The position numbers and the translations under genes were made by a program. From NCBI RefSeq assembly GCF_001746415.1, contig NZ_MEHJ01000001.1:1-64000 (forward strand): 64,000 nt of DNA. The letters run 5' to 3'. The DNA is from Streptomyces agglomeratus. Lineage in GTDB: Bacteria > Actinomycetota > Actinomycetes > Streptomycetales > Streptomycetaceae. Shown here piece after piece: positions 1-64,000 of the stretch. How positions within the stretch are numbered: position 1 is the first letter of the stretch; each line of letters opens with the position of its first letter. Below the pieces are notes generated by a model. It had not been told where the DNA came from and searched no databases. It saw nothing but the letters and a program-made list of their open reading frames with translations.

Positions 1-2250
1 CTTCCCCAACACCACGGACGTGCACGAGCTGGTGGAATGGACCAGGGGCCTGGACAAAGTCACCGTGTACGCCACGTACGCCAGCCTCGGGCTCGGCACG
101 CTCGAGCGGCGCACGCGGCGGCTTGAGGGCTTGGGACCTGATCGTCGTGGACGAGGCGCACCGGACGTCGGGCCGGATCGGCAAGCCGTGGGCGGTCGTG
201 CACGACAACCAGAAGATCCCCTCCCTGCGCCGGCTGTACATGACCGCCACCCCCCGGCTGTGGCAACTCGCAGACGACGAGACCAGGGGCAGGGTGGCGC
301 GCCGGGTGAGCTGGTCGCGAGCATGGACGACGACCCCGAGGGCCCTTCGGCAGCAGAGCGTTCACCTTGACGCTCTCGCAGGCCATCGACCGGGGAATCT
401 GCGCCCCCTACCAAGTCGTATGCGTGGACGTCACCGACACCCAGCTCCAAGCCGCGCAGCTCCTGGGCGTGGAAGGGCGTTCGGACGAGGTCCGCGGGGC
501 GCGGCTCGCCGCTCTGCAGACCGCGCTGGTGAAAGCGTCCGCCGAGGAAGGATTCCGGCGCACGCTGGTCTTTCACCATGTGGTGAAGGAGGCCGAAGCC
601 TTCGCTGCCGGGCTACCGGATGTCGCCACGCGGCTGCACGATGCCGATCCGGAGCTGTACCCGAAGACGGTCTGGGCCAACTGGCTGTGCGGGGAGCACA
701 AGGCGCTCCACCGCAGGCGGGTTCTCGGGGAGTTCGCCGCCTCGATCGCGACGGACGGCACTGTCGTCGAGAAGGCGTATCTGGGGTCCGTGAGGGTGCT
801 CGGGGAAGGTGTCGATACCAAGAACTGCGACTCCGTGTACTTCGCTGATGTACGCGGTTCCATGCCCGACCTCGTCCAGGCCGTGGGCGGGCGCTGCGCA
901 TGCAGCCCGGCGAGGGAAGGTGGCCTCGCTCGTGGTGCCGGTGCTGCTCGGCCGGGCGAGACGGCGGACAGCATGCTGACGTCCAGGGCGTACGGCGGGC
1001 TCGCCAAGCTGCTGGAGGCTCTGCGAGCGCACGACGCGCGTGTGGTTGAGCAGCTGGCCGAACAGCAGGCGCAGAGCCGCGTGCGGGGCGTACAGACCCG
1101 CAGCCGGCCGAAGAAGGCGAAGCGGCCGGCAGCGACCGGAGCGACCGTGAGCTGTCAGTACCGGCCCGGGCGCTGCTGAAGTTTTCCACGCCGCGCGACC
1201 CGCGCAGCTCGCGGCGTTCATCAATCTGCGGTTCTCAGTCCCGAGCACGCGCACTGGCGGCGCGGGTAGAAGCCGCCGTCACCTACGCCCGCCGGCACGG
1301 CCACCTGAAGGTGCCGTTCACGTTTCGAGTCCCGGCCGGGCCGCAGGACCAGCCGGGCGAGGAACGCGAGGACGCGGCCGTATGGCCGGCCTCGCTCGCC
1401 GGGTACCCGCTGGGGCAATGGGTGGCCGACGCCAGGAGGTTCTACGCCCGCGGCGACATGGACGACAACCGCATCGCGCAGCTGGAGAAGCTCGGCATGA
1501 TCTGGTCCCACTACGACATCGCATGGGAGGAAGGATTGTCCGCGGCGCGCGGTGGGCCGCCGAACACGGCCACCTCCTCGCCCCACTGGACGCCACCTAC
1601 CAGGGAGCGGCCGTGGGTATCTGGCTCAAGAACGCACGGGCTGCGGCCCGGAAAGCTGCCGAGGTCGAACGGCGGCGTGCCGAAGGGCTGCCGGTCCAGT
1701 CGTCGGCCGGGCGATGCCGCGGAGCGGCGTGAGCAGCTGGAGGAGATCGACCCGTCCTGGTGCCCCGCATGGCCGGTGAATGGCAGCGGTGCTTCCACCT
1801 GGTCCGGATGCACCTGGACGCAGGTGAGGCGCTGCCCACCCGGGCGGGCGAGATCCTGCGCCAGGGCGAGGATCTGGGGCGGTGGGTGATGTCGGTGAGG
1901 CTCGGGTGGGACCGGCTCACCGGCGTGCAGCAGTGGATGTGCGAACACGTCCTCGGCATCGCACCCGTCAGCGAGGACGAGAAGCCCAAGCGGCGGACCA
2001 GCCAGGCACAGAAGTGGGCCATGCACCTCGCCGCCGCCCGGCAGTACTACGAACGCGAAGGACACCTTCAGGTCCCGAGGAAGCACGTCGAGCGGATGGT
2101 CGGCGAGGACGGGAACGGTGGTAGTGGCGAGGACCAGGAGGTACGGGAACTCAAGCTGGGGGCCTGGATCGGGAATCAGCGGAGCAGGGCCGCAACGCTG
2201 ACGCCGAGCGCGTGGAGCAACTGTCCAAGATCGGCATGCGGTGGACATGA
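1..2250 (+). pseudogene. DEAD/DEAH-box helicase with helicase-associated repeats, degenerate and 5' truncated
   Basis: Fragments in all three forward frames reconstruct one superfamily-2 helicase. A Walker B segment DLIVVDEAHRTSGR lies near 136-175 and a motif III MTATPR near 240-257. Then come a helicase C-terminal segment (VLGEGVDTKNCDSVYF near 796-845, followed by DLVQAVGG) and, from about 1250 to 2250, repeats of the helicase-associated type (for example GHLKVP, LGQWV, RIAQLEKLGMIW, ending QLSKIGMRWT and a stop at 2248-2250). The reading frame changes near 300, 900, 1550, 1730 and 2200, so no full protein can be made. The Walker A part lies off the left edge. Helicases with this repeat architecture are frequent in Streptomyces chromosome arms and linear plasmids, which is known biology; that this window is subtelomeric is inference. 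Confidence 0.8.
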
Positions 2251-2389
2251 GCGATCTGATGTCGCGATCTTGTGAACCCGTCTGGTTTGGATCACAACGG
2301 ACTCAGGGCAGCGGGCAAATCCCTCGGCTGCCCTTTCACCTCAAGCCTTACGCACTATCGTGGTGGCGCTGCCCAAGGAGGAAGTGACC

Positions 2390-2733
2390 ATGACCACCGC
2401 CCCCCGCCCCTCCAGAGGCGTCCCGCCGATGCCCGAGCGCAGCATCGCCGCACTTCGCGCGGCGATCGCCGCGCACGCCCCGCAGCTGCTGGACGACTTC
2501 GAAGCCAACTGGCGGACGAAGATCGCCGACACCTACGACATCGGCGCAGCCCCGGCGTTTCTCGCACGCTGGTGGGGCGAGTACGCCCTGGCGCGGGACC
2601 CGAGCTCGACCACCACGTGCGCGACCTCGAAGCACGTGCCGCAGAGTGCACGGACCCGGACAAGGCGAAGGACTTGCTGGAAGAGGCGTCACGGATCCAC
2701 CACAGCGTCCGCAGTCTCGGGCCCGGCGAGTGA
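2390..2733 (+). pseudogene. DUF6247-family protein, one-base frameshift
   Basis: The N-terminal frame starts at ATG 2390 after an AAGGAGGAAG ribosome site and gives MTTAPRPSRG, then PPMPERSIAALR and an alpha-helical region (DDFEANWRTKIADTYDI, FLARWWGEYALARDP). Near 2600 the reading must shift by one base to continue ELDHHVRDLEARAAEC and end RSLGPGE at 2733. The same blocks occur intact in the gene at 14023-14391, which fixes the family and proves the shift. By memory this is the DUF6247 family of Streptomyces; no function is established to my knowledge. The stop overlaps the GTG start of the next gene (GTGA), implying translational coupling. Its position directly before a RelE/ParE-like protein suggests an antitoxin-type partner, which is inference only. 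Confidence 0.7.
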
Positions 2734-3041
2734 GCGAAGAGTTCACCGGCCCGCCCTGGGCCGCGGACTGGACCAAGCTGGCCGCCGAGTACCGCGACGC
2801 TCTACCCGCCCGCGTGCGGGACCTCATCAATGACGCGGTCATCGACCTCATCACCTGCCGTCACCCCTACCGCGACGACGGCCTCGACCTCACACAAGTC
2901 AGTATCGAGCCCGTCCGCTCCACCGAACCGCGCGGCGCCCACATCTTGTACTTCGACCACGGCCACGGATGGCTGCGGTATACCTTCGTCCACCGCACCG
3001 CAGAACCACAGATCATCATCGAAAGCCTCTTCTGGCAGTAA
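2730..3041 (+). CDS. Small RelE/ParE-like protein coupled to DUF6247 gene (putative toxin)
   Basis: 103 aa starting at GTG 2730, which overlaps the previous stop as GTGA. An N-terminal helical half (WTKLAAEYRDALPARVRDLINDA) is followed by a beta-rich C-terminus, AHILYFDHGHGWLRYTFVH and PQIIIESLFWQ. That pattern of alternating strands after two helices resembles the RelE/ParE fold (inference from pattern, no catalytic residues assigned). A paralogue with the same coupled arrangement sits at 13702-14026 on the other strand; both end in W-L-x-[FY]-T and P-Q-I-x-[IV] blocks and an FW dipeptide. The conserved pair architecture supports a functional two-gene unit. It could instead be a regulatory pair unrelated to toxins. 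Unlike its neighbour this copy is intact. Confidence 0.65.
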   Translation: MSEEFTGPPWAADWTKLAAEYRDALPARVRDLINDAVIDLITCRHPYRDDGLDLTQVSIEPVRSTEPRGAHILYFDHGHGWLRYTFVHRTAEPQIIIESLFWQ

Positions 3042-3231
3042 CACCAGCCAGCGAAGACAGAAAACGGCCGGACAGCCCCTTGGACGCCGGGGGCGCCACC
3101 GGCTGTGCGGGCGACGGCGAACGCCAACACGGGCACGAGGTGCGCCGCGCTTCGTCGCGAACGGGCGCTAGGCGTGTCAGCTTTCCTCGGGCATCGGGCT
3201 CCTGTGCCTGGTCGCACCGGCCCTGGACGCC

Positions 3232-3890
3232 TCACGCACTCTCGGCTCGTGGACCTGTTGCATAGGCCAGCGGCGGCGCGATCGCCCGTACGTCCGCATG
3301 CTCTGCCACCCACAGTCCGATGAACAGCGCGGCGGTCGCCTCCAGCAATCCGGCGCGGTCCAGCCCGCCCCCGGCCACCGGCTCACAGCCCATGTCCCGC
3401 ACCAGCTTGCGTGCCAGTGCGAGTGCCGCCTCGTCGTCCCCGCAGATCGGAACGGTCAGGGGCTGACCGTCGAAGACCGGCGGGGTCATCCGCCACACGT
3501 CCTCGTGGCAGAGGTTGAACGCTTTGACGACGTGCACGCCCGGTGCCGCCGCAGCCAGCCGGCGCGCCGCCGAGGGGCCGCCTTCTGTCAGCAGCCGGAA
3601 GCCGGGCCCGACCGGATTGGCGCAGTCGACCAGGATCTTCCCCTGCAGTGCCGACTGATGCTCCCTGACGATTTCCGCTCCCGCGCCATACGGCAGCGCT
3701 GCCAGCACCACCTCGCCGAAGCCGACCGCCGCCTGCAGAGTCCCGTGCCCCGCACCGCCCCGATGCGCGTCGCGAGCCGCTGGGCGTTCTGCTCGTCCCG
3801 GCCTCCGACGAACACCTCGTGCCCGGCCCGCACCCACTGCGTGGCCAGTGCGTCCGCCATGTTCCCCGTTCCCAGAACACCGATCTTCAT
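3232..3890 (-). pseudogene. NADPH-dependent F420 reductase-like / NAD(P)-binding oxidoreductase, frameshifted
   Basis: The gene starts at ATG 3890 with MKIGVLGTGNMADALATQW, a Rossmann dinucleotide motif G-x-G-x-x-A-like, followed by GHEVFVGGRD. Near 3745 the frame must change to continue with FGEVVLAALPYGAG, ILVDCANPVGPGF and HVVKAFNLCHEDVW, ending at 3232. This order (GxGNMA, then LPYG, DCANP, KAFN) is that of the NADPH:F420 oxidoreductase-like family PF03807. Total length of about 219 codons matches the usual size. It is divergent from the HxlR regulator that starts 76 bp away at 3967, a common pairing in which the regulator controls the reductase. One frameshift is enough to inactivate it unless it is a consensus error. 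Confidence 0.8.
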
Positions 3891-3966
3891 CGATACGCCC
3901 CTCTCCGAATCTGCTCCAACCGCTTTCGGGACGACACTAGGAAACCCGTCAGGCACCATTTGGTAC

Positions 3967-4347
3967 GTGACGACCGATGCCTACCTCGCTGACTGCCGCG
4001 CCCGCCTCGCCTTCGACCTCCTGTCCAACACCTGGAACGCCGTGCTGATCTGGGTCCTGCGGGACGGTCCCAAGCGCCCCGGCGAACTACGCGAGCGCAT
4101 CGGCGGCATCAGTCCCAAGGTCCTGACCGAGACGCTGCGGCGGCTGGAGTTCAACGGGCTGGTGGTACGGAATGCCTATGGCGAAGCGCCGCCTCGTGTG
4201 GAGTACGAACTCACCGCTCTGGGGCGGACGTTGCTCGGTCCGATCGACGCGCTTGGCGCGTGGGCCTTCGAGCACGGCGATGAGGTCATGGCCGCCCAGG
4301 AATGGGTGGGTGAGCTCCCAGCCCGTGACCTCCTCTGCACGCGTTAG
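3967..4347 (+). CDS. HxlR-family transcriptional regulator
   Basis: 126 aa from GTG 3967. It contains the HxlR winged-helix signature: LAFDLLSNTWNAVLIWVL, then GPKRPGELRERIGGISPKVL, TETLRRLEFNGLVVR and a wing VEYELTALGRTL. Length and motif order match the family, whose members often sense aldehydes or quinones through a cysteine; a Cys lies near residue 9 (DCRARLAF), in the position often used for sensing. The frame is open far upstream but GTG 3967 is the natural start, because it matches the family N-terminus and leaves a promoter-sized gap to the divergent reductase at 3890. Probably regulates that reductase and itself (inference). Confidence 0.88.
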   Translation: MTTDAYLADCRARLAFDLLSNTWNAVLIWVLRDGPKRPGELRERIGGISPKVLTETLRRLEFNGLVVRNAYGEAPPRVEYELTALGRTLLGPIDALGAWAFEHGDEVMAAQEWVGELPARDLLCTR

Positions 4348-4354
4348 CGCACTT

Positions 4355-4955
4355 TCATCGGGGTGAGTTCAAGCGCCGCCAGCAGACCAGCGCGCATCCC
4401 AGAGTGAGGAACGCTTCGGGGATGTCGTCCCGGACCTCCCAGCGGATCCGCAGGCGGCGGAACCAGTGCAGGTGAGCGAACGCGCGCTCGACAATCCACG
4501 TGATTGCGAAGCCCGGAGCCGTGCTCGGTGCCGCGGCGGGCGATCAGCGGCTTCACGCCGAGCCGGCGGACCAGGCATCAGTACCTGTCGTGGTCGTACC
4601 CGCGGTCGCCGAGCACGACGTCGGGCGGCGGCGGGGCCGGCCGCGTTCGCCCCGCACGGGCGGCACGGCCTGGAGGAGTGGGATCAGCTGGGTGGCGTCG
4701 TTGCGGTTGTCGCCGGTGAGTGTGGCGGCGAGCGGGATGCCGGTGGCGTCGGTAATCAGATGGTGCTTGCTGCCGATTCTGCCCCGGTCGACAGGGCTTC
4801 GTCCCGTCTTGGTGCCTTGTAACGCCCGGATGTGGGAGCCGTCGGCCACTGCCAACGCGTCAACCGCTGACTGTCGGCCTTGAGTACGGGCGTTCGCGGT
4901 GCTGCGCCTGGAGGCCTCGGCCACGACTGGGGCTGGCGCCCGGACACAGAATTGA
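4355..4955 (-). pseudogene. IS5-family transposase, N-terminally truncated and frameshifted
   Basis: Reading leftwards from about 4930, pieces of an IS5-type DDE transposase are seen: STANARTQGRQSAVDALAV, DRGRIGSKHHLITDATG, PLAATLTGDNRNDATQLIPL, then after frame changes near 4570 and 4510 KPLIARRGTEHGSGL, WIVERAFAHLHWFRRLRIRW and a C-terminus CWRRLNSPR with stop at 4355-4357. These blocks carry the second Asp and the final Glu region (WIVERAF) of the catalytic triad. The first third of the protein is missing and at least two frameshifts are present, so the copy is dead. It lies directly after the HxlR gene and before a damaged cupin gene. Confidence 0.8.
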
Positions 4956-5070
4956 CCCATGATCTGGACGTCAGAATGCACCATGAGGTGGGTCTCTTGC
5001 TGGCATAGATTGATCAGCACAAGGCCCCGGGAGACGCCCGAAGCCGCAGCTCAGCACAGGGAGTACGACT

Positions 5071-5572
5071 ATGAACGCCGCCGACACCCCGCACTGACAC
5101 CGGTTCTGACTCGCGCCGCTACCGCCGAGACCACGAGTGACCCGAGCAGTGTGATGACGCTGCTGGCCGACTGCGGCACGGATGGCAGCTCGCTCACCAG
5201 CTACCGCTCGCAGTTCGCCAAGGGCGCTGTGGGTGCCCCGGCGCACTTTCACACCCGTGCCTCGGAGCTGTTCTTCGTCATCGGCGGCTCTCTTCAGGTG
5301 CTTGTCGACGACGAGGTGAAGATCCTGGATGAGGGCGACCTTCTGCTCGTGCCGCCGCGCACTCCGCACGCTTTCGCGGCGGCTCCCGGCGCGGAGGCCG
5401 ACGTGTTGTTCGTCTTCACGCCCGGCATGCCACGCTTCGACTATCTCCGGCTGCTCGGCCGGGTGATGCGCGGTGAGGCGAGCCCGCAGGAGATAGCGAG
5501 TCTTCCGAGCGCTTCGACAACCACTACGTGGACAGCCCGGTATGGCGCGCCGCTCTGGAAGCCGCACACTGA
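5071..5572 (+). pseudogene. Cupin-domain protein, two frameshifts
   Basis: ATG 5071 begins MNAADTP, but that frame stops almost at once. The body is in the next frame: SSVMTLLADCGTDGSSLT, then GAPAHFHTRASELFFVIGGS and DEGDLLLVPPRTPHAF. The pattern H-x-H-x(5)-E followed by G-D-x(5)-P-x-x-x-x-H is the two-part cupin metal site. Near 5505 a second shift gives the family-like end RFDNHYVDSPVWRAALEAAH, stop at 5570-5572. About 165 codons. The original protein was probably a small metal-binding cupin enzyme or sensor; substrate unknown. It is followed immediately by an AAGGAGG ribosome site and an ATG at 5579 whose short frame reads into the MerR remnant. Confidence 0.7.
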
Positions 5573-5706
5573 AGGAGGATGTCGCACGTGGTCACTCTGT
5601 CTGACGGGCCCCTCACTTGGCCGACGCTCGAGTCGCTGTCAGCCAGCCGGGCGGGAGGTGGCTTGTTGACCCTCACACCGTGTCAGGTGCTGAACTCGGA
5701 GACATC

Positions 5707-6513
5707 ATGTTCACCATCGGAGACTTCGCCCGGCACGGCCGCGTATCGGTCCGGATGCTGCGTCACTACGACGCGACCGGCCCACGTCGACCCTGCCACC
5801 GGCTACCGCCACTACACGGCCGCCCAGCTGGCCCGTCTCAACCGCGTCATCGCGCTCAAGGAACTGGGGTTCACCCTCCAGCAGGTCCAGGACATCCTGG
5901 ACGAAAAGGTCACCACCGAGGAACTGCGCGGCATGCTACGGCTGCGGAGGGCCGAGCTGGAGGCCACGATGACCGCGGCGGCGGCGCGGCTGGTCCAGGT
6001 CGAGGCGAGGCTCCGGTCGATCGAGAGTGAGGGGCACATGCCCACGAACGATGTCGTTGTGAAGAGCGTCCCTGCGATCCGGGTGGCGGAGCTGACCGCG
6101 ACTGCCGCGAGCTTCGAGCCGGAGGACATCGGCCCGGTCATCGGGCCGCTCTACGACGAACTGTTCCGGCGCCTGCACACGGCCTGCGTCACGCCTGCGG
6201 GGCCCGGTGTCGCCTCCTACAAGGACGCCCCGGAGGGCGGCGGCAGGATCGTCGTCCACGCCGCCGTCCAGGTCGCGGCCCCGCTCCAGGACGGCGCTTC
6301 CCGGGTGCTCGACCTGCCGCCCATCGACCGGGCGGCGACCATCGTGCACCGCGGCTCGATGGACACCGTGCTGCCCACGGCCCAGGCCCTGGCCCGCTGG
6401 ATCGACGCCAACGGATACCAGTCAACCGGATACCCCGGGAGATCAACCTCGAGTGCCCGGAAAACAACGACGACTGGGTGACCGAACTCCAGACGCCGTT
6501 GACCAAGCCCTGA
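5707..6513 (+). pseudogene. MerR-family regulator with GyrI-like effector domain, damaged
   Basis: ATG 5707 opens a MerR helix-turn-helix: MFTIGDFARHGRVSVRMLRH then YDATG. A small deletion near 5780 removes the usual G-L-L-x-P linker and shifts frame; reading resumes with HVDPATGYRHYTAAQLARLN and KELGFTLQQVQDILDE, then the coiled linker. From about residue 115 comes a GyrI-like small-molecule binding domain (VVKSVPAIRVAELTAT, PLYDELFRRL, EGGGRIVVHAAVQV). A second one-base shift near 6437 is needed to reach the natural end INLECPENNDDW...TPLTKP and stop at 6511-6513. TipAL/BmrR-type architecture; such proteins bind drugs or organic ligands. Two lesions make activity unlikely. Confidence 0.8.
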
Positions 6514-6557
6514 GACCCAGCGCCATCGTCCCAGACCGAGGCCCACAGGCTCGAGCG

Positions 6558-6903
6558 TCACGGCTGTGGCCTCGGCGTGCGGCCCAGACAGCGGCGTCTA
6601 GGCGGGGGTTGTGCGTTGGTGTGCCTGCGGGACCGCAGGGTGGTGAGGCCGAAGACCAGTCCGCCTGCAATGAACCAGGGGTTCCAGAGGGTCAGCGTCC
6701 AGGCCCATTGCCCCACGCTCACGGAAGTGTCCAGGTGCGTTGTGTTGGTCAGCAGCAGCAGCTCGGTACCGATGCCGCGGACCGACCGGTAGGAGGGCAC
6801 TGACGGCCCATCCCAGCTGCCTTGCCAGCAGAGCGGGAACGCCCCGGCGCGTGGACCGGGCAAGCAGCCATGCCAGCAAGGCGCCGAGGAGGGCAGAGCG
6901 CAC
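6558..6903 (-). pseudogene. Membrane protein C-terminal remnant
   Basis: A hydrophobic segment with the look of a four-helix membrane protein reads LLGALLAWLLARS near 6890-6850 and, after a frame change near 6790, GTELLLLTNTTHLDTSVSVG, WAWTLTLWNPWFIAGGLVFG and TLRSRR. The last two blocks resemble the end of DUF3995-like integral membrane proteins, by memory only. No N-terminal part is seen upstream. Interpreted as a decayed fragment. Confidence 0.4.
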
Positions 6904-7843
6904 CCACGCCCCTCAAAGCCGTCGCACCCGCCGGCAGCCGGCCCCACATGCCCACCGAGGGCCGTCCGCGAGCGCGCCGAGGGAACCCCGGAGCTGCCCG
7001 CGTCCTTGACCCGCAGGCCCGCGAGGGGCGCCGAGCGAGCCCAGGAGCCTGGCGGCAATCTCCAGGGAAACGGATCTGCTTGTCGAGTTCGGTGTGGGAC
7101 GGGCCTGAGGTCGCAGTTCCGGGATCGGCCGGGGTACCGGTGAAGGCGCCGGGTCGCCCGGCCTCCAGACCGCCCAGATCGGGGACTGGCGCTGCCCGCC
7201 CTGGCCGAAACCGGTTGAGGCCGCGCGAAGACCCGCACCGACACACAGGGCGGAGTGCTGTTCGCCGTCACCCCCGCACACGCGCACGCCAAGACCACCC
7301 AACGTGGCCTCCTCTCGTGTGCGTCTTCAAGAGGCTGAAGGCGAAACGTCGGCGCAGTCACCGGCCCTCTCGCCGCTCACCGCACGCTGCCGCTCATCAC
7401 GCTGATGGAACCAGAGCCGGTCGCGGAAGTCGGCGTCGACATCACCCGGACGCCTCCAGCCGAAGGCGACACCCCGCACGCCGGCACCACGCCCGCCCTG
7501 ACCCTCTCCCCACCGATGCCCCCGCCCGACGTCACCATCACCCTGACGGCAGCGCGGCGGCCCGGCCGACGCGCAACCCGGCCCAGCGCCCGTGATCCCC
7601 GGCTGAGTCCGCGCCGCCCACCCCGCCCTCCCCCCAACTCCAACCAAGGACATGGGTAGAGCGGCCGCAACGGGGATGTCAGCAAACCGACCACGGCGAA
7701 ACCGTGTGGTGACCTGCACGGGCAGGGGGACGCTTGTGCGGGGCGCGCAACAGTAGGCGCAACCTGTGGCGCCACATCCAGCGCAACCGATAGGCGCAAC
7801 CCTTGTCGCAACCTCGTGCTCCTGGTCGGCCGAGGCGTTCCGG
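6904..7843. other. Stretch without recognisable gene
   Basis: Several long open frames exist on both strands, but they are rich in Pro, Arg and Ala with no motif, no consistent codon bias and no plausible ribosome sites. I see no RNA gene or repeat. Probably decayed coding DNA. Confidence 0.5.
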
Positions 7844-8081
7844 TCACGCGGCCTGGACGGCTCGCCGGGCTCGGGTCCTCTGCCGGAGCTCGGAGCGCGC
7901 GGCTGGCACCGAGGGGACGGTCTCCCAGGAGGGGGTGCCGCCACAGCCGTACGGACAGGAGCAACAGGCGGCGGCGCGGGGCGGTGGTGTCGCGGGGGCG
8001 GGGTGCGGCGAGCGCTTGGTTGGTGGCGTTCCGGGCGGCTTGCGTCTGCGCCAGGTCGTCGGGGAAGTCGGTGACGTCCAT
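7844..8081 (-). pseudogene. Small conserved hypothetical protein, frameshifted
   Basis: ATG 8081 gives MDVTDFPDDLAQTQAARNAT, NQALAAPRPRDTTAPRRRLL and LSVRLWRHP. The natural continuation WETVPSVPAARSELRQRTRA, ending VQAA at 7844, is in another frame, with the change near 7938. The composition (helical, Arg-rich, about 79 codons) fits a small hypothetical family that I remember from Streptomyces accessory regions, with no known function. Moderate doubt remains because the whole is short. Confidence 0.45.
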
Positions 8082-8414
8082 ACCTGCATTAGATCGCTCG
8101 TTCGAATTCGGTGTCACTTCGGGCACGCCCCGACCGAGGCCGTGGACGCTGTCGCGCCGGGTATGGCGGCTTCATGGTCGGGACTGCGGTCGCCCCCACC
8201 ACGCGAGGCATCCAGCTTGGTGACCTGGCGGTATGGCCTCAGCGGGGACCGTCGTCCACGGTGGGGCGATGAGCGCACTCGGACCCGGTGACATCACTGA
8301 CGAAACGACGTTAGGTGACATGTGGGGGTGTCTCAGCCCCACGGCGTCTCAGGCGGCGCAGCCGCCGATAGACGAGATGTGACGGGCGTCGCGGCCCCGT
8401 GCCGCAGCGGCCGC

Positions 8415-8753
8415 TCAGAGGTGGCCGTCCAGGAGCTTCCGTACCTCGGCGATGGTCATAGGCCCCGTGCCGTGCGCCACCGCCTCTCCCTCCTTCAGCA
8501 GGACGTAGGACGGGGCTCCGGTGATCCCGTATCGCTCGGTTGCGGCCGGACAACGCGTGATGTCGGCGCGGACAGCCGTCAGGCGGCCCGTGTAGTGGTC
8601 GGCGATTCCACCCACGACGAGGTCCATCACCCGGCAGGGCTCGATTGCCTTGGGCCATGTCCCGGTGAAGTATGCGAGGACCGGAACTTCGCTCATCCCG
8701 AGGATGAAATTGAACTCCGCGTCCTCACGGGGTCGGTGAACCCGCTTCGCCAT
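8415..8753 (-). CDS. Thioredoxin-like protein lacking the CXXC pair
   Basis: 112 aa from ATG 8753 (MAKRVHRPREDAEFNFIL). The thioredoxin fold is supported by VPVLAYFTGTWPKAIEPCRV at the active-site position, LTAVRADITRCPAATERYGI and the cis-Pro region TGAPSYVLLKEGEAV, then a C-terminal helix. The usual W-C-G-P-C is replaced by a longer W-P-K-A-I-E-P-C, so only one cysteine remains, plus one in the ITRCP segment. Classical dithiol reductase activity is therefore unlikely; a monothiol, chaperone or binding role is possible. Intact and isolated, with no obvious operon partner. Confidence 0.75.
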   Translation of the reverse strand: MAKRVHRPREDAEFNFILGMSEVPVLAYFTGTWPKAIEPCRVMDLVVGGIADHYTGRLTAVRADITRCPAATERYGITGAPSYVLLKEGEAVAHGTGPMTIAEVRKLLDGHL

Positions 8754-8959
8754 GGAAACTCCTGACCTCACGTCCGTTGTTCCATCCCCATCATCCCTCG
8801 CGCGGTGTGCCAGGCCGGCCCGGTCGGTGGTCCGGTTGACCCTGTCGGAAGGCAGGCACGGGGCCGTCGCAGAAGCACGGTGGTCCCCGGCCCCCGGCCC
8901 CTGGTGACCCGGCCTGGCCGCCCCGCCGGTCACCCGGCTGCAGCCCGCCGCGGGCCCGT

Positions 8960-9170
8960 GGGTCAGCTCGTGCCGGACAGCGCCCTTCCACGACGACATG
9001 ACAGCCGTTTTCCAAGGCATAGCGGCCCAGACCACCGACCAGATGCTCGATGAGCGGGCCGGTGCGCATCGTCCGCCGGATCCAGTCGAGCCGTATCCGC
9101 TACCGCGCTTCTCAAAGACAGCGAAACCCCGACGGGCTTCCCGAGGCCTTGTCCGGTCTTCACATCCCCC
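8960..9170 (-). pseudogene. Possible P-loop kinase/ATP-binding protein fragment
   Basis: On the minus strand a frame reads IRLDWIRRTMRTG then PLIEHLVGGLGRYALENGCH and VVVEG, which resembles the middle of small Streptomyces kinase-like ATP-binding proteins (R-x-x-x-L-x-E-R-D ... G-Y-H-V-V-V-E-G). An upstream FEKRGSG block lies in another frame. No P-loop is preserved in the window. The rest of 8754-9283 shows nothing recognisable. Remnant call only. Confidence 0.35.
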
Positions 9171-9283
9171 TCCGCTGGCTATACCGCTCTTGTCCGGGTC
9201 GCATGAGCCAGCTGATGGCACCGAGAACGAGGCACGATTCTTGGACCGCTCGCGGACGCAGTCGTGGACGGTCGAAGTACGCG

Positions 9284-10423
9284 TCAGCTGACCCGAAGAC
9301 CGAGCGCCAGCGTCAGTTCAAGGACCCGGTGTGGCGATGCGAGATCCGGAAACAGCTCCCTCAGCTGCGACATCCGGTAGCGGACTGTCTGGGGATGGAC
9401 GAACAGCTCCGCCGCCACTTCGTCCCGCCTGCCCTGGTGCAGCAGCCACGCCCGCAACGTTTCCTCCAGCCGCCGTGCGGTCGCGACAGGCAAGGTCCGC
9501 AACGGTGCGAGGGCTCGGGCACGCAGGTCTGCGAACGCGTCCGCGTCGGCGCTCAGCACCAGCTCGGGCAGGTGGTCCTCGGTGTCGCGAATGTCAGAGG
9601 AGAGCAAGCGCGCGCGTACGGCTCGTGCGTACGAGGCGGACGCACGAGTCCAGGGCCGGGCCGGGCCGACCACTGCGGTGCGGTCGGTCAGCTGCCGCAA
9701 GAGATGTGATCGGTCGGCATCGGGGACGAGCAGCACACCGGTGGCGTCCGGCAGATCGTCGAGGACGAGGGTGCTCGGGTCGAGCGTGCGGTAGGCAGGC
9801 CGGGCCTGGGCGGCGGGCAGCAGGACCGCGGTCAGCGAAACCGGAGGCTGCCACCCGGCCCGTTGCACAGAGGCCAGCAGCACGTCCGGGCTCGCGCCGG
9901 CGAGAAGGTCGCGGGCCAGGTGTTCCAGGTGGCGCTCGTGGGCCCTGCCCCGGGCGGCCAGTTCGTCGGCGTGGCCCGCGGCGCTCGCGGCGGAGAGCTC
10001 GTCGATGTAGGCGAAGGTCAGCTCGGCGAACTTGGCGACCTCGGCGGCGGGCAGACCTGCGGGTACGGCACCCGCTGCCAGGCATCGCCAGGCCACGCGG
10101 GCGCCGACGCGGTAGGCGCTGAGCAGGGCGTCCATCGAACGGCCGTCGCGCACCTCGCCACGGCCCAGCTCGTAGGCTGCGTCACCGGCGTCGCCGCCTG
10201 TGGCGTCCCCGGTCGCGAGGTCCAGGTAGTGCCCCAGGGCGGTGCGGACGGCTCGGCGGATGGTGGCGCCCATGTGGCCCGAAAGGGCGTTGGCGTAGGG
10301 AGGGACCTCGTCGATGATCGCCTGGACAACCTCGTCGGCGGTGCTCTTCAGCGCGGCCCGAAGTGCGGTGACCGTCGTCTCATCCAGGGCCAGTTCGCTG
10401 GCCCTCCGGATTGCATGGCTCAC
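9284..10423 (-). CDS. PucR-family transcriptional regulator (CdaR-like HTH)
   Basis: 379 aa. GTG 10423 is preferred because AGGGAA sits eight bases upstream; a TTG at 10444 is in frame. The N-terminal half is helical (ADEVVQAIIDEVPPYANALS, MGATIRRAVRTALGHYLDL, DALLSAYRVGARVAWRCLA), a region found in PucR regulators. The C-terminal end has the PucR-type helix-turn-helix: RRLEETLRAWLLHQGRRDEV, AAELFVHPQTVRYRMSQLRE. It is transcribed away from the ferredoxin reductase/desaturase operon, and the 87-bp gap between them holds an inverted repeat, so it probably controls that operon and itself. Intact. Confidence 0.9.
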   Translation of the reverse strand: MSHAIRRASELALDETTVTALRAALKSTADEVVQAIIDEVPPYANALSGHMGATIRRAVRTALGHYLDLATGDATGGDAGDAAYELGRGEVRDGRSMDALLSAYRVGARVAWRCLAAGAVPAGLPAAEVAKFAELTFAYIDELSAASAAGHADELAARGRAHERHLEHLARDLLAGASPDVLLASVQRAGWQPPVSLTAVLLPAAQARPAYRTLDPSTLVLDDLPDATGVLLVPDADRSHLLRQLTDRTAVVGPARPWTRASASYARAVRARLLSSDIRDTEDHLPELVLSADADAFADLRARALAPLRTLPVATARRLEETLRAWLLHQGRRDEVAAELFVHPQTVRYRMSQLRELFPDLASPHRVLELTLALGLRVS

Positions 10424-10464
10424 GCTTCTATTCCCTGCGAACAATTCAGCCGACCAGATTTACG

Positions 10465-10480
10465 TCCTGCGGTCAGGACT
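10465..10480. promoter_or_regulatory. Candidate operator between pucR-type gene and reductase operon
   Basis: GTCCTG-CGGT-CAGGAC is a perfect six-base inverted repeat. It is flanked by two direct TTTACG copies (at 10459 and 10481 regions). It lies between the divergent starts at 10423 and 10511, the expected place for PucR binding. Function is inferred. Confidence 0.4.
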
Positions 10481-10510
10481 TTACGCCTTGAGGCGCAGCA
10501 AGCTGGAGTC

Positions 10511-11572
10511 ATGACGAGTACAGCCCTGCGCCGCAGGGCGTGGAAACTGCTGGAGATGGTCACGACGCCGCTGCTGCCGTCGGACTACCTCGACCTGGTC
10601 AGCCCGCTGCGTGCGGGCGCCGACCTGCGTGGGCGCATCGAGGCCGTGCACCCCGAGACGGGTGACGCCGCGACCCTGGTGATCAGGCCGGGACGGGGCT
10701 GGCGCGGCCACACGGCCGGTCAGTACGTGCGGATCGGGGTCGACGTCGACGGGGTGCGCCTGTGGCGTGCCTACTCCCTCACCTCGCCGACCAACCGCAA
10801 GGACGGCCGCGTCACGATCACCGTGAAGGCGATCTTGGACGGCAAGGTCAGCAACCACCTGGTCCGCAGGGCGAAACCGGGCACGCTGATCCAGCTCGAC
10901 CAGCCGACCGGTGACTTCGTGCTGCCGCAGGCCAAGCCCGCCAAGGTGCTCTACCTGACGGCCGGCAGCGGCATCACGCCCGTGATGGGCATGCTGCGCG
11001 ACACCGAGTTCGACGACGTCGTCATGGTCCACTGCGCGCCACGGCCGCAAGACGTGATCTTCCGCAGCGAACTGCACGACCTGGTCGCGGACAAGAAGCT
11101 GCGGCTCACCGAGGTGCACACCGACACGGACGGCATGCTCGACATCGCCCGTCTCGACGAACTCGTGCCCGACTGGGCCGAGCGCGAGACCTGGGCCTGC
11201 GGGCCCGCGGGCCTGCTCGACGCCGCCGAAGAGCACTGGATGGAGCACGGCGCACAAGAGCGCCTGCACACCGAACGCTTCCGCCCCGGCATCGTCGTCG
11301 CCGGCGACGGCGGCGGCGGCGAGGTCACGTTCAGCGCCACCGGCAAGAGGGTCGACGCGGACGGCGCCACACCGTTGCTGGACATCGGCGAGGAGGCCGG
11401 CGTGCTCATGCCCTCCGGGTGCCGCATGGGCATCTGCTTCGGCTGCGTCACGCCGCTCAAGGCGGGCGCCGTCCGCGACCTGCGCACCGGCGAGATCACC
11501 GAGGCCGAGCCGGGCGTCCTCATCCAGACCTGCGTGTCCGCCGCGGCGGGCCCCTGCGACATCGAACGGTAG
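10511..11572 (+). CDS. Ferredoxin reductase with FAD/NAD and C-terminal [2Fe-2S] domain
   Basis: 353 aa from ATG 10511. Order of domains: N-terminal leader (residues 1-45), FAD-binding barrel with the R-x-Y-S motif (LWRAYSLTSP near residue 95), NAD(P)-binding domain (YLTAGSGITPVMGML near 155 and WACGPAGLL near 230), then a plant-type 2Fe-2S domain with C-x4-C-x2-C-x(n)-C (SGCRMGICFGCV and IQTCVS). This is the layout of the single-component electron donors of acyl desaturases, as with mycobacterial Rv3230c and DesA3. The stop is 7 bp from the next GTG, so it forms an operon with the desaturase and very likely supplies its electrons from NADPH. Cytosolic, membrane-associated role inferred. Confidence 0.92.
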   Translation: MTSTALRRRAWKLLEMVTTPLLPSDYLDLVSPLRAGADLRGRIEAVHPETGDAATLVIRPGRGWRGHTAGQYVRIGVDVDGVRLWRAYSLTSPTNRKDGRVTITVKAILDGKVSNHLVRRAKPGTLIQLDQPTGDFVLPQAKPAKVLYLTAGSGITPVMGMLRDTEFDDVVMVHCAPRPQDVIFRSELHDLVADKKLRLTEVHTDTDGMLDIARLDELVPDWAERETWACGPAGLLDAAEEHWMEHGAQERLHTERFRPGIVVAGDGGGGEVTFSATGKRVDADGATPLLDIGEEAGVLMPSGCRMGICFGCVTPLKAGAVRDLRTGEITEAEPGVLIQTCVSAAAGPCDIER

Positions 11573-11579
11573 GAGCACC

Positions 11580-12698
11580 GTGACCGCCATCGACCCCACC
11601 GCCCACCTGAGCGCGGAGCAGATCGAGGAGCTAGGCCGCGAGCTGGACGCGATCCGCGACGAGGTGATCGCCGGCCGCGGCGAGAAAGACGCCGCCTACA
11701 TCCGTAAGGTCATCTCCACCCAGCGCAAACTCGAGCTGGTCAGCAGGGGCGTGCTGCTGTTCTCGATCTTCCCGCCCGCGTGGCTGCTCGGCACCGCCGG
11801 CCTGTCCGTGGCCAAGATCATGGACAACATGGAGATCGGCCACAACATCCTGCACGGCCAGTGGGACTGGATGCGAGACCCGAAGATCCACTCCACCACC
11901 TGGGAGTGGGACCACGTCTCGCCGGCCGACCAGTGGAAGCACTCGCACAACGAGCTGCACCACACATACACCAACGTGATCGGCAAGGACAACGACCTCG
12001 GCTACGGCATCATGCGCGTCGACGAGGACCAGAAGTGGCACCCGTTCCACCTCGGCCAGCCGCTGTGGAACTTCATCAACGCCTGCTTCTTCGAGTACGG
12101 CATCGCAGCGTACGACCTGGAGCTCGGCAAGAACCTGAACAAGCGCCGCCGCAACAACCCGGAGTTCCGCGCGCAGGCCAAGGCCGTGGGCCGCAAGATC
12201 CGCAAGCAGGTGCTCAAGGACTACGTGATCCACCCGCTGCTGTCGGGCCCGTCGTTCCTCACCACGCTCGCCGCCACGTTCACCGCGAACCTGGTCCGCA
12301 ACATCTGGACCCACTCGGTGATCATGTGCGGGCACTTCCCCGAGGGCGTGCAGGTCTTCGAGCGCCACTCGATCAAGGGCGAGACGCGCGGCCAGTGGTA
12401 CCTGCGCCAGATGATGGGCTCAGCGAACATCAGCGGCAGCAGCGCCATGCACTTCATGACCGGCAACCTCTCGCACCAGATCGAGCACCACCTGTTCCCC
12501 GACCTGCCGAGCAACCGGTACGCCGAAGTCGCGGTGAAGGTGCGCGCACTGTTCGAAAAGTACGAGCTGGAGTACGTCACCGGGCCACTGCCCAAGCAGG
12601 TGTTCTCCGCATGGCGCAAGGTCTTCCGGCTCTCGCTGCCGAACAAGAAGCCCAAGATCAAGACCCCGGACCGCGAGCAGGAACTCGTCGCGGCCTGA
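11580..12698 (+). CDS. Membrane fatty-acid (acyl-CoA/acyl-lipid) desaturase
   Basis: 372 aa from GTG 11580 after AGGAGC. The three histidine boxes of integral membrane di-iron desaturases are present: GHNILHGQ (about residue 88), HSHNELHHTYTN (about 122) and HQIEHHLFPD (about 300). Hydrophobic segments occur near residues 50-75 (GVLLFSIFPPAWLLGTAGLS) and 215-245. Length and motif spacing match the DesA3-like group of actinobacteria that introduce a double bond into acyl chains. It is translationally close to the dedicated reductase and under the divergent PucR regulator. Likely adjusts membrane lipid unsaturation; exact regioselectivity cannot be read from sequence. Intact. Confidence 0.93.
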   Translation: MTAIDPTAHLSAEQIEELGRELDAIRDEVIAGRGEKDAAYIRKVISTQRKLELVSRGVLLFSIFPPAWLLGTAGLSVAKIMDNMEIGHNILHGQWDWMRDPKIHSTTWEWDHVSPADQWKHSHNELHHTYTNVIGKDNDLGYGIMRVDEDQKWHPFHLGQPLWNFINACFFEYGIAAYDLELGKNLNKRRRNNPEFRAQAKAVGRKIRKQVLKDYVIHPLLSGPSFLTTLAATFTANLVRNIWTHSVIMCGHFPEGVQVFERHSIKGETRGQWYLRQMMGSANISGSSAMHFMTGNLSHQIEHHLFPDLPSNRYAEVAVKVRALFEKYELEYVTGPLPKQVFSAWRKVFRLSLPNKKPKIKTPDREQELVAA

Positions 12699-13701
12699 TT
12701 CCCGGAATTGGTTCAGACTTCCAGCACTACCGGCAGCACCACCGGTTTCGCTGAGATCCGTCGCGGACGGGTAGGCAACCAACCGCGACATCAGACCGCA
12801 CGACACGGGACCCGGGACAGCCAGTGTCCGGCTGCGCTGCCGGGACGTGCGCCAAAAGCTCAGCACACAGCCCCCGGCAAGGCGTCGCAGTGCGCCGACC
12901 TGCCGCGGTCGGGCCGGTAGCCGGGTGCGTACGCGCACTCGGTTCGCCGACGGGCGGGCCGGGTGGAAGGCATCGGCTGTGACACGGGGCAGCGGCGGGC
13001 ACCTCCCGGACCCGCACCGCCGAGCAGTGCCAGATCACCGTCCGGCGGCTCGTGCGACAAGGCGCCCAGGACGCTCTGCCGATCCCGATGACCGGCCGAC
13101 CGCTGTCGGCACCGTCCCGCGCGCCCGCCCGGACCGCCTCCAGTTGCCGCTCGGAGCGGTCGGTGCCCCTGGCAGCGCTCCGCCGCAGAAGGCCAGTGCA
13201 TCGCCGGACCCCAGGGACAGCACCACCTGCCCCCATCAACGACCCGGGCGCAGAGCAGTCACATGATCGGCCGGACAGGTCCTGGTCAGCCTTGTTCACG
13301 GCCGTCTGCTGAGCCGGTCGTGAACAGCAGGTGCGCGGCAACTGCGGTGGCCTTGCCTTGATTGAGCGGCAAGGCCACATCCATCCGCGCCTTGAGCAGC
13401 CCGTTAGCCGCGCCGGGAAGCCGTAGCGGTACTGCTCCTGAACATCGCCGCACTCCCCGACTCGGGCTGAAGTGGGCATAGGCCCCGCAACGAGCTCTGG
13501 AGGCGGCCGGCCCCGTACCGGTCAACCACGATAGGCGCGGTGGGCGCGGTGGTGGGGGTTTCGGCAGGTGCATGTGACGGGGCGGGCTCGCCGGCCGGCT
13601 GCAGCGCTACTGCAGTTCCGCCGGTGCTACTGCCCATTCCCTCCGCAGCCAGAGTTCTTCCGCGGACACCACGCGCGGCGTGGTCGGCCATGCGTTCCCG
13701 G
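12699..13701. other. One-kilobase stretch without recognisable gene
   Basis: Open frames here (for example on the minus strand across 12727-13479) lack motifs, ribosome sites and stable codon bias. Short protein-like pieces near 13290-13420 (ARMDVALPLNQG) suggest decayed coding DNA, but no family could be named. Confidence 0.5.
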
Positions 13702-14026
13702 TCAGGCCCAGAACGCGTCGGTGACGGTGATCTGGGGATCGGCGTGACGACGGATGAGGGTGAAGATGAGCCAGCCCCGGCCGCGCGGCGAGGTCGGCGA
13801 TGTGCGGGCCGCCCGGACTGGTCGAGGCCAGTGGGCGGACGGTGAGCCAGTGAGGCAGGGACACGTCGGCGTCGATGCCCCGGTAATACGGATCGGACGC
13901 TGTGATCAGCTCGGCCCGGGCCGCCAGAAACAGCTGCTTCCCGTCCTCGGGCATGCTCGCGAATTCACGGAGCGCCTCTGCCGTCCAGTCCATCTTCCAG
14001 CGCGGGCGTGGGAGCTCATCGCTCAC
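13702..14026 (-). pseudogene. RelE/ParE-like protein, second copy, frameshifted
   Basis: GTG 14026 (overlapping the previous stop as GTGA) gives MSDELPRPRWKMDWTAEALR, EFASMPEDGKQLFLAARAEL and a middle part to GGPHIADLA. Near 13797 the frame must shift by one to read RGRGWLIFTLIRRHADPQIT then VTDAFWA with stop at 13702-13704. Without the shift the frame runs on to 13607 as a low-complexity tail. The restored end aligns with that of 2730-3041 (GWLRYTFVHRTAEPQI...FW). The unit again follows a DUF6247 gene. If the shift is real this copy encodes an altered protein. Confidence 0.65.
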
Positions 14027-14391
14027 CGGCCGGGCTCCACGGCGGCCGCCTGGCGGCGCAGCCGGCTGTACTCGGCCAGGAGGGCAGCGGACTCCTGGGC
14101 GTCCTCGGACTTCGCGGCTCGGGCTTCGAGGTCGCGCAGGTGTCCTTCCAGGTTGGGATCGCGGGCGATGGCGTACTGGGTCCACCACAGGCGCATGAAG
14201 GCCGGTACCGGGGTGAGGTTGAAGGCGTCAGCGATCGCGCGGCGCCAGTGCGCCTCGAAGTCGGGCAGCAGATGCGGGGCGTGTTCCTGGATGGCCAGGC
14301 GCAGGGCCTGCGGGGTGCGTTCGGGCATGGGCGGCACCGGGCGGGGCCGATCACCGCCGCGGCCGTCGAAGTGGATCGGCTGCGCTGTCAT
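14023..14391 (-). CDS. DUF6247-family protein, intact copy
   Basis: 122 aa from ATG 14391 (MTAQPIHFDGRGGDRPRPVP). Core blocks are PPMPERTPQALRLAIQEHAP, LLPDFEAHWRRAIADAFNLT, PAFMRLWWTQYAIARDPNLE and HLRDLEARAAKSEDAQESAA; mostly helical, no Cys, no signal or membrane helix. It matches the damaged copy at 2390-2733 block by block. Stop and next start overlap as GTGA. Upstream, on the same strand, is a Phd/YefM-like remnant, so the whole region 13702-14550 may once have been a three-gene toxin-antitoxin locus (inference). Confidence 0.75.
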   Translation of the reverse strand: MTAQPIHFDGRGGDRPRPVPPMPERTPQALRLAIQEHAPHLLPDFEAHWRRAIADAFNLTPVPAFMRLWWTQYAIARDPNLEGHLRDLEARAAKSEDAQESAALLAEYSRLRRQAAAVEPGR

Positions 14392-14429
14392 GACGAGAGG
14401 ACTCCTGGTCTGCCTGGTGTCCGGCCTGG

Positions 14430-14550
14430 TCAGGCCGCGTCCTGGTCGGCGCCAGAGGCTGTCGGGCGCTGTGCCATGTACTGCTCGAACCATTCGGCGG
14501 GCACAAGGTAGGCCAATGTTTTGCCCTTACGCGTGATCGCGGCCGGGGCT
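14430..14550 (-). pseudogene. Phd/YefM-like antitoxin C-terminal remnant
   Basis: An open segment with no start reads APAAITRKGKTLAYLVPAEW then FEQYMAQRP and a stop at 14430-14432. The G-K-x-x-A-Y-L-V-P-A-x-W-F block is typical of the C-terminal half of prevent-host-death family antitoxins (G-x-P-V-A-V-L-V-S-x-x-x-Y). A TAG in frame 16 codons upstream and the absence of the DNA-binding N-terminus show it is truncated. Lies 39 bp before the DUF6247 gene. Confidence 0.45.
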
Positions 14551-14606
14551 GACCTGCATCGTCCACTCTATTTTCGTGTCAGACCCCGGCTCTTCTGCAG
14601 TGACCA

Positions 14607-15236
14607 TCACGAAGCGTCCGCATCGTGATCGATGAGGGACATGTCGGATGCCAAGGCGCGGGCGGTGTCGGCAAAGTACTGCTCGTCGGCACCAGGGGCG
14701 AGGCCGAGGGTGACACCCTGGCTGAGACCGACGAACAGTGCCCTGAGCGCGGTGGTCAGACGTTGTGCCTGGTACGACGTCACAACACTTGCGTTGTGCG
14801 ACCTTCCGGTGAACAGCGCGATCAGGTGGTTCTCCTGCGATCGGATGGACGTGGCGAGCTGAGACCCCAGGTCCGGGTCATGCAGGGCCATATCCAGCAA
14901 GGTGATCTGGAGCGACAGTCCAGACAGCGCGTCCGGGGCGTCACAACTACGCCGGTAGTACCGGGCAAAGGCGTCGACCGCTTCGAGCAGATCCAGTCCA
15001 GCCGGAACCGCCTGCTCGACGTCTTCGTAGTACGGCCGCAGGTAGTCGGCGACCAGGGCGACCACCAGGCCGTTCTTGCTCCCGAACAGTGAGTAGATGG
15101 CACCAGTGGTCACGTCAGCGCGTTCGGCGATCTCATCGAGCCTGGCCCGGTACCCGTCTCGGGAAACGATCTGGAACGCAGCGTCCAGCAAGGCGCGGCG
15201 GTTACGTTCCTTGGCCTCTGCTCTCGTCATTCTCAT
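14607..15236 (-). CDS. TetR/AcrR-family transcriptional regulator
   Basis: 209 aa from ATG 15236 (a second ATG lies two codons in). The TetR DNA-binding domain is clear: RRALLDAAFQIVSRDGYRA, LDEIAERADVTTGAIYSLFG, SKNGLVVALVADYLRPYY. The remainder is an all-helical ligand domain (SGLSLQITLLDMALHDPDLG, TTALRALFVGLSQGVTLGLA). Divergent from the small membrane protein gene at 15300, with a palindromic operator between, so it probably represses that gene and itself. Ligand unknown. Confidence 0.92.
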   Translation of the reverse strand: MRMTRAEAKERNRRALLDAAFQIVSRDGYRARLDEIAERADVTTGAIYSLFGSKNGLVVALVADYLRPYYEDVEQAVPAGLDLLEAVDAFARYYRRSCDAPDALSGLSLQITLLDMALHDPDLGSQLATSIRSQENHLIALFTGRSHNASVVTSYQAQRLTTALRALFVGLSQGVTLGLAPGADEQYFADTARALASDMSLIDHDADAS

Positions 15237-15250
15237 AGTTTTATTATTGC

Positions 15251-15265
15251 CGTAATTTCATTACG
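15251..15265. promoter_or_regulatory. TetR operator palindrome
   Basis: CGTAAT-TTC-ATTACG is a perfect six-base inverted repeat in an otherwise AT-rich island, between the divergent TetR gene (start 15236) and membrane protein gene (start 15300). Position and symmetry are those of a TetR-family operator. Confidence 0.6.
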
Positions 15266-15299
15266 AAACCAATCGCGACGAGCTTCAAGGAGGACGCTC

Positions 15300-15722
15300 A
15301 TGGCCCAGGTCTCGGCATCGCGGGTGACCCGCCAGACGGTGGGTGCCATCGCCGATGGCGCCTTCAAGGTGTTGCTTGCCGCTGTCTCCATCGCCGGCGC
15401 TGCCCCGCTCGGCCGGTTACTCGGAACGCCAGCCTGGCTGATGGTCGTCTCAGGCGTGGCCCTGCTGATCGGCGGCGGCATCGAGATCAGATACACGCGC
15501 AGCCGGTCGATGCGCACCTACACGCAGCTCATGATTGCCTACGACAGTGGCTGGGTGTTGGCGGCCCTGACCGGTCTCCTGATGGCGTGGCAGGGCAGCA
15601 GAGCCGGGGGTGAAGTCTGGATGGGGTACCAGACAGTCGCCCCCGTCGTGTTCGCCGCCCTGCTGGTCGCCGCTGCCCCTACGCAGGTAACCCCGGACAC
15701 TCAGCGCGACACCTCAGTTTGA
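15300..15722 (+). CDS. Small four-helix integral membrane protein under TetR control
   Basis: 140 aa from ATG 15300 with a strong AAGGAGG site at 15287-15293. Four membrane segments are visible: residues about 20-45 (FKVLLAAVSIAGAAPLG), 46-62 (AWLMVVSGVALLIGGGIEI), 78-98 (LMIAYDSGWVLAALTGLLMA) and 108-126 (VAPVVFAALLVAAAP). No named family recognised. Arrangement with a divergent TetR gene and shared operator suggests a stress- or drug-induced membrane protein, but it lacks the Glu-in-TM1 signature of SMR transporters, so I do not call it a pump. Its stop lies inside a hairpin terminator. Confidence 0.75.
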   Translation: MAQVSASRVTRQTVGAIADGAFKVLLAAVSIAGAAPLGRLLGTPAWLMVVSGVALLIGGGIEIRYTRSRSMRTYTQLMIAYDSGWVLAALTGLLMAWQGSRAGGEVWMGYQTVAPVVFAALLVAAAPTQVTPDTQRDTSV

Positions 15723-15753
15723 GCGGCCCGCCCCCGTCTCGCTCAAACTGAGG
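15712..15753 (+). terminator. Strong stem-loop terminator
   Basis: CCTCAGTTTGAGCG pairs perfectly with CGCTCAAACTGAGG across a 14-base loop. The stop of the membrane protein gene (15720-15722) is inside the left arm. No U-tract, as usual for Streptomyces. Confidence 0.75.
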
Positions 15754-16122
15754 CAACCCAGGTCAGACACTGACTCTGCCTCACCTTGAGCGAGACCGGA
15801 CACTTGTTGATCACACCCCGAGCACACCAACCACCAGCCGGCGAAGAGATCAGAACTCACGAAACTGAGACAGCATCACCCCTCATGCGATACCCCCACG
15901 ACATCGATCCCACCTCGATCTCTCACATCCCAGGACAGTGACCCCACAACCCGAAACAGCCACCGACCAGCATCAACACACCAACATCAACTGTCCCTCA
16001 CACCACCGCCCCGAGACCAAGAGATCGCAACCGGCCGACCAAGTCGCGGTGGCCGTTGCACACCGGGGGCGCCGCAAAGGCGGGGGGCCGTGGTGCAGAT
16101 GCGCGCGGGATGCGTACTCCTG

Positions 16123-16165
16123 CCCGCCCATGGCCACTGGCGTTGTTCCGGTGGCCATGGGCGGG
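16123..16165 (-). terminator. Stem-loop terminator of the FG-GAP gene
   Basis: CCCGCCCATGGCCAC pairs perfectly with GTGGCCATGGGCGGG across 13 bases, seven bases beyond the stop at 16172. Between this and the previous terminator (15754-16122) no gene is seen. Confidence 0.75.
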
Positions 16166-16171
16166 GTGAGG

Positions 16172-17551
16172 TCAGTCGAGGAAGGTGTTGCCCGATTCGG
16201 GCAGTTCGTACGAGCCGGTGGCTGTCGGTCCGGTGGACGAGCCGGGCAGGAGGCGACCGCTGGAGGCCGCGGCAACGACGAGGTCCGCCTTGCCGTCGGC
16301 GTTGAAGTCGCGCAGGCGCAGGCCCTGGCCGAAGGCCGCGTACTCTTCGGAGCTGCCCATGACGGACTGCGGGATCCAGGAGGAGCGGGACCCGGACAGG
16401 CCGCCGGAGCCGCCGCGGAAGAGGTGGACGCCGCCCTGGTCCTCCTGGCCGTCCACGTCCTCGTGGGGAACGCCAACCACGAGATCCGCGTAGCCGTCGC
16501 CGTTGGAGTCGGCGGCCGAGACGTCGTAGGCGAAGCCGTCGTAGGCCTCGGGCGTGCCCGAGACTCCTGTGGTGGCCTGGGTGAGCTTCGCCGAGCGGGT
16601 ACTGCTGGGGCCGGAGGATGCGCCGTACCAGATGTTGACCGCGCCCTTGCCGTTGCTCTCATCGGGCTCGCCGACGGCGATGTCGCCGTAACCGTCCTTG
16701 TCGAAGTCTGCGACGGCGGCGTTCAGGCCGTCTTCGTCCTGTCCGGCGGCGAGGGTCTTGGAGGCGCCCGAGGACAGGCCGGTGGAGGTGCCCTTGAGGA
16801 ACCAGGCGCGGACGTTGTAGTCGGTGCCGGACACCTGCACTCCGAGGACGACCAGGTCCGCCTTGCCGTCGCCGTCGACCCGGCCGGCGGCCAGGCCGGA
16901 TGAGGACCAGCTGATACCGGCCTTGTCGATCTCGCTGACGCTGCCCGTGGTGCCGGACTTGGTGAAACCACCCCGGTACAGCCACGCCTCGCTGCCCCCG
17001 ACGACCGCCACGTCCGGGGAGCCGTCCCCCGTGAAGTCGCCCGTGACCAGGTCCCTGCCGAAGTGGCCCTTGGCGCCGCTCTTGGGCGTGATGGCGGTGC
17101 CGCCGGCCAGGCCGGACGCGGAACCCCAGAGGACGGTCACCGAGCCGCGGTACTCCTCGTCGCCGACGTGCTCGAAGGGGTTGCCCGCGACGAGGTCCGC
17201 ATAACCGTCCTTGTTCAGGTCGGCGCCGGCCAGGCTTTCGCCGAACATGTCGTCTTCCTCGCCCGCGCCGGGGACACCCGGGCTGTCCTGGTGGATCACC
17301 TGGGTGCGCAAGGGGTCCAGGCCGCGGGCGCTCCCGTAGGTGATCGTGACGGCGCCACCGGACCAGCCGTCCGGTCCCGAGATGCCGGTGTAGGCGTGGC
17401 TGTACGCGATGTCCCGGTATCCGTCGCCATTGAAGTCGTCGTAGTGCTTGGCCACCGCGGCGGCCGCCGGGGGCGGGTTGAAGGCGAGCAGACCGGTGGT
17501 CAGCGTGACCACGGCGCCTGCCGCCAGGGCGAGACGGACGTGCTGGTACAT
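16172..17551 (-). CDS. Secreted FG-GAP (integrin-like) repeat protein
   Basis: 459 aa from ATG 17551. A signal peptide is evident (LALAAGAVVTLTTGLLAF, cleavage probably after AAAA near residue 32). The mature part is a seven-bladed propeller: seven Ca-binding D-x-D-x-D-G type loops are seen (DFNGDGYRD, DLNKDGYAD, DFTGDGSPD, RVDGDGKAD, DFDKDGYGD, DSNGDGYAD, DFNADGKAD), each followed by hydrophobic strand and a GSASGL-like turn. This is the normal VCBS/FG-GAP family size for Streptomyces extracellular proteins, whose role is usually ligand or surface binding and not catalysis. Single-gene unit with its own terminator. Intact. Confidence 0.93.
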   Translation of the reverse strand: MYQHVRLALAAGAVVTLTTGLLAFNPPPAAAAVAKHYDDFNGDGYRDIAYSHAYTGISGPDGWSGGAVTITYGSARGLDPLRTQVIHQDSPGVPGAGEEDDMFGESLAGADLNKDGYADLVAGNPFEHVGDEEYRGSVTVLWGSASGLAGGTAITPKSGAKGHFGRDLVTGDFTGDGSPDVAVVGGSEAWLYRGGFTKSGTTGSVSEIDKAGISWSSSGLAAGRVDGDGKADLVVLGVQVSGTDYNVRAWFLKGTSTGLSSGASKTLAAGQDEDGLNAAVADFDKDGYGDIAVGEPDESNGKGAVNIWYGASSGPSSTRSAKLTQATTGVSGTPEAYDGFAYDVSAADSNGDGYADLVVGVPHEDVDGQEDQGGVHLFRGGSGGLSGSRSSWIPQSVMGSSEEYAAFGQGLRLRDFNADGKADLVVAAASSGRLLPGSSTGPTATGSYELPESGNTFLD

Positions 17552-18150
17552 GCGGGAGACTCCTGCTGCTTGCGGCCGGGCGCGGTGGGCGCCCTTGGCC
17601 GATAGATTCATCCGTCCACAAATGGCCCGGACTTGGTGAGGTGTAGCTGGCCTGCGGCGTACGGAAGACCACGGGAAGGGCTTGTGGGTTGTACGAAGCC
17701 GCTGAAAAATCTCAAGATTCCTGGGCAGCGGACAACCAACCAGTACCAGATCCTCGAACCGTTGAGGATCGACCACTGCGTTCAGGAACGTGTCCCGGCC
17801 GGTCGGGTCGACCTCGATTCGGCACCGGCTGGGGCGGGCGATTGGTGGTGCCGCTGGAAATGGGCGGCTACACCCGCTGCCTCACCCTCGTCCGGCGCGA
17901 CGACGTGCTGCCCTGCGAGCACTGCACAGTTGGTGTCCTGCCGCAGCGAGAATGGCCTCAGTATGCGGGGCGGGCCACCGCGTCGTCTCAGACGGTGGCC
18001 CACCCCGCTCCGCAACAAAGCGGTGATCTACCCTGCGGTGCAGGCCGAGTCCAGGAGCAGGTCCTTGAGAGCGATGGCGACCTCGCGAACGGGCTTGACC
18101 GGTGATTCCAGCGGCCTCGAGGTACATCACGGCGGTGACCGCAGCCCTAA
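17552..18150. other. Spacer upstream of FG-GAP gene, no gene recognised
   Basis: The first part should hold the FG-GAP promoter. From 17790 to 18110 forward frames read protein-like pieces (GGRLVVPLEMGGYTRCLTLV, RRDDVLPCEHCTVGVLPQRE) with no family I can name. Possibly a gene fragment bordering the IS at 18151. Confidence 0.4.
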
Positions 18151-19083
18151 GGCCTGTCTGATAATTGATCTTGTGGCAGGTAGAGGTGAGTTGAATGATG
18201 CGGCGTGGGAGCGGATAGAGCCCTTGTTGCCGCAGGTGGACGGGCGTGGTCGGCCGTGGCGTGATCACCGGCAGGTGGTCAATGGTGTGCTGTGGCGGTT
18301 GCGGACCGGGGCTCCGTGGCGTGACCTGCCGGAGCGGTATGGGCCGTGGCAGACCGTCTACGAGCGATTCGCCCGCTGGGAGGCGGATGGCACGTGGGCA
18401 AGGCTGTTGGAGCATGCGCAGGTCCGTGACGACGCGGTGGGCCGGGTGGAGTGGACCGTCGCGGTCGATTCCACGGTCAACCGTGCCCACCAGCACGCCG
18501 CCGGCGCACGTAAAAAGGGGCCGCAGACGGGGACGAACTGGAAGATCCGGGCCGCTCGCAGACGCGCCAGGCCCTCGGCCGGTCCCGAGGCGGGCTGACC
18601 ACCAAGGTCCACCTCGCCGTCGACGGCCGGGGCCTGCCCCTGTCGATCGTGCTCACGCCCGGCAACGTCAACGACGCCACCGCATTCGGTCAGGTCCTGG
18701 ACGGGATACGCGTTCCGCGAGCCGACACCGGCCGCCCGCGCACGACACCGACCCGAGTCCTGGGCGACAAGGCCTACTCCAGCCGGGCGATCCGGCACCT
18801 GCTGCGGCGTCGGGGCATCGCCGTCACGATCCCCGAGCGCCGCGACCAAGCGGCCAACCGCCGGCGCCGAGGGCGCTTCGGCGGCCGGCCGCCCGCCTTC
18901 GACAAGGAGATCTACCGCGACCGCAACGTCGTCGAACGATGCTTCGCACGCCTTAAGCAGTTCCGCGCAATCGCGACCAGGTTCGACAAGCTCGCCGACC
19001 GCTACCGCGCCGGAGTCGTCCTGGCCTCGCTGATCCTCTGGCTCCGCGAACCCGTCCGTGATCATTTGTCAGACACGGCCTAG
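18151..19083 (+). mobile_element. IS5-family element with two-frame transposase and programmed -1 frameshift site
   Basis: Ends are GGCCTGTCTGATAATTGATC (18151) and, inverted, GGCCGTGTCTGACAAATGAT (to 19080). The first frame starts at GTG 18173 (VAGRGELNDAAWERIEPLLP) and runs to 18598. The second frame carries the rest: ELEDPGRSQTRQALGRSRGG, LTTKVHLAVDGRGLPLSIVL, LGDKAYSSRAIRHLLRRRGI, RDRNVVERCFARLKQFRAIA, ending at a TAG whose first base follows the right inverted repeat. The frames meet at an A5G4 run (18512-18520); slipping AAG to AAA reads RKKGAADGDELEDPG, the family-like joint. So this is likely an active IS with normal programmed frameshifting. Catalytic DDE residues lie in AVDSTVNR, LGDKAY and VVERCF. 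Confidence 0.85.
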
Positions 19084-19386
19084 CCCCGCTCCACACCTGG
19101 ACTCCACGAGGCATGGACGCCGCCCTGTACTGGATCAACCACCCCACCAACACCACAACCAGCGCATAGGAACACTCAACGAACGTGATCACCACTCGGG
19201 GAAACTGACCACAGTTGACCAACGCTCACTCCACCTGACCAACCGCCAGCTCAACACGCAGCCCATGCCCGCATCTCCTCCATCACCGAGCCGTCGCGAC
19301 CGGGGCTTGAAGCGCTCCCACCACCAGACACCAAACTGATCAACCCAGGCCAAACCCACGACGTACTGATCAGAAAAACCGCCCCT
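19084..19386. other. No gene recognised
   Basis: A minus-strand frame reads VSRGGFSDQYVVGLAWVDQF then GVWWWERF, protein-like but unassigned. Otherwise nothing seen. Confidence 0.35.
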
Positions 19387-19506
19387 GGACACCAACGCCT
19401 TCCAGAACGGCAGAGGCCCATCGGTGGGCTTTCGGCTCTCCCAGACCAGCTCATGCCTTCGCGTCGAGGTCTCCGTGAGGTTCCCCCGTTGTGCGGGAGG
19501 TGCTGA

Positions 19507-20424
19507 TCAGCTGGTCAGGGCGGGGTGACGGGGTTCCAGGTTCGCTTGTTCGGCCGTCGCCTGGTCGGTGTAGTGCTTCTCCTCGAACTCGATGGGGCTG
19601 AGGTAGCCGAGCCGTTGCTGGATGCGCCGGCTGTTATAGAAGCCGTCGATGTACTCGAAGAGGGCCAGGTTCGCCTCAGCCCTGGTCGCGAAGACGCGGC
19701 CGCGGACGCACTCGGTCTTGACCAGCATCCATAGATTCTCGGCCAGAGCGTTGTCGTACGAGTCCCCGACGGACCCCATGGACGCCTCAATTCCTGCCCG
19801 CAGCAGTCGAGTTGTCAGCTTGATCGATGTGTACTGACAGCCGTGATCCGCATGATGAACCAGCTTGCCGGGCTCGACCTCGCGGCTGGCCAGGGCGTAC
19901 TCCAGCGAGGACAGGACCAGGTCGGCGTCCGCACAACCGGAGGTCTCCCAGGCCACCACCCGGCGGGAGAAGGCGTCCCGGATCGCGGAGAGCCACAGCG
20001 GCCCTTCGCCGGTGGGGATCATGGTGAGGTCGGTGACCCACAGCCGGTTCGGACCGGGCGCGGTGAAGTCTCTGTTCACCAGGTCCGGGGCGAGAGTGGC
20101 CTTCGGATCCCGGCGGGTGAAACCCTTACGACGGGGGCTGACGCCCGCGAGATCGGCCTCGCGCATCAATCGCTCGACCCGCTTGCGGCCCACGTGGACA
20201 CCCTCGCGCCTCAGGACGGCATGCACGCGTGGGGAACCGTAGATGCCGCCGGAATCGGCGTGGATCCGCTGGATCTGCTCGGTCAGCTCCGCGTCACGGC
20301 GCCGCCGCTCGCACGGCTCCTGCTCTTGCCGGCGCCAGCGGTAGTAGGTGGACGAAGCGATGTGCAGTTCCCGCAGGACCGGCTCGACCCCCAGATGCGG
20401 GTGCTCGTCGAGGAGCGCCGTCAC
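19507..20424 (-). CDS. IS3-family transposase OrfB (DDE integrase domain)
   Basis: 305 aa. GTG 20424 overlaps the OrfA stop as GTGA. HTH-like start LREDLHIASS region (VLRELHIASSTYYRWRRQEQ), then GGIYGSPRVHAVLRREGVHV. The integrase core has the three acidic residues: VTDLTMIPTGEGPLWLSAIR (D), LVHHADHGCQYTSIKLTTRL (D) and NALAENLWMLVKTECVRGR (E), ending GYLSPIEFEEKHY. Full length for IS3. It is normally made fused to OrfA by frameshifting or coupled translation. Cuts and joins the element ends. Confidence 0.93.
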   Translation of the reverse strand: MTALLDEHPHLGVEPVLRELHIASSTYYRWRRQEQEPCERRRRDAELTEQIQRIHADSGGIYGSPRVHAVLRREGVHVGRKRVERLMREADLAGVSPRRKGFTRRDPKATLAPDLVNRDFTAPGPNRLWVTDLTMIPTGEGPLWLSAIRDAFSRRVVAWETSGCADADLVLSSLEYALASREVEPGKLVHHADHGCQYTSIKLTTRLLRAGIEASMGSVGDSYDNALAENLWMLVKTECVRGRVFATRAEANLALFEYIDGFYNSRRIQQRLGYLSPIEFEEKHYTDQATAEQANLEPRHPALTS

Positions 20425-20729
20425 CTGGGCCGGGTCGGGTCGAGCTGCGCGGCGAAAAAAGCCGACGCCGTCCGCAGGACTTCATTCGCCCGCTTGAGCT
20501 GCGCGTTCTCCTTGCGCAGGGCCGCGAGCTCCTCACGTTCGGCGGTGGTCAGCCGGTCATCGCTCTCACCAGCGTCGGCCTCGGCCTGGCGGATCCAGCC
20601 GCGCAGGGCCTCGGGATGCACACCCAGCTCGACGGCCAGCCGCTTGATCACCGGCCTCGGCTCGGTCGTGCGATACATCCGCACCGCACGCTCCCGCAAC
20701 TCCAGCGGATATTTCCTCGGGGCAGCCAT
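20421..20729 (-). CDS. IS3-family transposase OrfA (HTH, leucine zipper)
   Basis: 102 aa from ATG 20729 (MAAPRKYPLELRERAVRMYR). Helix-turn-helix: VIKRLAVELGVHPEALRGWI, RQAEADAGE; then a coiled coil LTTAEREELAALRKENAQLK RAN region and the standard end TASAFFAAQLDPTRPR. Recognises element ends and dimerises with OrfB. Its start is inside the right inverted-repeat side of the element. Confidence 0.9.
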   Translation of the reverse strand: MAAPRKYPLELRERAVRMYRTTEPRPVIKRLAVELGVHPEALRGWIRQAEADAGESDDRLTTAEREELAALRKENAQLKRANEVLRTASAFFAAQLDPTRPR

Positions 20730-20970
20730 GGTCAAAGGTCCTCTCATGAGACCCATCTGACCAGCTGTCACCTCCCGCCGCATCTCGGGGGAACCTCACC
20801 GACGACACTCCCGTGGTCCCAGTCATGCGCACGCCCGGCCCTCTCGAGGAGAGCGGCCGTGGGCTTCCCATCGTTGACGCCATCGCCGACTCCTGGGGAT
20901 TCAGTCCCGACGGCACGACGACCTGGTGCTCCCTCGCCCTTCACGAAGGACCCGCCGCCATGGAACCCGC

Positions 20971-21408
20971 CGCGATGATCACTGCGGTTCTACACGAGTC
21001 CCCACCCATCGACCTCCCCGGCAACGCCCACGCTGCGAAGCAGGCTCGGGCCCAAGCCGTTCGCAGCTCACGCTCCTCGGTTGGCAAGGGAGCATCCACG
21101 TGGCCACGGATGTTCTGGGCCGCCTCGTGGACAATGCCGTCCGTCACGGCATGGCTGAGCGCGTCAAGGCCCGCCTCGCGATCACCGAGACACAGCAACT
21201 CGTGATCGACGTAGAGGACCCCACCCCGCAGTTCCTCGCCTTTGGCGCAGCTGTGCAAGGCGACACGGGCCGCGGGCTGTGGGAGGCCAAGCGCCTCGGT
21301 GCACGTGTCGTCTGGTTCCTCCGCAATGACGCCGGCAAGACCGTGCGCGCGACGCTCGCCCCCGGGCCGGGACCTCTACCAGCCCGTCTTCCCCCGCCGT
21401 CGGCATGA
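20971..21408 (+). pseudogene. Second HATPase-like gene, frameshifted
   Basis: ATG 20971 starts MITAVLHESPPIDLPGNAHA, AKQARAQA. Near 21055 the frame must shift to RSQLTLLGWQGSIHVATDVL, GRLVDNAVRHGMAERVKARL (N-box L-V-D-N-A), LVIDVEDPTP (G1 box) and GRGLWEAKRLGARVVWFLR (G2-like), ending at 21408. It is a short anti-sigma-type ATPase domain, about 145 codons. The stop overlaps the next start (ATGA), so the following gene was coupled. The preceding ATPase remnant is in the same frame as its start, implying another lost stop. Confidence 0.65.
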
Positions 21409-21908
21409 TGCGCCAGCTCGTGTATTCGGCCGGCCCCGCGTACCGCCCGGCCGAGGACATGCAAGACCTCGCCGCCGTGATTCGCCCCCTTCTCCACGTC
21501 AAAACAGGCAAGGACGCCCGTGTACGCCTCGGCAGCGGTCTGTTCGACGTCGTAATCACCGGTGGCGGAACCCACACGCAGTCCGCCGTAGCCGAGATGG
21601 ACGAGATCCAAAGCGGTTGCGGGCCGGTCATTGAGGACCCAGACAGCGGATGGCAGTACTGGTTGGTCCCACCCGGCTCGCGCAGCAAGTGGGAGCCCCA
21701 CGAGTACGGCGTGTGCCTCGGCGCTCCCCACACGGTCACGCTGCCCTCGCTCAACCGCACAGCGCCGCCCGGTCCGTACTGGCTGCGTCCGTCCGCGAGT
21801 GACCGGCTCGTCCCGCTACACCCGCTCCGTCGCCTCCTGACAGAGCTGCGTCCGCAGCCGACCCCACACGCGTCCCTCGCGGCCGCGCTCAGCATCACCA
21901 CCCCCTGA
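21405..21908 (+). CDS. Conserved hypothetical protein coupled to HATPase gene
   Basis: 167 aa from ATG 21405, overlapping the previous stop as ATGA. Blocks: MMRQLVYSAGPAYRPAEDMQ, LAAVIRPLLHVKTGKDARVR, AEMDEIQSGCGPVIEDPDSG, WQYWLVPPGSRSKWEPHEYG, VCLGAPHTVTLPSLNRTAPP, GPYWLRPSASDRLVPLHPLR. No known motif, no signal or membrane segment. A paralogous piece with nearly the same W-L-V-P-P-G and Y-W-L-R-P-S-A-S-D-R-L-V-P blocks is at 35255-35420, there followed by a GntR-type gene, so the family belongs to a recurrent regulatory cassette. Function unknown. Confidence 0.7.
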   Translation: MMRQLVYSAGPAYRPAEDMQDLAAVIRPLLHVKTGKDARVRLGSGLFDVVITGGGTHTQSAVAEMDEIQSGCGPVIEDPDSGWQYWLVPPGSRSKWEPHEYGVCLGAPHTVTLPSLNRTAPPGPYWLRPSASDRLVPLHPLRRLLTELRPQPTPHASLAAALSITTP

Positions 21909-22556
21909 TCACCGCGCTCACCCGCGGACACCCTGCGGTCGCTGGTAAGCGCGGGTACCAACCGCCCCCCCCATCAGGCAGGCCTCAGCCCCATCCCCAG
22001 GGGCCCGCACCCCCAGCGGAGGCCATCGCACTCAAGAAGCCTCATGTGCCCGCCGGCTGCCTGCCCCACAACTGAGTCCCCTGACCAGTGCGTGGTGAGG
22101 TGGTCGGCGAGCACGGTCACCTCGGCGGCATCGCGTCCGAGCCGCTTCATCGCGTTGGTGCAGGGCGTGCGCCTTGATCTCCCAGGCGGCGGCGAGCGCG
22201 GCATCGAACTTCCCAGTCTGCAGCCGTGCCCGTGATCGGCTCACCGGCGCGGTCACCCTGCCCCCGGTTCTTGCAATACGGCTGCCCGACGGCCGGACTG
22301 CGCTATACGAGTGGCTGACCACGCCGCTGTCGAATATGGCCGCCACACCCCAAGTGGGGCCCGGGCCCGGCCCGCGCAGATACACCGGTGTGGTGACCTC
22401 TACACCTCCGCTACAGCGGAGCTGACGGTGAAGGTCGCAAGCGGCACGATCCACCACGCAGTGGGGACCATCACCCGCATTCGCCAGTAGCGGCCGGTGT
22501 ACGCCCGCAGCGCAGGGTTCTCTGTTGCGGGCCGGCTCTGGCTCTACGATGAGCCG
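21909..22556 (-). other. Degenerate region, possible minus-strand gene remnant
   Basis: Minus-strand frames give protein-like pieces: WGVAAIFDSGVVSHSYSAVR, ARLQTGKFDAALAAAWEIKA then, after a frame change near 22150, MKRLGRDAAEVTVLADHLTT. They look like one decayed gene but I cannot name the family. Confidence 0.3.
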
Positions 22557-22830
22557 GTGACCGAGACGCTGCCCCCTGCGGGTATGGACCTCTTCGACGT
22601 TGTACACATTCGTCTGGCGGAGGTTGAAGCGCCCCCACTGTCACCAGAGGCTGAATCGGCCATGGACCGGGTGTGGGACAGGGCGGTCCAGGCCAACCCG
22701 GCCCTCTTCGACGGGCCGGTGGTGGCGTGCGCGGGACTGGAATGGACCGGGCCGCGCAGCGTGCGTCTTTCCTGGGTGCGTGTGACCTACCGGCACTACG
22801 CCCTGCGCTGGGTTCCGGACGGACCGCGGC
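22557..22830 (+). pseudogene. NUDIX-hydrolase-like protein, N-terminal part only
   Basis: GTG 22557 begins VTETLPPAGMDLFDVVHIRL, then EAESAMDRVWDRAVQANPAL, VACAGLEWTGPRSVRLSWVR and VTYRHYALRWVPDG. This matches, by memory, the region in front of the Nudix box in a Streptomyces NUDIX family. The Nudix box itself (G-x5-E-x7-R-E-U-x-E-E) is absent; the frame degenerates after about 22830. Fragment of a larger gene. Confidence 0.45.
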
Positions 22831-23275
22831 CGTCGCCCAGATGTCCACCCGTGTCCTGCTGGACCTGCTCGGATGGCGCGGCCAGATCCTCGCCAGCAGC
22901 CGCCTGACCGCCCGGCCGGGCCGATCCGTCCGGCTCGTCGACCTGGCCGCCGTGAGGCGCCCGCACGTATCTGTGCGGGACCGGCGGCATGACCTATCTC
23001 GATCCGATCCCGTTCGCGGCCCGGAACATCGCCGTGGCCCCGTTCCGGCCGCCGACCACCGGCATCTGGTCCTCCGGCCGCCGCCTCAGTGCCCTGTGGG
23101 CCTTGGCAGCACTCGGCCCGGACGCCGTGGCCGCCCGCCTCCGGGCTCTCGCCAGCGACCACTGCCGTCTGCAGCCGGCAGCCTGAGCGAGCCGTCCCCC
23201 CCTCCTCGAGGAGAGGGAGAGACGTACCACTGAACGTCCCCAGTCGCGTACGACTCCGTGACCGACGTGCGCCGT
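22831..23275. other. No complete gene recognised
   Basis: A forward frame at 22989-23186 reads DPIPFAARNIAVAPFRPPTT, GIWSSGRRLSALWALAALGP and a stop after CRLQPAA. It is protein-like and may be a hypothetical gene's end. No motif. Confidence 0.3.
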
Positions 23276-23520
23276 TCAGGCGTTCTCCCGCCGGATCATC
23301 TCCCGGAGACTGGTCCGCGCGGCAGCCAGATCCTCCTCGGCCTCCTCCAGCTTCTGAGCCAGCTCGGAGTTTTCCCGCCTCAACGCGTCGCGTTCAGTGG
23401 CAAGCAGCTGGTATTGGCGAGTCAGTTCCTCGATGCGGGCGACCAGATCCCCAGCGGCGGCCTGGTCGAGTTGCTGGCCGAGCTGCCTGCGCAAGGCATC
23501 CTTGAGTCGTGTCGCCGCCT
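23276..23520 (-). pseudogene. DUF6262/TnpC-like protein, C-terminal remnant
   Basis: The segment RRQLGQQLDQAAAGDLVARI, EELTRQYQLLATERDALRRE, NSELAQKLEEAEEDLAAART ends REMIRRENA at 23276. It is a long coiled coil typical of the third protein of Tn554-type transposition gene sets (DUF6262 in my memory), normally next to two tyrosine recombinases. Here it is cut at about 23515 by an IS3 remnant, and no recombinase genes remain. Confidence 0.5.
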
Positions 23521-24160
23521 ACGGTGGCGGCCTTGGAGTCCGGCGTCCCGCATCAGCCTGGCGACGCGGCGCCGTCCGCATCTTTCGCCCTCGCGTTGCA
23601 CAACGGCGTGGACGCGCGGGGCCCCGTAGGTGCCACGGGAGTGCTCGTGGGCTTCGGTGATCTTCTCGGTCAGCTCCAGGTCGCGGACCGCGGGGGCCAG
23701 GAGTGCCGTTGCGGCGGGCGTAGAAGGCGGTGCGGGAGACCTTGAGCAGCTCACACGCCCGTCTGACGTTGTGGCCGCTCTGCTTCTCCGCCTCGATGAA
23801 CGGGTTCACCGTCAGCGGGTCTCCTTCGCGAAGAATGCCGTGGCCCGCTTGAGGATGTCGACGTCTTCTCGCAGGCGGCGGTTCTCCCGCCGCAGCGCGG
23901 TCAGCTCCTCACGTTCGCTGCTGGTCAGTCCCTCGCGCTCGCCCGTGTCGACCTCGGCCTGCTTTACCCAGTCCCGCACCGCGGTCTCGATCAGATCGAA
24001 GTCCTTGGCGATCTGACCGACCGAGCGGTCACCACGCCGGCACACGATCTCGGCCTTGAACTCCGGTGTGAACGAACGGCGAGGGAGATTCCCCATGCTC
24101 TCCGTGATCAACATCCTTCCGGGGACGAACCCCTGATCTTAAATGTCCGTCAAAGCGGAT
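23510..24160 (-). mobile_element. IS3-family remnant: OrfA intact, OrfB truncated
   Basis: OrfA (start ATG about 24096, end 23812) reads MGNLPRRSFTPEFKAEIVCR, RRGDRSVGQIAKDFDLIETA, VRDWVKQAEVDTGEREGLTS, LKRATAFFAKETR. OrfB begins MNPFIEAEKQSGHNVRRACE and LLKVSRTAFYARRNG, then after a frame change RGTYGAPRVHAVVQREGERC and ARLMRDAGLQGRHRRRR, where it stops abruptly at the DUF6262 remnant. The right end region reads TGATCCGCTTTGACGGACAT inverted near 24160. Same subgroup as the remnant at 28088-28998. Confidence 0.8.
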
Positions 24161-25299
24161 CAAGCCCAGTCGCCAGTCGGACCGGGCTGGGACGGTACTG
24201 CAGCGTGCGCTGTCCCTGGCGAGGCTCCCGCTCCCGTGACACTGGTGCGCTTGACGGCGCGCCGTCCCACCCGTCCCACGGCGCGGTAGAAGCGGTCGGG
24301 CAGGAACACGGCATCAGCGACAATCATGGCGCCACTGAAGAGCGGCAGTCCCATGAGCACCGCGATGTTCACGTGCATGCCCAGCAGCATGGCTAGGACC
24401 GGGTATTTGAGCCTGCCGAACAGGACGAACGGAAAGGCGACCTGAACCAGCACCGTCAGATAGCCGACGGCGGCAAGCAGCACGTGATGACCGTCGATCA
24501 TCTGCGACAACTCAGGCCATGGCCGGAACAGGTCGATGTTCAGGATGTAGTGGAGGGCTGTGCCGTCGCCCCACTTGAGGCCCTGCACCTTGTACAGGCC
24601 TGCGCATCCGTAGAGGAAACAGACCTGGGCTGCGATGACGAACATGCCGCAGTTGTGCAGCACAGTGATCACGCTGGTGCGGGCGCTGTCGAGTTGGTAT
24701 CGGAGGCCGCCGCGGTGTGGGCCTGCCATCTTGCCCACTGAGGCCTGGAGCCGGGTCCTGCGGGCGTCAAGGGACCAGCGCCGGCCGCACGCGGTGAAGA
24801 TGAGGTAGACGGCCATGAGGACCATGAGATTGTCCCCGCCGTCCGCCATAAAAATCGCCTTGGCGTGGAACGACACGACCATGACCGCGAACAGCACAGA
24901 CACCGCCCGCGTCCGCCAGCCCAGCACGAACAGCGCGCAAGTGACGAGAGCCACGGTGTAGCACACCTCGAAGTACACCGGGTTGTCGGACAGGGTGAGG
25001 ACGCTGGCCCACCCACTCTGATCGAACATCTGCCTGGCTAGCTCGGGCGTCCACGGTGAACCGGGGCCCCACATCTCGTCGCGGTGTGGGTACTCGCGAA
25101 GCAGGAAGATGAGATAGAGCAGACCGTACCCAATGCGCAGCATCGCCGCCGCGTAGAGGGAGACCGGCCGCTCGGTCAGGAGGAGGAAGAACGCATGGAT
25201 CCGTTCGAAGACGTGCTGCGGCACACGCCCACTCGCCCGCTCGGTGGTGTTTCGGGACGCTGAGGGTGCCACGACCGTCGCCTGCTCAGTCCGTTCCAC
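24160..25299 (-). CDS. HTTM-domain integral membrane protein
   Basis: 379 aa from GTG 25299, overlapping the upstream stop by 14 bp. It has the HTTM (horizontally transferred transmembrane; vitamin-K-carboxylase-like) layout: PVSLYAAAMLRIGYGLLYLI, VYFEVCYTVALVTCALFVLG, RAVSVLFAVMVVSFHAKAIF, GGDNLMVLMAVYLIFTACGR, CGMFVIAAQVCFLYGCAGLY, VQGLKWGDGTALHYILNIDL and three more helices. The conserved D-G-G-D-N-L, Y-K and K-W-x-D-G-T-A motifs of the family are present. Usually co-transcribed with a DUF5819 gene, as here, and often with a DCC (DUF393) thiol-oxidoreductase gene, of which one lies at 31072. Biochemical role unproven. Confidence 0.9.
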   Translation of the reverse strand: MERTEQATVVAPSASRNTTERASGRVPQHVFERIHAFFLLLTERPVSLYAAAMLRIGYGLLYLIFLLREYPHRDEMWGPGSPWTPELARQMFDQSGWASVLTLSDNPVYFEVCYTVALVTCALFVLGWRTRAVSVLFAVMVVSFHAKAIFMADGGDNLMVLMAVYLIFTACGRRWSLDARRTRLQASVGKMAGPHRGGLRYQLDSARTSVITVLHNCGMFVIAAQVCFLYGCAGLYKVQGLKWGDGTALHYILNIDLFRPWPELSQMIDGHHVLLAAVGYLTVLVQVAFPFVLFGRLKYPVLAMLLGMHVNIAVLMGLPLFSGAMIVADAVFLPDRFYRAVGRVGRRAVKRTSVTGAGASPGTAHAAVPSQPGPTGDWA

Positions 25300-25987
25300 G
25301 CGTGGCCACCTTCCACCAGGGCAGATACCGAGTTTGGCCTCGCACAGGTGCCGTTGCGGCGGGGGGTCCGCCCGCTTCGCGGGGCGCCGCGATAGGCAGG
25401 GTGATCACCCGTAGCTGGATCGAGTCGAAGGTGCCGCCACGTTGGGCGGTGACGCGGTCCGCTGCGATGTTGCGCAGATACTTCTGAATCATCAAAGCTC
25501 GCTCCGTGCGCGGCCGGTCGTCACTGCCGTGCGTTTTGAGGTAAGCATTCCAAGCTTGGCGCAAGATATTCTGTGCTGTATGGCTGGGGAAGACGTTGTG
25601 CTTGACGGCAGAATTGTCTTTGGCACTCAGGCTGACCCAGTCGCTCACCTGTGTGGTGCCGTCCGGTGCTGTGTGCCTGACCCTCGCCGAGATGTGCCGG
25701 TTAACTGACTGCGGATTAGGGGCGAAGAGCCGCCAGTTTTGCTCGAAGACTGGCCGGACCCACGCGTTGGTCTGTTGGCTGTACATTTTCGAGATGGCGT
25801 TCGGGGGCGCCACGTACAGAAATACCAGAAGCACATGAACCAGGGTCGCTGCCAGACACAGGGCCACCGCGGCTCCCGTCACCGCGGTCAGCAGGCATGG
25901 TGGCCCTGAAATGCCACGAGTTCTGCGGGCCCCTCCGCCCCCGTCCTTCGCGGCCAGCTCGAGCTCGGTCCGTTGCGATTCCTTCAT
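25286..25987 (-). CDS. DUF5819-like membrane-anchored protein
   Basis: 233 aa from ATG 25987 (MKESQRTELELAAKDGG); the frame is open further up to 26113, so the start is not certain. One membrane helix (residues about 35-62: LTAVTGAAVALCLAATLVHV, LLVFLYVAPPN), then an extracellular domain: WVRPVFEQNWRLFAPNPQSV (conserved Q-x-W-x-L-F-A-P), ARVRHTAPDGTTQVSDWVSL and YLRNIAADRVTAQRGGTFDS. This W-x-L-F-A-P motif is the hallmark of DUF5819. Coupled to the HTTM gene and preceded, 230 bp upstream on the same strand, by the ice-binding-type gene. Confidence 0.85.
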   Translation of the reverse strand: MKESQRTELELAAKDGGGGARRTRGISGPPCLLTAVTGAAVALCLAATLVHVLLVFLYVAPPNAISKMYSQQTNAWVRPVFEQNWRLFAPNPQSVNRHISARVRHTAPDGTTQVSDWVSLSAKDNSAVKHNVFPSHTAQNILRQAWNAYLKTHGSDDRPRTERALMIQKYLRNIAADRVTAQRGGTFDSIQLRVITLPIAAPREAGGPPAATAPVRGQTRYLPWWKVATRGTD

Positions 25988-26217
25988 CTTCGTCGACTCA
26001 GCGTTGCCCAGCACAGCCCCACCCGGTCCTTCCCAGCCCGACTGCTCGCACCTGCTTCTCCTGCTTCCGCAGGTAACGCGCGATGGCATCGACGACGATC
26101 CACCGCGCGCCACCCGTATTTGTTGCGTGTCGGAGCATGCCCACCCATGCGCGCGCTCCGAAGAAAGGACCTATGCGCGACTCACTGCTCCCAGCGAACC
26201 GCAAGGGAGAAATTCAC

Positions 26218-27570
26218 TCAGCTGGCGAAGGCCGGCTTGGACTGCCACTTGTCGTGGTGGTCGTTCTTCCCCCACTTGTCGTGGTGGTCGTTCTTCCCCC
26301 ACTTGTCGTGGTGGTCGTTCTTCCCCCACTTGTCGTGGTGGCCAGTCCCCGGCTTCCCGGGCTTCTCGTCGCAGTCGCAGTCTCCGTGTCCGCCCGTCGC
26401 GGCATCGCCCGTCGCGGCATCGCCCGTCGCGGCATCGCCCGTCGCAGCGTCACCCGTCGCAGCGTCACCCGTCGCAGCGTCACCCGTCGCAGCATCGCCC
26501 GTCGCAGCATCGCCCGTCGCAGCGTCACCCGTCGCAGCGTCACCCGTCGCAGCATCGCCCGTCGCAGCGTCACCCGTCGCAGCGTCACCCGTCGCAGCGT
26601 CACCCGTCGCAGCGTCACCCGTCGCAGCGTCACCCGTCGCAGCATCGCCCGTCGCAGCATCGCCCGTCGCAGCATCGCCCGTCGCAGCATCGCCCGTCGC
26701 AGCGTCACCCGTCGCAGCGTCACCCGTCGCAGCGTCACCCGTCGCAGCGTCACCCGTCGCAGCATCGCCCGTCGCAGCATCGCCCGTCGCAGCGTCACCC
26801 GTCGCAGCGTCACCCGTCGCGGTGGTGTCGTCGTCACATGTGGGCCTGGTAATCACGTTGTCGTCCAGTGTCACGGCCCCGTTGCGGGCCAACGCCCGGC
26901 CCTGGATGGTCGCCCCATTGGTGACACTGATCGAAGTGAGTGCCATGAGGGTACCCACGAAGTTGGAGTCGGTTCCGAGAGTGGCCGATTCATCAGTCAC
27001 CCAGAACACGTTGCACGCCTGGGCGAGGTTCTGAAGGACCACGCTGCTGGCGGATGCCGTCGTCAGGCCGGCAGGAACCTTGAACACCCAGACGGCATCG
27101 GGATTGTTTTGTCCGTCCAGGGTCCAGGTCCCGTTGATCAGGAGTCCGGACGTGACGGCGTAAGTGCCGGGAGCCAGCGTGGGATTCACTGGCGCTGCGG
27201 GAAGGTTGAATTCCGTGGGCTGTCCGAAGGCGTTGTCGTACGCAGTGGCCAGGTCGGCTTTCGCCTGCATCGCCACACCGTCCGCCACGTGGATTGTCCC
27301 GCCCGTGACCGTCCCAGGCGGGAATCCCGTAACGGCCGACCCTGGATGTACGCCGAGGTCTCCGGTGACTACTGAGGGGCCCTCGTTGGTGACCGTCGAA
27401 CCGGCCAGCACCGCGAAGCTTTCCGCGGTACCCAAAGGTACAGATGTTGCCGCAAGTGCCCGAATAGGCGTCACTGCCACAACGGCAACGGCGACCAGCA
27501 GGGTGAGTACCCCCGCGATCCAGGCGGACATTGTGCGCCGATGCGGCGCATCGGGCATGTTCAGTGTCAT
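26218..27570 (-). CDS. Secreted ice-binding-fold (DUF3494) protein with long GDAAT repeat
   Basis: 450 aa from ATG 27570. Signal peptide (AWIAGVLTLLVAVAVVAV, cut after ALA near residue 41). Residues about 42-240 are the DUF3494 beta-solenoid: VPLGTAESFAVLAGSTVTNE, PSVVTGDLGVHPGSAVTGFP, VWVFKVPAGLTTASASSVVL, CNVFWVTDESATLGTDSNFV, GTLMALTSISVTNGATIQGR, ALARNGAVTLDDNVI. Residues about 249-391 are some 28 copies of GDAAT; then CDCDEKPGKPGTG and three copies of a nine-residue KWGKNDHHD unit before the end QSKPAFAS. Family members bind ice or act as adhesins; repeats probably form a flexible stalk and the His/Asp tail could bind metal or cell wall (inference). Confidence 0.9.
   Translation of the reverse strand: MTLNMPDAPHRRTMSAWIAGVLTLLVAVAVVAVTPIRALAATSVPLGTAESFAVLAGSTVTNEGPSVVTGDLGVHPGSAVTGFPPGTVTGGTIHVADGVAMQAKADLATAYDNAFGQPTEFNLPAAPVNPTLAPGTYAVTSGLLINGTWTLDGQNNPDAVWVFKVPAGLTTASASSVVLQNLAQACNVFWVTDESATLGTDSNFVGTLMALTSISVTNGATIQGRALARNGAVTLDDNVITRPTCDDDTTATGDAATGDAATGDAATGDAATGDAATGDAATGDAATGDAATGDAATGDAATGDAATGDAATGDAATGDAATGDAATGDAATGDAATGDAATGDAATGDAATGDAATGDAATGDAATGDAATGDAATGDAATGDAATGDAATGGHGDCDCDEKPGKPGTGHHDKWGKNDHHDKWGKNDHHDKWGKNDHHDKWQSKPAFAS
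26246..26341 (-). repeat. Tandem 27-bp repeat (three copies) in the ice-binding gene tail
   Basis: CCACTTGTCGTGGTGGTCGT continues with TCTTCCC and recurs three times in succession, with a partial fourth. It encodes the nine-residue unit K-W-G-K-N-D-H-H-D on the minus strand. Confidence 0.9.
26396..26820 (-). repeat. Tandem 15-bp repeat, about 28 units, encoding GDAAT
   Basis: The 60-base lines 26401-26820 each hold exactly four 15-base units starting CGTCGC. Two synonymous versions occur (plus strand ...GCATCGCC and ...GCGTCACC), about 12 and 16 copies, in blocks. Both encode G-D-A-A-T. Expected to vary in copy number. Confidence 0.95.
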
Positions 27571-27991
27571 TGAGGAACCAACTCCTGTAGGGGTGGTAAC
27601 GTCCGGCGAAACTTAATCGCCTCTCTTGTCGGCGGGAGATTACCCAGATAACCCTTCATAGCTACGATCCATCGGGCGGTGTCGCCGGAATTTATGTGCA
27701 TCACGAAAATGTATGACGAACGTTGACCCGACTGGCTATCCCTCATCCAGCGGCGATCCATCGGTGGCGCGGTCGACCGCCAATGGAATAGGCCTGCACC
27801 TACAATGTGCCTCGGCTGAATCGCGCTTAGCGCGGAATGGGGCGAGTGAGCAGCGACACTCCCCTGAATAGCGCAAGCCAAGAAGCGTCCGCCGAGCCGG
27901 AGCCGAATGCCGCAACTAATCACATATTCATATCGTCGAGTCCGATAGCGGGAACTGAAGTTCGCCAAAGCGTCGGGCGAGTGGTGGCCAG
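27571..27991. other. AT-richer upstream region of the ice-binding gene
   Basis: Contains the promoter of the ice-binding gene presumably. Base composition is visibly lower in GC than neighbours. No gene recognised. Confidence 0.4.
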
Positions 27992-28087
27992 GACGACCTA
28001 GACGCCATCGCGGCGAAGCTCAACAACCGTCCGCGCAAGTGCCTGGGGTTCCGGACGCCAGCCGAGAGCGTTGCCTTGACCGGTTGA
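27992..28087 (+). pseudogene. IS30-family transposase C-terminal remnant
   Basis: The segment DDLDAIAAKLNNRPRKCLGF then RTPAESVALTG and stop at 28085-28087 is the characteristic end of IS30-type transposases (L-N-x-R-P-R-K-x-L-x-F-x-T-P). Everything upstream is missing; it abuts an IS3 remnant. Confidence 0.75.
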
Positions 28088-28998
28088 ATCTAAGACGGCT
28101 TTCTTTGCGAAGGAGAGCCGGTGACGGTGCACCCGTTCATCGAGGCGGAGAAGCAAGACGGTCACAACGTCAAGCGCGCATGTGAACTGCTCAAGGTCTC
28201 CCGAGCCGCCTTCTGCGCCCGCCGCACCGGCAAGCCCGGTTCGCGGGCGGTCCATGACGCGGAACTGACCGGGCAGATCTCCGAGGTCCACGCCCAGTCG
28301 CGTGGCACCTACGGCGCTCCACGCATCCAGGCCGTGCTGAAACGCCAGGGTGCTGTCTGCGGACGCCGCCGCATCGCCAGACTGATGGGAGCGGCGGGCC
28401 TGGAGGGCCGCCACCGCAGACGACGGTATCTGACCACCGTCCCCGACTCTCGCGCCGCCACCCGGCCCGACCTCATCCTGCGGCAGTTCGGTCCCGACCC
28501 GGCCGGCGCCCACACCCGCTGGTGCGGCGACATCCTCTACGTCCCGACGGAGGAGGGCTGGCTCTATCTGGCCACCGTCATCGACATCGGCCTTGCGCCG
28601 GGTGATCGGCTGGGCGACCGCCGACCACCTGCGCATCGCTCTGGTCGCCGACCCGCTCTCACGGCGGCCTGCCGACAGCGTCGTCCCACCCGGCCGGTGA
28701 TCTTCCACTCAGGACCGTGGCTGTCAGTACACCAGTCGGCAATGGGCCTCGCCGGCAACAGAGTTCGGCATCCGCCTGCCGGTCGGCCGCACCGGACAGT
28801 GCTGGGACAACGCGCTCGCCGAGTCGTTCTTCGCCACGATCAAACGGGAGTTGCTCGACACGAGTTCCTGGCCCAGCAGGGCCGCCGCCCGCACCGCGAT
28901 CTTCGACTTCATCGAGGGCTGGTACTACTTGCACCGACTGCACAGCAGCCTCGGCTACCGCAGTCCCGCCGAATACGAGAACGCACTCGCAGCCTGAC
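28088..28998 (+). pseudogene. IS3-family remnant: OrfA tail and damaged OrfB
   Basis: KTAFFAKESR (OrfA end) precedes GTG 28121 with GTGA overlap. OrfB reads VTVHPFIEAEKQDGHNVKRA, CELLKVSRAAFCARRTG, RGTYGAPRIQAVLKRQGAVC and WCGDILYVPTEEGWLYLATV (first catalytic D). Near 28590 the frame changes and further lesions follow; the end is FGIRLPVGRTGQCWDNALAE, SFFATIKRELLDTSSWPSRA and GYRSPAEYENALAA, stop 28996-28998. Same subgroup as 23510-24160. Confidence 0.8.
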
Positions 28999-29038
28999 CA
29001 CCACACCAATGGTGGACTCTGCTGCGTAATTGGTGGGG

Positions 29039-29600
29039 TCACGCGATGAGTTGGTAGGCGAGACGTTCGAGTCGGCTGGTGCGGTGCGCCGGAGGGGATG
29101 GTCGGTCCAGTACGCGTCGAGTCTGATCACGTTGAGGGCGGTGGCGAAAAGGCGTGCTGGGGGCGGACTTTCGGCAGGCCTCGGTAGTGGGCTCGGCGGA
29201 TGCCGGTGATGTCGAGGGCCTGGTGGATGGTTGCCTCGACGCCGGCGCGGAGGGCGTACGTGTTCTTCCAGGTGTCGGTCTTCTGCTCGGCGCGGGCCCG
29301 GGCGAGGGTTTCGTGGAGTTCCTTCGGCCGCAGGGTGAGCATGCGGCGTCCGGGCTTCGAGGTGGTGCACTGCTTGTGGAAGGGGCAGTCCCGGCAGGTC
29401 AGGACGCTGAAGTTGGTGACGATGGCGTCCTTGCCGTGCTGTTTCACCGGGTTCCGGTGGGAGCTGGTGCGGCCGGCGGGGCAGCGGGCCCGGCGGGTCT
29501 TCCAGTCAATGGTGAAGGCGTTCTTCTCGAAGCCTTCACCGGCCCTTGCCTGCGTGGAGTGGTCCAGGAGGACCGCGTGGCCATGCGGACAGGACTGTCA
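29039..29600 (-). pseudogene. IS1182-type transposase C-terminal remnant
   Basis: Frames combine to GEGFEKNAFTIDWKTRRARC (about 29540), VKQHGKDAIVTNFSVLTCRD, CPFHKQCTTSKPGRRMLTLR, KELHETLARARAEQKTDTWK, YALRAGVEATIHQALDITGI, RRAHYRGLPKVRPQHAF, then ATALNVIRLDAYWTDHPLRR and the end TSRLERLAYQLIA at 29039. The cysteine cluster (C-x2-C-x-x-x-x-x-C) and R-A-G-V-E block are typical of IS1182 DDE transposases. N-terminal half missing, at least two frameshifts. Confidence 0.8.
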
Positions 29601-29799
29601 CGGTGCTTTGGCGAGTCGGCTCCAGGCTCCTGTCAGGTCACGTCCGTCCGGCGGCAGCGCTTGCTGCGTGCCCGGCCGGGCGGTCGACAGATCAACGCCA
29701 GGACACCCGCAGGGTCAGTCGTAAGCAAGAGTCAGACCGCCTCGACCGGGGCTACCCGATCCTTGCGGGATCCGGCGCGAAAAGGACTGACAGTCGAGT

Positions 29800-30799
29800 G
29801 CGTCGCCGACGGTGCCGAGGATGGGTGCGGCGCCGGCTTCGGACAGGCGCTGGGTGTAGCGGATGGACAGGTATTGACTGCCGGCATCGCTGTGATGCAC
29901 CAGCCCGTCCAGGTCGCCCACGCCGTCGCGGTCAGGGGACCAGATCGCCATTTCCAGCGCGTCCAGGACGAGCGCGGTGCGCATGTGGTCCGCCGCGCGC
30001 CAGCCGACGATCTTCCGGGAGGACACGTCCAGGACGAAGGCGACGTAGACGGTGCCGACCCGGGTGGCCACGTAGGTGAAGTCGGTGACCCACAGCTGGT
30101 TCGGCGCCGTGGCGGTGAAGTTCCGTTTCACCAGGTCCGTCGGCCGCTCGGCGGCCGGATCGGTCACGGTGGTGACCTTCTTCCTCCCACGCACCGCGCC
30201 GGTCAAGTTGAGGACCCGCATCAGGCGCTCGACGGTGGAACGGGCCACGAGTATGCCCTCCCGGCGTAACTGCCGGGTGATCTTCCTTGCTCCGTAGACC
30301 CGGAAGTTGTCCTCGTACACGCGGGTGATCTCCTTCTTCAGCCATTGGTCCCGCAGCTCGCGGGCGGACGGGCGGCCCTTGCGGGCAACCGCGGCGTAGT
30401 AAGTGGACGGGGCGAACTGCAGCTCATTGCAGATCGGCTCGACCCCGAACTGGTCGCGGTGGGCGTCGACGAACCCGGTCATCTCGGCAGTCGCGGGTCG
30501 AGCTCCCGCGCGAAGAAAGCCGACGCGGCCTTGAGGGTCTTCACCGAACGCCGCAGCTCACGATTCTCCCGCTCCAGCTCCGCGATCCGCTGAGCATCCA
30601 CGGTCGAGGTTCCCGGCCGCTGCCCGACGTCGATCACCGCGCGCTTGACCCACTCCCGCAGGGCCTCACGGTGCACCCCGAGCTGAGTGGCGACCGGGGA
30701 GACCGAGCCGACCTTCTGACCGGTCTTCTGGCGTATCTCGAACACGAGCCGCACGGTTCGCTCCCGCAGCTCGGCGGGGTACTTCCTCGGTGCCGGCAT
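29800..30799 (-). mobile_element. IS3-family element, 3'-truncated OrfB
   Basis: OrfA 30479-30799 (106 aa): MPAPRKYPAELRERTVRLVF, VSPVATQLGVHREALREWVK, LERENRELRRSVKTLKAASA, FFARELDPRLPR. OrfB starts at 30482: MTGFVDAHRDQFGVEPICNE, NFRVYGARKITRQLRREGIL, PNQLWVTDFTYVATRVGTVY (first D), LDGLVHHSDAGSQYLSIRYT (second D), then ends abnormally near 29820 just after TVGDA; the glutamate motif is lost and the frame runs into unrelated sequence to 29715. So the element is dead. 29600-29800 shows nothing recognisable. Confidence 0.85.
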
Positions 30800-30894
30800 G
30801 ACTCCAACCCTTCCAGGGATCAGAGCCTCCGAAGAACACGGGGCGGTTCAAAACGGGCTGGCAGCTGGTCCTTGAAAGACCAAGCGGTTCGGCA

Positions 30895-31012
30895 CTACAA
30901 CCGCCGAAGTTCGGGGCTTGCTGGCCTGGCTGATGGAGCGGCAGGTCAAGATGGTGGTGATGGAGGCGACCTCGGACTACTGGCGGCCGGTCTGCTACCT
31001 GCTTCTGACGCA
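30895..31012 (+). pseudogene. IS110-family transposase fragment
   Basis: The frame reads TTAEVRGLLAWLMERQVKMV then VMEATSDYWRPVCYLLL. The V-x-M-E-A-T-S-D-Y-W-R-P-V block is the second acidic motif of the DEDD domain of IS110 transposases. Only about 40 codons remain, between an IS3 element and the DCC gene. Confidence 0.75.
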
Positions 31013-31071
31013 ATCGCATGCGTCACACTACCGAGCAGGGCACCGTTCCTGATCGGGCGCTCGCCAGCCGA

Positions 31072-31476
31072 TCAAATGTGTGTGTCCGGCTCGCGACGCA
31101 TATGGGCCGGAAGGGAGCAGGTGATTGTGCCGCCCGGAAGGCGATGGCGGTTCCTTGCGACCACCTGGTAGACGCCACCTGCCATCCAGTTGAAAGGCGG
31201 CATCCTGAGAACAATCCCGAGCCACCTCCAGCGTTTTCGTCCAGACATCAGCATGGCGGAAAGGGCGCGCGGTCCGCCGTACACAGTGCCGCCGACCGGG
31301 CTGATCCAAAGGACCTCGCGGTCGGCTCTGTCTTCGGTGACACCCAGGGTGGCGAGGTCAGCATACTGCCAGGGGATGAATCGGACGCGCGGTTGGATTA
31401 CGCGTCTAGCAATCTCGATTGTTCTGCCACAAAAACCGCAGTCTCCGTCAAACAGTAGAATCGGCTGGCTTACCAC
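31072..31476 (-). CDS. DCC-type (DUF393) thiol-oxidoreductase-like protein
   Basis: 134 aa from GTG 31476. The hallmark D-x-x-C-x-F-C is present at the N-terminus: PILLFDGDCGFCGRTIEIAR. Then RFIPWQYADLATLGVTEDRA, VLWISPVGGTVYGGPRALSA and WMAGGVYQVVARNRHRLPGG. Size and motif match DUF393. These proteins are predicted thioredoxin-like disulfide enzymes and commonly sit in operons with HTTM and DUF5819 genes; here those are 5 kb away on the same strand, separated by IS remnants, suggesting an operon broken by insertions. Confidence 0.88.
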   Translation of the reverse strand: MVSQPILLFDGDCGFCGRTIEIARRVIQPRVRFIPWQYADLATLGVTEDRADREVLWISPVGGTVYGGPRALSAMLMSGRKRWRWLGIVLRMPPFNWMAGGVYQVVARNRHRLPGGTITCSLPAHMRREPDTHI

Positions 31477-31679
31477 CTTGGCTACTTTCCTTGCATTGGC
31501 TGTGGCGAGGAGTCTCTATATGCGGTAATTAAAAGGATTGGCGCACAAAACAGCCAGAACTCCAGTCCATACCGCATGGCGTGGAATGCTACCTCGGACC
31601 ACCGTGCCGGCCCGGCATTCTCCCACCTACAGAGCGTCGACTGATCCCGTCTGTGCCGGGGTAGAAAGGACGTCGTCAA

Positions 31680-32270
31680 GTTGTCCGTGACCTGGACGGC
31701 TTCGCGCTTTTTGGTGTCCACGCTGATCACCGGCTCGCCGTCGGCCTGGTGCTGTTTGACCTGCTCGTTGATGTAGCGGAGCTGGGCGTCCCGGTCGGGG
31801 TGCTGGGCGCCCTCGAGGGTCTTGACGTTCGCCTGCGGGCTGAAAGCCCCTGAAGTTCTCCTGTCGCGGCAGCCGACCCACGTCGACGCGGACACCGGGT
31901 GCCCCTGCCGCTCAGATCCTCGGCCAGGTGCCGCAGCGACCTCGTCGTCCACCTCAGCGGCGACTGGGCGATCACCCCCTCGTTTGGCTCCGCCAGTCGC
32001 AACAACGCCTGGAGCAGGGCTGGATTGGTATCTTCGGTCCGTGTGCTGGCTCTGCCCGGTGCACGCACCGGCCGCCGGGCATCGGGTCCGGCCCCCGCTT
32101 CCAGCTCCGACATTCCACGGCGCACGGTGGTCTCGCTGACCTGGGCGATCCGGGCCACCGCCCGTACGCCGCCATGCCCAAGCAGCCGGGCCTCGGTGGC
32201 CGGGGCAGCCGCCGCTGCCGCTCGTTCTAGTGCGCAACAACACCGAGCATCTGCAGCGGAGTCAGGAACA
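31680..32270 (-). pseudogene. ISAzo13-family transposase remnant
   Basis: Pieces in order: LFLTPLQMLGVVAH (about 32262), LGHGGVRAVARIAQVSETTV, RRGMSELEAG, SPLRWTTRSLRHLAEDLSGR, then after a frame change near 31850 FSPQANVKTLEGAQHPDRDA, QLRYINEQVKQHQADGEPVI, SVDTKKREAVQV. These are characteristic of ISAzo13 transposases. C-terminal half is missing and several shifts exist. The stretch 31482-31680 continues open with a hydrophobic end (YGLEFWLFCAPILLITAYRD) of unknown origin. Confidence 0.8.
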
Positions 32271-32572
32271 GATTTTTTTCGGAACTGCCATACCTTGACA
32301 GCGAGCCCGCGCTCGCAAAGCAGCGCCTTTGCGAACGCCGTCGCGCGTCCGCTGGGGCGGCGTACGGCCGGACATGGACCCCCTGGGCGGCCTTTCGAGG
32401 ATCGCCCCGCCGAAGGGTCCGCTCGCAACCATGCGGCTTCCGGATGCTTCCGCAACACGATTGCGAGATCAGCGCGCCGCAGGGCGTTTTGTGGCATTTC
32501 GGGCTAATCTCCCGTGACTGTACGAAGTCGATCTATTACTGATCGCCTCAACCTCACTCCACCGGAGATGAC
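32271..32572. other. Spacer with promoter region of the small secreted protein gene
   Basis: No gene recognised. The end just before 32573 holds an ACCGGAGATGAC ribosome site. Confidence 0.4.
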
Positions 32573-32851
32573 ATGTACAAGCTTCGCAAGGCTGCCGTCC
32601 TGGTCGCCGCCATCGCCAGCGTCGGACTCATGGGCGCCGGCACTGCCCACGCCGGCGGCGACAAGGGTAACGACAACTTCAACATCAAGCAGAGCTCCAT
32701 GTGCAAGTCGCGCGACCTGAACGTCGACGTCCTCGGCCAGGTCGGCATTCTCAACGGCCTGGGCGGCAACCTGCTGAACGGCGAGGGCAACCCGGGCGCA
32801 CAGGACACCCACCTCGGTTCGACCATGGGCTGCAACAACAGCGCCTTCTGA
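32573..32851 (+). CDS. Small secreted protein with two cysteines
   Basis: 92 aa from ATG 32573. Signal peptide KAAVLVAAIASVGLMGAGTA ending AHA near residue 27. The mature 65 residues read GGDKGNDNFNIKQSSMCKSR, DLNVDVLGQVGILNGLGGNL, LNGEGNPGAQDTHLGSTMGC. The hydrophobic strand-rich core between the two cysteines is reminiscent of the small amyloid-like surface proteins of Streptomyces, but it lacks a chaplin signature, so I do not assign it. Intact, own terminator. Confidence 0.8.
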   Translation: MYKLRKAAVLVAAIASVGLMGAGTAHAGGDKGNDNFNIKQSSMCKSRDLNVDVLGQVGILNGLGGNLLNGEGNPGAQDTHLGSTMGCNNSAF

Positions 32852-32856
32852 GGCCG

Positions 32857-32934
32857 TGTCCGGCGGATCATGACGGATCGATCACTAGCACCGGGCGCTC
32901 TCCCGGCGCCGATGCGGTCATGGTCCGCCGGACA
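32857..32934 (+). terminator. Stem-loop terminator
   Basis: TGTCCGGCGGATCATGAC pairs with GTCATGGTCCGCCGGACA (one mismatch), with an internal small hairpin in the 42-base loop. Placed just after the stop of the small secreted protein gene. Confidence 0.7.
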
Positions 32935-33121
32935 CTCCCTAGCGGTCCCCTCGTACCGATTCCGTGAAGGGTCCCCGCGCCGCCGTCCTCCCGCCGCTGT
33001 GCGCACGTTGTCAGGCAGTCACGGCAGCTGTAGATAGCTCTTGCCTGTCGCTCATCGCGGCTGGTCAGGGCACTGTCACGTTGTCGGTGACCGGGACCGG
33101 CCTCGAACTCGCCCCACCCGC

Positions 33122-33530
33122 GTCAAGCCCATAATCAAAGATCAGTATCTCGCCACGAAAGCGTCCACGAACGGGGAGTTCGGTCTCCACCGGGGTGGAG
33201 ATGAGCCGCGGGCCCGGTGGTCAAAGGACACACTTCCACAAGACCATCTCGGAGTCGTTCTTCATCCTCGACGGGACGGAGCGGCTGTTCAACGGGGTGG
33301 ACTGGGTCGATGCGAAGAAGGGCGACTTCCTGTTCGTGCCGCAGGGCGGCTTGCATGCCTTCCGAAACGATTCGGACGCCCCGGCGGAGATGCTGATGCT
33401 GTTCGCGCCGGGGGCACCACCGCGCGAAGAGTATGCCGAAGGGCTGTCGCAGCTCGCCAACGCCACCGACGAAGAGCGCACCGAGTTCTTCATCAAGCAC
33501 GACTCGTACTTCGTTGAACAGGGCAGGCCC
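33122..33530 (+). pseudogene. Cupin-domain protein, frameshifted
   Basis: The N-terminal piece VKPIIKDQYLATKASTNGEF then GLHR is followed, after a shift near 33190, by MSRGPGGQRTHFHKTISESF, FILDGTERLF, WVDAKKGDFLFVPQGGLHAF and ANATDEERTEFFIKHDSYFV. The metal site H-x-H-x(5)-E and G-D-F-x-x-x-P-x-x-x-x-H is complete. The normal end after YFVE is followed by an open run with no family similarity, so the stop has also been lost. About 135 codons. From 33530 to 33925 nothing else is seen. Confidence 0.75.
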
Positions 33531-33925
33531 CCAAAGTCCGCGCCCGCTGCACCCGTTCGTGAACCCGTCGCGAGGACGGCTTCGCGAACGGGAGAGCCAC
33601 GGGCCCGGCTGCTGAGTACCGAAACCGCTGCTGTTACGCGCGCCGCTCAGCGGGAGCCGGGCCCGCAGCCGAGCCGTGGAAGGGCCTACCCGGAGCGGGC
33701 GTCTGCCGGACCGGGCCGGTTCGGCGCCGGCGGCCGGGCGATGGACGATCCGCGCCCGATCGCTGCTTCGTGCGCTGCGCCTGGACGCCCGCGTTGCCGA
33801 TGTTCCGCTCTCCGGCGTCAGCGTCGCGGCCCCCGGACCCTTGCTTCCCGACCCATGGGGGCGTTGTCACTTCATCGGGGGTGTGGTCGTCTGAAGGCAA
33901 GCCGGAGCTCGGGTTTCGGTCCGGT

Positions 33926-34180
33926 TCAGATCGTGGCGGGTCTGCCGATGAGGCCGGTGATGTGGTCCCAGGTGGTGAAGCGGGCCCTCATCTCGAAGCG
34001 GTGGCGGCTGGCGGTCATGAGGTGACGTCCGGGCCGGAAGTGGGGTGAGATTGCGGTGAAAACGGACAGGAACCGCTGCGCTGCGCCGGCGGAGCGGAAT
34101 CGGTTCATCGCGCGTTCGCGCCGCCGGGTTGGTTGGTGGGAGCTCTCGGCCCGTTGTGCAGGCCCTCGTGCGAGCGTTGC
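33926..34180 (-). pseudogene. IS6-type transposase C-terminal remnant
   Basis: The frame reads ESSHQPTRRRERAMNRFRSA, GAAQRFLSVFTAISPHFRPG, RHLMTASRHRFEMRARFTTW and ends GRPATI at 33926. The E-x-S-H-x-P-T-R-x-R-E-R-A-M block is the final catalytic region of IS6-like transposases. Only the C-terminal third exists; it joins an IS5-type remnant at about 34180-34230. Confidence 0.75.
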
Positions 34181-34189
34181 TCCACCGAG

Positions 34190-34994
34190 GGCATCACCTC
34201 CCGGTGGGCCGTGCCGTAGGAGCGGAGCTTGTCGCCCGCCGACGCACGCACCGCCGAAGCCCACTTGGACGCCGTCCGCTCTTAGAGGCGACGTCTTCAA
34301 CGCGATCCTCTACATAAACCGCACCGGGATCCCTTGGGAATACCTCCCGCACGACTTCCCGAACCACGGCACCGTCTATGCCTACTACGCCGCGTGGCGC
34401 GACGAAGGGGTCTTCGCCCAGCTCAATTACGACCTGACGGGACTGGCCCGGGTCAAGGAAGGGCGCACGTCCGAGCCCACCGCCTCCGTGATCGACACCC
34501 AGAGCGTGAAAACCTCCAACAACGTGCCCCTGACCAGCCAGGGAACGGATGCGGCCAAGAAGATCGTCGGAAGGAAGCGCGGCATCCTCACCGACACGAT
34601 CGGCCTCATCCTCGCCGTGACCGTCACCGCCGCTGGCCTTTCGGAGAACGCCCTGGGGATACGCCTCCTGGACAAGGCGAAGGAGACGTACCCGACCATC
34701 TCCAAGAGCTGGGTCGACACCGGCTTCAAGAACGCCGTCGTCGAGCACGGGGCGAAGCTTGGAATCGACGTCGAGGTCGTCAACAGAAACCCTCAAATCC
34801 GTGGCTTTCATGTCGTCAAAAGACGCTGGGTGGTGGAGCGGAGTATTGGATGGATCATGATGCACCGCCGCCTCGCCCGCGACTACGAGACCCTCACCGC
34901 CAGCTCCGAAGCCATGATCCATATCGCCTCGGTCGACAACCTCGCCAAGCGCATAACGGACGAGACCACCCCAACCTGGCGAGGGACTTACTAG
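34190..34994 (+). pseudogene. IS5-family transposase, 5' truncated
   Basis: From about 34280 the frame is intact: GDVFNAILYINRTGIPWEYL, PHDFPNHGTVYAYYAAWRDE, PTASVIDTQSVKTSNNVPLT (first D), KKIVGRKRGILTDTIGLILA, SKSWVDTGFKNAVVEHGAKL (second D) and VKRRWVVERSIGWIMMHRRL (E), ending at 34994. The N-terminal domain is lost in an antisense overlap with the IS6 remnant. All catalytic residues remain. Confidence 0.85.
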
Positions 34995-35009
34995 GGCATC
35001 AAGGGCAAT

Positions 35010-35250
35010 CTGCCTACTTCAAACGCCCTCTGAGATCGCGGACGCGGTACGCGAGCAGGCCGACCTCGCCGAGCAGCACGTCCGGATGCGCACCAGCACC
35101 CAGGTGCAGCTCGAAGCCGCCGAAGAGACCGCGCGCCGGATCCAGGCACTGACCACCGGGCAGCTCGCTGCCGCTCAGCGGGACGTCGAGGCGCACCTGG
35201 CGCAGGCCGACCGCGTCCTCACCCAGGCCCGCGCCCAGGCGCAGCAGGTG
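35010..35250 (+). pseudogene. Coiled-coil protein fragment
   Basis: EIADAVREQADLAEQHVRMR, TSTQVQLEAAEETARRIQAL, TTGQLAAAQRDVEAHLAQAD, RVLTQARAQAQQVA: a long Ala/Gln-rich coiled coil. Not assignable to a family; starts abruptly after the IS5 remnant. Confidence 0.4.
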
Positions 35251-35254
35251 GCTG

Positions 35255-35420
35255 TACTGGCTGGTCCCGCCCGGGACGTCGAGCCGGTGGGTACCTCCCT
35301 CCCACGCCGTATGCCTCGGCGCCCCTCACGTGATCACCCTGCCCTCCCTGAGCAGCCGCACCCCGTCGGGCCCCTACTGGCTGCGTCCGTCAGCGAGCGA
35401 CCGACTCGTGCCGACTGGAC
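35255..35420 (+). pseudogene. Fragment paralogous to the 21405-21908 hypothetical protein
   Basis: The frame reads LYWLVPPGTSSRWVPPSHAV, CLGAPHVITLPSLSSRTPSG, PYWLRPSASDRLVPTGP. Each block matches the protein at 21405-21908 almost residue for residue. The N-terminal half is missing. Confidence 0.65.
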
Positions 35421-35487
35421 CGCTTCCCGAGGCCCAACTCCGTGTCGCTGGCGCTGTCCCCCTCATATTCCAGCGACACGGTCCGCT

Positions 35488-35526
35488 CCCCCGCTGCCAG
35501 AACGGATCCGGTTCCGGCAGCGGGGG
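35488..35526 (+). terminator. Stem-loop terminator
   Basis: CCCCCGCTGCC pairs perfectly with GGCAGCGGGGG, with further pairing in the loop (AGAACGGATCCGGTTC). Ends the preceding fragment and precedes the GntR-like gene by 23 bases. Confidence 0.8.
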
Positions 35527-35549
35527 TCCTTTGAGACGAGATACGGATA

Positions 35550-36032
35550 ATGACGATGCCCACCGACACCGTGGACCGGGGCATGGAGCGGCGCCTGGCG
35601 TCTGCCGTTTGGCTGGTCAGGCAGTACATCGCTCAGCACTGCTCACCGGGTGGGCCCCTCCCAAGTGCCCGCTCCCTGGCTCACCATCTTTCGGTGCCGT
35701 ACAGGACCTTGAAAGCGGCACTTGTCCACCTGGACGGCATCGGCGAAGTCGTCTGGGGCATGCACCAGCGCGGCGAGGTTCTGGCACCCGGCGACGTGCA
35801 CCCCGACGACGTGGACCTGCTCAGGGAGGTTCAAGCACGGATCAGCGCCGGCATCTACCACCGGGGCCAGGCCATGCCGACCTCAATCCTCGCCGTCGCG
35901 CATGGCATCCAACCAAAGTGCATCCCGCGCGCGTTCCGCCACCTGGTGGCCGACGGCACGCTGCACCACGACGAGCACGGCCCCCACGGGCCGGGCTACT
36001 ACGTCAGCGCCCAACCCCTGCCCCTGCCCTGA
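35550..36032 (+). CDS. GntR-like winged-helix regulator
   Basis: 160 aa from ATG 35550 (second ATG at 35556). An N-terminal helix-turn-helix is visible: ASAVWLVRQYIAQHCSPGGP, LPSARSLAHHLSVPYRTLKA, ALVHLDGIGEVVWGMHQRGE; then a second wHTH-like half, RISAGIYHRGQAMPTSILAV, AHGIQPKCIPRAFRHLVADG. The L-P-S-x-R-x-L-A-x-x-L-x-V element is the GntR signature, duplicated in weaker form. No effector domain. Such short GntR proteins are typical of Streptomyces integrative elements. The promoter must overlap the terminator loop. Confidence 0.75.
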   Translation: MTMPTDTVDRGMERRLASAVWLVRQYIAQHCSPGGPLPSARSLAHHLSVPYRTLKAALVHLDGIGEVVWGMHQRGEVLAPGDVHPDDVDLLREVQARISAGIYHRGQAMPTSILAVAHGIQPKCIPRAFRHLVADGTLHHDEHGPHGPGYYVSAQPLPLP

Positions 36033-36071
36033 AAGGAGTCCTCGGCATGACTAGCCAGCCCAGCACAAACA

Positions 36072-37663
36072 CTAAGCTTGACGTTTATCCAGCTCTGCTG
36101 CTTGTGATGGTTGTCGTGAGGTCCGGTTGGCCCTGTTTCCCGACGGTGCGTTCGCGTGCACGGTGCTTGTTCTTCGTGCCGATTGGTCGGCCTGGGCCTG
36201 CGGTGCTGGGTTTCGGTGCACCGGCCGGTTGAGGGGCCTTGCCGTGGAGGCGGCGAAATCCTCGGCGGACCCGTGCAGGGGTGAGACGTCCTTGGCGTGC
36301 GGGCCGCTCCCAGGGTCTGCGAAGGTCCTCGGCAAGGGGCCGGGCCAGGCGGAGTTGGGTGTGGGCGGCGATGACCAGCCAGGTCCAACGGTCAGCGGCG
36401 GCCGGCTCGCGGAGTTTGGGAGCCGTCCAGCCCAGCGTCTGCTTGAACATCCTGAAGGTGTGTTCCAGGTCGAATCTGCGCAGGAACGCCTGCCAGAGCC
36501 GGTCCACGTCCCCGGCGGTGGCATCGGTGGCCGACCACCACAGCCAGATCGGCCGGGGGTGGCGGTCGCCGCGAAGGTGGTCGACCCGCAGACGGATGAC
36601 GGTGCCTTCGATGATCGGCAACTCTCCGGGATGGTCGGCCCAGGCCGAGCGCCGGGTCAGCAGTGGATGCAGGCGGTCCCACGCCGTGGCGACGGCCTGC
36701 CCGTAGTGAGTGGTGTCGGTCACCGTGGTGATGGACGGGACCGGCAGGGTGGCCGGGTACTCGAAGGTGAACTCTGCCCCGTGCTTGGGTTTACGCCCGC
36801 GCTTGCCCGCCGGCTGGGGCGTAGGCGGAAAGTACAGGACTCGGTCCGAACGCATCCGGCCCAGTAACTCCACGGGCAGGTCCGCGAGCAGGAAGGCCAG
36901 GCGGGTCACGTCGTAGCCGGCATCAAAGACGACGAGGACGGGCGGGTCGCCGATCTGCCACTGGCCTGCCACATACAACCGCTGGAACACCTCTCGGACC
37001 TGGCCGGCGGTGACGGCGATCGCGTCGTCCCAGGGCCGCAGCCGGAGCACGTCCAACACGGCCGTCCACGAGGTCCGGCCCGGCTCCACAGCGGCAACGA
37101 AGGAGTAGGGCCAACCGGGGATCATCTGGGCCGAGCCTCTGCCTCGCCCGTATGTGTGGCAGAACATCCGGTCCGGGCTGGTATTCGCGTCCGGCCGCAA
37201 CCAGTTGCTCACATCGACCGCCAGGACCAGCCGCCCCGACGCCGTGCGGGGAAGCGGCAGCCCTGCCAGCGTCCTGCGCAGGCGTGCCACATCCAGATCC
37301 CCGCAGTTCAGGCCGCCGTACAAGGCGCCATGCCCACGCCGGTGCTCAGGCTCCAACGACAGCTCGACCAACGTCCTCACCGGACCATCCGCGCACAGCA
37401 GGGCATCACTCAGCTCGAACAGCGCATCGCGCCGCCCGGTCAGACAGGCATAGAGCTCCGTCCGGAAGCATGACAGTTCGGCAAACGCATCCCGCGGGAC
37501 GCCGTGTTGCAGCACACTCATATCTACGGCCTTCGTGTTGATCCCATGCCTCTGTGACGGAGCACAGGATCAGGCGAAGGCCGCTCTTACGTCCGGAACT
37601 CAGGCAAACCCATCAGCAAGTTCGAGGCCGTGTTCGACGGCAGACCATAAACGCCAAGCTAAG
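36072..37663 (-). mobile_element. Insertion sequence with NF041680-like transposase, copy A
   Basis: Ends are CTAAGCTTGACGTTTAT (left, 36072) and, inverted, CTTAGCTTGGCGTTTAT (right, to 37663). The transposase stop is inside the left repeat. The right end touches the sequence GGGCTGTCCCGTAA. Confidence 0.8.
36085..37521 (-). CDS. DDE transposase, NF041680-like family, copy A
   Basis: 478 aa from ATG 37521 (MSVLQHGVPRDAFAELSCFR). Blocks: YACLTGRRDALFELSDALLC, VLAVDVSNWLRPDANTSPDR (first D), CHTYGRG, VLVVFDAGYDVTRLAFLLAD (second D), LLGRMRSDRVLYFPPTPQPA, RKPKHGAEFTFEYPATLPVP, PIIEGTVIRLRVDHLRGDRH, FLRRFDLEHTFRMFKQTLGW (E). C-terminal Lys/Arg-rich tail GTKNKHRARERTVGK. Matches the paralogue at 40423-41880 along its full length with many differences, so they are separate family members and not a recent duplication. 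Intact. Confidence 0.88.
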   Translation of the reverse strand: MSVLQHGVPRDAFAELSCFRTELYACLTGRRDALFELSDALLCADGPVRTLVELSLEPEHRRGHGALYGGLNCGDLDVARLRRTLAGLPLPRTASGRLVLAVDVSNWLRPDANTSPDRMFCHTYGRGRGSAQMIPGWPYSFVAAVEPGRTSWTAVLDVLRLRPWDDAIAVTAGQVREVFQRLYVAGQWQIGDPPVLVVFDAGYDVTRLAFLLADLPVELLGRMRSDRVLYFPPTPQPAGKRGRKPKHGAEFTFEYPATLPVPSITTVTDTTHYGQAVATAWDRLHPLLTRRSAWADHPGELPIIEGTVIRLRVDHLRGDRHPRPIWLWWSATDATAGDVDRLWQAFLRRFDLEHTFRMFKQTLGWTAPKLREPAAADRWTWLVIAAHTQLRLARPLAEDLRRPWERPARQGRLTPARVRRGFRRLHGKAPQPAGAPKPSTAGPGRPIGTKNKHRARERTVGKQGQPDLTTTITSSRAG

Positions 37664-37676
37664 GGCTGTCCCGTAA
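37663..37676. repeat. Left end of IS5-type unit: GGGCTGTCCCGTAA
   Basis: This 14-base sequence recurs perfectly inverted at 40267-40280 (TTACGGGACAGCCC). Each copy touches the outer end of a copy A/B insertion sequence. Confidence 0.85.
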
Positions 37677-37711
37677 ATGATCTCTGAGTTGGTGTGGCCA
37701 AAGCTGCTGGG

Positions 37712-38491
37712 TTACCCGCTCGTCTCCCCGGTGAGGGCGAGGTTGTAGAGGTGGGCGATTCCGAGCATGGCGTGATGGACGCCGTCGCCCTTGAGACGGC
37801 AGTCTCGGAGGATCTTCCAAGTCTTCATGCGGGCGAAGACATGCTCGACGCGGGCGCGGACCTGTTTGTGGGACTTGTTGTGAGCCTGCTTCCAGCCGGG
37901 CAGCTCTTCGCCTGTGCGGCGGCGGTGGGGCATGACGAGACCGGTTCCGGGATAGCCGCCGTCGGCAATCGTCACGGTCTGACCGACGGAGGCCTTGGCC
38001 CCTGACTCCTCCCATGCCTTGCAGTCGTTGCGGTTGCCGGGCAGCGGGCGGCCCACCAAGACAACTAGGCGGGTGTCGGCGTCGATGACGACCTGGTGGT
38101 TGGTGGAGTACCGATAGTTCTTGGACTGCTCGGCGATGGTGTGGTCACGGGTGGGCACCAGCGTCCCGTCCACGATCAGTACGGTGTCTTTGGCGAAACG
38201 CTTGCGGGGCCGGAGCGCGATCATCGGCCCGAGACGGCCGATGATCCGGTCTACGGCCGACTTCGACACACCGAAGAGCGGGGCGAGCTGTCGCACCGTC
38301 AAGTTCGTGCGCCAGTAAGCCGCGACCAGCAGTGTTCGGTCCTCCAGAGACAGGCTCCACGGCCGGCCCTTGCTGACGGCGTCCGCACCCTCGCGCCGCA
38401 GAACCGTCACCAGCTTCCCGAAAGAGCGCGGGCTCATCCCGGTGAACGGGACTATCCAGGACGGCTGCGACGCCGTGATCACACCAGTCAC
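37712..38491 (-). CDS. IS5-family transposase (IS112-like)
   Basis: 259 aa from GTG 38491. MTGVITASQPSWIVPFTGMS, SFGKLVTVLRREGADAVSKG, DRTLLVAAYWRTNLTVRQLA, LFGVSKSAVDRIIGRLGPMI (helix-turn-helix), KDTVLIVDGTLVPTRDHTIA (first D), VVIDADTRLVVLVGRPLPGN, QTVTIADGGYPGTGLVMPHR (second D), NKSHKQVRARVEHVFARMKT (E) and WKILRDCRLKGDGVHHAMLG. This is the IS112/IS470 type of Streptomyces, full length and intact. The left inverted repeat is GGGCTGTCCCGTAA at 37663. Confidence 0.9.
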   Translation of the reverse strand: MTGVITASQPSWIVPFTGMSPRSFGKLVTVLRREGADAVSKGRPWSLSLEDRTLLVAAYWRTNLTVRQLAPLFGVSKSAVDRIIGRLGPMIALRPRKRFAKDTVLIVDGTLVPTRDHTIAEQSKNYRYSTNHQVVIDADTRLVVLVGRPLPGNRNDCKAWEESGAKASVGQTVTIADGGYPGTGLVMPHRRRTGEELPGWKQAHNKSHKQVRARVEHVFARMKTWKILRDCRLKGDGVHHAMLGIAHLYNLALTGETSG

Positions 38492-38582
38492 AACTAGATC
38501 ATCTCAGCTGCCACTGCTGCCCTATGTCCTGGATCCGGTGGGGTTGGCTTGATCGGTCGGCCTGTCAGGTACGGTGCAAGCT

Positions 38583-38987
38583 ATGGACGGCCGTGTGTAC
38601 GTGCCCTGGTTCTCGGTCGGAGAGACCGATGAGGACGCGTTCGAGACGCTGGAAGGTGCATGCTGCACGTTCGTGTCCGTACTGCGCGAGCGGGCTGTCA
38701 CCTGGCCCTGCGAACCCGACGACACCCTCATCCTCCGCCCTGAGGAGACCGGATTCGCGCATCTGCTGGCCCTGCTCTACGCGGTGACGCCTGGAACCCA
38801 TGTCATCTCCCATGTGTTCGGCGCGTTCTTCGACGGGCAGGGTGTGCTCGGTACCGAACTGCACGATCAGATGTACATTCCCCTCCAGGGGTCTGTGGTG
38901 GGAATACACCGCGTCGCCGGTTCACCCGCCCGCTGCGCGGAACTGACTGCGGACTGGTTTGAGCGCATCCTGCGGGGCCAGGCCTAG
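38583..38987 (+). CDS. Hypothetical protein, possible passenger gene
   Basis: 134 aa from ATG 38583 (MDGRVYVPWFSVGETDEDAF, ETLEGACCTFVSVLRERAVT, WPCEPDDTLILRPEETGFAH, LLALLYAVTPGTHVISHVFG, DQMYIPLQGSVVGIHRVAGS, ARCAELTADWFERILRGQA). Well-behaved codon use and intact. No family recognised; no signal peptide or membrane helix. It lies between an IS5-type transposase and an IS701-like remnant, inside the unit bounded by the inverted 14-base repeats. Confidence 0.6.
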   Translation: MDGRVYVPWFSVGETDEDAFETLEGACCTFVSVLRERAVTWPCEPDDTLILRPEETGFAHLLALLYAVTPGTHVISHVFGAFFDGQGVLGTELHDQMYIPLQGSVVGIHRVAGSPARCAELTADWFERILRGQA

Positions 38988-38994
38988 CCGCCCC

Positions 38995-39250
38995 GGGGTC
39001 GTGATCTTCACGTTGCGGTAATGGCCAGCCTGGGCTCGGGCCTGGTGGCGGCGTCGCCAGGCGGACCAGCGGAGCCGGTGGGCTGCATCGCACTGGGCCG
39101 GACGACGAGCGTCGTGAACAGTCGCTGGATCTCGTTACAGGTAAGCGGAATCAGCCCGTCCGTGCCCAGTAGCCACAGAAGGGCAGCTACCAGCTCCTCC
39201 GGCAATACATTGCGGAGACCTTTAGCCCCTGGGCACCGATGAGTTTTCTG
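38995..39250 (-). pseudogene. IS701-type transposase C-terminal remnant
   Basis: Frames combine to KTHRCPGAKGLRNVLPEELV, AALLWLLGTDGLIPLTCNEI, QRLFTTLVVRP and then, shifted, AAHRLRWSAWRRRHQARAQA, GHYRNVK. The L-R-W-S-x-W-R-R-R-H-Q-A-x-A-x-x-x-H-Y motif is the end of IS701-type transposases. Rest is missing. Confidence 0.7.
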
Positions 39251-39316
39251 CCCCGCGGGAGTCTCATCGGCAGCACCCCACGCCACAGCAGTACGGCCCC
39301 TACGTGAACCGGAGAG

Positions 39317-40159
39317 ATGGATATGTCAACAGCCCGAGAGCAGTCGGCCAGTGCCGGAGCCCGCGTCGTCTCCGCCGACGGCACCGAGATCGCATTCGAG
39401 CAATCGGGCAGCGGGCCGGCCGTCGTCCTGGTGGCCTCGGCGCTGGCCGACCGCTCCGACACGACCAAACTCGCGGCTCTCCTCGCCCAGCACTTCACTG
39501 TAGTCAACTACGACCGACGCGGACGGGGTGCCAGCGGTGACGCCAATGCTTACGCCCCCGACCGCGAGGTTGAGGACATCGCCGCCCTGATCGAACACGT
39601 CGGCGGTTCGGCGTCGCTGTTCGGCTCGTCCTCCGGAGCAGTCCTCGCCCTGCGCGCGGCCGCTGCCGGAGTAAACGTCGACCGCCTGGCCCTGTATGAG
39701 CCGCCGTTCGTGGTCGCCGAAGACGACGACGGACCGCCCAAGGATCTCGCGCAGCACATTGACGCGCTGCTTGCGGAAGGCCGACACAGCGACGCGGTCA
39801 AGTACTTCATGACCAGAGTGCAGGGCATGCCCGGCGTCGCCGTGTTCTTTATGAAGTTGATGCCGAAGATGTGGGCGAACCTCACCAAGCTGGCCCGCAC
39901 TCTGCCCTACGACATTGCGGTCATGGGCGATACCCAGCAAGGCAAACCGCTAGACGCCGAGGAGTGGAAGGCAGTGGCCGTACGCACCCGTGTACTTACT
40001 GGCAGCAAGAGCCCGGCCGCCTTCCAGCGCGCCGCCCGCGCCGTCATCGAGATCCTGCCGCAGGCCGACCACCGCACCCTGCCCGGCCTCAACCACGGCG
40101 CCGTCGTCATGGCCCCGAGGAAAATAGCCCCCCCGATCATCGAGTTCATAAAGGGATGA
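39317..40159 (+). CDS. Alpha/beta hydrolase
   Basis: 280 aa from ATG 39317 (ATG 39323 also possible). VSADGTEIAFEQSGSGPAVV, VLVASALADRSD, FTVVNYDRRGRGASGDANAY, the nucleophile elbow SASLFGSSSGAVLALRAAAA (G-x-S-x-G), LALYEPPFVVAEDD, and VLTGSKSPAAFQRAARAVIE then the histidine block TLPGLNHGAVVMAPRKIAP. All classical positions are present, with the acid likely near the strand after LTGSK. Close to alpha/beta hydrolases seen beside TetR genes in Streptomyces, but no regulator is adjacent. Intact; may be a passenger of the flanking IS structure. Confidence 0.88.
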   Translation: MDMSTAREQSASAGARVVSADGTEIAFEQSGSGPAVVLVASALADRSDTTKLAALLAQHFTVVNYDRRGRGASGDANAYAPDREVEDIAALIEHVGGSASLFGSSSGAVLALRAAAAGVNVDRLALYEPPFVVAEDDDGPPKDLAQHIDALLAEGRHSDAVKYFMTRVQGMPGVAVFFMKLMPKMWANLTKLARTLPYDIAVMGDTQQGKPLDAEEWKAVAVRTRVLTGSKSPAAFQRAARAVIEILPQADHRTLPGLNHGAVVMAPRKIAPPIIEFIKG

Positions 40160-40266
40160 GCTTGTCGTTCGAGGGGTTCGGCGGGGCCTGATGACGCCCT
40201 TCATGGTGCTCTGAGTGGAGCGCGACTCACCTCCAGTTGACCGCCGGACCCCGGACGGCCACAACT

Positions 40267-40280
40267 TACGGGACAGCCCT
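40267..40280. repeat. Right end of IS5-type unit: TTACGGGACAGCCC (inverted)
   Basis: Perfect inverted copy of 37663-37676. The last C is shared with the first base of the copy B insertion sequence. Confidence 0.85.
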
Positions 40281-41893
40281 TAACTTGATCTTTAACCTCG
40301 GGAACCGAACGGCTCCTCGTACTTGATCACTCGGACTGGTAACTGCGGTACACGCAGGCGGCCTTCGGCTGAGCATGTGATCCGACCAAGGAACACACAA
40401 GCTCAGCACGAAGGCCGTGGGGATGAGTCTGTTGCATCATGCTGTCCGGCAGGATCCGTTTGCGGAACTGTCACGCTTCCGGGGTGAGTTCTACTCCTGT
40501 CTGACCAGGCGTGCGGATGCGTTGTTCGAGCTGGGCGACGCCGTGCTGTGTGCGGATGGTCCGGTCAGGTCGCTGGTGGAGCTGTCGCTGGTGGGCGAAC
40601 ACCGTCGCGGGCACGGTGGGCTCTACGACGCCCTGGCCGCAGGCCGAGTCGATGTCGCCCGGCTGCGGCGGGCGCTGGCCGCGGTGCCTCTGCCGCGGGC
40701 GGCGGACAACCAGCTGGTGCTGGCTGCCGACATCACTTGCTGGCTGCGGCCCGACGCGCACACCTCACCGCAGCGGATCCTGTGCCACACCTACGGGCGG
40801 GGCAAGGACCAGCACATTCCCGTTCCCGGCTGGCCGTACTCGGTGATCTGCGCGCTGGAGACGGGCCGTAGTTCGTGGACCGCGCCGCTGGACGCGCTGC
40901 GTCTGGCGCCGGGCGACGACGCTGCCACGGTCACCGCCGGGCAGATGCGCGAACTGGTCGAGCGACTGATCGCAGCCGGGCAGTGGAGGGACGGTGACCC
41001 GGAGATCCTGATTGTGGTGGACGCCGGATACGACGTGCCTCGCCTGGCCTTCCTGCTGAAGGATCTGCCGGTGCAGGTGCTGGGCCGGATGCGCTCGGAC
41101 CGCGTCCTGCGCCGGGCGGCACCGCCCCGCACCCCTGGCACCCGGGGCCGCCCGCCCCGCCACGGTGGCGAGTTCGTCTTCGGCGACCCCGCCACCTGGG
41201 ACACCCCCGACGCGGCAACCGTGACCGAGACCCGTCTCTACGGCACCGCCACCGCCCGGGCCTGGGACAGGCTCCACCCGAGACTGACCCACCGCTTTGC
41301 CTGGACGGCCCAGCTGGGCGCGTTGCCCGTAATCGAGGGCACCGTGATCCGCCTGCAGGTCGACCACCTGCCCAGCGGCGCGACACCCAAGCCGGTCTGG
41401 CTGTGGTGGTCGGGCACCGACGCCACCGAAACCGACATCGACCTGCTCTGGCAGGCATTCCTTCGGCGCTTCGACATCGAGCACACCTTCCGCCTGTTCA
41501 AGCAGACACTGGGCTGGACCTGCCCGAAGATCCGCACCCCGGAAGCCGCGGACCGCTGGAGCTGGCTCATCCTCGCCGTCTTCACCCAGCTCCGGCTCGC
41601 CCGCCCGCTGGCGGCCGATCTACGCCGGCCGTGGGAGAAACCGAGCCCGCCCGACAGGCTCACCCCCGCCCGGGTCCGTCGCGATTTCCGGCACCTCCGC
41701 CCGAACGCCGCCTGTCCCGCCGAAGCACCGAAACCCTCCCGCCCCGGCCCCGGACGGCCACCAGGACGCAAGAACACCCGGGCAACCCCACGCCACGACG
41801 TCCACACAGTCCGCAAAACAGACACCGCGAAACCACGACAGAGGAAGTCAACAACCCCACGACCCCGCCGCACAGGTTAAAGATCAAGTTAAG
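40280..41893 (+). mobile_element. Insertion sequence with NF041680-like transposase, copy B
   Basis: Perfect 20-bp inverted repeats CTTAACTTGATCTTTAACCT lie at 40280-40299 and inverted at 41874-41893. The 1614-bp element is intact; the transposase stop (41878) is inside the right repeat. No target duplication could be identified. Confidence 0.92.
40423..41880 (+). CDS. DDE transposase, NF041680-like family, copy B
   Basis: 485 aa; ATG 40423 aligns with the start of copy A (GTG 40417 also in frame). MSLLHHAVRQDPFAELSRFR, VLAADITCWLRPDAHTSPQR (first D), CHTYGRGKDQHIPVPGWPYS, ILIVVDAGYDVPRLAFLLKD (second D), VLGRMRSDRVLRRAAPPRTP, PVIEGTVIRLQVDHLPSGAT, FLRRFDIEHTFRLFKQTLGW (E). C-terminal basic tail. 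Cuts and inserts the element; complete. Confidence 0.9.
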   Translation: MSLLHHAVRQDPFAELSRFRGEFYSCLTRRADALFELGDAVLCADGPVRSLVELSLVGEHRRGHGGLYDALAAGRVDVARLRRALAAVPLPRAADNQLVLAADITCWLRPDAHTSPQRILCHTYGRGKDQHIPVPGWPYSVICALETGRSSWTAPLDALRLAPGDDAATVTAGQMRELVERLIAAGQWRDGDPEILIVVDAGYDVPRLAFLLKDLPVQVLGRMRSDRVLRRAAPPRTPGTRGRPPRHGGEFVFGDPATWDTPDAATVTETRLYGTATARAWDRLHPRLTHRFAWTAQLGALPVIEGTVIRLQVDHLPSGATPKPVWLWWSGTDATETDIDLLWQAFLRRFDIEHTFRLFKQTLGWTCPKIRTPEAADRWSWLILAVFTQLRLARPLAADLRRPWEKPSPPDRLTPARVRRDFRHLRPNAACPAEAPKPSRPGPGRPPGRKNTRATPRHDVHTVRKTDTAKPRQRKSTTPRPRRTG

Positions 41894-42027
41894 CCAAGTT
41901 CAGCTCAGAGGGGATACTGCCGTCCACACGGTGGCACGCGCTGGTGTGCTGGGTAACTCCCTCTTCAGGCCGCCCCTATGGTTTTCACGAGTTCCACAAA
42001 CCGGCAGCTACGGGAAGGATCAGGCTG

Positions 42028-42576
42028 ATGGACTTTGAGCGCCCGGACTGGTTCGACCGCGCCACCGAATGGTGGTGCAGCACGGTGGGAAACGACCTGG
42101 CCCGCCATGCCCAGCCGGTCGGCATCTCATCGGACGGCGAGCTTGGCGTGCTCTGCTCAGATCAGGCCTGGTCCACCCAGATGAGACTCATGGCGCACCG
42201 TGTCGTCGAGCGCCTCAATGGGGCACGCCCCGATGACCTGCCGAAGGTGGCGGGCATCACCGTATTGAAGCCGGCCCCGGTCCCTGAGGAGCTGATCCAG
42301 CTGTGGTCGGACTTGGTGGGATCTGATCTTGCCGACCGGGTCCGTCCGCGCAGCCTGAGTGACTGGGGTCGGGAGTTGGCCACGGAGGCGGAGTGTGCCC
42401 ACGCACGCGATCTCCTGGCCCAACGCACACCCTTCGTTCTCGCCCGTCTACGGGCGACGCTGCCGGGCAGCTCCATCGTCCGGTTACGCACAAGCCACCT
42501 ACGGTCCGTCGGGGTCCTGATTGCTTCGTCGCCCGAGTTCTCCGACCGGGCCGCTGTGGAGGGGGCCTCCCCCTGA
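42028..42576 (+). CDS. DUF721-domain protein (DciA-like)
   Basis: 182 aa from ATG 42028. MDFERPDWFDRATEWWCSTV, GNDLARHAQPVGISSDGELG, VLCSDQAWSTQMRLMAHRVV, ERLNGARPDDLPKVAGITVL. The W-x-x-x-V-G-x-x-L-A-x-H-x-x-P and A-W-x-T-Q-x-R-L-x-A blocks define DUF721, the family of DciA, a helicase-loading accessory factor. The second half (LIQLWSDLVGSDLADRVRPR) looks like a repeat of the first. The stop codon is the first three bases of the IS3 element's left end (42574), so the original C-terminus was probably longer. Orphan copy on accessory DNA, perhaps plasmid-related. Confidence 0.75.
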   Translation: MDFERPDWFDRATEWWCSTVGNDLARHAQPVGISSDGELGVLCSDQAWSTQMRLMAHRVVERLNGARPDDLPKVAGITVLKPAPVPEELIQLWSDLVGSDLADRVRPRSLSDWGRELATEAECAHARDLLAQRTPFVLARLRATLPGSSIVRLRTSHLRSVGVLIASSPEFSDRAAVEGASP

Positions 42577-42633
42577 GTGGTGGACACGCTGATACTGGAT
42601 CTGCTTGATCCGGAGGAAGCGAGAAGACCGCCG

Positions 42634-42967
42634 ATGGCGATGAAGGACTATTCGGACGAGTTCAAGGCCGATGCCGTGGCCCTGTACGAGTCCACACCCG
42701 GGGCGATCTACAAGAGCATCGCCGCTGACCTGGGCGTCAACCGGGCGACCCTGCGGGAGTGGGTGCTGCGGGACCGCGAACGCCGTGGCGTAACCGCCGC
42801 GGCTGCGAAGCCGGGCGCCCAGCCTCGGGAGGCGGTGCCGTCCGCTGATCCGGACGAGCGGGTGCGGCAGTTGGAGGCCCGGGTGGCCGAGCTCGAGGCA
42901 AGTGAGCGCAAGCTCGCGACCGAGCGGGACATCCTGCGCAAGGCGGCCAAGTATTTCGCCGGAGATT
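42634..42967 (+). pseudogene. IS3-family OrfA, cut by intron
   Basis: MAMKDYSDEFKADAVALYES, IYKSIAADLGVNRATLREWV (helix-turn-helix), VRQLEARVAELEASERKLAT and ERDILRKAAKYFAG. After the last block the frame runs into intron sequence (CVLNTKESWL, stop 42997). The normal final residues and OrfB overlap are found again at about 48066. Confidence 0.85.
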
Positions 42968-43472
42968 GTGTCCTGAACACGAAAGAGAGCTGGTTGTAGG
43001 ACAGCTTTCAAGAGTGGCGCTGTGCGGAAGATGAAGGTTTTATGGCCCTTCGGAGCCGCCCTGCGGGGGGAGGCTTCAAACCGCCTCATGCTGCGTTAGC
43101 TGAAGACTGTCGTGGTGAGCGATGAGGAAAAGGCGCCGTAAGAGGCGTCAGGTGGGGACCGGGAAGACGAACGCAAGTGAATCGCTGCTGACGTGTCGAA
43201 ACGAAAACAGACGACATCAAAACCGGGGTGTTCTCCGGACTCCGGGATGAGCCTGGCGGGAGCCCGTCTATTGGCCAGGTGGTGTCCGGCATGCAGGCGA
43301 CGTGAGCCCGGTCTGCGGCTTCCGCATGGAACAGGAGAAGGCAAGCCCCGATACTGCCCGCCGTGCAGCGGCGGCGAGAGGGAGCGCCTCAAGCAGTGGA
43401 CACTGCGAGGGGCTGAGTACCGATGCGGGGCGGGCCGGCGGACCGGCTCGTAGTAGTGGTGAAGCCCCTGTA

Positions 43473-43943
43473 ATGGGGGCGGAGCGAAGGGGCCGGGTCG
43501 TTCGTGACTGTGTTGATCGCATCAACCGGACGGTGTCCGGGAGGAGTTCGGTGGACCAGTTGAAGTCGCAGACCAAGCCGTTTGAGATTTCGAAGTGGGC
43601 AGTCAAGGAAGCCTGGGAGGAAGTCAGAGCGAATAACGGAGCCCCGGGAGTGGACGGGCAGAGCATCGACGACTTCGAGAAGGACCTGAGGAACAACCTC
43701 TACAAGGTCTGGAACAGGATGTCGTCAGGTTCATACTTTCCGCCCCCGGTGCGAGCGGTGGCAATTCCCAAGCCACAGGGAGGCGGCGAAAGAATGCTCG
43801 GCATTCCTGCTGTCGCCGACCGCGTGGCTCAGACCGTCGTGGCCCGGCATCTCCTGCTGAGGGTGGAGCCAATTTTCCATCCCGACAGTTTCGGATACCG
43901 GCCTGGGCGGTCGGCCTTGGATGCGGTGGAGAAGTGCCGGAAG
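43473..43943 (+). pseudogene. Group II intron reverse transcriptase, part 1
   Basis: ATG 43473 is the likely start (frame open from 43302). SSVDQLKSQTKPFEISKWAV, ANNGAPGVDGQSIDDFEKDL (RT0/RT1), WNRMSSGSYFPPPVRAVAIP, KPQGGGERMLGIPAVADRVA, QTVVARHLLLRVEPIFHPDS and FGYRPGRSALDAVEKCRK (RT2-3). It is interrupted by the ISAs1-type element at 43944; the open frame beyond is accidental. Confidence 0.9.
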
Positions 43944-43979
43944 CAAGGCTTCGGCGTAGTCGCACCTCGTCCTTTTTGA

Positions 43980-45195
43980 TCATGTGAGGCCGAGATGGGT
44001 GAGGGTGCGGGTTTGGTCCCTGGCTGTCCGGCGGAGGCCGGCGGCGATGTTGCGGACGCCGGCGAGGCGGAGGGCTCCGATTGCGAGGTTTCTGTAGGTC
44101 GCCATCGCCTGGGGTGCGTTCCCGGTCCGCAGTTGGGAGGCGTCCTCGGCGAAGGTGACGTCTCTGATGTGGTGCAGGGCCTCGACCGTCCAGTGCCCGC
44201 GGATCAGTTGGGCGACCCGGGCGGGCGGGGCCTGTTCCGCGGCGAGGCTGGTGACCGCGTAGATGGTCTTGAGGCTGATCTTCCCCGTCGTGCGATTCAC
44301 GCGGCGGCGGACGATCTGGACGGCCTGGCGGGCGCCAGGGAAGAGCAGGTTGTTGACCGTGCAGACCTTCAGCCTGCGGATCTCACAGCGTCCGTGCCCG
44401 TCGTGCGGGTGCGGTCCTGGAGCGGAATCTGTTGCCAGGGAAGGGATTTGAGCTGCGTGCTGAGTTTCTTCGTGTTGCGCTTCACGATCACGATGTAATG
44501 GGCGTCCCGCCCCCGCAGATAGGTGGCGTGGTCGGTTTGAGTGTGCAGGGCATCGCTGGTCACGACGGTGCCAGACAGGTCGGGCAGCGTGTCCAGCAGG
44601 GGTCGGAAACGAGTGATCTCGTTGGTCTTCTCACCGACGTCCATCTGTGCGAGGACCAGCCCGCCGACGTGGTCGCAGGCGGCCAGGAGGTGGACTCTCC
44701 GGCCCTTGGCGCGGGCGGCGCCCCGCAGCGACTTCCCGTCGACGGCCAGTGCCCGCAACCCGCCCGCGTGCTGCTGCCGGCCGGCAAGCCAGGTCCCGAC
44801 CGCCCGGTCCAGGGCGTTTGCGTCGATCCTGGCCAGGACTCTGCGGATCGTTGTCTCCGCAGGCCAGGAGCGTTTCGGGAAGAGTGGGTCGACGCGGATA
44901 CCCAGCCGCTCGAGGAGTTCTTCGGGGGCCTCGGCCACCCATTCACTCACCGCCAGCAGCGACCTCGCACCGGCGAGGACCGCGCAGGCGGTCAGGGCCA
45001 GCACCGCGGCGAGCGGATGCCGCACTCCGCGGGGATTACGCGGATCGGGGACCTGGGCGAGGCACTCCAGCAGGTCGGGGATCTCCCTGGGGGTGGCTCC
45101 CGGACGGGGGCCGAGTTGATCCAGGGCAGGGGGATCAGAGATGATACGTCGGCAGGCACGGACTTCCCAGGATTACAGAGCGTAGAGAACTCCAT
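43980..45195 (-). pseudogene. ISAs1-family transposase, two frameshifts
   Basis: Start ATG 45195: [20 protein letters not shown]. After a shift near 45110: [80 protein letters not shown] (first D), [40 protein letters not shown] (second D), [12 protein letters not shown] second shift near 44390 leads to [40 protein letters not shown] (E) and the end LTHLGLT at 43980. Order and motifs are those of ISAs1. Lesions suggest it is inactive. Confidence 0.85.
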
Positions 45196-45351
45196 GATCG
45201 CGGGCGTCCGTGCCTGTTCTGCACCCGACCCCGCCCAATCTGGTCATCCGTCAGGGAGCGGGCGTCATCCGACAACACCGAAGCCCTGTGCCGAAGCCCT
45301 GGGGCTTATGTGACCACGGAACGGCAGCCGACCAAGGCTCTGCCCACGGAC

Positions 45352-45642
45352 CTACTCGCCCGGCGGAACTCGAACGAAGCCCTCGGTCCAGTCATCCTCA
45401 TCGAGCTCGCAGGGGTCGAAGTAGAAGCACTCCGGTTCATCACGGAAGCCCGGTAGCAGTCGAGCCTGACGCACACGCTCTTCAACCCGTTCAAGGGTTG
45501 AGTAGATACCGAGCAGCTTTACGTCGTCGCCGTCCGACTCGTCGCAGAACACGCCACTCTCATCAACGTGCACTGTCGAGCCGTCGTCGCCAGCTTCGTT
45601 CTGGTGGCCGACATGCCACAGCGGATACACGATCACGGGCGC
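45352..45642 (-). CDS. DUF7336-like small protein inside the ISAs1-type element
   Basis: The core reads VIVYPLWHVGHQNEAGDDGS, TVHVDESGVFCDESDGDDVK, LLGIYSTLERVEERVRQARL, LPGFRDEPECFYFDPCELDE, DDWTEGFVRVPPGE. By memory this is the DUF7336 type (V-x-x-L-W-H-V ... D-D-x-K-L-L-G-V-Y ... R-A-R-L-L-P-G-F-x-D-x-P), a small immunity- or housekeeping-like family of unknown role. Either the GTG at about 45632 or the ATG at 45660 could start it; about 95 aa. Intact, on the same strand as the transposase, 157 bp upstream of it and 81-99 bp from the right inverted repeat, so it travels with the element. Confidence 0.65.
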   Translation of the reverse strand, partial: APVIVYPLWHVGHQNEAGDDGSTVHVDESGVFCDESDGDDVKLLGIYSTLERVEERVRQARLLPGFRDEPECFYFDPCELDEDDWTEGFVRVPPGE

Positions 45643-45741
45643 GAAGCTACCAGCACTCAAGTTCCTGGACGTTCGGCACCCCTCGCCTCCTGGGCCCCCA
45701 CGATCACAAACCGGGCATCACGCGACTTCGCCGAGGCCCTG

Positions 45742-45871
45742 GTGCCGGAAGCGCTGTTGGAAACGGGACTGGGTGGTTGAATTCGACATCGCCAAGTTCT
45801 TTGACAGCGTGCCCTGGGACCTGCTGGTCAAGGCAGTGGAAGCGCATACCGACGCCGTCTGGGTGAACTTA
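45742..45871 (+). pseudogene. Group II intron reverse transcriptase, part 2
   Basis: CRKRCWKRDWVVEFDIAKFF then DSVPWDLLVKAVEAHTDAVW. The F-D-I-x-x-F-F-D-S motif is RT domain 3 with the first catalytic aspartate. Followed by the IS5-type element after ACTTA (45867-45871). Confidence 0.9.
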
Positions 45872-45878
45872 GAGGTCG

Positions 45879-46277
45879 TTAAGTCCGTTTCTGGTAATGG
45901 CCTCGTCCGGGTTGGGTGAGGAAGCCTTGGCGGGTGAGGCGGCCGAGGCGGCTGCGGGTGATGTTGACGGATGCCTCGTCGGTGGGCATGCCGAGGAGTT
46001 CGTGCAGCTCGCGAGCTCGGAACACCTGGTCGGGGTGCTGGTTGAACGCGTTCACGATGTCCTGGTAGGCGGTGTTCGCCTCGGGTGGATCGGGTTCGGC
46101 TCCTGCTGGTGCGGCCTCCGTGATGACTTTTCGAGTGGTGGCCAGATCCGTGAGTCGCGCTTCGCTCTCGGCCAGGGCAGCGGTGAGGTGCTCGATCTGG
46201 CCGCGTAGTTCTGCGGCCCGGGTGGTGGCCTCGTCCTGCTGGGTTTGAAGGTAGGCCAGGAGCTCGGAGACGTTCAC
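45879..46277 (-). CDS. Accessory coiled-coil/winged-helix-like protein of the IS5-type element
   Basis: 132 aa from GTG 46277, overlapping the transposase stop as GTGA. N-terminal coiled coil (VNVSELLAYLQTQQDEATTR, AAELRGQIEHLTAALAESEA, RLTDLATTRKVIT), a Pro/Ala linker, then an HTH-like half: AYQDIVNAFNQHPDQVFRAR, ELHELLGMPTDEASVNITRS, RLGRLTRQGFLTQPGRGHYQ. The second half looks like a small winged helix (R-L-x-R-L-x-x-x-G-x-L). Ends six bases from the inverted repeat. Function presumably in transposition or its control; I do not know of a described role. Confidence 0.7.
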   Translation of the reverse strand: MNVSELLAYLQTQQDEATTRAAELRGQIEHLTAALAESEARLTDLATTRKVITEAAPAGAEPDPPEANTAYQDIVNAFNQHPDQVFRARELHELLGMPTDEASVNITRSRLGRLTRQGFLTQPGRGHYQKRT

Positions 46278-47127
46278 GCGGCCAGCCCGAGAATGTCGCG
46301 CCAGGCCGGAGCGGGGGTGGTGAGGCGGCGGGCCATGTTCGCGGTGGAGGCCCAGTAGACGCGTGAGGCGGAGGTGTCGGGCCGGTGGTCGTACTCCCGG
46401 GCCAGACGCCGGTGCAGCATCAACGTGCCGTTCGTCTGCTCGACCACCCACCGCTTCGGCTGCGGACAAACCCTTTGCCCTGGTCAGCAGGGTTGCGACG
46501 GACGACCTCGACGTCGATGCCCAGCAGGACGCCGTGGATGATGACTTCGTCCTTGAAGCCCTGGTCCACCAGCGCTTTCTCCAGGCGCATCCCGCACCGC
46601 TCGGCGGCCTGGTCGAGCAGGGCGGTGCCGGCGGCGTTGTCGTGCGCGGAGGCGGCCAGGACGACGACGCCGATGATCAGCCCCAGAACGTCGACGGCCA
46701 GTCCCCGCTTGCGCCCCGACACCTTCTTGTTCGCGTCCAGCCCCGTCGTGGTCTTCGGGACACCCGCCGCGGCGCGGACGGACTGCGTGTCGATGATCAC
46801 GAGGGACGGGTCCTCTAATCGGCGGGCCTTCTCCCGCACCTGGCAGCGCAGGAGTTCCTGGATCCGCTGGTCCAGCCCGTCCTCACGCCACAGGCCGAAG
46901 TAGTAGAACACCGCCGACCAGGCCGGGAAGTCATGCGGCAAAAGGCGCCACTGACAGCCCGTCCGGTTCTGATAGAAGATCGCGTTCACGACCTCCCGGA
47001 GGTCGCAGGACCCGGGATCTCCGGTCGCCGACCGCGCCACCCTGTCCTGCTTCCAGGCCGTGATCATCGGCTCGATCAACGCCCACTGCTCGTCTGATAA
47101 GTCGCTGAGGTACGGCTCTCTCTTCAC
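46274..47127 (-). pseudogene. IS5-family transposase, one frameshift
   Basis: ATG 47127: MKREPYLSDLSDEQWALIEP, EVVNAIFYQNRTGCQWRLLP, HDFPAWSAVFYYFGLWREDG, DPSLVIIDTQSVRAAAGVPK (first D), KKVSGRKRGLAVDVLGLIIG, EKALVDQGFKDEVIIHGVLL (second D). Near 46465 a one-base shift is needed for PKRWVVEQTNGTLMLHRRLA (E), then STANMARRLTTPAPAWRDIL. Stop 46274-46276. One lesion only. Confidence 0.85.
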
Positions 47128-47231
47128 GCTCGCATCTCAACATGGACATGCTCACCAGGCGGCCGGGACGGCGATCAGTACCACGATCGAGCGATCACGA
47201 ACCGAGGAAGACCGGACTTAACGCCCACTTA

Positions 47232-47983
47232 TATGTGCGGCGGTGGCTCGCTGCCCCGCTTCAGATGCCCGACGGCTCTCTGCTGGAACGGGAGCGGGAA
47301 CCCCGCAAGGGGCTCCCGTGTCGCCCGTCATGGCGAACCTGTTCCTGCACTACGCGTTCGACACCTGGATGGCCCGGGAGTTCCCGTCCGTCTGGTTCGA
47401 GCGGTATGCGGATGATGCGGTGCTGCACTGCGTCACCGAGCGTCAGGCCCGCCAGGTACTGGCCGCGCTCACGGACAGGATGGCCGAGGTCGGGCTGCGT
47501 CTGCACCCGGCCAAGACCCGGATCGTGTACTGCCGGGACGGGAATCGCCAAGGCTCCTACGAGCACACGGCGTTCACGTTCCTGGGATACACCTTCCGCG
47601 CCAGGAGGAACCGGAGTCGACACGGGAACCAGTTCCTGGCGTTTGACCCGGCGGTCAGCAAGGACGCTCTCAAGAAGATGGGTCGGGAAGTGCGGAGCTG
47701 GCATCTGCACACCCGCACCGATCTGACCTTCCAGGAGCTCGCCCGGAGGATCAACCCTGTCGTGGCGGGCTGGATCAACTACTACGGCCGTTTCAGGCCC
47801 TGGGAGTTCACCTCTTTCATGACACGCATCAACTCCTACCTGGTGCGTTGGATCCGCAAGAAGTACAAACGGCTCGCGGCCAAGCGGAAGGCGCTGGCGA
47901 AAATGCAGGAGATCGCCCGGCGATACCCCCGCATGTTCGCGCACTGGCGCATCACCCCGACCGTGAGTGCCGTGCTGGTTTGA
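47232..47983 (+). pseudogene. Group II intron reverse transcriptase, part 3
   Basis: VRRWLAAPLQMPDGSLLERE, then GTPQGAPVSPVMANLFLHYA (RT4), WFERYADDAVLHCVTERQAR (RT5 with the Y-A-D-D catalytic motif), AEVGLRLHPAKTRIVYCRDG (RT6), YEHTAFTFLGYTFRARRNRS (RT7), then the maturase X region RRINPVVAGWINYYGRFRPW, FMTRINSYLVRWIRKKYKRL and the end FAHWRITPTVSAVLV, stop 47981-47983. There is a one-base irregularity around 47310 (GTGAACC region). With the insertions removed the protein would be nearly complete. Confidence 0.88.
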
Positions 47984-48081
47984 GGATCAGGACGACAAGA
48001 GCGGAGTGACGAGAGATCGTCACGCTCCGTTCTGTGAGGGCCGGAGGGTGAAATCCCCTCCGGCTACTCGGCGACGAACTG

Positions 48082-48975
48082 GTGATGAGCCGCTTCCAGT
48101 TCGTTGACGACCATCGCAACACCTACGAGGTGAAGCGGCTCTGCCAGGTCCTGGACGTGAACCGGTCCAGCTACTACAAATGGCTCGCCGGCGCCGAGGC
48201 CCGGGCCACCCGGCAGCGGGAGGACCGGATCCTGGCCGAGGAGATCCGCGAGGTCCACGGCGATCCGGCGGCGCCTACGGCTCCCCGCGCGTGACCGCCG
48301 AGCTCCGCGAGAAAGGACGGCGGGTCAACGAAAAGCGGATCGCCCGGATCATGCGGACGTTCTCCATCACCGGAATCCGCCTGCGCAGACGCGTGCGCAC
48401 CACCGTCCCCGACCCGGCCACCTCACCGGTCCCGGACCTGTTCCAGCGGGACTTCACCGCCACCGAGCCGGGGCGGAAGTACATGGGCGACATCACGTAT
48501 CTCCCACTCTCATGCGGGAAGTTCCTCTATCTCGCGACCGTGCTGGACTGCTTCAGCCGCAAGGTCGTCGGCTGGTCCATCGCCGACCACATGCGCACCG
48601 GCCTGGTCGCCGACGCACTGCGGATGGCGGCCTCGACCCGAGGCGGCCTGGACGGTGCCGTGTTCCACTCCGACCACGGGGCGCAATACGGCTCCCGGGC
48701 CTTCGCCGCCTCTGCGACCAGTTCGGAGTGACCGATCGATGGGCGCGGTCGGCACCAGCGCCGACAACACGGCCTGCGAAAGCTTCCACGCCTCCCTGAA
48801 ACGCGAGACCCTCCAGGGCACCCACGACTACGGTGACGCCGACACCTGCCGCAGGACCGTCTTTGCCTGGCTGACCCGCTACAACACCCGCCGCCGGCAC
48901 TCCGCCAACGGCCACCTCAGCCCCAACGAATACGAACGCCGACACCACACCGCTAAACTCACGCTCGCCGCGTGA
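48082..48975 (+). pseudogene. IS3-family OrfB, two frameshifts
   Basis: ATG about 48085: MSRFQFVDDHRNTYEVKRLC, QVLDVNRSSYYKWLAGAEAR. Near 48270 the frame changes: GAYGSPRVTAELREKGRRVN, FTATEPGRKYMGDITYLPLS (D), LDGAVFHSDHGAQYGSRAFA (D). Near 48715 it changes again: MGAVGTSADNTACESFHASL, KRETLQGTHDYG (E), NTRRRHSANGHLSPNEYERR. Stop 48973-48975. Belongs to OrfA at 42634. Confidence 0.85.
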
Positions 48976-49000
48976 TCAATAACCGCGTGCCCACCTTCAC

Positions 49001-49553
49001 GGGGAAGGCCCGAGGCCGCACTCATGGACGTGTGGCACGATGCGACACAGGCTTTCGGGCCTGAGCACCCACTGTGGATCGCGCACTCTGGAGAGACGGC
49101 GGCAGACCAAGTGGTGGAGGAAATGGGTGGACGCGATCCAGAGCGCCACCCCCCTGCCTCGACCGCTTGACGCGTTCGCGTACAGGGCCAACGTGGACAG
49201 GGACGGGCCGGAAGCCGTTCGCCGACGGAACGAACGGCTGGTGGCGGGCCACCACGACCTATGTTTGGTCCTTGCTGCCCGGGCTGGCGAGAGCCTCCCC
49301 CCTTGCCGACCTTGCCCGCGAACGCGGCTTGCCTATGCGGCAGCACACGCAGCAGGCAAAGGGTTGACACCCGTACGGGATAGGTGGCCAGGGCGAAGCG
49401 GGGGTCTCCCCCGCTGACACGGCGGGCGCGACCTGGGCTGTTGCGGTCAACACGCCGTGTAGATAAAAGAGTTGGAGCGCGTCGACCGGTTTTCCTAGGG
49501 TGATGAGGCGTACTGGACCGGTGCGCATGGTTCACGAAGGGGGAACAGCTCGA
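49001..49553. other. Spacer with a short open frame
   Basis: ATG 49024 opens 49 codons (MDVWHDATQAFGPEHPLWIA, HSGETAADQVVEEMGGRDPE) of protein-like character, stop near 49170, perhaps a gene fragment. Otherwise no gene. The end holds the promoter of the next gene (AAGGGGGAACAG ribosome site). Confidence 0.35.
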
Positions 49554-50177
49554 ATGAACCGCACGAAGATAGCCGCGGTCGCGATCGCGGCCACCGCCAC
49601 TCTGGGATCCATCGGAAGCAGCCCGGCTTCAGCTGCGGCCAACGAAGGTGCCCAGGTACAGGCAGACCCGGCGTACAAGATCCTCAAGCACCTTGAATAC
49701 CGGGGCCCCGGGCGGGTGTCGCTGCGGCTTGGCTACTACAACGCGGCGGCCGACAAGGGCTTCGGATGGACGAAGGTCAAGAAGAAGCACAACATCACGA
49801 AGTACTCGGCTGTGGAGTACATCGCGAAGTCGCCGGTGCGCGAGCACATCGGAGGCCAGTCCTACCGGCACACGGGTTACGCGGGTAAGTACAAGTGCCG
49901 CAACGGGGTGTGCGAGCTCGTCAAGCAGTACAAGGTGCTGATGACGGCCAACGAGAAGAAGCTCCGCGACGATCACGACAAGGGCGTCATCACCGAGTAC
50001 TGCGTGGGCATCACCAGGTGCCCGAACTGGGTGACCACGGCCCTGGCCAAGTCCAACAGGAGCTCCGTAGCAGCTGAGGGCGACAACAAGTATGTGGGCG
50101 CGTACAAGCCCTTTGCCCGAACCGTGCTATCCGCGGACGTGAAGGCCGGCGTCAACAAGAACGCTGCAACGAGGTAA
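49554..50177 (+). CDS. Secreted protein of unknown function
   Basis: 207 aa from ATG 49554. Signal peptide TKIAAVAIAATATLGSIGSS, cleavage after ASAAA near residue 30. Mature domain: AYKILKHLEYRGPGRVSLRL, GYYNAAADKGFGWTKVKKKH, NITKYSAVEYIAKSPVREHI, GGQSYRHTGYAGKYKCRNGV, CELVKQYKVLMTANEKKLRD, GVITEYCVGITRCPNWVTTA. Rich in Lys, Tyr and His, with four cysteines probably forming two disulfides. No catalytic motif recognised, so a small extracellular enzyme, toxin or inhibitor are all possible. Intact and monocistronic. Confidence 0.75.
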   Translation: MNRTKIAAVAIAATATLGSIGSSPASAAANEGAQVQADPAYKILKHLEYRGPGRVSLRLGYYNAAADKGFGWTKVKKKHNITKYSAVEYIAKSPVREHIGGQSYRHTGYAGKYKCRNGVCELVKQYKVLMTANEKKLRDDHDKGVITEYCVGITRCPNWVTTALAKSNRSSVAAEGDNKYVGAYKPFARTVLSADVKAGVNKNAATR

Positions 50178-50281
50178 GAACCTCACCCGTTCGGTGGCCG
50201 GCCGTTGCTGGGTCTCCGGCATGCCGTTTCATTGATGCCTGAGCACTGTGACACCTGCGCGCCCAGGCTGATCAGTCCACA

Positions 50282-50320
50282 GCGCCGTTCCCGACGGCAG
50301 CACGCCGTCGGGAACGGCGC
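50282..50320 (+). terminator. Long perfect stem-loop
   Basis: GCGCCGTTCCCGACGGC pairs perfectly with GCCGTCGGGAACGGCGC around a five-base loop. Lies 105 bp after the secreted protein gene and 31 bp before the next start; a terminator or attenuator. Confidence 0.75.
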
Positions 50321-50350
50321 ACCCGCTCTCCCGTTCTTGAAAGGTGACTC

Positions 50351-50878
50351 GTGGCCAGTCCCGACAGCGAATTCCTCACCCGCGTGTCCGAGGCCGCCTT
50401 CGAGCTCGGCACGGACGGCTTCCGTGTGACAGCAATGACGATCAAGTCCCGGCAGATCGGTTTCACCGACACCGGGACCACACCCGATCCACCGCTCTAC
50501 ATGCAAGGCGAGCCGCCCCCCGTGCCGGGACGCCAAGGCCGACGCGAATACGACTGGCAACCCGCCACTCACGCGCCCGCGTGGATGAACATGGCATGGC
50601 TGTTGGAAGACCTGGCCACGTGGATCCAACCATTGGCCGACGAACACGTCACCCTGCTCGGCATTGAGGCACCGCTCCCACACTGGTGCGACATCCTGCT
50701 CCGCGACGGCGACACGGCCTACCGGGTGCGCGTGGCGCTGGCCGACCGCAGCGAGCCGCTGGACTTCCCCGGCATGTATCTGCGCGACATGCTCACCGAA
50801 GGCCGCCACCGCGACCACCTCACCCCTACCGATAGTGAGGACGAGACGCCACTCGTGGACCTGCGCACGGTTCTCTGA
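50351..50878 (+). CDS. Hypothetical protein
   Basis: 175 aa from GTG 50351 (GAAAGGTGA upstream). SPDSEFLTRVSEAAFELGTD, GFRVTAMTIKSRQIGFTDTG, HAPAWMNMAWLLEDLATWIQ, LADEHVTLLGIEAPLPHWCD, ILLRDGDTAYRVRVALADRS, PLDFPGMYLRDMLTEGRHRD. No motif recognised; soluble, acidic. Good codon bias and intact. Confidence 0.6.
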   Translation: MASPDSEFLTRVSEAAFELGTDGFRVTAMTIKSRQIGFTDTGTTPDPPLYMQGEPPPVPGRQGRREYDWQPATHAPAWMNMAWLLEDLATWIQPLADEHVTLLGIEAPLPHWCDILLRDGDTAYRVRVALADRSEPLDFPGMYLRDMLTEGRHRDHLTPTDSEDETPLVDLRTVL

Positions 50879-51123
50879 AGTATGCGAGGCGTGTTTCAGC
50901 TTCAGGCACTCCGCCAGAACGCGCCCATGAGGTGTCGCAGGGTGAGCGCCGCCCGGCACCCGCACCGGTGCGGCCGCCCTCGTGGCGCCGCGCGCCGCTC
51001 ACCTGCGGAATCCGGCCAGCAGATCGTTTTATTGCCAATCCAAGGCAACTGAGACGCGGCGGCGCGGAGGTCGGGCTACACAAGAGGAAGGGGGCGGGCA
51101 TCCGCCGCCCTTTCAGGGCGCTC

Positions 51124-51357
51124 GTGGTCTGGTGGGAGGTCTGGCGGTTGCTGACGATCAATGTGGCGGTGCTGCTCGCGGTCATCGTCTTCTTCCGGCT
51201 GCGCCGCCGTACGGAGGCCCGCAGCCGACTCGACGAGAAGTTCACCGTGGTCATCGTGCTTGCCCTGGGAGTTCTCATCGCTCCGACGCCAGTGGGCCAG
51301 GGAATCCTGGACTTCTTGGGCCAGCTCGCCAGCGGCATCACGCAGTCCAGCCGATGA
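51124..51357 (+). CDS. Small membrane protein (Spd-like?)
   Basis: About 77 aa from GTG 51124 (the frame is open upstream to 50932, so the start is uncertain). VVWWEVWRLLTINVAVLLAV, IVFFRLRRRTEARSRLDEKF, TVVIVLALGVLIAPTPVGQG, ILDFLGQLASGITQSSR. Two membrane helices with a basic loop. Resembles the small Spd membrane proteins of Streptomyces conjugative plasmids and ICEs by general look only. Confidence 0.45.
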   Translation: MVWWEVWRLLTINVAVLLAVIVFFRLRRRTEARSRLDEKFTVVIVLALGVLIAPTPVGQGILDFLGQLASGITQSSR

Positions 51358-51748
51358 GCTGCGCCGCGCGCAAGGGGCGTCCCGCGTGCAGCGCCCGCCA
51401 CCACGCTGCGGCGTGACCGAGGCTGCCGCCCTGCGCCGGGTCCGTGCCGAGCGTGCAGGGACGTTGCCCCGCGAGACCGCGCCTCAGTCGTTGGGTCAGA
51501 GTCAGCGTCCAGTGGAACGCCCCGCGGTTCGCTGCCTCCGTCGCCATACGGACGGTGATCTTGTCGACTGGATCCAGCATGCGGCGGGCAGCTGCGTGCA
51601 GCGCCTGGTCGTACGGGCGGTCTCCGTCGGCTGACTCGTACTCCCGCAGATCCAGGATCTTGCGCAGCTGGGCGGATTCACGCAGCAGGGTCATCATCAG
51701 GTGCTCTTGAGCGGCCCCGGTGGATGCCGCGTCTTTCGGGCCGTTCAC
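51338..51748 (-). CDS. Hypothetical helical protein
   Basis: 136 aa from GTG 51748. NGPKDAASTGAAQEHLMMTL, LRESAQLRKILDLREYESAD, DQALHAAARRMLDPVDKITV, RMATEAANRGAFHWTLTLTQ, AAWWRALHAGRPLRAAQLIG. Mostly alpha-helical. It overlaps the end of the convergent small membrane protein gene by 20 bp. No family recognised. The region 51749-52143 to its right shows no gene. Confidence 0.45.
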   Translation of the reverse strand: MNGPKDAASTGAAQEHLMMTLLRESAQLRKILDLREYESADGDRPYDQALHAAARRMLDPVDKITVRMATEAANRGAFHWTLTLTQRLRRGLAGQRPCTLGTDPAQGGSLGHAAAWWRALHAGRPLRAAQLIGWTA

Positions 51749-52143
51749 GTGCCCCGCTCTCTGAAGGTGGTTCGTAGGTGCCCGGCCACAGAAAGGTGAA
51801 CTCACCAAGCAGATGGCAGGCGTCGGCCCTCCCGTGGGGAGGCCGGGAGGGACGGCGTGGCCCCGCCCACGTGGCAGCACACGGGCGGGGCCAGGGTGAG
51901 GGATCTCCGCCTTGGGGGAAAGAGGATCACCGCCGTCACAGCATTGCACTGGTTCCAGCCATACAACAGGGTTGTGACTGGAATGCGTTGCGAGCGGTCG
52001 GCAACGAGCGATCCGGTCCGTCGGCAGGCCAGCGTTTCCGTACATGAGCGCTGGCCCGGGCTGCGCAGCGGGTGCTCGGCCCAGGGCATGAGAACGCCCC
52101 CTGTCACCGTCAAGCAAGGCCGGCAAGGGGCGCCAGCGTTTCG

Positions 52144-52440
52144 TTACGGGGCGGGTTCGAAGTGGACTTCGGTGGTCGGGCACTGCTCGGCAAGGTCGAG
52201 CAGCTCGGCCTGTTCCTGCGGGTCGATGGTCAGGTTCCAGCGGAGTTTGGTTGCGGTCCATTCGCCGGCGTACTGGCAGTGGACGTCGGCGCTGGGCGGC
52301 ATCCAGGTGCCCGGGTCCTGGTCGGACTTGCTGCGGTTGGACCTGGCGGTGACGCCGACCAGCGAGGTGGGGGCATCCAGGTCGTTGGCGTATGCCTCGC
52401 GGCGCTGGGCCGTCCACGTTGATGCGCCAGCTGGTGGGAG
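52144..52440 (-). pseudogene. HNH endonuclease family protein, C-terminal remnant
   Basis: An open segment without a start reads ASTWTAQRREAYANDLDAPT, SLVGVTARSNRSKSDQDPGT, WMPPSADVHCQYAGEWTATK, LRWNLTIDPQEQAELLDLAE, QCPTTEVHFEPAP, stop 52144-52146. The R-R-x-A-Y-A-N-D-L, L-x-x-V-x-A-x-x-N-x-x-K-x-D and W-x-P-P blocks are the end of the DUF1524/HNH nucleases secreted by Streptomyces (the H-N-H asparagine and final part). The N-terminal half with signal peptide is gone. Confidence 0.7.
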
Positions 52441-52548
52441 GCGTCATTCGAGACAAGCCATATTCCCGAGCACCGGGTGGCGCCCAGTCCGGGGCGGGTG
52501 GATTGCTTGCTCAGCAGGTCCGTCGGATCTGCTCCATGCTCTGGCCGT

Positions 52549-53358
52549 TCACTCCTGGTAGCGCGGGAGGATGTCGCCGTTCTTGACGAAGGTCAAGGCG
52601 GCGGCGACGTCGTATGCATGGATCGCGGAGGCGTGCGGTGCCAGCTGGTTGGTCAGGCCCTCGATCGCGTTGCTGGTGAAGAATGCGTCCCGTGCTGCGC
52701 TGTCGCTGAACCCGAGGACGAGGGAGGCGTGGAATCGCTGGTCGTGGGGGTTGTCGTGGGCGACGTTCGGGGTGTCCCAGAGCTTTTCGCTCCAGGGCAG
52801 GAACGTCTGCGTGCGCAGTTCCTTCAACGCTGCAGTGTCGGCGAGTGCGGGAACGAGCTGCTGGTTGACGAACTTCCGCAACTCGCCTGCGCCGACCCCG
52901 TCTCTGCGGCGCAGGTAGATCAGGGTGCGGGCACCGACCGTCTCGCCGGGGCCGGCGACGTCGTACCAGCGGGAGGAGTTCGGTGGGCCGGCGTAGAGCA
53001 GGGTGCGGCGGAACACGTTGATCTCGTCGGCGTGGGCCAGCTTCGTCTGCTTACGCCCTTTCAGGGGCGTAAGCGCCGATTGGAAGGTGACCTCGGCGAC
53101 GCCGTCGATCTTCCGGTCCGGGGGGATCGAGGTCTGCACCCCGTCGGTCGCCGGCCACCGGCCCGGGTTGTGCTCGGCGAGGTGGATCTGTCGGTACTCC
53201 TCCAGGCCCGGGGTGGCGGAGATGATCCCTGAGTGCGGTCCCTTCCAGTGGTCCATGCCGGTCTGGCGGGGCTGGTCGGTGCGCACCCACAGCAGGATCG
53301 AGGAAGTGAGGTGCTTCTTCTCCACGCCCAGCTGAGCGGCGGACGGTGAGGTGCTCAT
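52549..53358 (-). CDS. EthD-like protein (often labelled strictosidine synthase)
   Basis: 269 aa from ATG 53358. HLTSSILLWVRTDQPRQTGM, DHWKGPHSGIISATPGLEEY, RQIHLAEHNPGRWPATDGVQ, TSIPPDRKIDGVAEVTFQSA, EINVFRRTLLYAGPPNSSRW, YDVAGPGETVGARTLIYLRR, LRTQTFLPWSEKLWDTPNVA, HDNPHDQRFHASLVLGFSDS. Two tandem ferredoxin-like (dimeric alpha-beta barrel) halves with the W-K-G-P-H and D-x-W-x-x-P patterns of EthD domains. The label strictosidine synthase found on relatives in databases is not supported by structure-type motifs. Likely a decarboxylase/monooxygenase-type helper in the neighbouring redox cluster (inference). Intact. Confidence 0.75.
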   Translation of the reverse strand: MSTSPSAAQLGVEKKHLTSSILLWVRTDQPRQTGMDHWKGPHSGIISATPGLEEYRQIHLAEHNPGRWPATDGVQTSIPPDRKIDGVAEVTFQSALTPLKGRKQTKLAHADEINVFRRTLLYAGPPNSSRWYDVAGPGETVGARTLIYLRRRDGVGAGELRKFVNQQLVPALADTAALKELRTQTFLPWSEKLWDTPNVAHDNPHDQRFHASLVLGFSDSAARDAFFTSNAIEGLTNQLAPHASAIHAYDVAAALTFVKNGDILPRYQE

Positions 53359-53414
53359 GGTGCTGCTCTTCTCTTCCTGGTCGCCGAACGTGCAGTTGCG
53401 GTGTTCGCCGGTGG

Positions 53415-54281
53415 TCAACGGGCGAGGAACTCGACCGCGAGGGGGGCGAACTGCTGGTGGTACTGGAAGATGCCGCCGTGCCCGGAGTCGGGGTAGATGA
53501 TCAGCTCGCTGTCCTTGATGCGCCGGTGCAGGTCCTCGGAGAGGACCGAGGGCACCATGCGGTCGTTGTCGCCGTTGGCGATCAGGGTGGGTTGCGTGAT
53601 CGTCGACAGGTCGTGGGGGGTGGAGCGCCCCCACTTCTTGATCGCCTTGAGCTGCGTCTGGAATGCCTTGACCTTGATCTTCGCATCGCGGTCGGCAGTG
53701 CGCTCCTTGAGCCGGTTGACGAACGCACGCGCGGCGGGCTTGCCGGTGGCGTTGCGGTTGAAGAACAGGAACTCCTTGGGGTCCGACCGGGTCAGGGTGG
53801 CGCGCAGGATGTCCCAGTAGGTGGTGCCGACGACCTTGTCGATGTCCTTGCCGCCCTTGGGACCGGTGCCGGTGAGGACAAGCTTGCGGATGAGCTCGGG
53901 GTGCTTCACCACCAGGGCCTGGGCGACCATGCCGCCGAGGGAGAAGGAGAAGACGTCGATCTTGTCGAAGCCGAGCGCCGTGATGAAGGTGTAGGCGTCA
54001 TCAGCCATCGCCTCGATGCTGTCCGGCACCTGGCCCGTCGAGGCCCCGACACCGCGCTGATCGAAGGTGATGACGTGACGGCCCTTCGCGATGGCGTCGA
54101 TGATGCGCGGGTCCCAGTTGTCCAGGGTCGCGGCGAGGTGCACGAAGAACACGACGGGGACGCCGCCCCTGGGCCCTAGCTCGCGAAAAGCGTAGGTGAC
54201 GCCGCCGGCGGTGACGGTGCGGGCCGGGGCGTGGGCGTACGAGGTGATGACGGGTTCGTTCGGGGTGCCGGTGCTGCTCAT
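53415..54281 (-). CDS. Alpha/beta hydrolase
   Basis: 288 aa from ATG 54281. SYAHAPARTVTAGGVTYAFR, PVVFFVHLAATLDNWDPRII, HVITFDQRGVGASTGQVPDS, nucleophile elbow DKIDVFSFSLGGMVAQALVV (G-x-S-like F-S-L-G-G, Ser nucleophile), TQPTLIANGDNDRMVPSVLS (acid D) and IIYPDSGHGGIFQYHQQFAP (His). The oxyanion/catalytic layout is that of C-C-bond or ester hydrolases close to non-haem haloperoxidase relatives. 57 bp upstream of the EthD-like gene on the same strand. Intact. Confidence 0.9.
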   Translation of the reverse strand: MSSTGTPNEPVITSYAHAPARTVTAGGVTYAFRELGPRGGVPVVFFVHLAATLDNWDPRIIDAIAKGRHVITFDQRGVGASTGQVPDSIEAMADDAYTFITALGFDKIDVFSFSLGGMVAQALVVKHPELIRKLVLTGTGPKGGKDIDKVVGTTYWDILRATLTRSDPKEFLFFNRNATGKPAARAFVNRLKERTADRDAKIKVKAFQTQLKAIKKWGRSTPHDLSTITQPTLIANGDNDRMVPSVLSEDLHRRIKDSELIIYPDSGHGGIFQYHQQFAPLAVEFLAR

Positions 54282-54453
54282 GATGGTTTCTCCTGGTGTG
54301 TTTCTGGTCGCCCGCCGCGGGGTGGTGGTCTGCTGGGGCTGATGATGACGGCCCTGCCGAAGCCGGGCGCCGTGCCCGTGACCGGGCGCATCACGCCTTG
54401 CTCGACGTGGGTGGTGATCTGGTGGAGCTGGTCGATGTCGGCGTGTGCCCGCC

Positions 54454-55458
54454 CTACGTCATGGAGACGACGACCTTGCCGGCCTTCGCCCGTCCCTTCT
54501 CGACGTACTCCATGGCCTGGAGGGTCTCGTCGAACGGGAAGACGCAGTCGACGAGGGGGCGGATCTTCCCGGCGTCGATGAGGGGGGTGAGTTCGCGCAG
54601 CTGGTCGCCACTGGCCTTCATGAACAGGAACGAGTACGTCACGCCGAGGCGCTTGGCCTGGCGCCGGGTCTTGGAACTAAGCGCGGTCATGGCCAGGCGG
54701 AGGACCGGGTTCGCGCCGAGTTCGCGGGCGAAGGCCGGGTCGGGCGGGCCCGCGACGCTGATGGCCATTCCGCCGGGCTTGAGGACACGCAAGGACCTGG
54801 CCAGGTTGTTGCCGCCGAGGGAGTCCAGGACGACGTCGTAGCCGTCGAGGATCTCGGTGAAGTCCTGGGTGCGGTAGTCGACGGCGACGTCCGCGCCGAG
54901 TTCCTTGACAAGGCCGATGGTGGTGGTGCTCGCGGTGGTGGCCACGTACGCGCCCAGTGCCTTGGCCAGCTGGACGGCGATGGAGCCGAGGCCGCCGGCT
55001 CCCGCGTGGATGAGGACCTTCTGACCCGGCTGTACGCGGGCGCGCTCGACCAGTGCCTGCCATGCGGTCAGGGCGACCAGGGGCAGGGAGGCGGCCTCGG
55101 TCATGGTGAGGGTGGCGGGTTTGGGTGCCAGGTCGTCCTGGTGGACTGCGAGGAGTTCGGCGAAGGTGCCGATGCGGTCCTTGTCGGGCCGGGCGTAGAC
55201 CTCGTCGCCCACCGCGAAGCGGGTGACGGAGGACCCGACCTGGAGGACCTCTCCGGCGAGGTCGTTGCCCAGGACAAGGGGGAGACGGTAGGGCATGAAC
55301 GCCTTGAAGTCCCCGTTGCGGATCCTGAGGTCCAGCGGGTTGACGCTCGCCGCGTGGATCTTGACCAGGACGTCGTCGGCGCCCACCTGCGGGTCGGGTA
55401 TCTCGGCGGCGCGCATCCCGGCTTGGCCGCCGTACTTCTCGACCATGAAAGCCCTCAT
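54454..55458 (-). CDS. Zinc-independent NADPH quinone oxidoreductase (MDR family)
   Basis: 334 aa from ATG 55458. MRAFMVEKYGGQAGMRAAEI, HAASVNPLDLRIRNGDFKAF, LVLGNDLAGEVLQVGSSVTR, FAVGDEVYARPDKDRIGTFA, the nucleotide-binding motif VLIHAGAGGLGSIAVQLAKA (A-x-x-G-x-x-G), TASTTTIGLVKELGADVAVD, DVVLDSLGGNNLARSLRVLK and PGGMAISVAGPPDPAFAREL. No structural zinc cysteines, hence the QOR-type branch. Uses NADPH to reduce enones or quinones. Same strand as its neighbours; intergenic gaps of about 140-170 bp suggest separate or read-through transcription. Confidence 0.92.
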   Translation of the reverse strand: MRAFMVEKYGGQAGMRAAEIPDPQVGADDVLVKIHAASVNPLDLRIRNGDFKAFMPYRLPLVLGNDLAGEVLQVGSSVTRFAVGDEVYARPDKDRIGTFAELLAVHQDDLAPKPATLTMTEAASLPLVALTAWQALVERARVQPGQKVLIHAGAGGLGSIAVQLAKALGAYVATTASTTTIGLVKELGADVAVDYRTQDFTEILDGYDVVLDSLGGNNLARSLRVLKPGGMAISVAGPPDPAFARELGANPVLRLAMTALSSKTRRQAKRLGVTYSFLFMKASGDQLRELTPLIDAGKIRPLVDCVFPFDETLQAMEYVEKGRAKAGKVVVSMT

Positions 55459-55596
55459 CGTTGTCTCCGTTCCGTTTCCCGTCCGTGGGAGGGCGGGGTC
55501 TTCGTTCGTCCCGGGCTTCTCCCAGTACGAGACAGTTTGTGTCGTTTTCTTGTGACTGCGGCGCGAGGGTGCCGCTCACTCGGCCGCGTCCGTCCT

Positions 55597-56652
55597 TCAG
55601 GCCACCGGCACGACCGGGGCGGTGACGCGTTCGGCGGCGCCTCCCTGGAGGTGGTCCAGGGAGGCGGCGATCCCCTCGTGGGGCGCGCCGAGCGGCACCG
55701 CGCTGACCTCGGCCAGGCGGGTGTACTGCTCGTCGGTCAGCTGGACGTCGAGGGCGCCGAGGTAGCTGTCGAGCTGGGAGAGGTTGCGCGGGCCGATGAT
55801 CGGGACCAGCGTGGCCACCGAGCGGGCGGCGCGCTCGCGCACCCAGGCGACCGCCACCTGGGTGGGCGTCACGCCGGTCTCCTGGGCGATGGCCAGGACG
55901 GTGTCGACGACGGCGGTCTTCTGGTCGGTGCTCTCGGTGTGGATGACCGCCCCCAGGTCGGTCAGGCGCCCCTCGGCGGAGCCGCGGTACTTGCCGGTGA
56001 GCAGTCCGCCGCCGAGCGGAGACCACAGGGCGGCGCCGAGTCCGAGGCTCTCGGCCATGGGCAGCAGTTCGCGGTCGGCCGTGCGCTCGACGAGGCTGTA
56101 CTCGTGCTGGATGCCCACGATCGGGGCCCAGTTCTTCAGGTCCGCGAGGGTTACCGCGCGCGAGACGCGCCAGGCGGGGAAGTTGGACAGCGCGGCGTGG
56201 TGGATCTTGCCGGCGCTCACCAGGTCGTCGAGTCCGCGCAGGAGTTCCTCCATCGGAGTGAGCTCGTCGGGGAAGTGCACCCACAGCAGGTCGATGTAGT
56301 CGGTACCCAGGCGCTTCAGGCTGGCCTCCACCGAGGCGACCATGTTCTTGCGGCTGTTGCCGGTCTTGGAGATGTCCGGCTGCGGGGCGGCGCCGAGGGT
56401 GAACTTCGTGGCCAGGACGAAGTGGTCGCGGTCTGCGGAGACAAGCTTTCCGGTCAGTTCCTCCGACTCGCCGAACTGGTAGCCGTCCGCGCTGTCGAGG
56501 AAGGTGCCGCCGGCCTCGGCGAACCGGTCGAAGATCCGGCGGGCCTCTTCCGGCTCGGCGCCGGCGCCCCAGCCGGTGCCGAAGTTCGCGGTGCCGAGCG
56601 CGTACTCGGACACGCGAAGTCCGGTCCGGTGTCCGAAGGTCGTGTAACGCAT
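55597..56652 (-). CDS. Aldo/keto reductase
   Basis: 351 aa from ATG 56652. MRYTTFGHRTGLRVSEYALG, TANFGTGWGAGAEPEEARRI, GGTFLDSADGYQFGESEELT (catalytic D and Y), LVSADRDHFVLATKFTLGAA (K), RLGTDYIDLLWVHFPDELTP (H), IHHAALSNFPAWRVSRAVTL, GIQHEYSLVERTADRELLPM, VATLVPIIGPRNLSQLDSYL. The D-Y-K-H tetrad is complete. NADPH-dependent carbonyl reduction. In the cluster it may act on the same substrate pool as the SDR and MDR enzymes. Intact. Confidence 0.93.
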   Translation of the reverse strand: MRYTTFGHRTGLRVSEYALGTANFGTGWGAGAEPEEARRIFDRFAEAGGTFLDSADGYQFGESEELTGKLVSADRDHFVLATKFTLGAAPQPDISKTGNSRKNMVASVEASLKRLGTDYIDLLWVHFPDELTPMEELLRGLDDLVSAGKIHHAALSNFPAWRVSRAVTLADLKNWAPIVGIQHEYSLVERTADRELLPMAESLGLGAALWSPLGGGLLTGKYRGSAEGRLTDLGAVIHTESTDQKTAVVDTVLAIAQETGVTPTQVAVAWVRERAARSVATLVPIIGPRNLSQLDSYLGALDVQLTDEQYTRLAEVSAVPLGAPHEGIAASLDHLQGGAAERVTAPVVPVA

Positions 56653-56687
56653 GAGATGTCCTTGCATGAGGGGTGGAGGGGTGAGCG

Positions 56688-57380
56688 TCAGCCCGCGTCC
56701 GGCTGGGGTGCCGCGGACAGGCTCTGCTTGACGTACCGGCTGGTCTCGTCGGCGAGGATCTCGGGCAGGCCGGTCTCGATGCCGGACAGGGCCTGGGCCG
56801 CGACGTCGGCGGCGGCGACCTTCTGATCGGCGGGCACGCCGGCGGCCATGTCGGTGTCCATGTAGCCGACGTGCAGCGCCGAGACGGTGATCTTGCGCGG
56901 TGCCAGCTCCTCACGGGTCGCGTCGCTCAGCGCCCAAGCGGCGGCCTTGGAGGCCGCGTAGGAGCCGAGGCCAGCCGGGTGGAACCAGGACAGGGCGGAC
57001 AGGACGTTGAGTACGGCGCCGCCGCCGTCGCCCTCGATGACGGGGGCGAAGGCGCGGGTCGCGGCGAGCGGGCCGAAGAAGTTGGTCTCCATCTCCCGGC
57101 GCACCTCAGCCACGTCGCCTCCGATCAGCGTCGCGCCGGTGGAGATGCCCGCGTTGTTGATCAGCAGTGTCGCGTCGGACGCCACGCGGGCGGCCTCCCG
57201 TATCGACGCCTCATCCGTGACGTCCAGCCGCAGCGGGACGACGCCCGGCACGTCAACCGTCTCGGGGCGCCGGGCCGCGCCGTACACCTTCGCGCCACGC
57301 TCGACGAGCTGGGCGGCCAGGTGCCGCCCGAGCCCCCGGTTGGCGCCGGTGACGACCGCGACCGCGTTCTTCAGTTCCAT
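56688..57380 (-). CDS. Short-chain dehydrogenase/reductase
   Basis: 230 aa from ATG 57380. AVAVVTGANRGLGRHLAAQL (T-G-x-x-x-G-x-G), ERGAKVYGAARRPETVDVPG, VVPLRLDVTDEASIREAARV, TLLINNAGISTGATLIGGDV (N-N-A-G), AVLNVLSALSWFHPAGLGSY and AASKAAAWALSDATREELAP (catalytic S, Y-x-x-x-K). Classical SDR, shorter C-terminus GIETGLPEILADETSRYVKQ. First gene after the divergent TetR promoter region, so the most direct target of that regulator. Confidence 0.93.
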   Translation of the reverse strand: MELKNAVAVVTGANRGLGRHLAAQLVERGAKVYGAARRPETVDVPGVVPLRLDVTDEASIREAARVASDATLLINNAGISTGATLIGGDVAEVRREMETNFFGPLAATRAFAPVIEGDGGGAVLNVLSALSWFHPAGLGSYAASKAAAWALSDATREELAPRKITVSALHVGYMDTDMAAGVPADQKVAAADVAAQALSGIETGLPEILADETSRYVKQSLSAAPQPDAG

Positions 57381-57425
57381 GTCTGCTCCTGGTCCTGGCG
57401 GGGGCCGTCGGGCCACCCATATAAA

Positions 57426-57447
57426 TTAGATTACGCAATCAATCTAA
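57426..57447. promoter_or_regulatory. TetR-type operator
   Basis: TTAGATT-ACGCAATC-AATCTAA is a perfect seven-base inverted repeat in an AT-rich window between the divergent starts 57380 and 57496. Confidence 0.65.
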
Positions 57448-57495
57448 ACACCGAGTTACGATAGATGCCAGTCGACATCCAAATGGGAGGTGGCC

Positions 57496-58071
57496 ATGGG
57501 CCGCGTATCGCAGGCGCAGGCGGAGGAAAATCGCAGGCGGGTGGTGGACACCGCCTCCCGGCTGTTCCGAGAGCAGGGCACCCACGTGAGCGTTGCCGAC
57601 CTCATGAAGGCGGCCGGTCTGACCCACGGCGCCTTCTATAAGCAGTTCGCCTCCAAGGGGGCGCTCGTCGACGAGGCGACCGCCCACGCCTTCGCCGAGC
57701 TCGCCCGGCGCCATGAGGCCGGGCTTGAGCGGTACGACGGGCAGCGGGATGCCGCTCAGCGGGCCCTGATCGACGCTTACCTCTCCGTCGAGCACCGTGA
57801 CGACCCGGCGGGCGGCTGCCCGGTCGCGGCCCTCGCCGTCGACGTCGCACGCGGGGGCGAGGGTCGCGAGGCCCGCCGTGCCTACACCGAGGGGGTGGCC
57901 GACTTTGCCGCGTTCCTCGCCCCGGCCGGGGCCGCCGGTGGGGGCGAGGACGGCATCGCCCGGCTGTGTACCTTGTTCGGCGCGCTGGTGCTGTCCCGGG
58001 CCACCGCGGGTTCCCCACTCTCCGAGGAGATCCTCACCGCCGCGCACGCGGCCCTGACGGAAGCCGGCTGA
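57496..58071 (+). CDS. TetR/AcrR-family regulator
   Basis: 191 aa from ATG 57496 with GGGAGG six bases upstream. MGRVSQAQAEENRRRVVDTA, SRLFREQGTHVSVADLMKAA, GLTHGAFYKQFASKGALVDE form the helix-turn-helix. The C-terminal domain has QRALIDAYLSVEHRDDPAGG then CPVAALAVDVARG, the TetR_C group typical of repressors of SDR/AKR detoxification genes (NemR-like, with a cysteine in the G-C-P-V block). It probably represses the divergent redox genes and responds to an electrophile (inference). Confidence 0.92.
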   Translation: MGRVSQAQAEENRRRVVDTASRLFREQGTHVSVADLMKAAGLTHGAFYKQFASKGALVDEATAHAFAELARRHEAGLERYDGQRDAAQRALIDAYLSVEHRDDPAGGCPVAALAVDVARGGEGREARRAYTEGVADFAAFLAPAGAAGGGEDGIARLCTLFGALVLSRATAGSPLSEEILTAAHAALTEAG

Positions 58072-58811
58072 CCGGGGTCGGGGGCCCCGGACACCGCGCG
58101 GTGTGTGCGCGCCGGTCGCACCCACCGTCGAACATCGCGGGCACCCCGCGAGGGGCCGTGATTGCCCCCGGTCGGCCGTAGCGCAGCTCGCCAAGTCCCT
58201 CCTCTCACGGGTTTGTTGGTGCATCGTTCATGCGGGCGGATTGCCCGGAACGTTGCCACCACATGCAGCGCGGCCACACGTTCGTGGGACGGCCCAGCAA
58301 AGACCGTCCCACCCCTATTCCAACCCGCTACACTCACCACGCCCAAGCCGTTGACCAGCGCTAATGCAGAAGCACGGCTGGAGTACTAGTCGGCCCGGAT
58401 GCCTAGTGCATTGCGCCCTCACCGCCGTCTCCCTGGCGGTGGCCACTCTGCAGATACTCACGGGGCTGCCGCGCAGTGGCCGAAGGGCCCTCGGCGGTCA
58501 TCCGCCAGTGGTTCAAGGTGGTCGGGCACACTACGCTCCACCATCGTGTCAACCCCCGTACAGCTGCCGGACCGGCCCCGACGCAAGTTTCCAGGACAGC
58601 CCCGACCGGGTCCTGCGCATCCTCACCCAGCGCGGCTGGCTGGGCAGCGTCAACTTCGGCGGGCAGCCCGGCCCGGACGGGCCGGCCGGCCGCCTGCTGA
58701 CCGTACGCGCGGGTGGCACGTACCTCGTTCCGCCCGTACGGGAAGCCGCGCCCTACCCGGGTGCCGAAGTCTTCGGCTGAAGATCCGCTCCCGGTCGTCC
58801 GGACGGGCGGA
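58072..58811. other. Spacer; possible gene remnant at 58580-58780
   Basis: A forward frame reads DSPDRVLRILTQRGWLGSVN, FGGQPGPDGPAGRLLTVRAG, GTYLVPPVREAAPYPGAEVF and stops at 58778-58780. It looks like a protein's C-terminus, with no start or family that I can name. The rest is without features. Confidence 0.4.
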
Positions 58812-59948
58812 TCAGGTAGAGGGGCCCGCGGGAAGGGCCCGGTGCCGACGGTGCCAGAACGGGGCGGCAGCCCAGCGCTGTTCGCGTCGGTACTGCGTGG
58901 CCTGTGCTCGCAGGTACTCCCGGTGGAGGGCCGCGATGCGCCGGGCGTACGCCGTCAGGGCGCGGCTGTCACCGGTGCGGTCGGCCAGGATCGCCCGCGC
59001 CGCGTCCAGCCCGGTGGCCAGGGCCATGACGATCCCCCGGGCAGCCAGCGGATCGGTGGCGGTGGCGGCGTCGCCGACCGCGGCCCAGCCCCGGCCGGCC
59101 GCCGGCCAGGTGTGGGAGGAGCCCGCGGCCAGCACCCGAAGCTGCCGGGGAGGAGCGTCCAGGTGCGCGATGCGGTGACGGACGTGGCGGGTGCGCTGCG
59201 CCTGGGCCCACCATGCGTCCCGGTCGTGCAGGTGCGTGCCGGCGACGAGGTCGGCGTCCGTTATGGCCATGAGCACCTGCCCACCGCCCGGTAGCGGGGC
59301 GGTGTACCACCAACCCCAGGGAGTCGACTCGACGAGTGACGTGTGCTCCGACCCGGCCGCCCCGCCCGGCGCGGCCAGCAGCCCAGCGACCGCGGTCAGC
59401 CGGTCGGAGCGGCTCGGCGTCGCACCGAGCCGCCGGGCCAACCGCGCCGGCCTGCCCGTGGCGTCGACGAGGTACCGGGCCCGGAGCACGCGGCCCGCAT
59501 CGGTCGTCAGCTGCCAGTGGTCCTCCCGGCGCCCGATGCCGCGGACACGCCCGGTGTGCCGCGACGCGCCAGCGGCCTCGGCCACTTCGAGGAAGGCGGC
59601 GTCGAACCGGGCCCGGTCCAAGTGCCAGCCCGCGCCGTGCGGGCCGAGCACCTGGCTCACCTCCGCGGGCGCGTCCCCGCCCCAGGCAGCCTGGAAGCCG
59701 TAGCAGGGCTCATGTCCGTCCAGGACGACCCGGTCGAGCAGGCCCAGGCGCTCGAGCAGCGGTCGGGCGGCCGGAGCACAGCTCTCCCCGACCTGCCAGT
59801 CCGCCGTTGCGGCTGGGGAGACGATGACGACGTCCCCCCCGGCCCGCACGAGGGCCAGCGCCGCCGCGCAGCCGGCGGGGCCGCCACCGGCGACGAGAAC
59901 GTCACAGCTGCCGGTCGTCACGCCGCCGCCCGACCCGGTTCCGCTCAC
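58812..59948 (-). CDS. lodB: LodB-type FAD-dependent maturation protein
   Basis: 378 aa from GTG 59948 with AGGAGGGG eight bases upstream. FAD-binding: CDVLVAGGGPAGCAAALALV (G-x-G-x-x-G), WQVGESCAPAARPLLERLGL, WHLDRARFDAAFLEVAEAAG, YLVDATGRPARLARRLGATP and GWAAVGDAATATDPLAARGI (G-D-A ... D-P). This is the halogenase/monooxygenase-like fold of LodB and GoxB proteins, which are required to form the cysteine tryptophylquinone cofactor of the adjacent oxidase. It is 27 bp downstream of the lodA-type gene on the same strand. Symbol assigned by the pairing. Intact. Confidence 0.85.
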   Translation of the reverse strand: MSGTGSGGGVTTGSCDVLVAGGGPAGCAAALALVRAGGDVVIVSPAATADWQVGESCAPAARPLLERLGLLDRVVLDGHEPCYGFQAAWGGDAPAEVSQVLGPHGAGWHLDRARFDAAFLEVAEAAGASRHTGRVRGIGRREDHWQLTTDAGRVLRARYLVDATGRPARLARRLGATPSRSDRLTAVAGLLAAPGGAAGSEHTSLVESTPWGWWYTAPLPGGGQVLMAITDADLVAGTHLHDRDAWWAQAQRTRHVRHRIAHLDAPPRQLRVLAAGSSHTWPAAGRGWAAVGDAATATDPLAARGIVMALATGLDAARAILADRTGDSRALTAYARRIAALHREYLRAQATQYRREQRWAAAPFWHRRHRALPAGPST

Positions 59949-59975
59949 CGCACCCCTCCTGCCGGCCCGCCCGTC

Positions 59976-61604
59976 CTACAGGGGGTCCTGGGCGGTGCGC
60001 TCGGTCTCGACCTTGACCACGCTGCCGTCCGGTGCAAGCCGGTCCACGATGAATCCGAGGGTGCTCCACTTCTTGACCATCTCGTTCATGCCGACGGCAT
60101 CCTTGCCGTCGCCGAGGCCCCGGTCCCACTCCTGGAATGCTCCGGCCGCACCGGTGAGGAACGCGTCGAGCTCCGACTCGGGAAGCACCTCGTCGGGGCG
60201 GGCAGCCGGCCACCAGTGGGTCTTGCAGGCGTGGAAGTCGGCCTGCCAGGGCACGGCCATGTACTTGGTGACATCTCCGGCCTTCAGGTCTTCACGCAGC
60301 CGGAAGGGCGCGGACCACGTGGCCGGCTCGTCGGCGATGAACGTCATCTCGATGCCGGGGAAGAACCCCCCGCCGCAGGCCGACTCGAGCGCGGCCCGCA
60401 CCAGGGCGTGCGGCTGATCCGCCGGCGGCAGGAGGTCGAAGGGGACCGGGTCGGGGACCCGGCCGGCCCAGTCGGCCACGAAGTCGCCGTCGGCCCAGCG
60501 CCGCATCCGCTCGTACTGGCCCGGAAGCAGGGTCAGCCAGGTCTGCGGCTCGCCCTCCTGGGGGTCGCCGTCCGCCGCGAGGATGGGCATGAACCCCTTG
60601 TTGGCCTGGCTGACGTCCATCGCGCCCGGCGTACGGAGCCTGCGGAAGACGGCGCGGCGCGCCGGTGTGTCGGCGGCGGCGTTCGAGGCCAGCTTGGCGA
60701 GGCGGGCGGGCGCGAAGAAGTTCCTCGCACGGTCGCCGTGCCGGGTGCGGGCCACTTCGCTGACCCACGCGAATTCGACCGGCCGGGCGAGCATGGGGTA
60801 GATGTCGCGGGTGAAGGACACCTCCGGCGGCGTGGGCAGCCCGCCCGACGTGCGGGCGACCTCCAGGGCGACGTCGTACAGGGTGATCATGCTCGCTACG
60901 GTCCGGGCGTAGTCGGGGGGTGCCACCATGCACCATGCCGAGGTCACCGGTACCTGCCGGCCTTCCGGTCCGAGGGACACGGTCGCGTGGACCGGCCCGT
61001 CGGAGGTGTCGTCGCTCCAGTGGTCGTTGTTGGCGTAGTGGTGGACGGGGTTGGCGGGCTTGGTCGAGAAGGACTTCCCGAAACCGCCGAGGAGCAGCAG
61101 CCGGCCGGCCTCGTCCGTACGCAGTTCACCGAGCGGTACCGGTGTCCCCAGGAAGGTCCCGGTGTCGAAACGGGCGTCCTCGCCGCTCTGGGACGGCCCG
61201 GTCACACTGCGGGGACCGGGCCGGACGACCAGTCGCGCACGGGCGGTGGCGTCGGCGGGGTCGATGTGCCGGTTGCGGCGGCGGGAGTCCGCGGTGGACT
61301 GCTGGGAGCGCCCGGCGAACTCGAACCACTCGCCCTTGGCGTTGGCCAGTTCCGCGGTCCAGGTGATCTGCGCCTCGGCCGAGGTGATCTCGCCGAGGAC
61401 GTTGCCGTCCCGGTCGTACCCGAACACCCGGAACCGGGCGGCCTGGCGTTTGACCCGGCCGAGGGAGTCCTTGAAGCCTCCGTCGGGCCGTGCCGCGATG
61501 CCCGGGCTCTCGGAGCCGAGAAAGAAGCCGTCGGGGCTGTCGCCCACTCGGGCGATACCGATCGAGGGATGGATCTCGCAGTGGACCACGTCGTTGAGGT
61601 GCAC
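59976..61604 (-). CDS. lodA: LodA/GoxA-type CTQ-dependent amino-acid oxidase
   Basis: 542 aa from GTG 61604 (GGAG seven bases upstream). N-terminus HCEIHPSIGIARVGDSPDGF is the LodA signature (I-x-P-x-I-G-I-A-R-V-G). Later blocks: AELANAKGEWFEFAGRSQQS, GRLLLLGGFGKSFS, PGAMDVSQANKGFMPILAAD, then ESACGGGFFPGIEMTFIADE with Cys410 and ACKTHWWPAARPD with Trp464/465, the expected cysteine and tryptophan of the tryptophylquinone. Family members oxidise Lys epsilon-amino or glycine, releasing H2O2 and ammonia; which substrate applies here cannot be read. Operon with the LodB gene. Confidence 0.9.
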   Translation of the reverse strand: MHLNDVVHCEIHPSIGIARVGDSPDGFFLGSESPGIAARPDGGFKDSLGRVKRQAARFRVFGYDRDGNVLGEITSAEAQITWTAELANAKGEWFEFAGRSQQSTADSRRRNRHIDPADATARARLVVRPGPRSVTGPSQSGEDARFDTGTFLGTPVPLGELRTDEAGRLLLLGGFGKSFSTKPANPVHHYANNDHWSDDTSDGPVHATVSLGPEGRQVPVTSAWCMVAPPDYARTVASMITLYDVALEVARTSGGLPTPPEVSFTRDIYPMLARPVEFAWVSEVARTRHGDRARNFFAPARLAKLASNAAADTPARRAVFRRLRTPGAMDVSQANKGFMPILAADGDPQEGEPQTWLTLLPGQYERMRRWADGDFVADWAGRVPDPVPFDLLPPADQPHALVRAALESACGGGFFPGIEMTFIADEPATWSAPFRLREDLKAGDVTKYMAVPWQADFHACKTHWWPAARPDEVLPESELDAFLTGAAGAFQEWDRGLGDGKDAVGMNEMVKKWSTLGFIVDRLAPDGSVVKVETERTAQDPL

Positions 61605-61998
61605 AGCCGCTCCAGGTGGAAGGGCCGGACGTCCGGGAGGGCAGGCCGCACCATCGGCCCGGCGTCACCGAGTTGTCCGGAAGGGGGTGGGGTACACACC
61701 GGCAGGGCATGATGACCGCCGGTGGGGATCAGTGGGAATGGCCTCCTGCGGCCGCTTTCCCCTCCTCGCCGTAGAACTCCGGCTGCAGCGGGAACCGCGG
61801 ATCGACGCTGTGCGGCCGGCGCCGTCCCAGGTACCGGGGCGCTCCCAAGGCATCTCCGAGGCTGGCACACGAGCTGGGAGAACGCCATTGGGCGCGCCGG
61901 ATCCACCTCGCCCCGGCGAAGGACTTCGACCCGCTCACCGGCAATCCGGTCCAGGCCGAGGAGCAGCGCCGGGTGTACGAGGGCGACACCCGTCGGCA
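61605..61998. other. No complete gene recognised
   Basis: A minus-strand frame ends DALGAPRYLGRRRPHSVDPR then FPLQPEFYGEEGKAAAGGHS, stop 61729, which looks like a real C-terminus but has no start. Elsewhere nothing. Possibly the end of a lost gene upstream of the DUF2993 gene. Confidence 0.35.
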
Positions 61999-62718
61999 TC
62001 ACGCGCCGTTCAGGGTGCCGGGGCCGCCCGTCAGGGCGATGTACGGGCCGTCCGGTTGGACGTGTACGGACGTGGCCTTGAGCCCGAGCGGGTATTCCTT
62101 CCGCGCGCCCGGCTCCGGTCCGAGACCGCCGTCGCCCATCCCGAGCCGGCCGGTGGGGACGGAGCGGCCGAACACGGTGAGCCCGTCGACGGCGAGGGTG
62201 CCCCTTCCGTCCGCGAGTACGGGACGCAGCGTCAGCTGCCCGGCGCCGCCCGGGCCAACGGCGGCCACGATGGTTCCCTTCGCCGGGTCGGTGGTGACCG
62301 CGGCCACCTGCACGGACGGTGCGGCGGTCCGGATCGCGGCGGCGATCGACTGGGTGGAGGCGGTCACCGGGGCGGAGGCGCTGCCGACGGTGGCCCGTTC
62401 GCCGAGGCGGACGTCGTCGAGCCGTGCGCGGACGCGAACCTGGGGGAGCGGTCCGAGGCGGGCGTCGCTGCTGCTGATGTCGAGTCGGGGGATGCCCTCG
62501 TGCGCCAGGTCCCACAGGGCCCAGTCGCCGGCGACGCTGACCGCCAGGCTGCTGCCGAGAGCGGGTGCCGCCTTCGCGATGCGGTTCTGGATCACGGTGC
62601 GGGCCGTGAACTCGGCCGCGCCCGTGGCGGCGACGGCCAGCAGGAGCACGGCGGTGGTGACCGTGAGGACGAGGTGGCGGCGCACGGCCGCCCGGGTCTT
62701 CGCGAGGCGCTGCTTCAT
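61999..62718 (-). CDS. DUF2993 (LmeA-like) membrane-anchored protein
   Basis: 239 aa from ATG 62718 with GAGGAG upstream. One N-terminal membrane helix/signal anchor (HLVLTVTTAVLLLAVAATGA), then FTARTVIQNRIAKAAPALGS, DWALWDLAHEGIPRLDISSS, VRVRARLDDVRLGERATVGS, GTIVAAVGPGGAGQLTLRPV, TVFGRSVPTGRLGMGDGG. These strands and helices match DUF2993, a lipid-binding tubular fold; relatives such as mycobacterial LmeA work on cell-envelope phospholipids. Intact; monocistronic. Confidence 0.85.
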   Translation of the reverse strand: MKQRLAKTRAAVRRHLVLTVTTAVLLLAVAATGAAEFTARTVIQNRIAKAAPALGSSLAVSVAGDWALWDLAHEGIPRLDISSSDARLGPLPQVRVRARLDDVRLGERATVGSASAPVTASTQSIAAAIRTAAPSVQVAAVTTDPAKGTIVAAVGPGGAGQLTLRPVLADGRGTLAVDGLTVFGRSVPTGRLGMGDGGLGPEPGARKEYPLGLKATSVHVQPDGPYIALTGGPGTLNGA

Positions 62719-62837
62719 CGCCGGTCTCCTCGGGCGGGCGCAAGGGCAGGGGCGGGCACGAGCCCCCTTCCCGCGCGGCGGACGCGGGGTCTCGCCGGGC
62801 GGGGGCCGGCCGCGTGGATCGGTCCACGCGGCCGGGG

Positions 62838-63365
62838 TCAGTGAGATCGGACCAGCAGTCCGCTCTGGTTTGGGATGCGCTTGAGTGCGTCCCATTCCCC
62901 TGCGAGCGTCCACGGCCAGGGAATGAGCCGGGCGCAGAGGTAGACGGTGTGGGGGATGGTGCTGGCTTGGACCCGATTGAGGAGCCGCTTCTCCCACACC
63001 GACCAGGCGGGCGCGTCCATGCCCAGCTCTGCGGCCAGGTCGGCAGAGTGCCACCCCGCGGCGAGGCCGCTGACCGTCCAGAGCATGGGGTCGTCGAGGC
63101 TGACCTCTGTGCGGCGTGGGAGCGGCGGGGGAATTTCCTGATGGACCACTGCCCGGTAGACGAGTTCGGGCCATCGCTTCGTACGAGCTCGCATCTTGGT
63201 CTTGACGCTCTGCGCGTAGTGCTCCATGTCGCGCCGCTCGTAGCCCCATTTCCTGTGGCGCCTGCTGTCACCGAGGGCGTAGCTCGTAAGGAAGGCTTTC
63301 TCGACCGGGGTCAACGGGTGTATCGCGGGCGCGTAGTGAGGCGGCGCCGGTAAGGGTGCGAACAC
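62838..63365 (-). CDS. Conserved hypothetical with LuxR-like segment
   Basis: 175 aa from GTG 63365. PAIHPLTPVEKAFLTSYALG, DSRRHRKWGYERRDMEHYAQ, SVKTKMRARTKRWPELVYRA resembles a LuxR-type HTH in arrangement (L-T-P-x-E ... helix ... V-K-T-K-M). Then SGLAAGWHSADLAAELGMDA, PAWSVWEKRLLNRVQASTIP, HTVYLCARLI, which looks like a second small HTH. Possible DNA-binding protein of an integrative element. Intact. Confidence 0.55.
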   Translation of the reverse strand: MFAPLPAPPHYAPAIHPLTPVEKAFLTSYALGDSRRHRKWGYERRDMEHYAQSVKTKMRARTKRWPELVYRAVVHQEIPPPLPRRTEVSLDDPMLWTVSGLAAGWHSADLAAELGMDAPAWSVWEKRLLNRVQASTIPHTVYLCARLIPWPWTLAGEWDALKRIPNQSGLLVRSH

Positions 63366-63499
63366 GGGGCTACTCCCAGGAATGGGTGGCGAACAGTACG
63401 GGCGGCCTCCACGAGGGGCATAGCCCGTTCCACGGCCAACAGGCGAGCCATCAGCGGCTCACTCCGGGGCCGGAGCTGGAGGGAGAACGGCAGCTTCAC
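63311..63499 (-). CDS. Short open frame coupled to the upstream gene
   Basis: 62 codons from GTG 63499 (GTGA overlap with the stop of 63496-63876): KLPFSLQLRPRSEPLMARLL, AVERAMPLVEAARTVRHPFL. It overlaps the next gene by 55 bp in another frame. Could be real by coupling, or chance. Confidence 0.3.
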   Translation of the reverse strand: MKLPFSLQLRPRSEPLMARLLAVERAMPLVEAARTVRHPFLGVAPCSHPYRRRLTTRPRYTR

Positions 63500-63876
63500 G
63501 GCCAGCCTCGCTCTCCGGCGGGCGCCTCGCGGGCCGTGGCTCTGGCGGCCAGGAGCTCGTGGATGCGCCGCTCTGCGTCCACGCTCACCGCGGTGAGGGC
63601 TTGGACCAGGCGGGCGAGGTTATGCGCACGCAGCGCGCCTCCCTGTGACCGAGCCGTGGCCTGGAGGCGGCGGCTCGCCTCTTCCAGCGTGACGGCAGCA
63701 GGCCGGCGAACGTCGTCACCTCGCGGCAGGGCGCGGATGTGGGCGTCGAGGTCACGACCGAGGGACACGGCGTGCTGGGCCAACTGCTTGAGCGCTGCCT
63801 CAACAGTCTCGGGGGGCGGCTCTCGCCTGTCGCGGCTGCTGAGGTCCCAGCCCAGCACTGAGTCCATCAGCGCCAT
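63496..63876 (-). CDS. Hypothetical helical protein
   Basis: About 126 aa from ATG 63876 (GTGGAG before it; a TTG at 63921 is in frame). MALMDSVLGWDLSSRDRREP, PPETVEAALKQLAQHAVSLG, RDLDAHIRALPRGDDVRRPA, AVTLEEASRRLQATARSQGG, HNLARLVQALTAVSVDAERR. All-helical; no family recognised. First gene of a small minus-strand unit running to 62838. The last 78 bases of the window hold nothing seen. Confidence 0.5.
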   Translation of the reverse strand: MALMDSVLGWDLSSRDRREPPPETVEAALKQLAQHAVSLGRDLDAHIRALPRGDDVRRPAAVTLEEASRRLQATARSQGGALRAHNLARLVQALTAVSVDAERRIHELLAARATAREAPAGERGWP

Positions 63877-64000
63877 GATCTCCACTTTGTCCACTGGGTG
63901 CTGCTTGTAGCCGTATCTCAATCGAACATGGAACGTGTGGGTCGAACAGGTTTCCCGCCGGGGTGATCTTCCCGTTGTGCGCGCATGAAGGCAGGGCCTC

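Follow-up and report, generated by a model that had tools for sequence, protein, structure and literature searches.

The window, i.e., the analysed stretch of 64,000 nt of Streptomyces agglomeratus, very likely holds, near the left chromosome end, an IS3-family copy that was invaded by an endonuclease-less group IIB intron, which later received two insertions as well as indels and which belongs to a lineage with two exclusive terminal pairs (first and penultimate intron nucleotide). We give the terminal pair greater weight than the nest: here, evolution seems to have repeated a double-mutant experiment. That is, the ends of this actinobacterial group IIB lineage probably changed jointly, some 11 times, between G1/A and U1/G, which would amount to compensatory evidence from nature that the two intron ends directly touch when the second splicing step takes place. 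If true, a whole set of introns receives wrong ends from annotation rules based on GUGYG...AY. Feature coordinates are provided in Table 1.

Table 1. Coordinates of the nested elements and their parts within the window.
Feature	Position	Strand	Evidence and remarks
IS3-family element, left part with OrfA (final codons replaced by intron sequence)	42561..42965	+	intronless copies; HTH_Tnp_1 PF01527
Group IIB intron including two later insertions; ends UUGUG...CUCGGC	42966..48072	+	empty-site comparison with intronless IS3; conserved ends of relatives; Rfam
Group II domain I core	43033..43153	+	RF01999, 102 bits, E 8e-20, Rfam cut-off 36
EBS2 (CGAAA; exact position predicted)	43202..43206	+	pairs with IBS2 TTTCG, exon -12 to -8
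EBS1 (TCTCCGG)	43232..43238	+	pairs with IBS1 CCGGAGA at 42959-42965
EBS3 (intron nt 329)	43294	+	pairs with exon base 48073
RT/maturase, first piece (start approximate, after L050)	43533..43943	+	RVT_1 27.7 bits, just below cut-off; TIGR04416 model 3-116
10-bp target duplication GTGCCGGAAG	left 43934..43943, right 45742..45751		repeat comparison
ISAs1-family element	43944..45741	-	NF033564
ISAs1-family transposase in two frames	44369-45025 and 43980-44300	-	within 43944..45741
Extra 102-aa ORF of ISAs1-family element	45352-45660
RT/maturase, middle piece	45742..45871	+	continuous with neighbours in second intron copy and L050
IS5-family element	45872..47228	-	NF033580; flanks TTA (45869-45871, 47229-47231)
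IS5-family transposase; second ORF	46420-47127; 45879-46469	-	within 45872..47228
RT/maturase, last piece (YADD, GIIM maturase domain; frameshift ~47293-47303)	47229..47983	+	profile matches; comparison with L050
Domains V and VI	47997..48072	+	RF00029, 54.2 bits, cut-off 40; fold z-score -5.5
Putative branch A	48066	+	within domain VI
Penultimate intron G	48071	+
IS3-family element, right part with frameshifted OrfB (rve)	48073..49012	+	profile matches; intronless copies

Layers and boundaries of the nest

The nesting is real and confirmed by the genome's own copies: an IS3-family element contains the group IIB intron, which in turn contains an ISAs1-type and an IS5-family element. Since these two are adjacent and neither lies inside the other, the nesting depth is three, not four as proposed by the first-pass annotation, and their mutual order cannot be read. 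Apart from these two insertions, its statement that the order of events is directly legible holds. So does its claim that a transposase gene of the IS3 type harbours a group II intron, which both elements later split.

The outer layer encodes OrfA with HTH and OrfB with rve in overlapping frames, as is typical of the IS3 family. Its left part matches six near-full copies without intron elsewhere in the genome at 96.8-98.0% identity. Compared with these, IS3 homology ends at 42561/2 and 49011/2, i.e., about 12 nt beyond the ends assumed before (42574 and 49000). Because the intronless copies pass directly from 42965 to 48073, the intron comprises exactly the range of Table 1 rather than 42968-48066. 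Relatives whose alignments reach the intron ends start at 42966/42967 and stop at 48069-48072; together with the intronless alleles they rule out a start at the GTGTC of 42968. The ends fixed by the empty site are thus UUGUG...GC, without the canonical GUGYG (5') and AY (3'). Software that locates intron boundaries by GUGYG...AY may set them wrongly in such cases, as did the earlier reading. With its empty alleles kept in the same genome, the nest is a clean case of mobile elements preying on one another.

Both the domain V/VI match (the domain V fold expected by the first-pass annotation; RF00029, 54 bits) and the domain I core exceed the Rfam gathering cut-offs, i.e., the intron is a group II intron. 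The pairings EBS1-IBS1, EBS2-IBS2 and EBS3-IBS3 assign it to group IIB (class rule in PMC4424553). For EBS1-IBS1, full pairing with the own exon is found in 67/74 introns compared to 12.3% with exons from other loci, and 6/6 scored pairs are formed in the window intron. The 5-nt EBS2-IBS2 pairing is complete with the own exon in 44/74 introns vs. 14.1% with other loci's exons, both values referring to the best-performing slice out of five exon slices compared. The EBS3 column pairs in 70 of the 74 introns with letters, while nucleotide 1 scores 64 and the next best column 45. Intron position 267 pairs with exon position -1 in both terminal-pair classes (23/26 U/G and 40/49 G/A introns). For the flanks of 23 related introns, we computed open pieces, of which 7 were chosen by eye for Pfam queries; 5/7 matched transposases, a biased sample that gives no rate.

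The ISAs1-family element shows an ISAs1 transposase, inverted ends and a 10-bp duplication. Its position and target duplication were already given correctly in the first reading: GTGCCGGAAG is present just twice within 42.0-49.2 kb, at 43934 and at 45742, and the junction is empty in a second copy of the intron. A near-identical element at C1:133799-135596 is flanked by its own 10-bp duplication. For the IS5-family element (NF033580 above cut-off, inverted ends, TNA duplication), which we take to belong to the IS1031-like subgroup, the former coordinates 45872-47226 are right at the left end, while the right end is 47228. The duplication is TTA; ACTTA was rejected, since other genomic copies show TNA. 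In detail, five more near-full copies are present in the genome, the copies show TTA, TGA or TCA, and identical TNA on both sides is found for 4/6 copies read (window included).

As every layer of the nest is a repeat in this genome, one might suspect an assembly chimera of collapsed repeats. This is extremely unlikely given the target duplications at both inner elements, the IBS/EBS match and the exact splice-site boundaries, all unexpected from collapse. We retain true nesting, for which the following course is very likely. A copy of a multi-copy IS3-family element near the left chromosome end of S. agglomeratus was entered at the end of orfA (orfA/orfB overlap) by an intron whose RNA would find the site through the three EBS-IBS pairings. 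Entry presumably proceeded by reverse splicing and reverse transcription (retrohoming). Afterwards, the ISAs1-family and the IS5-family element each entered the RT gene, and the RT as well as the IS3 orfB acquired small indels. Given these insertions and indels, no layer of the nest looks autonomous now.

Reverse transcriptase and second intron copy

TIGR04416 is matched in two pieces with 147 and 165 bits, each under the whole-protein cut-off of 300. They cover model positions 3-116 (start) and 176-353 (end), which agrees with the intron-protein identity proposed earlier, as does the alignment of the uninterrupted RT of L050 with solved group II RTs over most of its length. The GIIM domain (59 bits) identifies an RT/maturase inside the intron. 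No endonuclease domain match was found in the last RT piece, whose ORF terminates after GIIM at 47983.

The first-pass annotation considered the RT frame exactly restored when both elements are removed. The frame is indeed continuous across both joints, but a 1-nt frameshift in a short G run (~47293-47303) remains. The second intron copy has it too, but the open homologue L050 (a third same-site relative, from Streptomyces sp. MBT65) does not, so the RT is broken beyond its two insertions. With two insertions plus a frameshift, the open RT frame of an active mobile intron is lacking. A systematic base-calling error, or a bypassed frameshift, would mean that the RT was intact until the insertions; the G run and its identical state at two loci of one assembly fit such an error. 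We regard this as rather unlikely: 4/6 intronless IS3 copies carry an open OrfB of 321 aa, which argues that indel errors are not rampant in this assembly.

The second copy (G000:C1:7,707,057-7,709,002, i.e., L003 7058-9003 at C1:7.707 Mb) is naturally empty at both inner-element junctions. It is cut at window-equivalent 43887 and fused there to sequence without IS3 similarity. Since both this copy and L050 are without the intron's 5' part, no complete uninterrupted copy of the window intron was found. Furthermore, no other RT relative was found in the genome at E ≤ 1e-40 (7/14 first-look candidates scored). Given frameshifts in both copies and no RT helper relative found, the intron may have reached two IS3 copies with a helper that has disappeared since then or by recombination, or both loci may carry the same base-calling error.

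These observations, including the fusion to non-IS3 sequence, leave room for an origin of the second copy other than retrohoming: IS3 copies may have recombined or undergone gene conversion, or a segment may have been duplicated. We consider this possible, if the less probable option. The introns are near-identical, with 1 difference in 1,025 compared bases in addition to one base at the IS5 site. In the 3' exons, 37 positions of 940 bases differ (21 mismatches and 16 gap bases), i.e., the divergence shifts at the splice site. Whole-element duplication predicts equal divergence, so this contrast counts against it and leaves retrohoming as the preferred origin.

First and penultimate intron nucleotide

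All 75 scored introns (68 distinct RT sequences; two rows reassigned by hand, one dropped) combine either U1 with a penultimate G (26) or G1 with a penultimate A (49); mixed combinations do not occur (0/75). Of 152 RT units, 71 without a readable end were left unscored (contig edge, 5' truncation, insertion, divergence or a CTCACC end), as was the second copy. The raw scan of 80 rows gave 49 G/A, 28 U/G, 2 G/G and 1 U/A, i.e., 3 mixed. In L066 and L132, the pattern used for domain VI had landed on unrelated sequence with identical letters in both rows; for the former, a later domain VI end (CTCGAC) was substituted by hand, and the latter was dropped with its end unlocated. The start of L081 was moved one base earlier by EBS1-IBS1 pairing, resulting in G1. 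L051 and L126 read as G/G if an upstream GTGCGCC with 2 mismatches is used as start. As that stretch showed no similarity to domain I (documented for L051), they are counted as 5'-truncated.

Parsimony on the RT tree yields 11 changes of the terminal pair, at least 9 of them on supported branches, and 9/9 independent pairs are concordant (p=0.0039). The ribozyme tree yields 11 changes as well, with only 5/11 on supported branches and 5/5 concordant pairs (p=0.0625). CTCACC-type introns (e.g., L037, L038, L041, L042, L150, L160) have a penultimate A or C depending on end placement and G1 where the 5' end is readable; an initial tree included four of them, scored as A, and the later tree none. 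The 3' end of L103 is CTCGCC, its 5' end unreadable.

The correlation could also stem from shared ancestry or an exchange of ribozyme parts. The label is clustered on the trees (0/500 shuffles are as low) and the ribozyme tree is partly unresolved. Still, the repeated changes on both trees, concordant in all independent pairs, make this explanation improbable. Among the other columns of the scored 5' and 3' stretches, the best one reaches 65/75 (EBS3 column) and the rest at most 60. Moreover, U/G introns occur in lineages with about 50% RT identity (L165, L178) and in Micromonosporaceae (L091, L093). We read U1/G vs. G1/A as a natural covariation for the reported first-penultimate contact. A contact of these bases during the second step of splicing, as published work on other introns suggests, would be expected to make them switch together. 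AT-AC spliceosomal introns, with their paired terminal variants, are a counterpart.

The contact itself is described from biochemistry and modelling in the accessible literature. In RmInt1 (presumably G1), only one other mutant, if any, performs as poorly in the second step in vitro as that with a penultimate G, which belongs to the worst two (PMC4238363). In our lineage, a penultimate G is found with U1 only, and this contrast is directly testable. Within a literature that covers subscription journals thinly, we found no paper on group II UUGUG ends or natural terminal covariation, which may nevertheless be in print.

Comparison with known systems

Judged by its sequence, the window intron has no endonuclease, belongs to group IIB and is directed to the orfA/orfB overlap of IS3 by EBS1/EBS2/EBS3; it represents a kind already known from RmInt1 and ISRm2011-2. 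RmInt1 (Sinorhizobium meliloti, IIB3/class D) is likewise an endonuclease-less mobile IIB intron residing in an insertion sequence, with which it pairs through EBS1, EBS2 and EBS3 (PMC4238363, PMC8914252). An RT without endonuclease domain and IS residence are class D (IIB3) traits of the window intron and make it a candidate member of this class. EBS3 is at intron position 329 in both (perhaps by coincidence), and both show an unusual 3' end: CC in RmInt1, a penultimate G with U1 here. The host, in contrast, is an IS3-family element of Streptomyces.

With canonical group II introns (GUGYG...AY), it shares the domain I core, domains V and VI, and an RT/maturase with GIIM. It differs by U as first and G as penultimate nucleotide; in its relatives, U/G alternates with the canonical G/A.

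Bacterial twintrons (PMC4424553) are another case of an intron that houses mobile elements. The inner elements of the window are DNA transposons, so splicing cannot excise them separately. The relatives L028, L077, L078 and L084 look like introns within introns. Finally, IStrons (PMC4227781) likewise combine an intron ribozyme, in their case of group I, with an insertion sequence as a single unit. In the window, the intron is a group II retroelement that invaded a complete IS3, and intron and IS keep separate mobility genes.

Boundaries and content of the nest

The window covers the left end of contig C1 (8,325,022 bases) in a genome of 9.13 Mb and five contigs. A G+C content of 68% and near relatives of both the intron and the IS in Streptomyces point to a Streptomyces-like organism. 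The ends of the intron were read from intronless copies of the IS3 element in the same genome (six near-full, two partial). In 8/8 copies the equivalent of 42965 is joined straight to the equivalent of 48073, and this junction cannot be shifted because the bases flanking either side differ. The intron therefore has the ends listed in the table, which replace the 42968-48066 of the first-pass annotation. In relatives aligned up to the ends, the first base corresponds to 42966/42967 and the last to 48069-48072. Among the 20 plasmid matches listed for the left stretch, 10 begin at the equivalent of 42966 or 42967. OrfB is open (321 aa) in 4/6 near-full intronless copies and split in the window. 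Two of the six, on C1 and C4, have identical flanks and are perhaps one locus. Copy and flanks agree between C4:1415-2756 (small contig) and C1:8012419-8013760 (chromosome), which points to either duplication of the region or a remnant of assembly.

Features of the nest and of the remaining window
Feature	Position	Strand	Source
Group II intron	42966-48072		intronless IS3 copies
Domain I core	43033-43153	+	Rfam
Domains V-VI	47997-48072	+	Rfam
102-aa ORF, ISAs1-type element	45352-45660	-	
Second ORF, IS5-type element	45879-46469	-	AbiEi_4, weak, under cut-off
ALIL pseudoknot	30408-30521	-	Rfam RF01497, 84 bits

Rfam matches to both the domain I core and domains V-VI bear out the presence of a group II intron. 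Pfam and NCBIfam place IS3 OrfA (HTH_Tnp_1) upstream of the intron and IS3 OrfB (rve) downstream, and the ISAs1 transposase, the IS5 transposase and a reverse transcriptase (RT)/maturase in pieces within it. The second ORF of the IS5-type element and the short ORF of the ISAs1-type element look like passengers. Ten further ORFs scanned within 33.2-54.3 kb comprise two transposases, two alpha/beta hydrolases, one cupin and five without match, with no resistance gene among them.

Elsewhere in the window, the ALIL pseudoknot is a frameshift signal of IS3-family elements, and another such element is therefore probably located there. Unrelated queries match both ~28.5-34.8 kb of the window and C2 ~4.8-11 kb at a constant offset; the start of C2 thus seems to have a stretch in common with this chromosome end.

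Inner elements, reverse transcriptase and movement

A second intron copy in the genome (copy 2; C1:7,707,057-7,709,002, i.e., L003 7058-9003) is without either inner element and continuous at both insertion sites, with one base differing at the IS5 site. The relative in Streptomyces sp. MBT65 (L050) is likewise continuous. At C1:133799-135596 lies a near-identical copy of the ISAs1-type element, likewise with a 10-bp duplication on its flanks. Five more near-full copies of the IS5-type element exist, and the six copies read (including the window) show a matching TNA triplet on both sides in 4 and TGA/TCA combinations in 2. The duplication ACTTA proposed earlier has to be dropped, since the right-hand ACTTA is the element's own last two bases plus TTA.

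The RT frame, annotated as exactly restored at both joints, is indeed continuous across them, but differs by 1 nt from the open L050 RT (427 aa) at ~47293-47303, a difference common to the window and copy 2. The window's RT pieces match positions 3-116 and 176-353 of the TIGR04416 model; the ORF stops after the GIIM domain, and no endonuclease was matched in the window RT. Among solved group II RTs, 6ar1 is the best match to the L050 RT (residues 27-384 of 427).

Copy 2 and the window intron show 1 mismatch in 57 + 127 + 841 compared bases, while their 3' exons differ by 21 mismatches and 16 gap bases in 940 bases. The splice site is where divergence jumps, a pattern that fits entry of the intron into two already diverged IS3 copies and suggests that retrohoming moved it. 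Gene conversion could instead account for the two copies, and the RT frameshift common to both is awkward for self-propelled movement. Copy 2 (L003 7058) and L050 (~305) lack the intron's 5' part but retain an exact 3' junction to this IS3, a state such as incomplete reverse transcription would leave.

Relatives and target recognition

RT relatives are not rare: they occur in 33/392 genus genomes (E <= 1e-40) and, for E <= 1e-60, in 41/394 family and 20/394 class genomes, where the three draws overlap. Same-site traces are found in copy 2, L050, L109 (5' junction within a diverged IS3-like orfA) and L122 (deletion remnant flanked by IS3-like sequence). A different member (L065, Rhodococcus) occupies a position 22 bases further along, within another IS3-like element. 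L080 lies antisense within orfB of a homologous IS3. Introns of this family are also inserted in one another (L028, L077, L078, L084). In the first three, sequence of the outer intron continues from window-equivalent 43104/43105, immediately 3' of another intron's end. This makes it a recurrent twintron site within domain I; both sides of the inner intron are visible in L078 only.

EBS1-IBS1 (6 nt) pairs completely with the own exon in 67/74 introns, compared to 12.3% with other loci's exons; in the window, EBS1 TCTCCGG pairs orfA CCGGAGA. For EBS2-IBS2 five exon slices were tried. The best (exon -12 to -8) pairs completely in 44/74 vs. 14.1% with other loci's exons, the remaining 5-nt slices in 17, 12 and 7 of 74 (vs. 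12.5, 9.7 and 10.7%) and the 6-nt slice in 15/74 (vs. 3.9%). For EBS3 (intron nt 329), pairing with the first base of the 3' exon is seen in 70/74 introns, and position 267 pairs exon -1 in 23/26 U/G and 40/49 G/A introns (labelled by first/penultimate nucleotide).

The terminal nucleotide pair

The relatives are of two kinds, UUGYG...GC and GUGYG...AY. A unified scan accepted any base at position 1 and n-1, with fixed surrounding patterns and a pyrimidine as last base. Both ends were found in 80 of 152 RT units (49 G/A, 28 U/G, 2 G/G, 1 U/A). The mixed rows were curated by hand: for L066 and L132 (G/G) the domain VI pattern fell on unrelated sequence, such that L066 was reassigned to an end further on (A) and L132 dropped, and for L081 (U/A) the EBS1 pairing puts the start one base earlier (G). 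Five rows with identical RT and identical flanks were removed and the window was added, which gives 75 rows representing 68 distinct RT sequences, i.e., 26 U/G, 49 G/A and 0 mixed. A sub-group ending CTCACC (L037, L038, L041, L042, L150, L160 and similar) has G1 in members with readable 5' end; its end is possibly CC as in RmInt1.

On a tree of 225 RT protein columns, with no ribozyme column included, parsimony gives 11 label changes, of which at least 9 fall on supported branches, and independent pairs are concordant in 9/9 (p=0.0039). When the tested columns are left out, the ribozyme tree gives 11 changes (5 on supported branches) and 5/5 pairs (p=0.0625); a first tree, built from 55 rows whose labels were set by hand, showed 8 changes and 5/5 pairs (p=0.0625). 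Of all columns in the scored stretches (5', 347 nt; 3', 76 nt), n-1 is the best predictor of position 1, with 75/75 rows, followed (position 1 itself excluded) by the EBS3 column with 65 and then 60. The exon +1 base is A or G in 22/26 U/G introns and C or T in 41/49 G/A introns.

PMC4238363 gives GUGYG/AY as group II consensus ends, credits the non-Watson-Crick contact of first and penultimate nucleotide to Chanfreau and Jacquier 1993, and reports that RmInt1 ends in CC and shows its most severe second-step defects with penultimate G or U. According to PMC10733145, G1 also touches domain VI before branching; U1 introns must therefore differ there too. 'Some variations' have reportedly been described. 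Our literature search, with subscription journals mostly outside its reach, found no publication on natural U1/G introns, and the terminal-pair switch may be the part that a specialist finds new. The nest itself, well proven, adds a new member to an already known type, introns living in an insertion sequence, as RmInt1 does.
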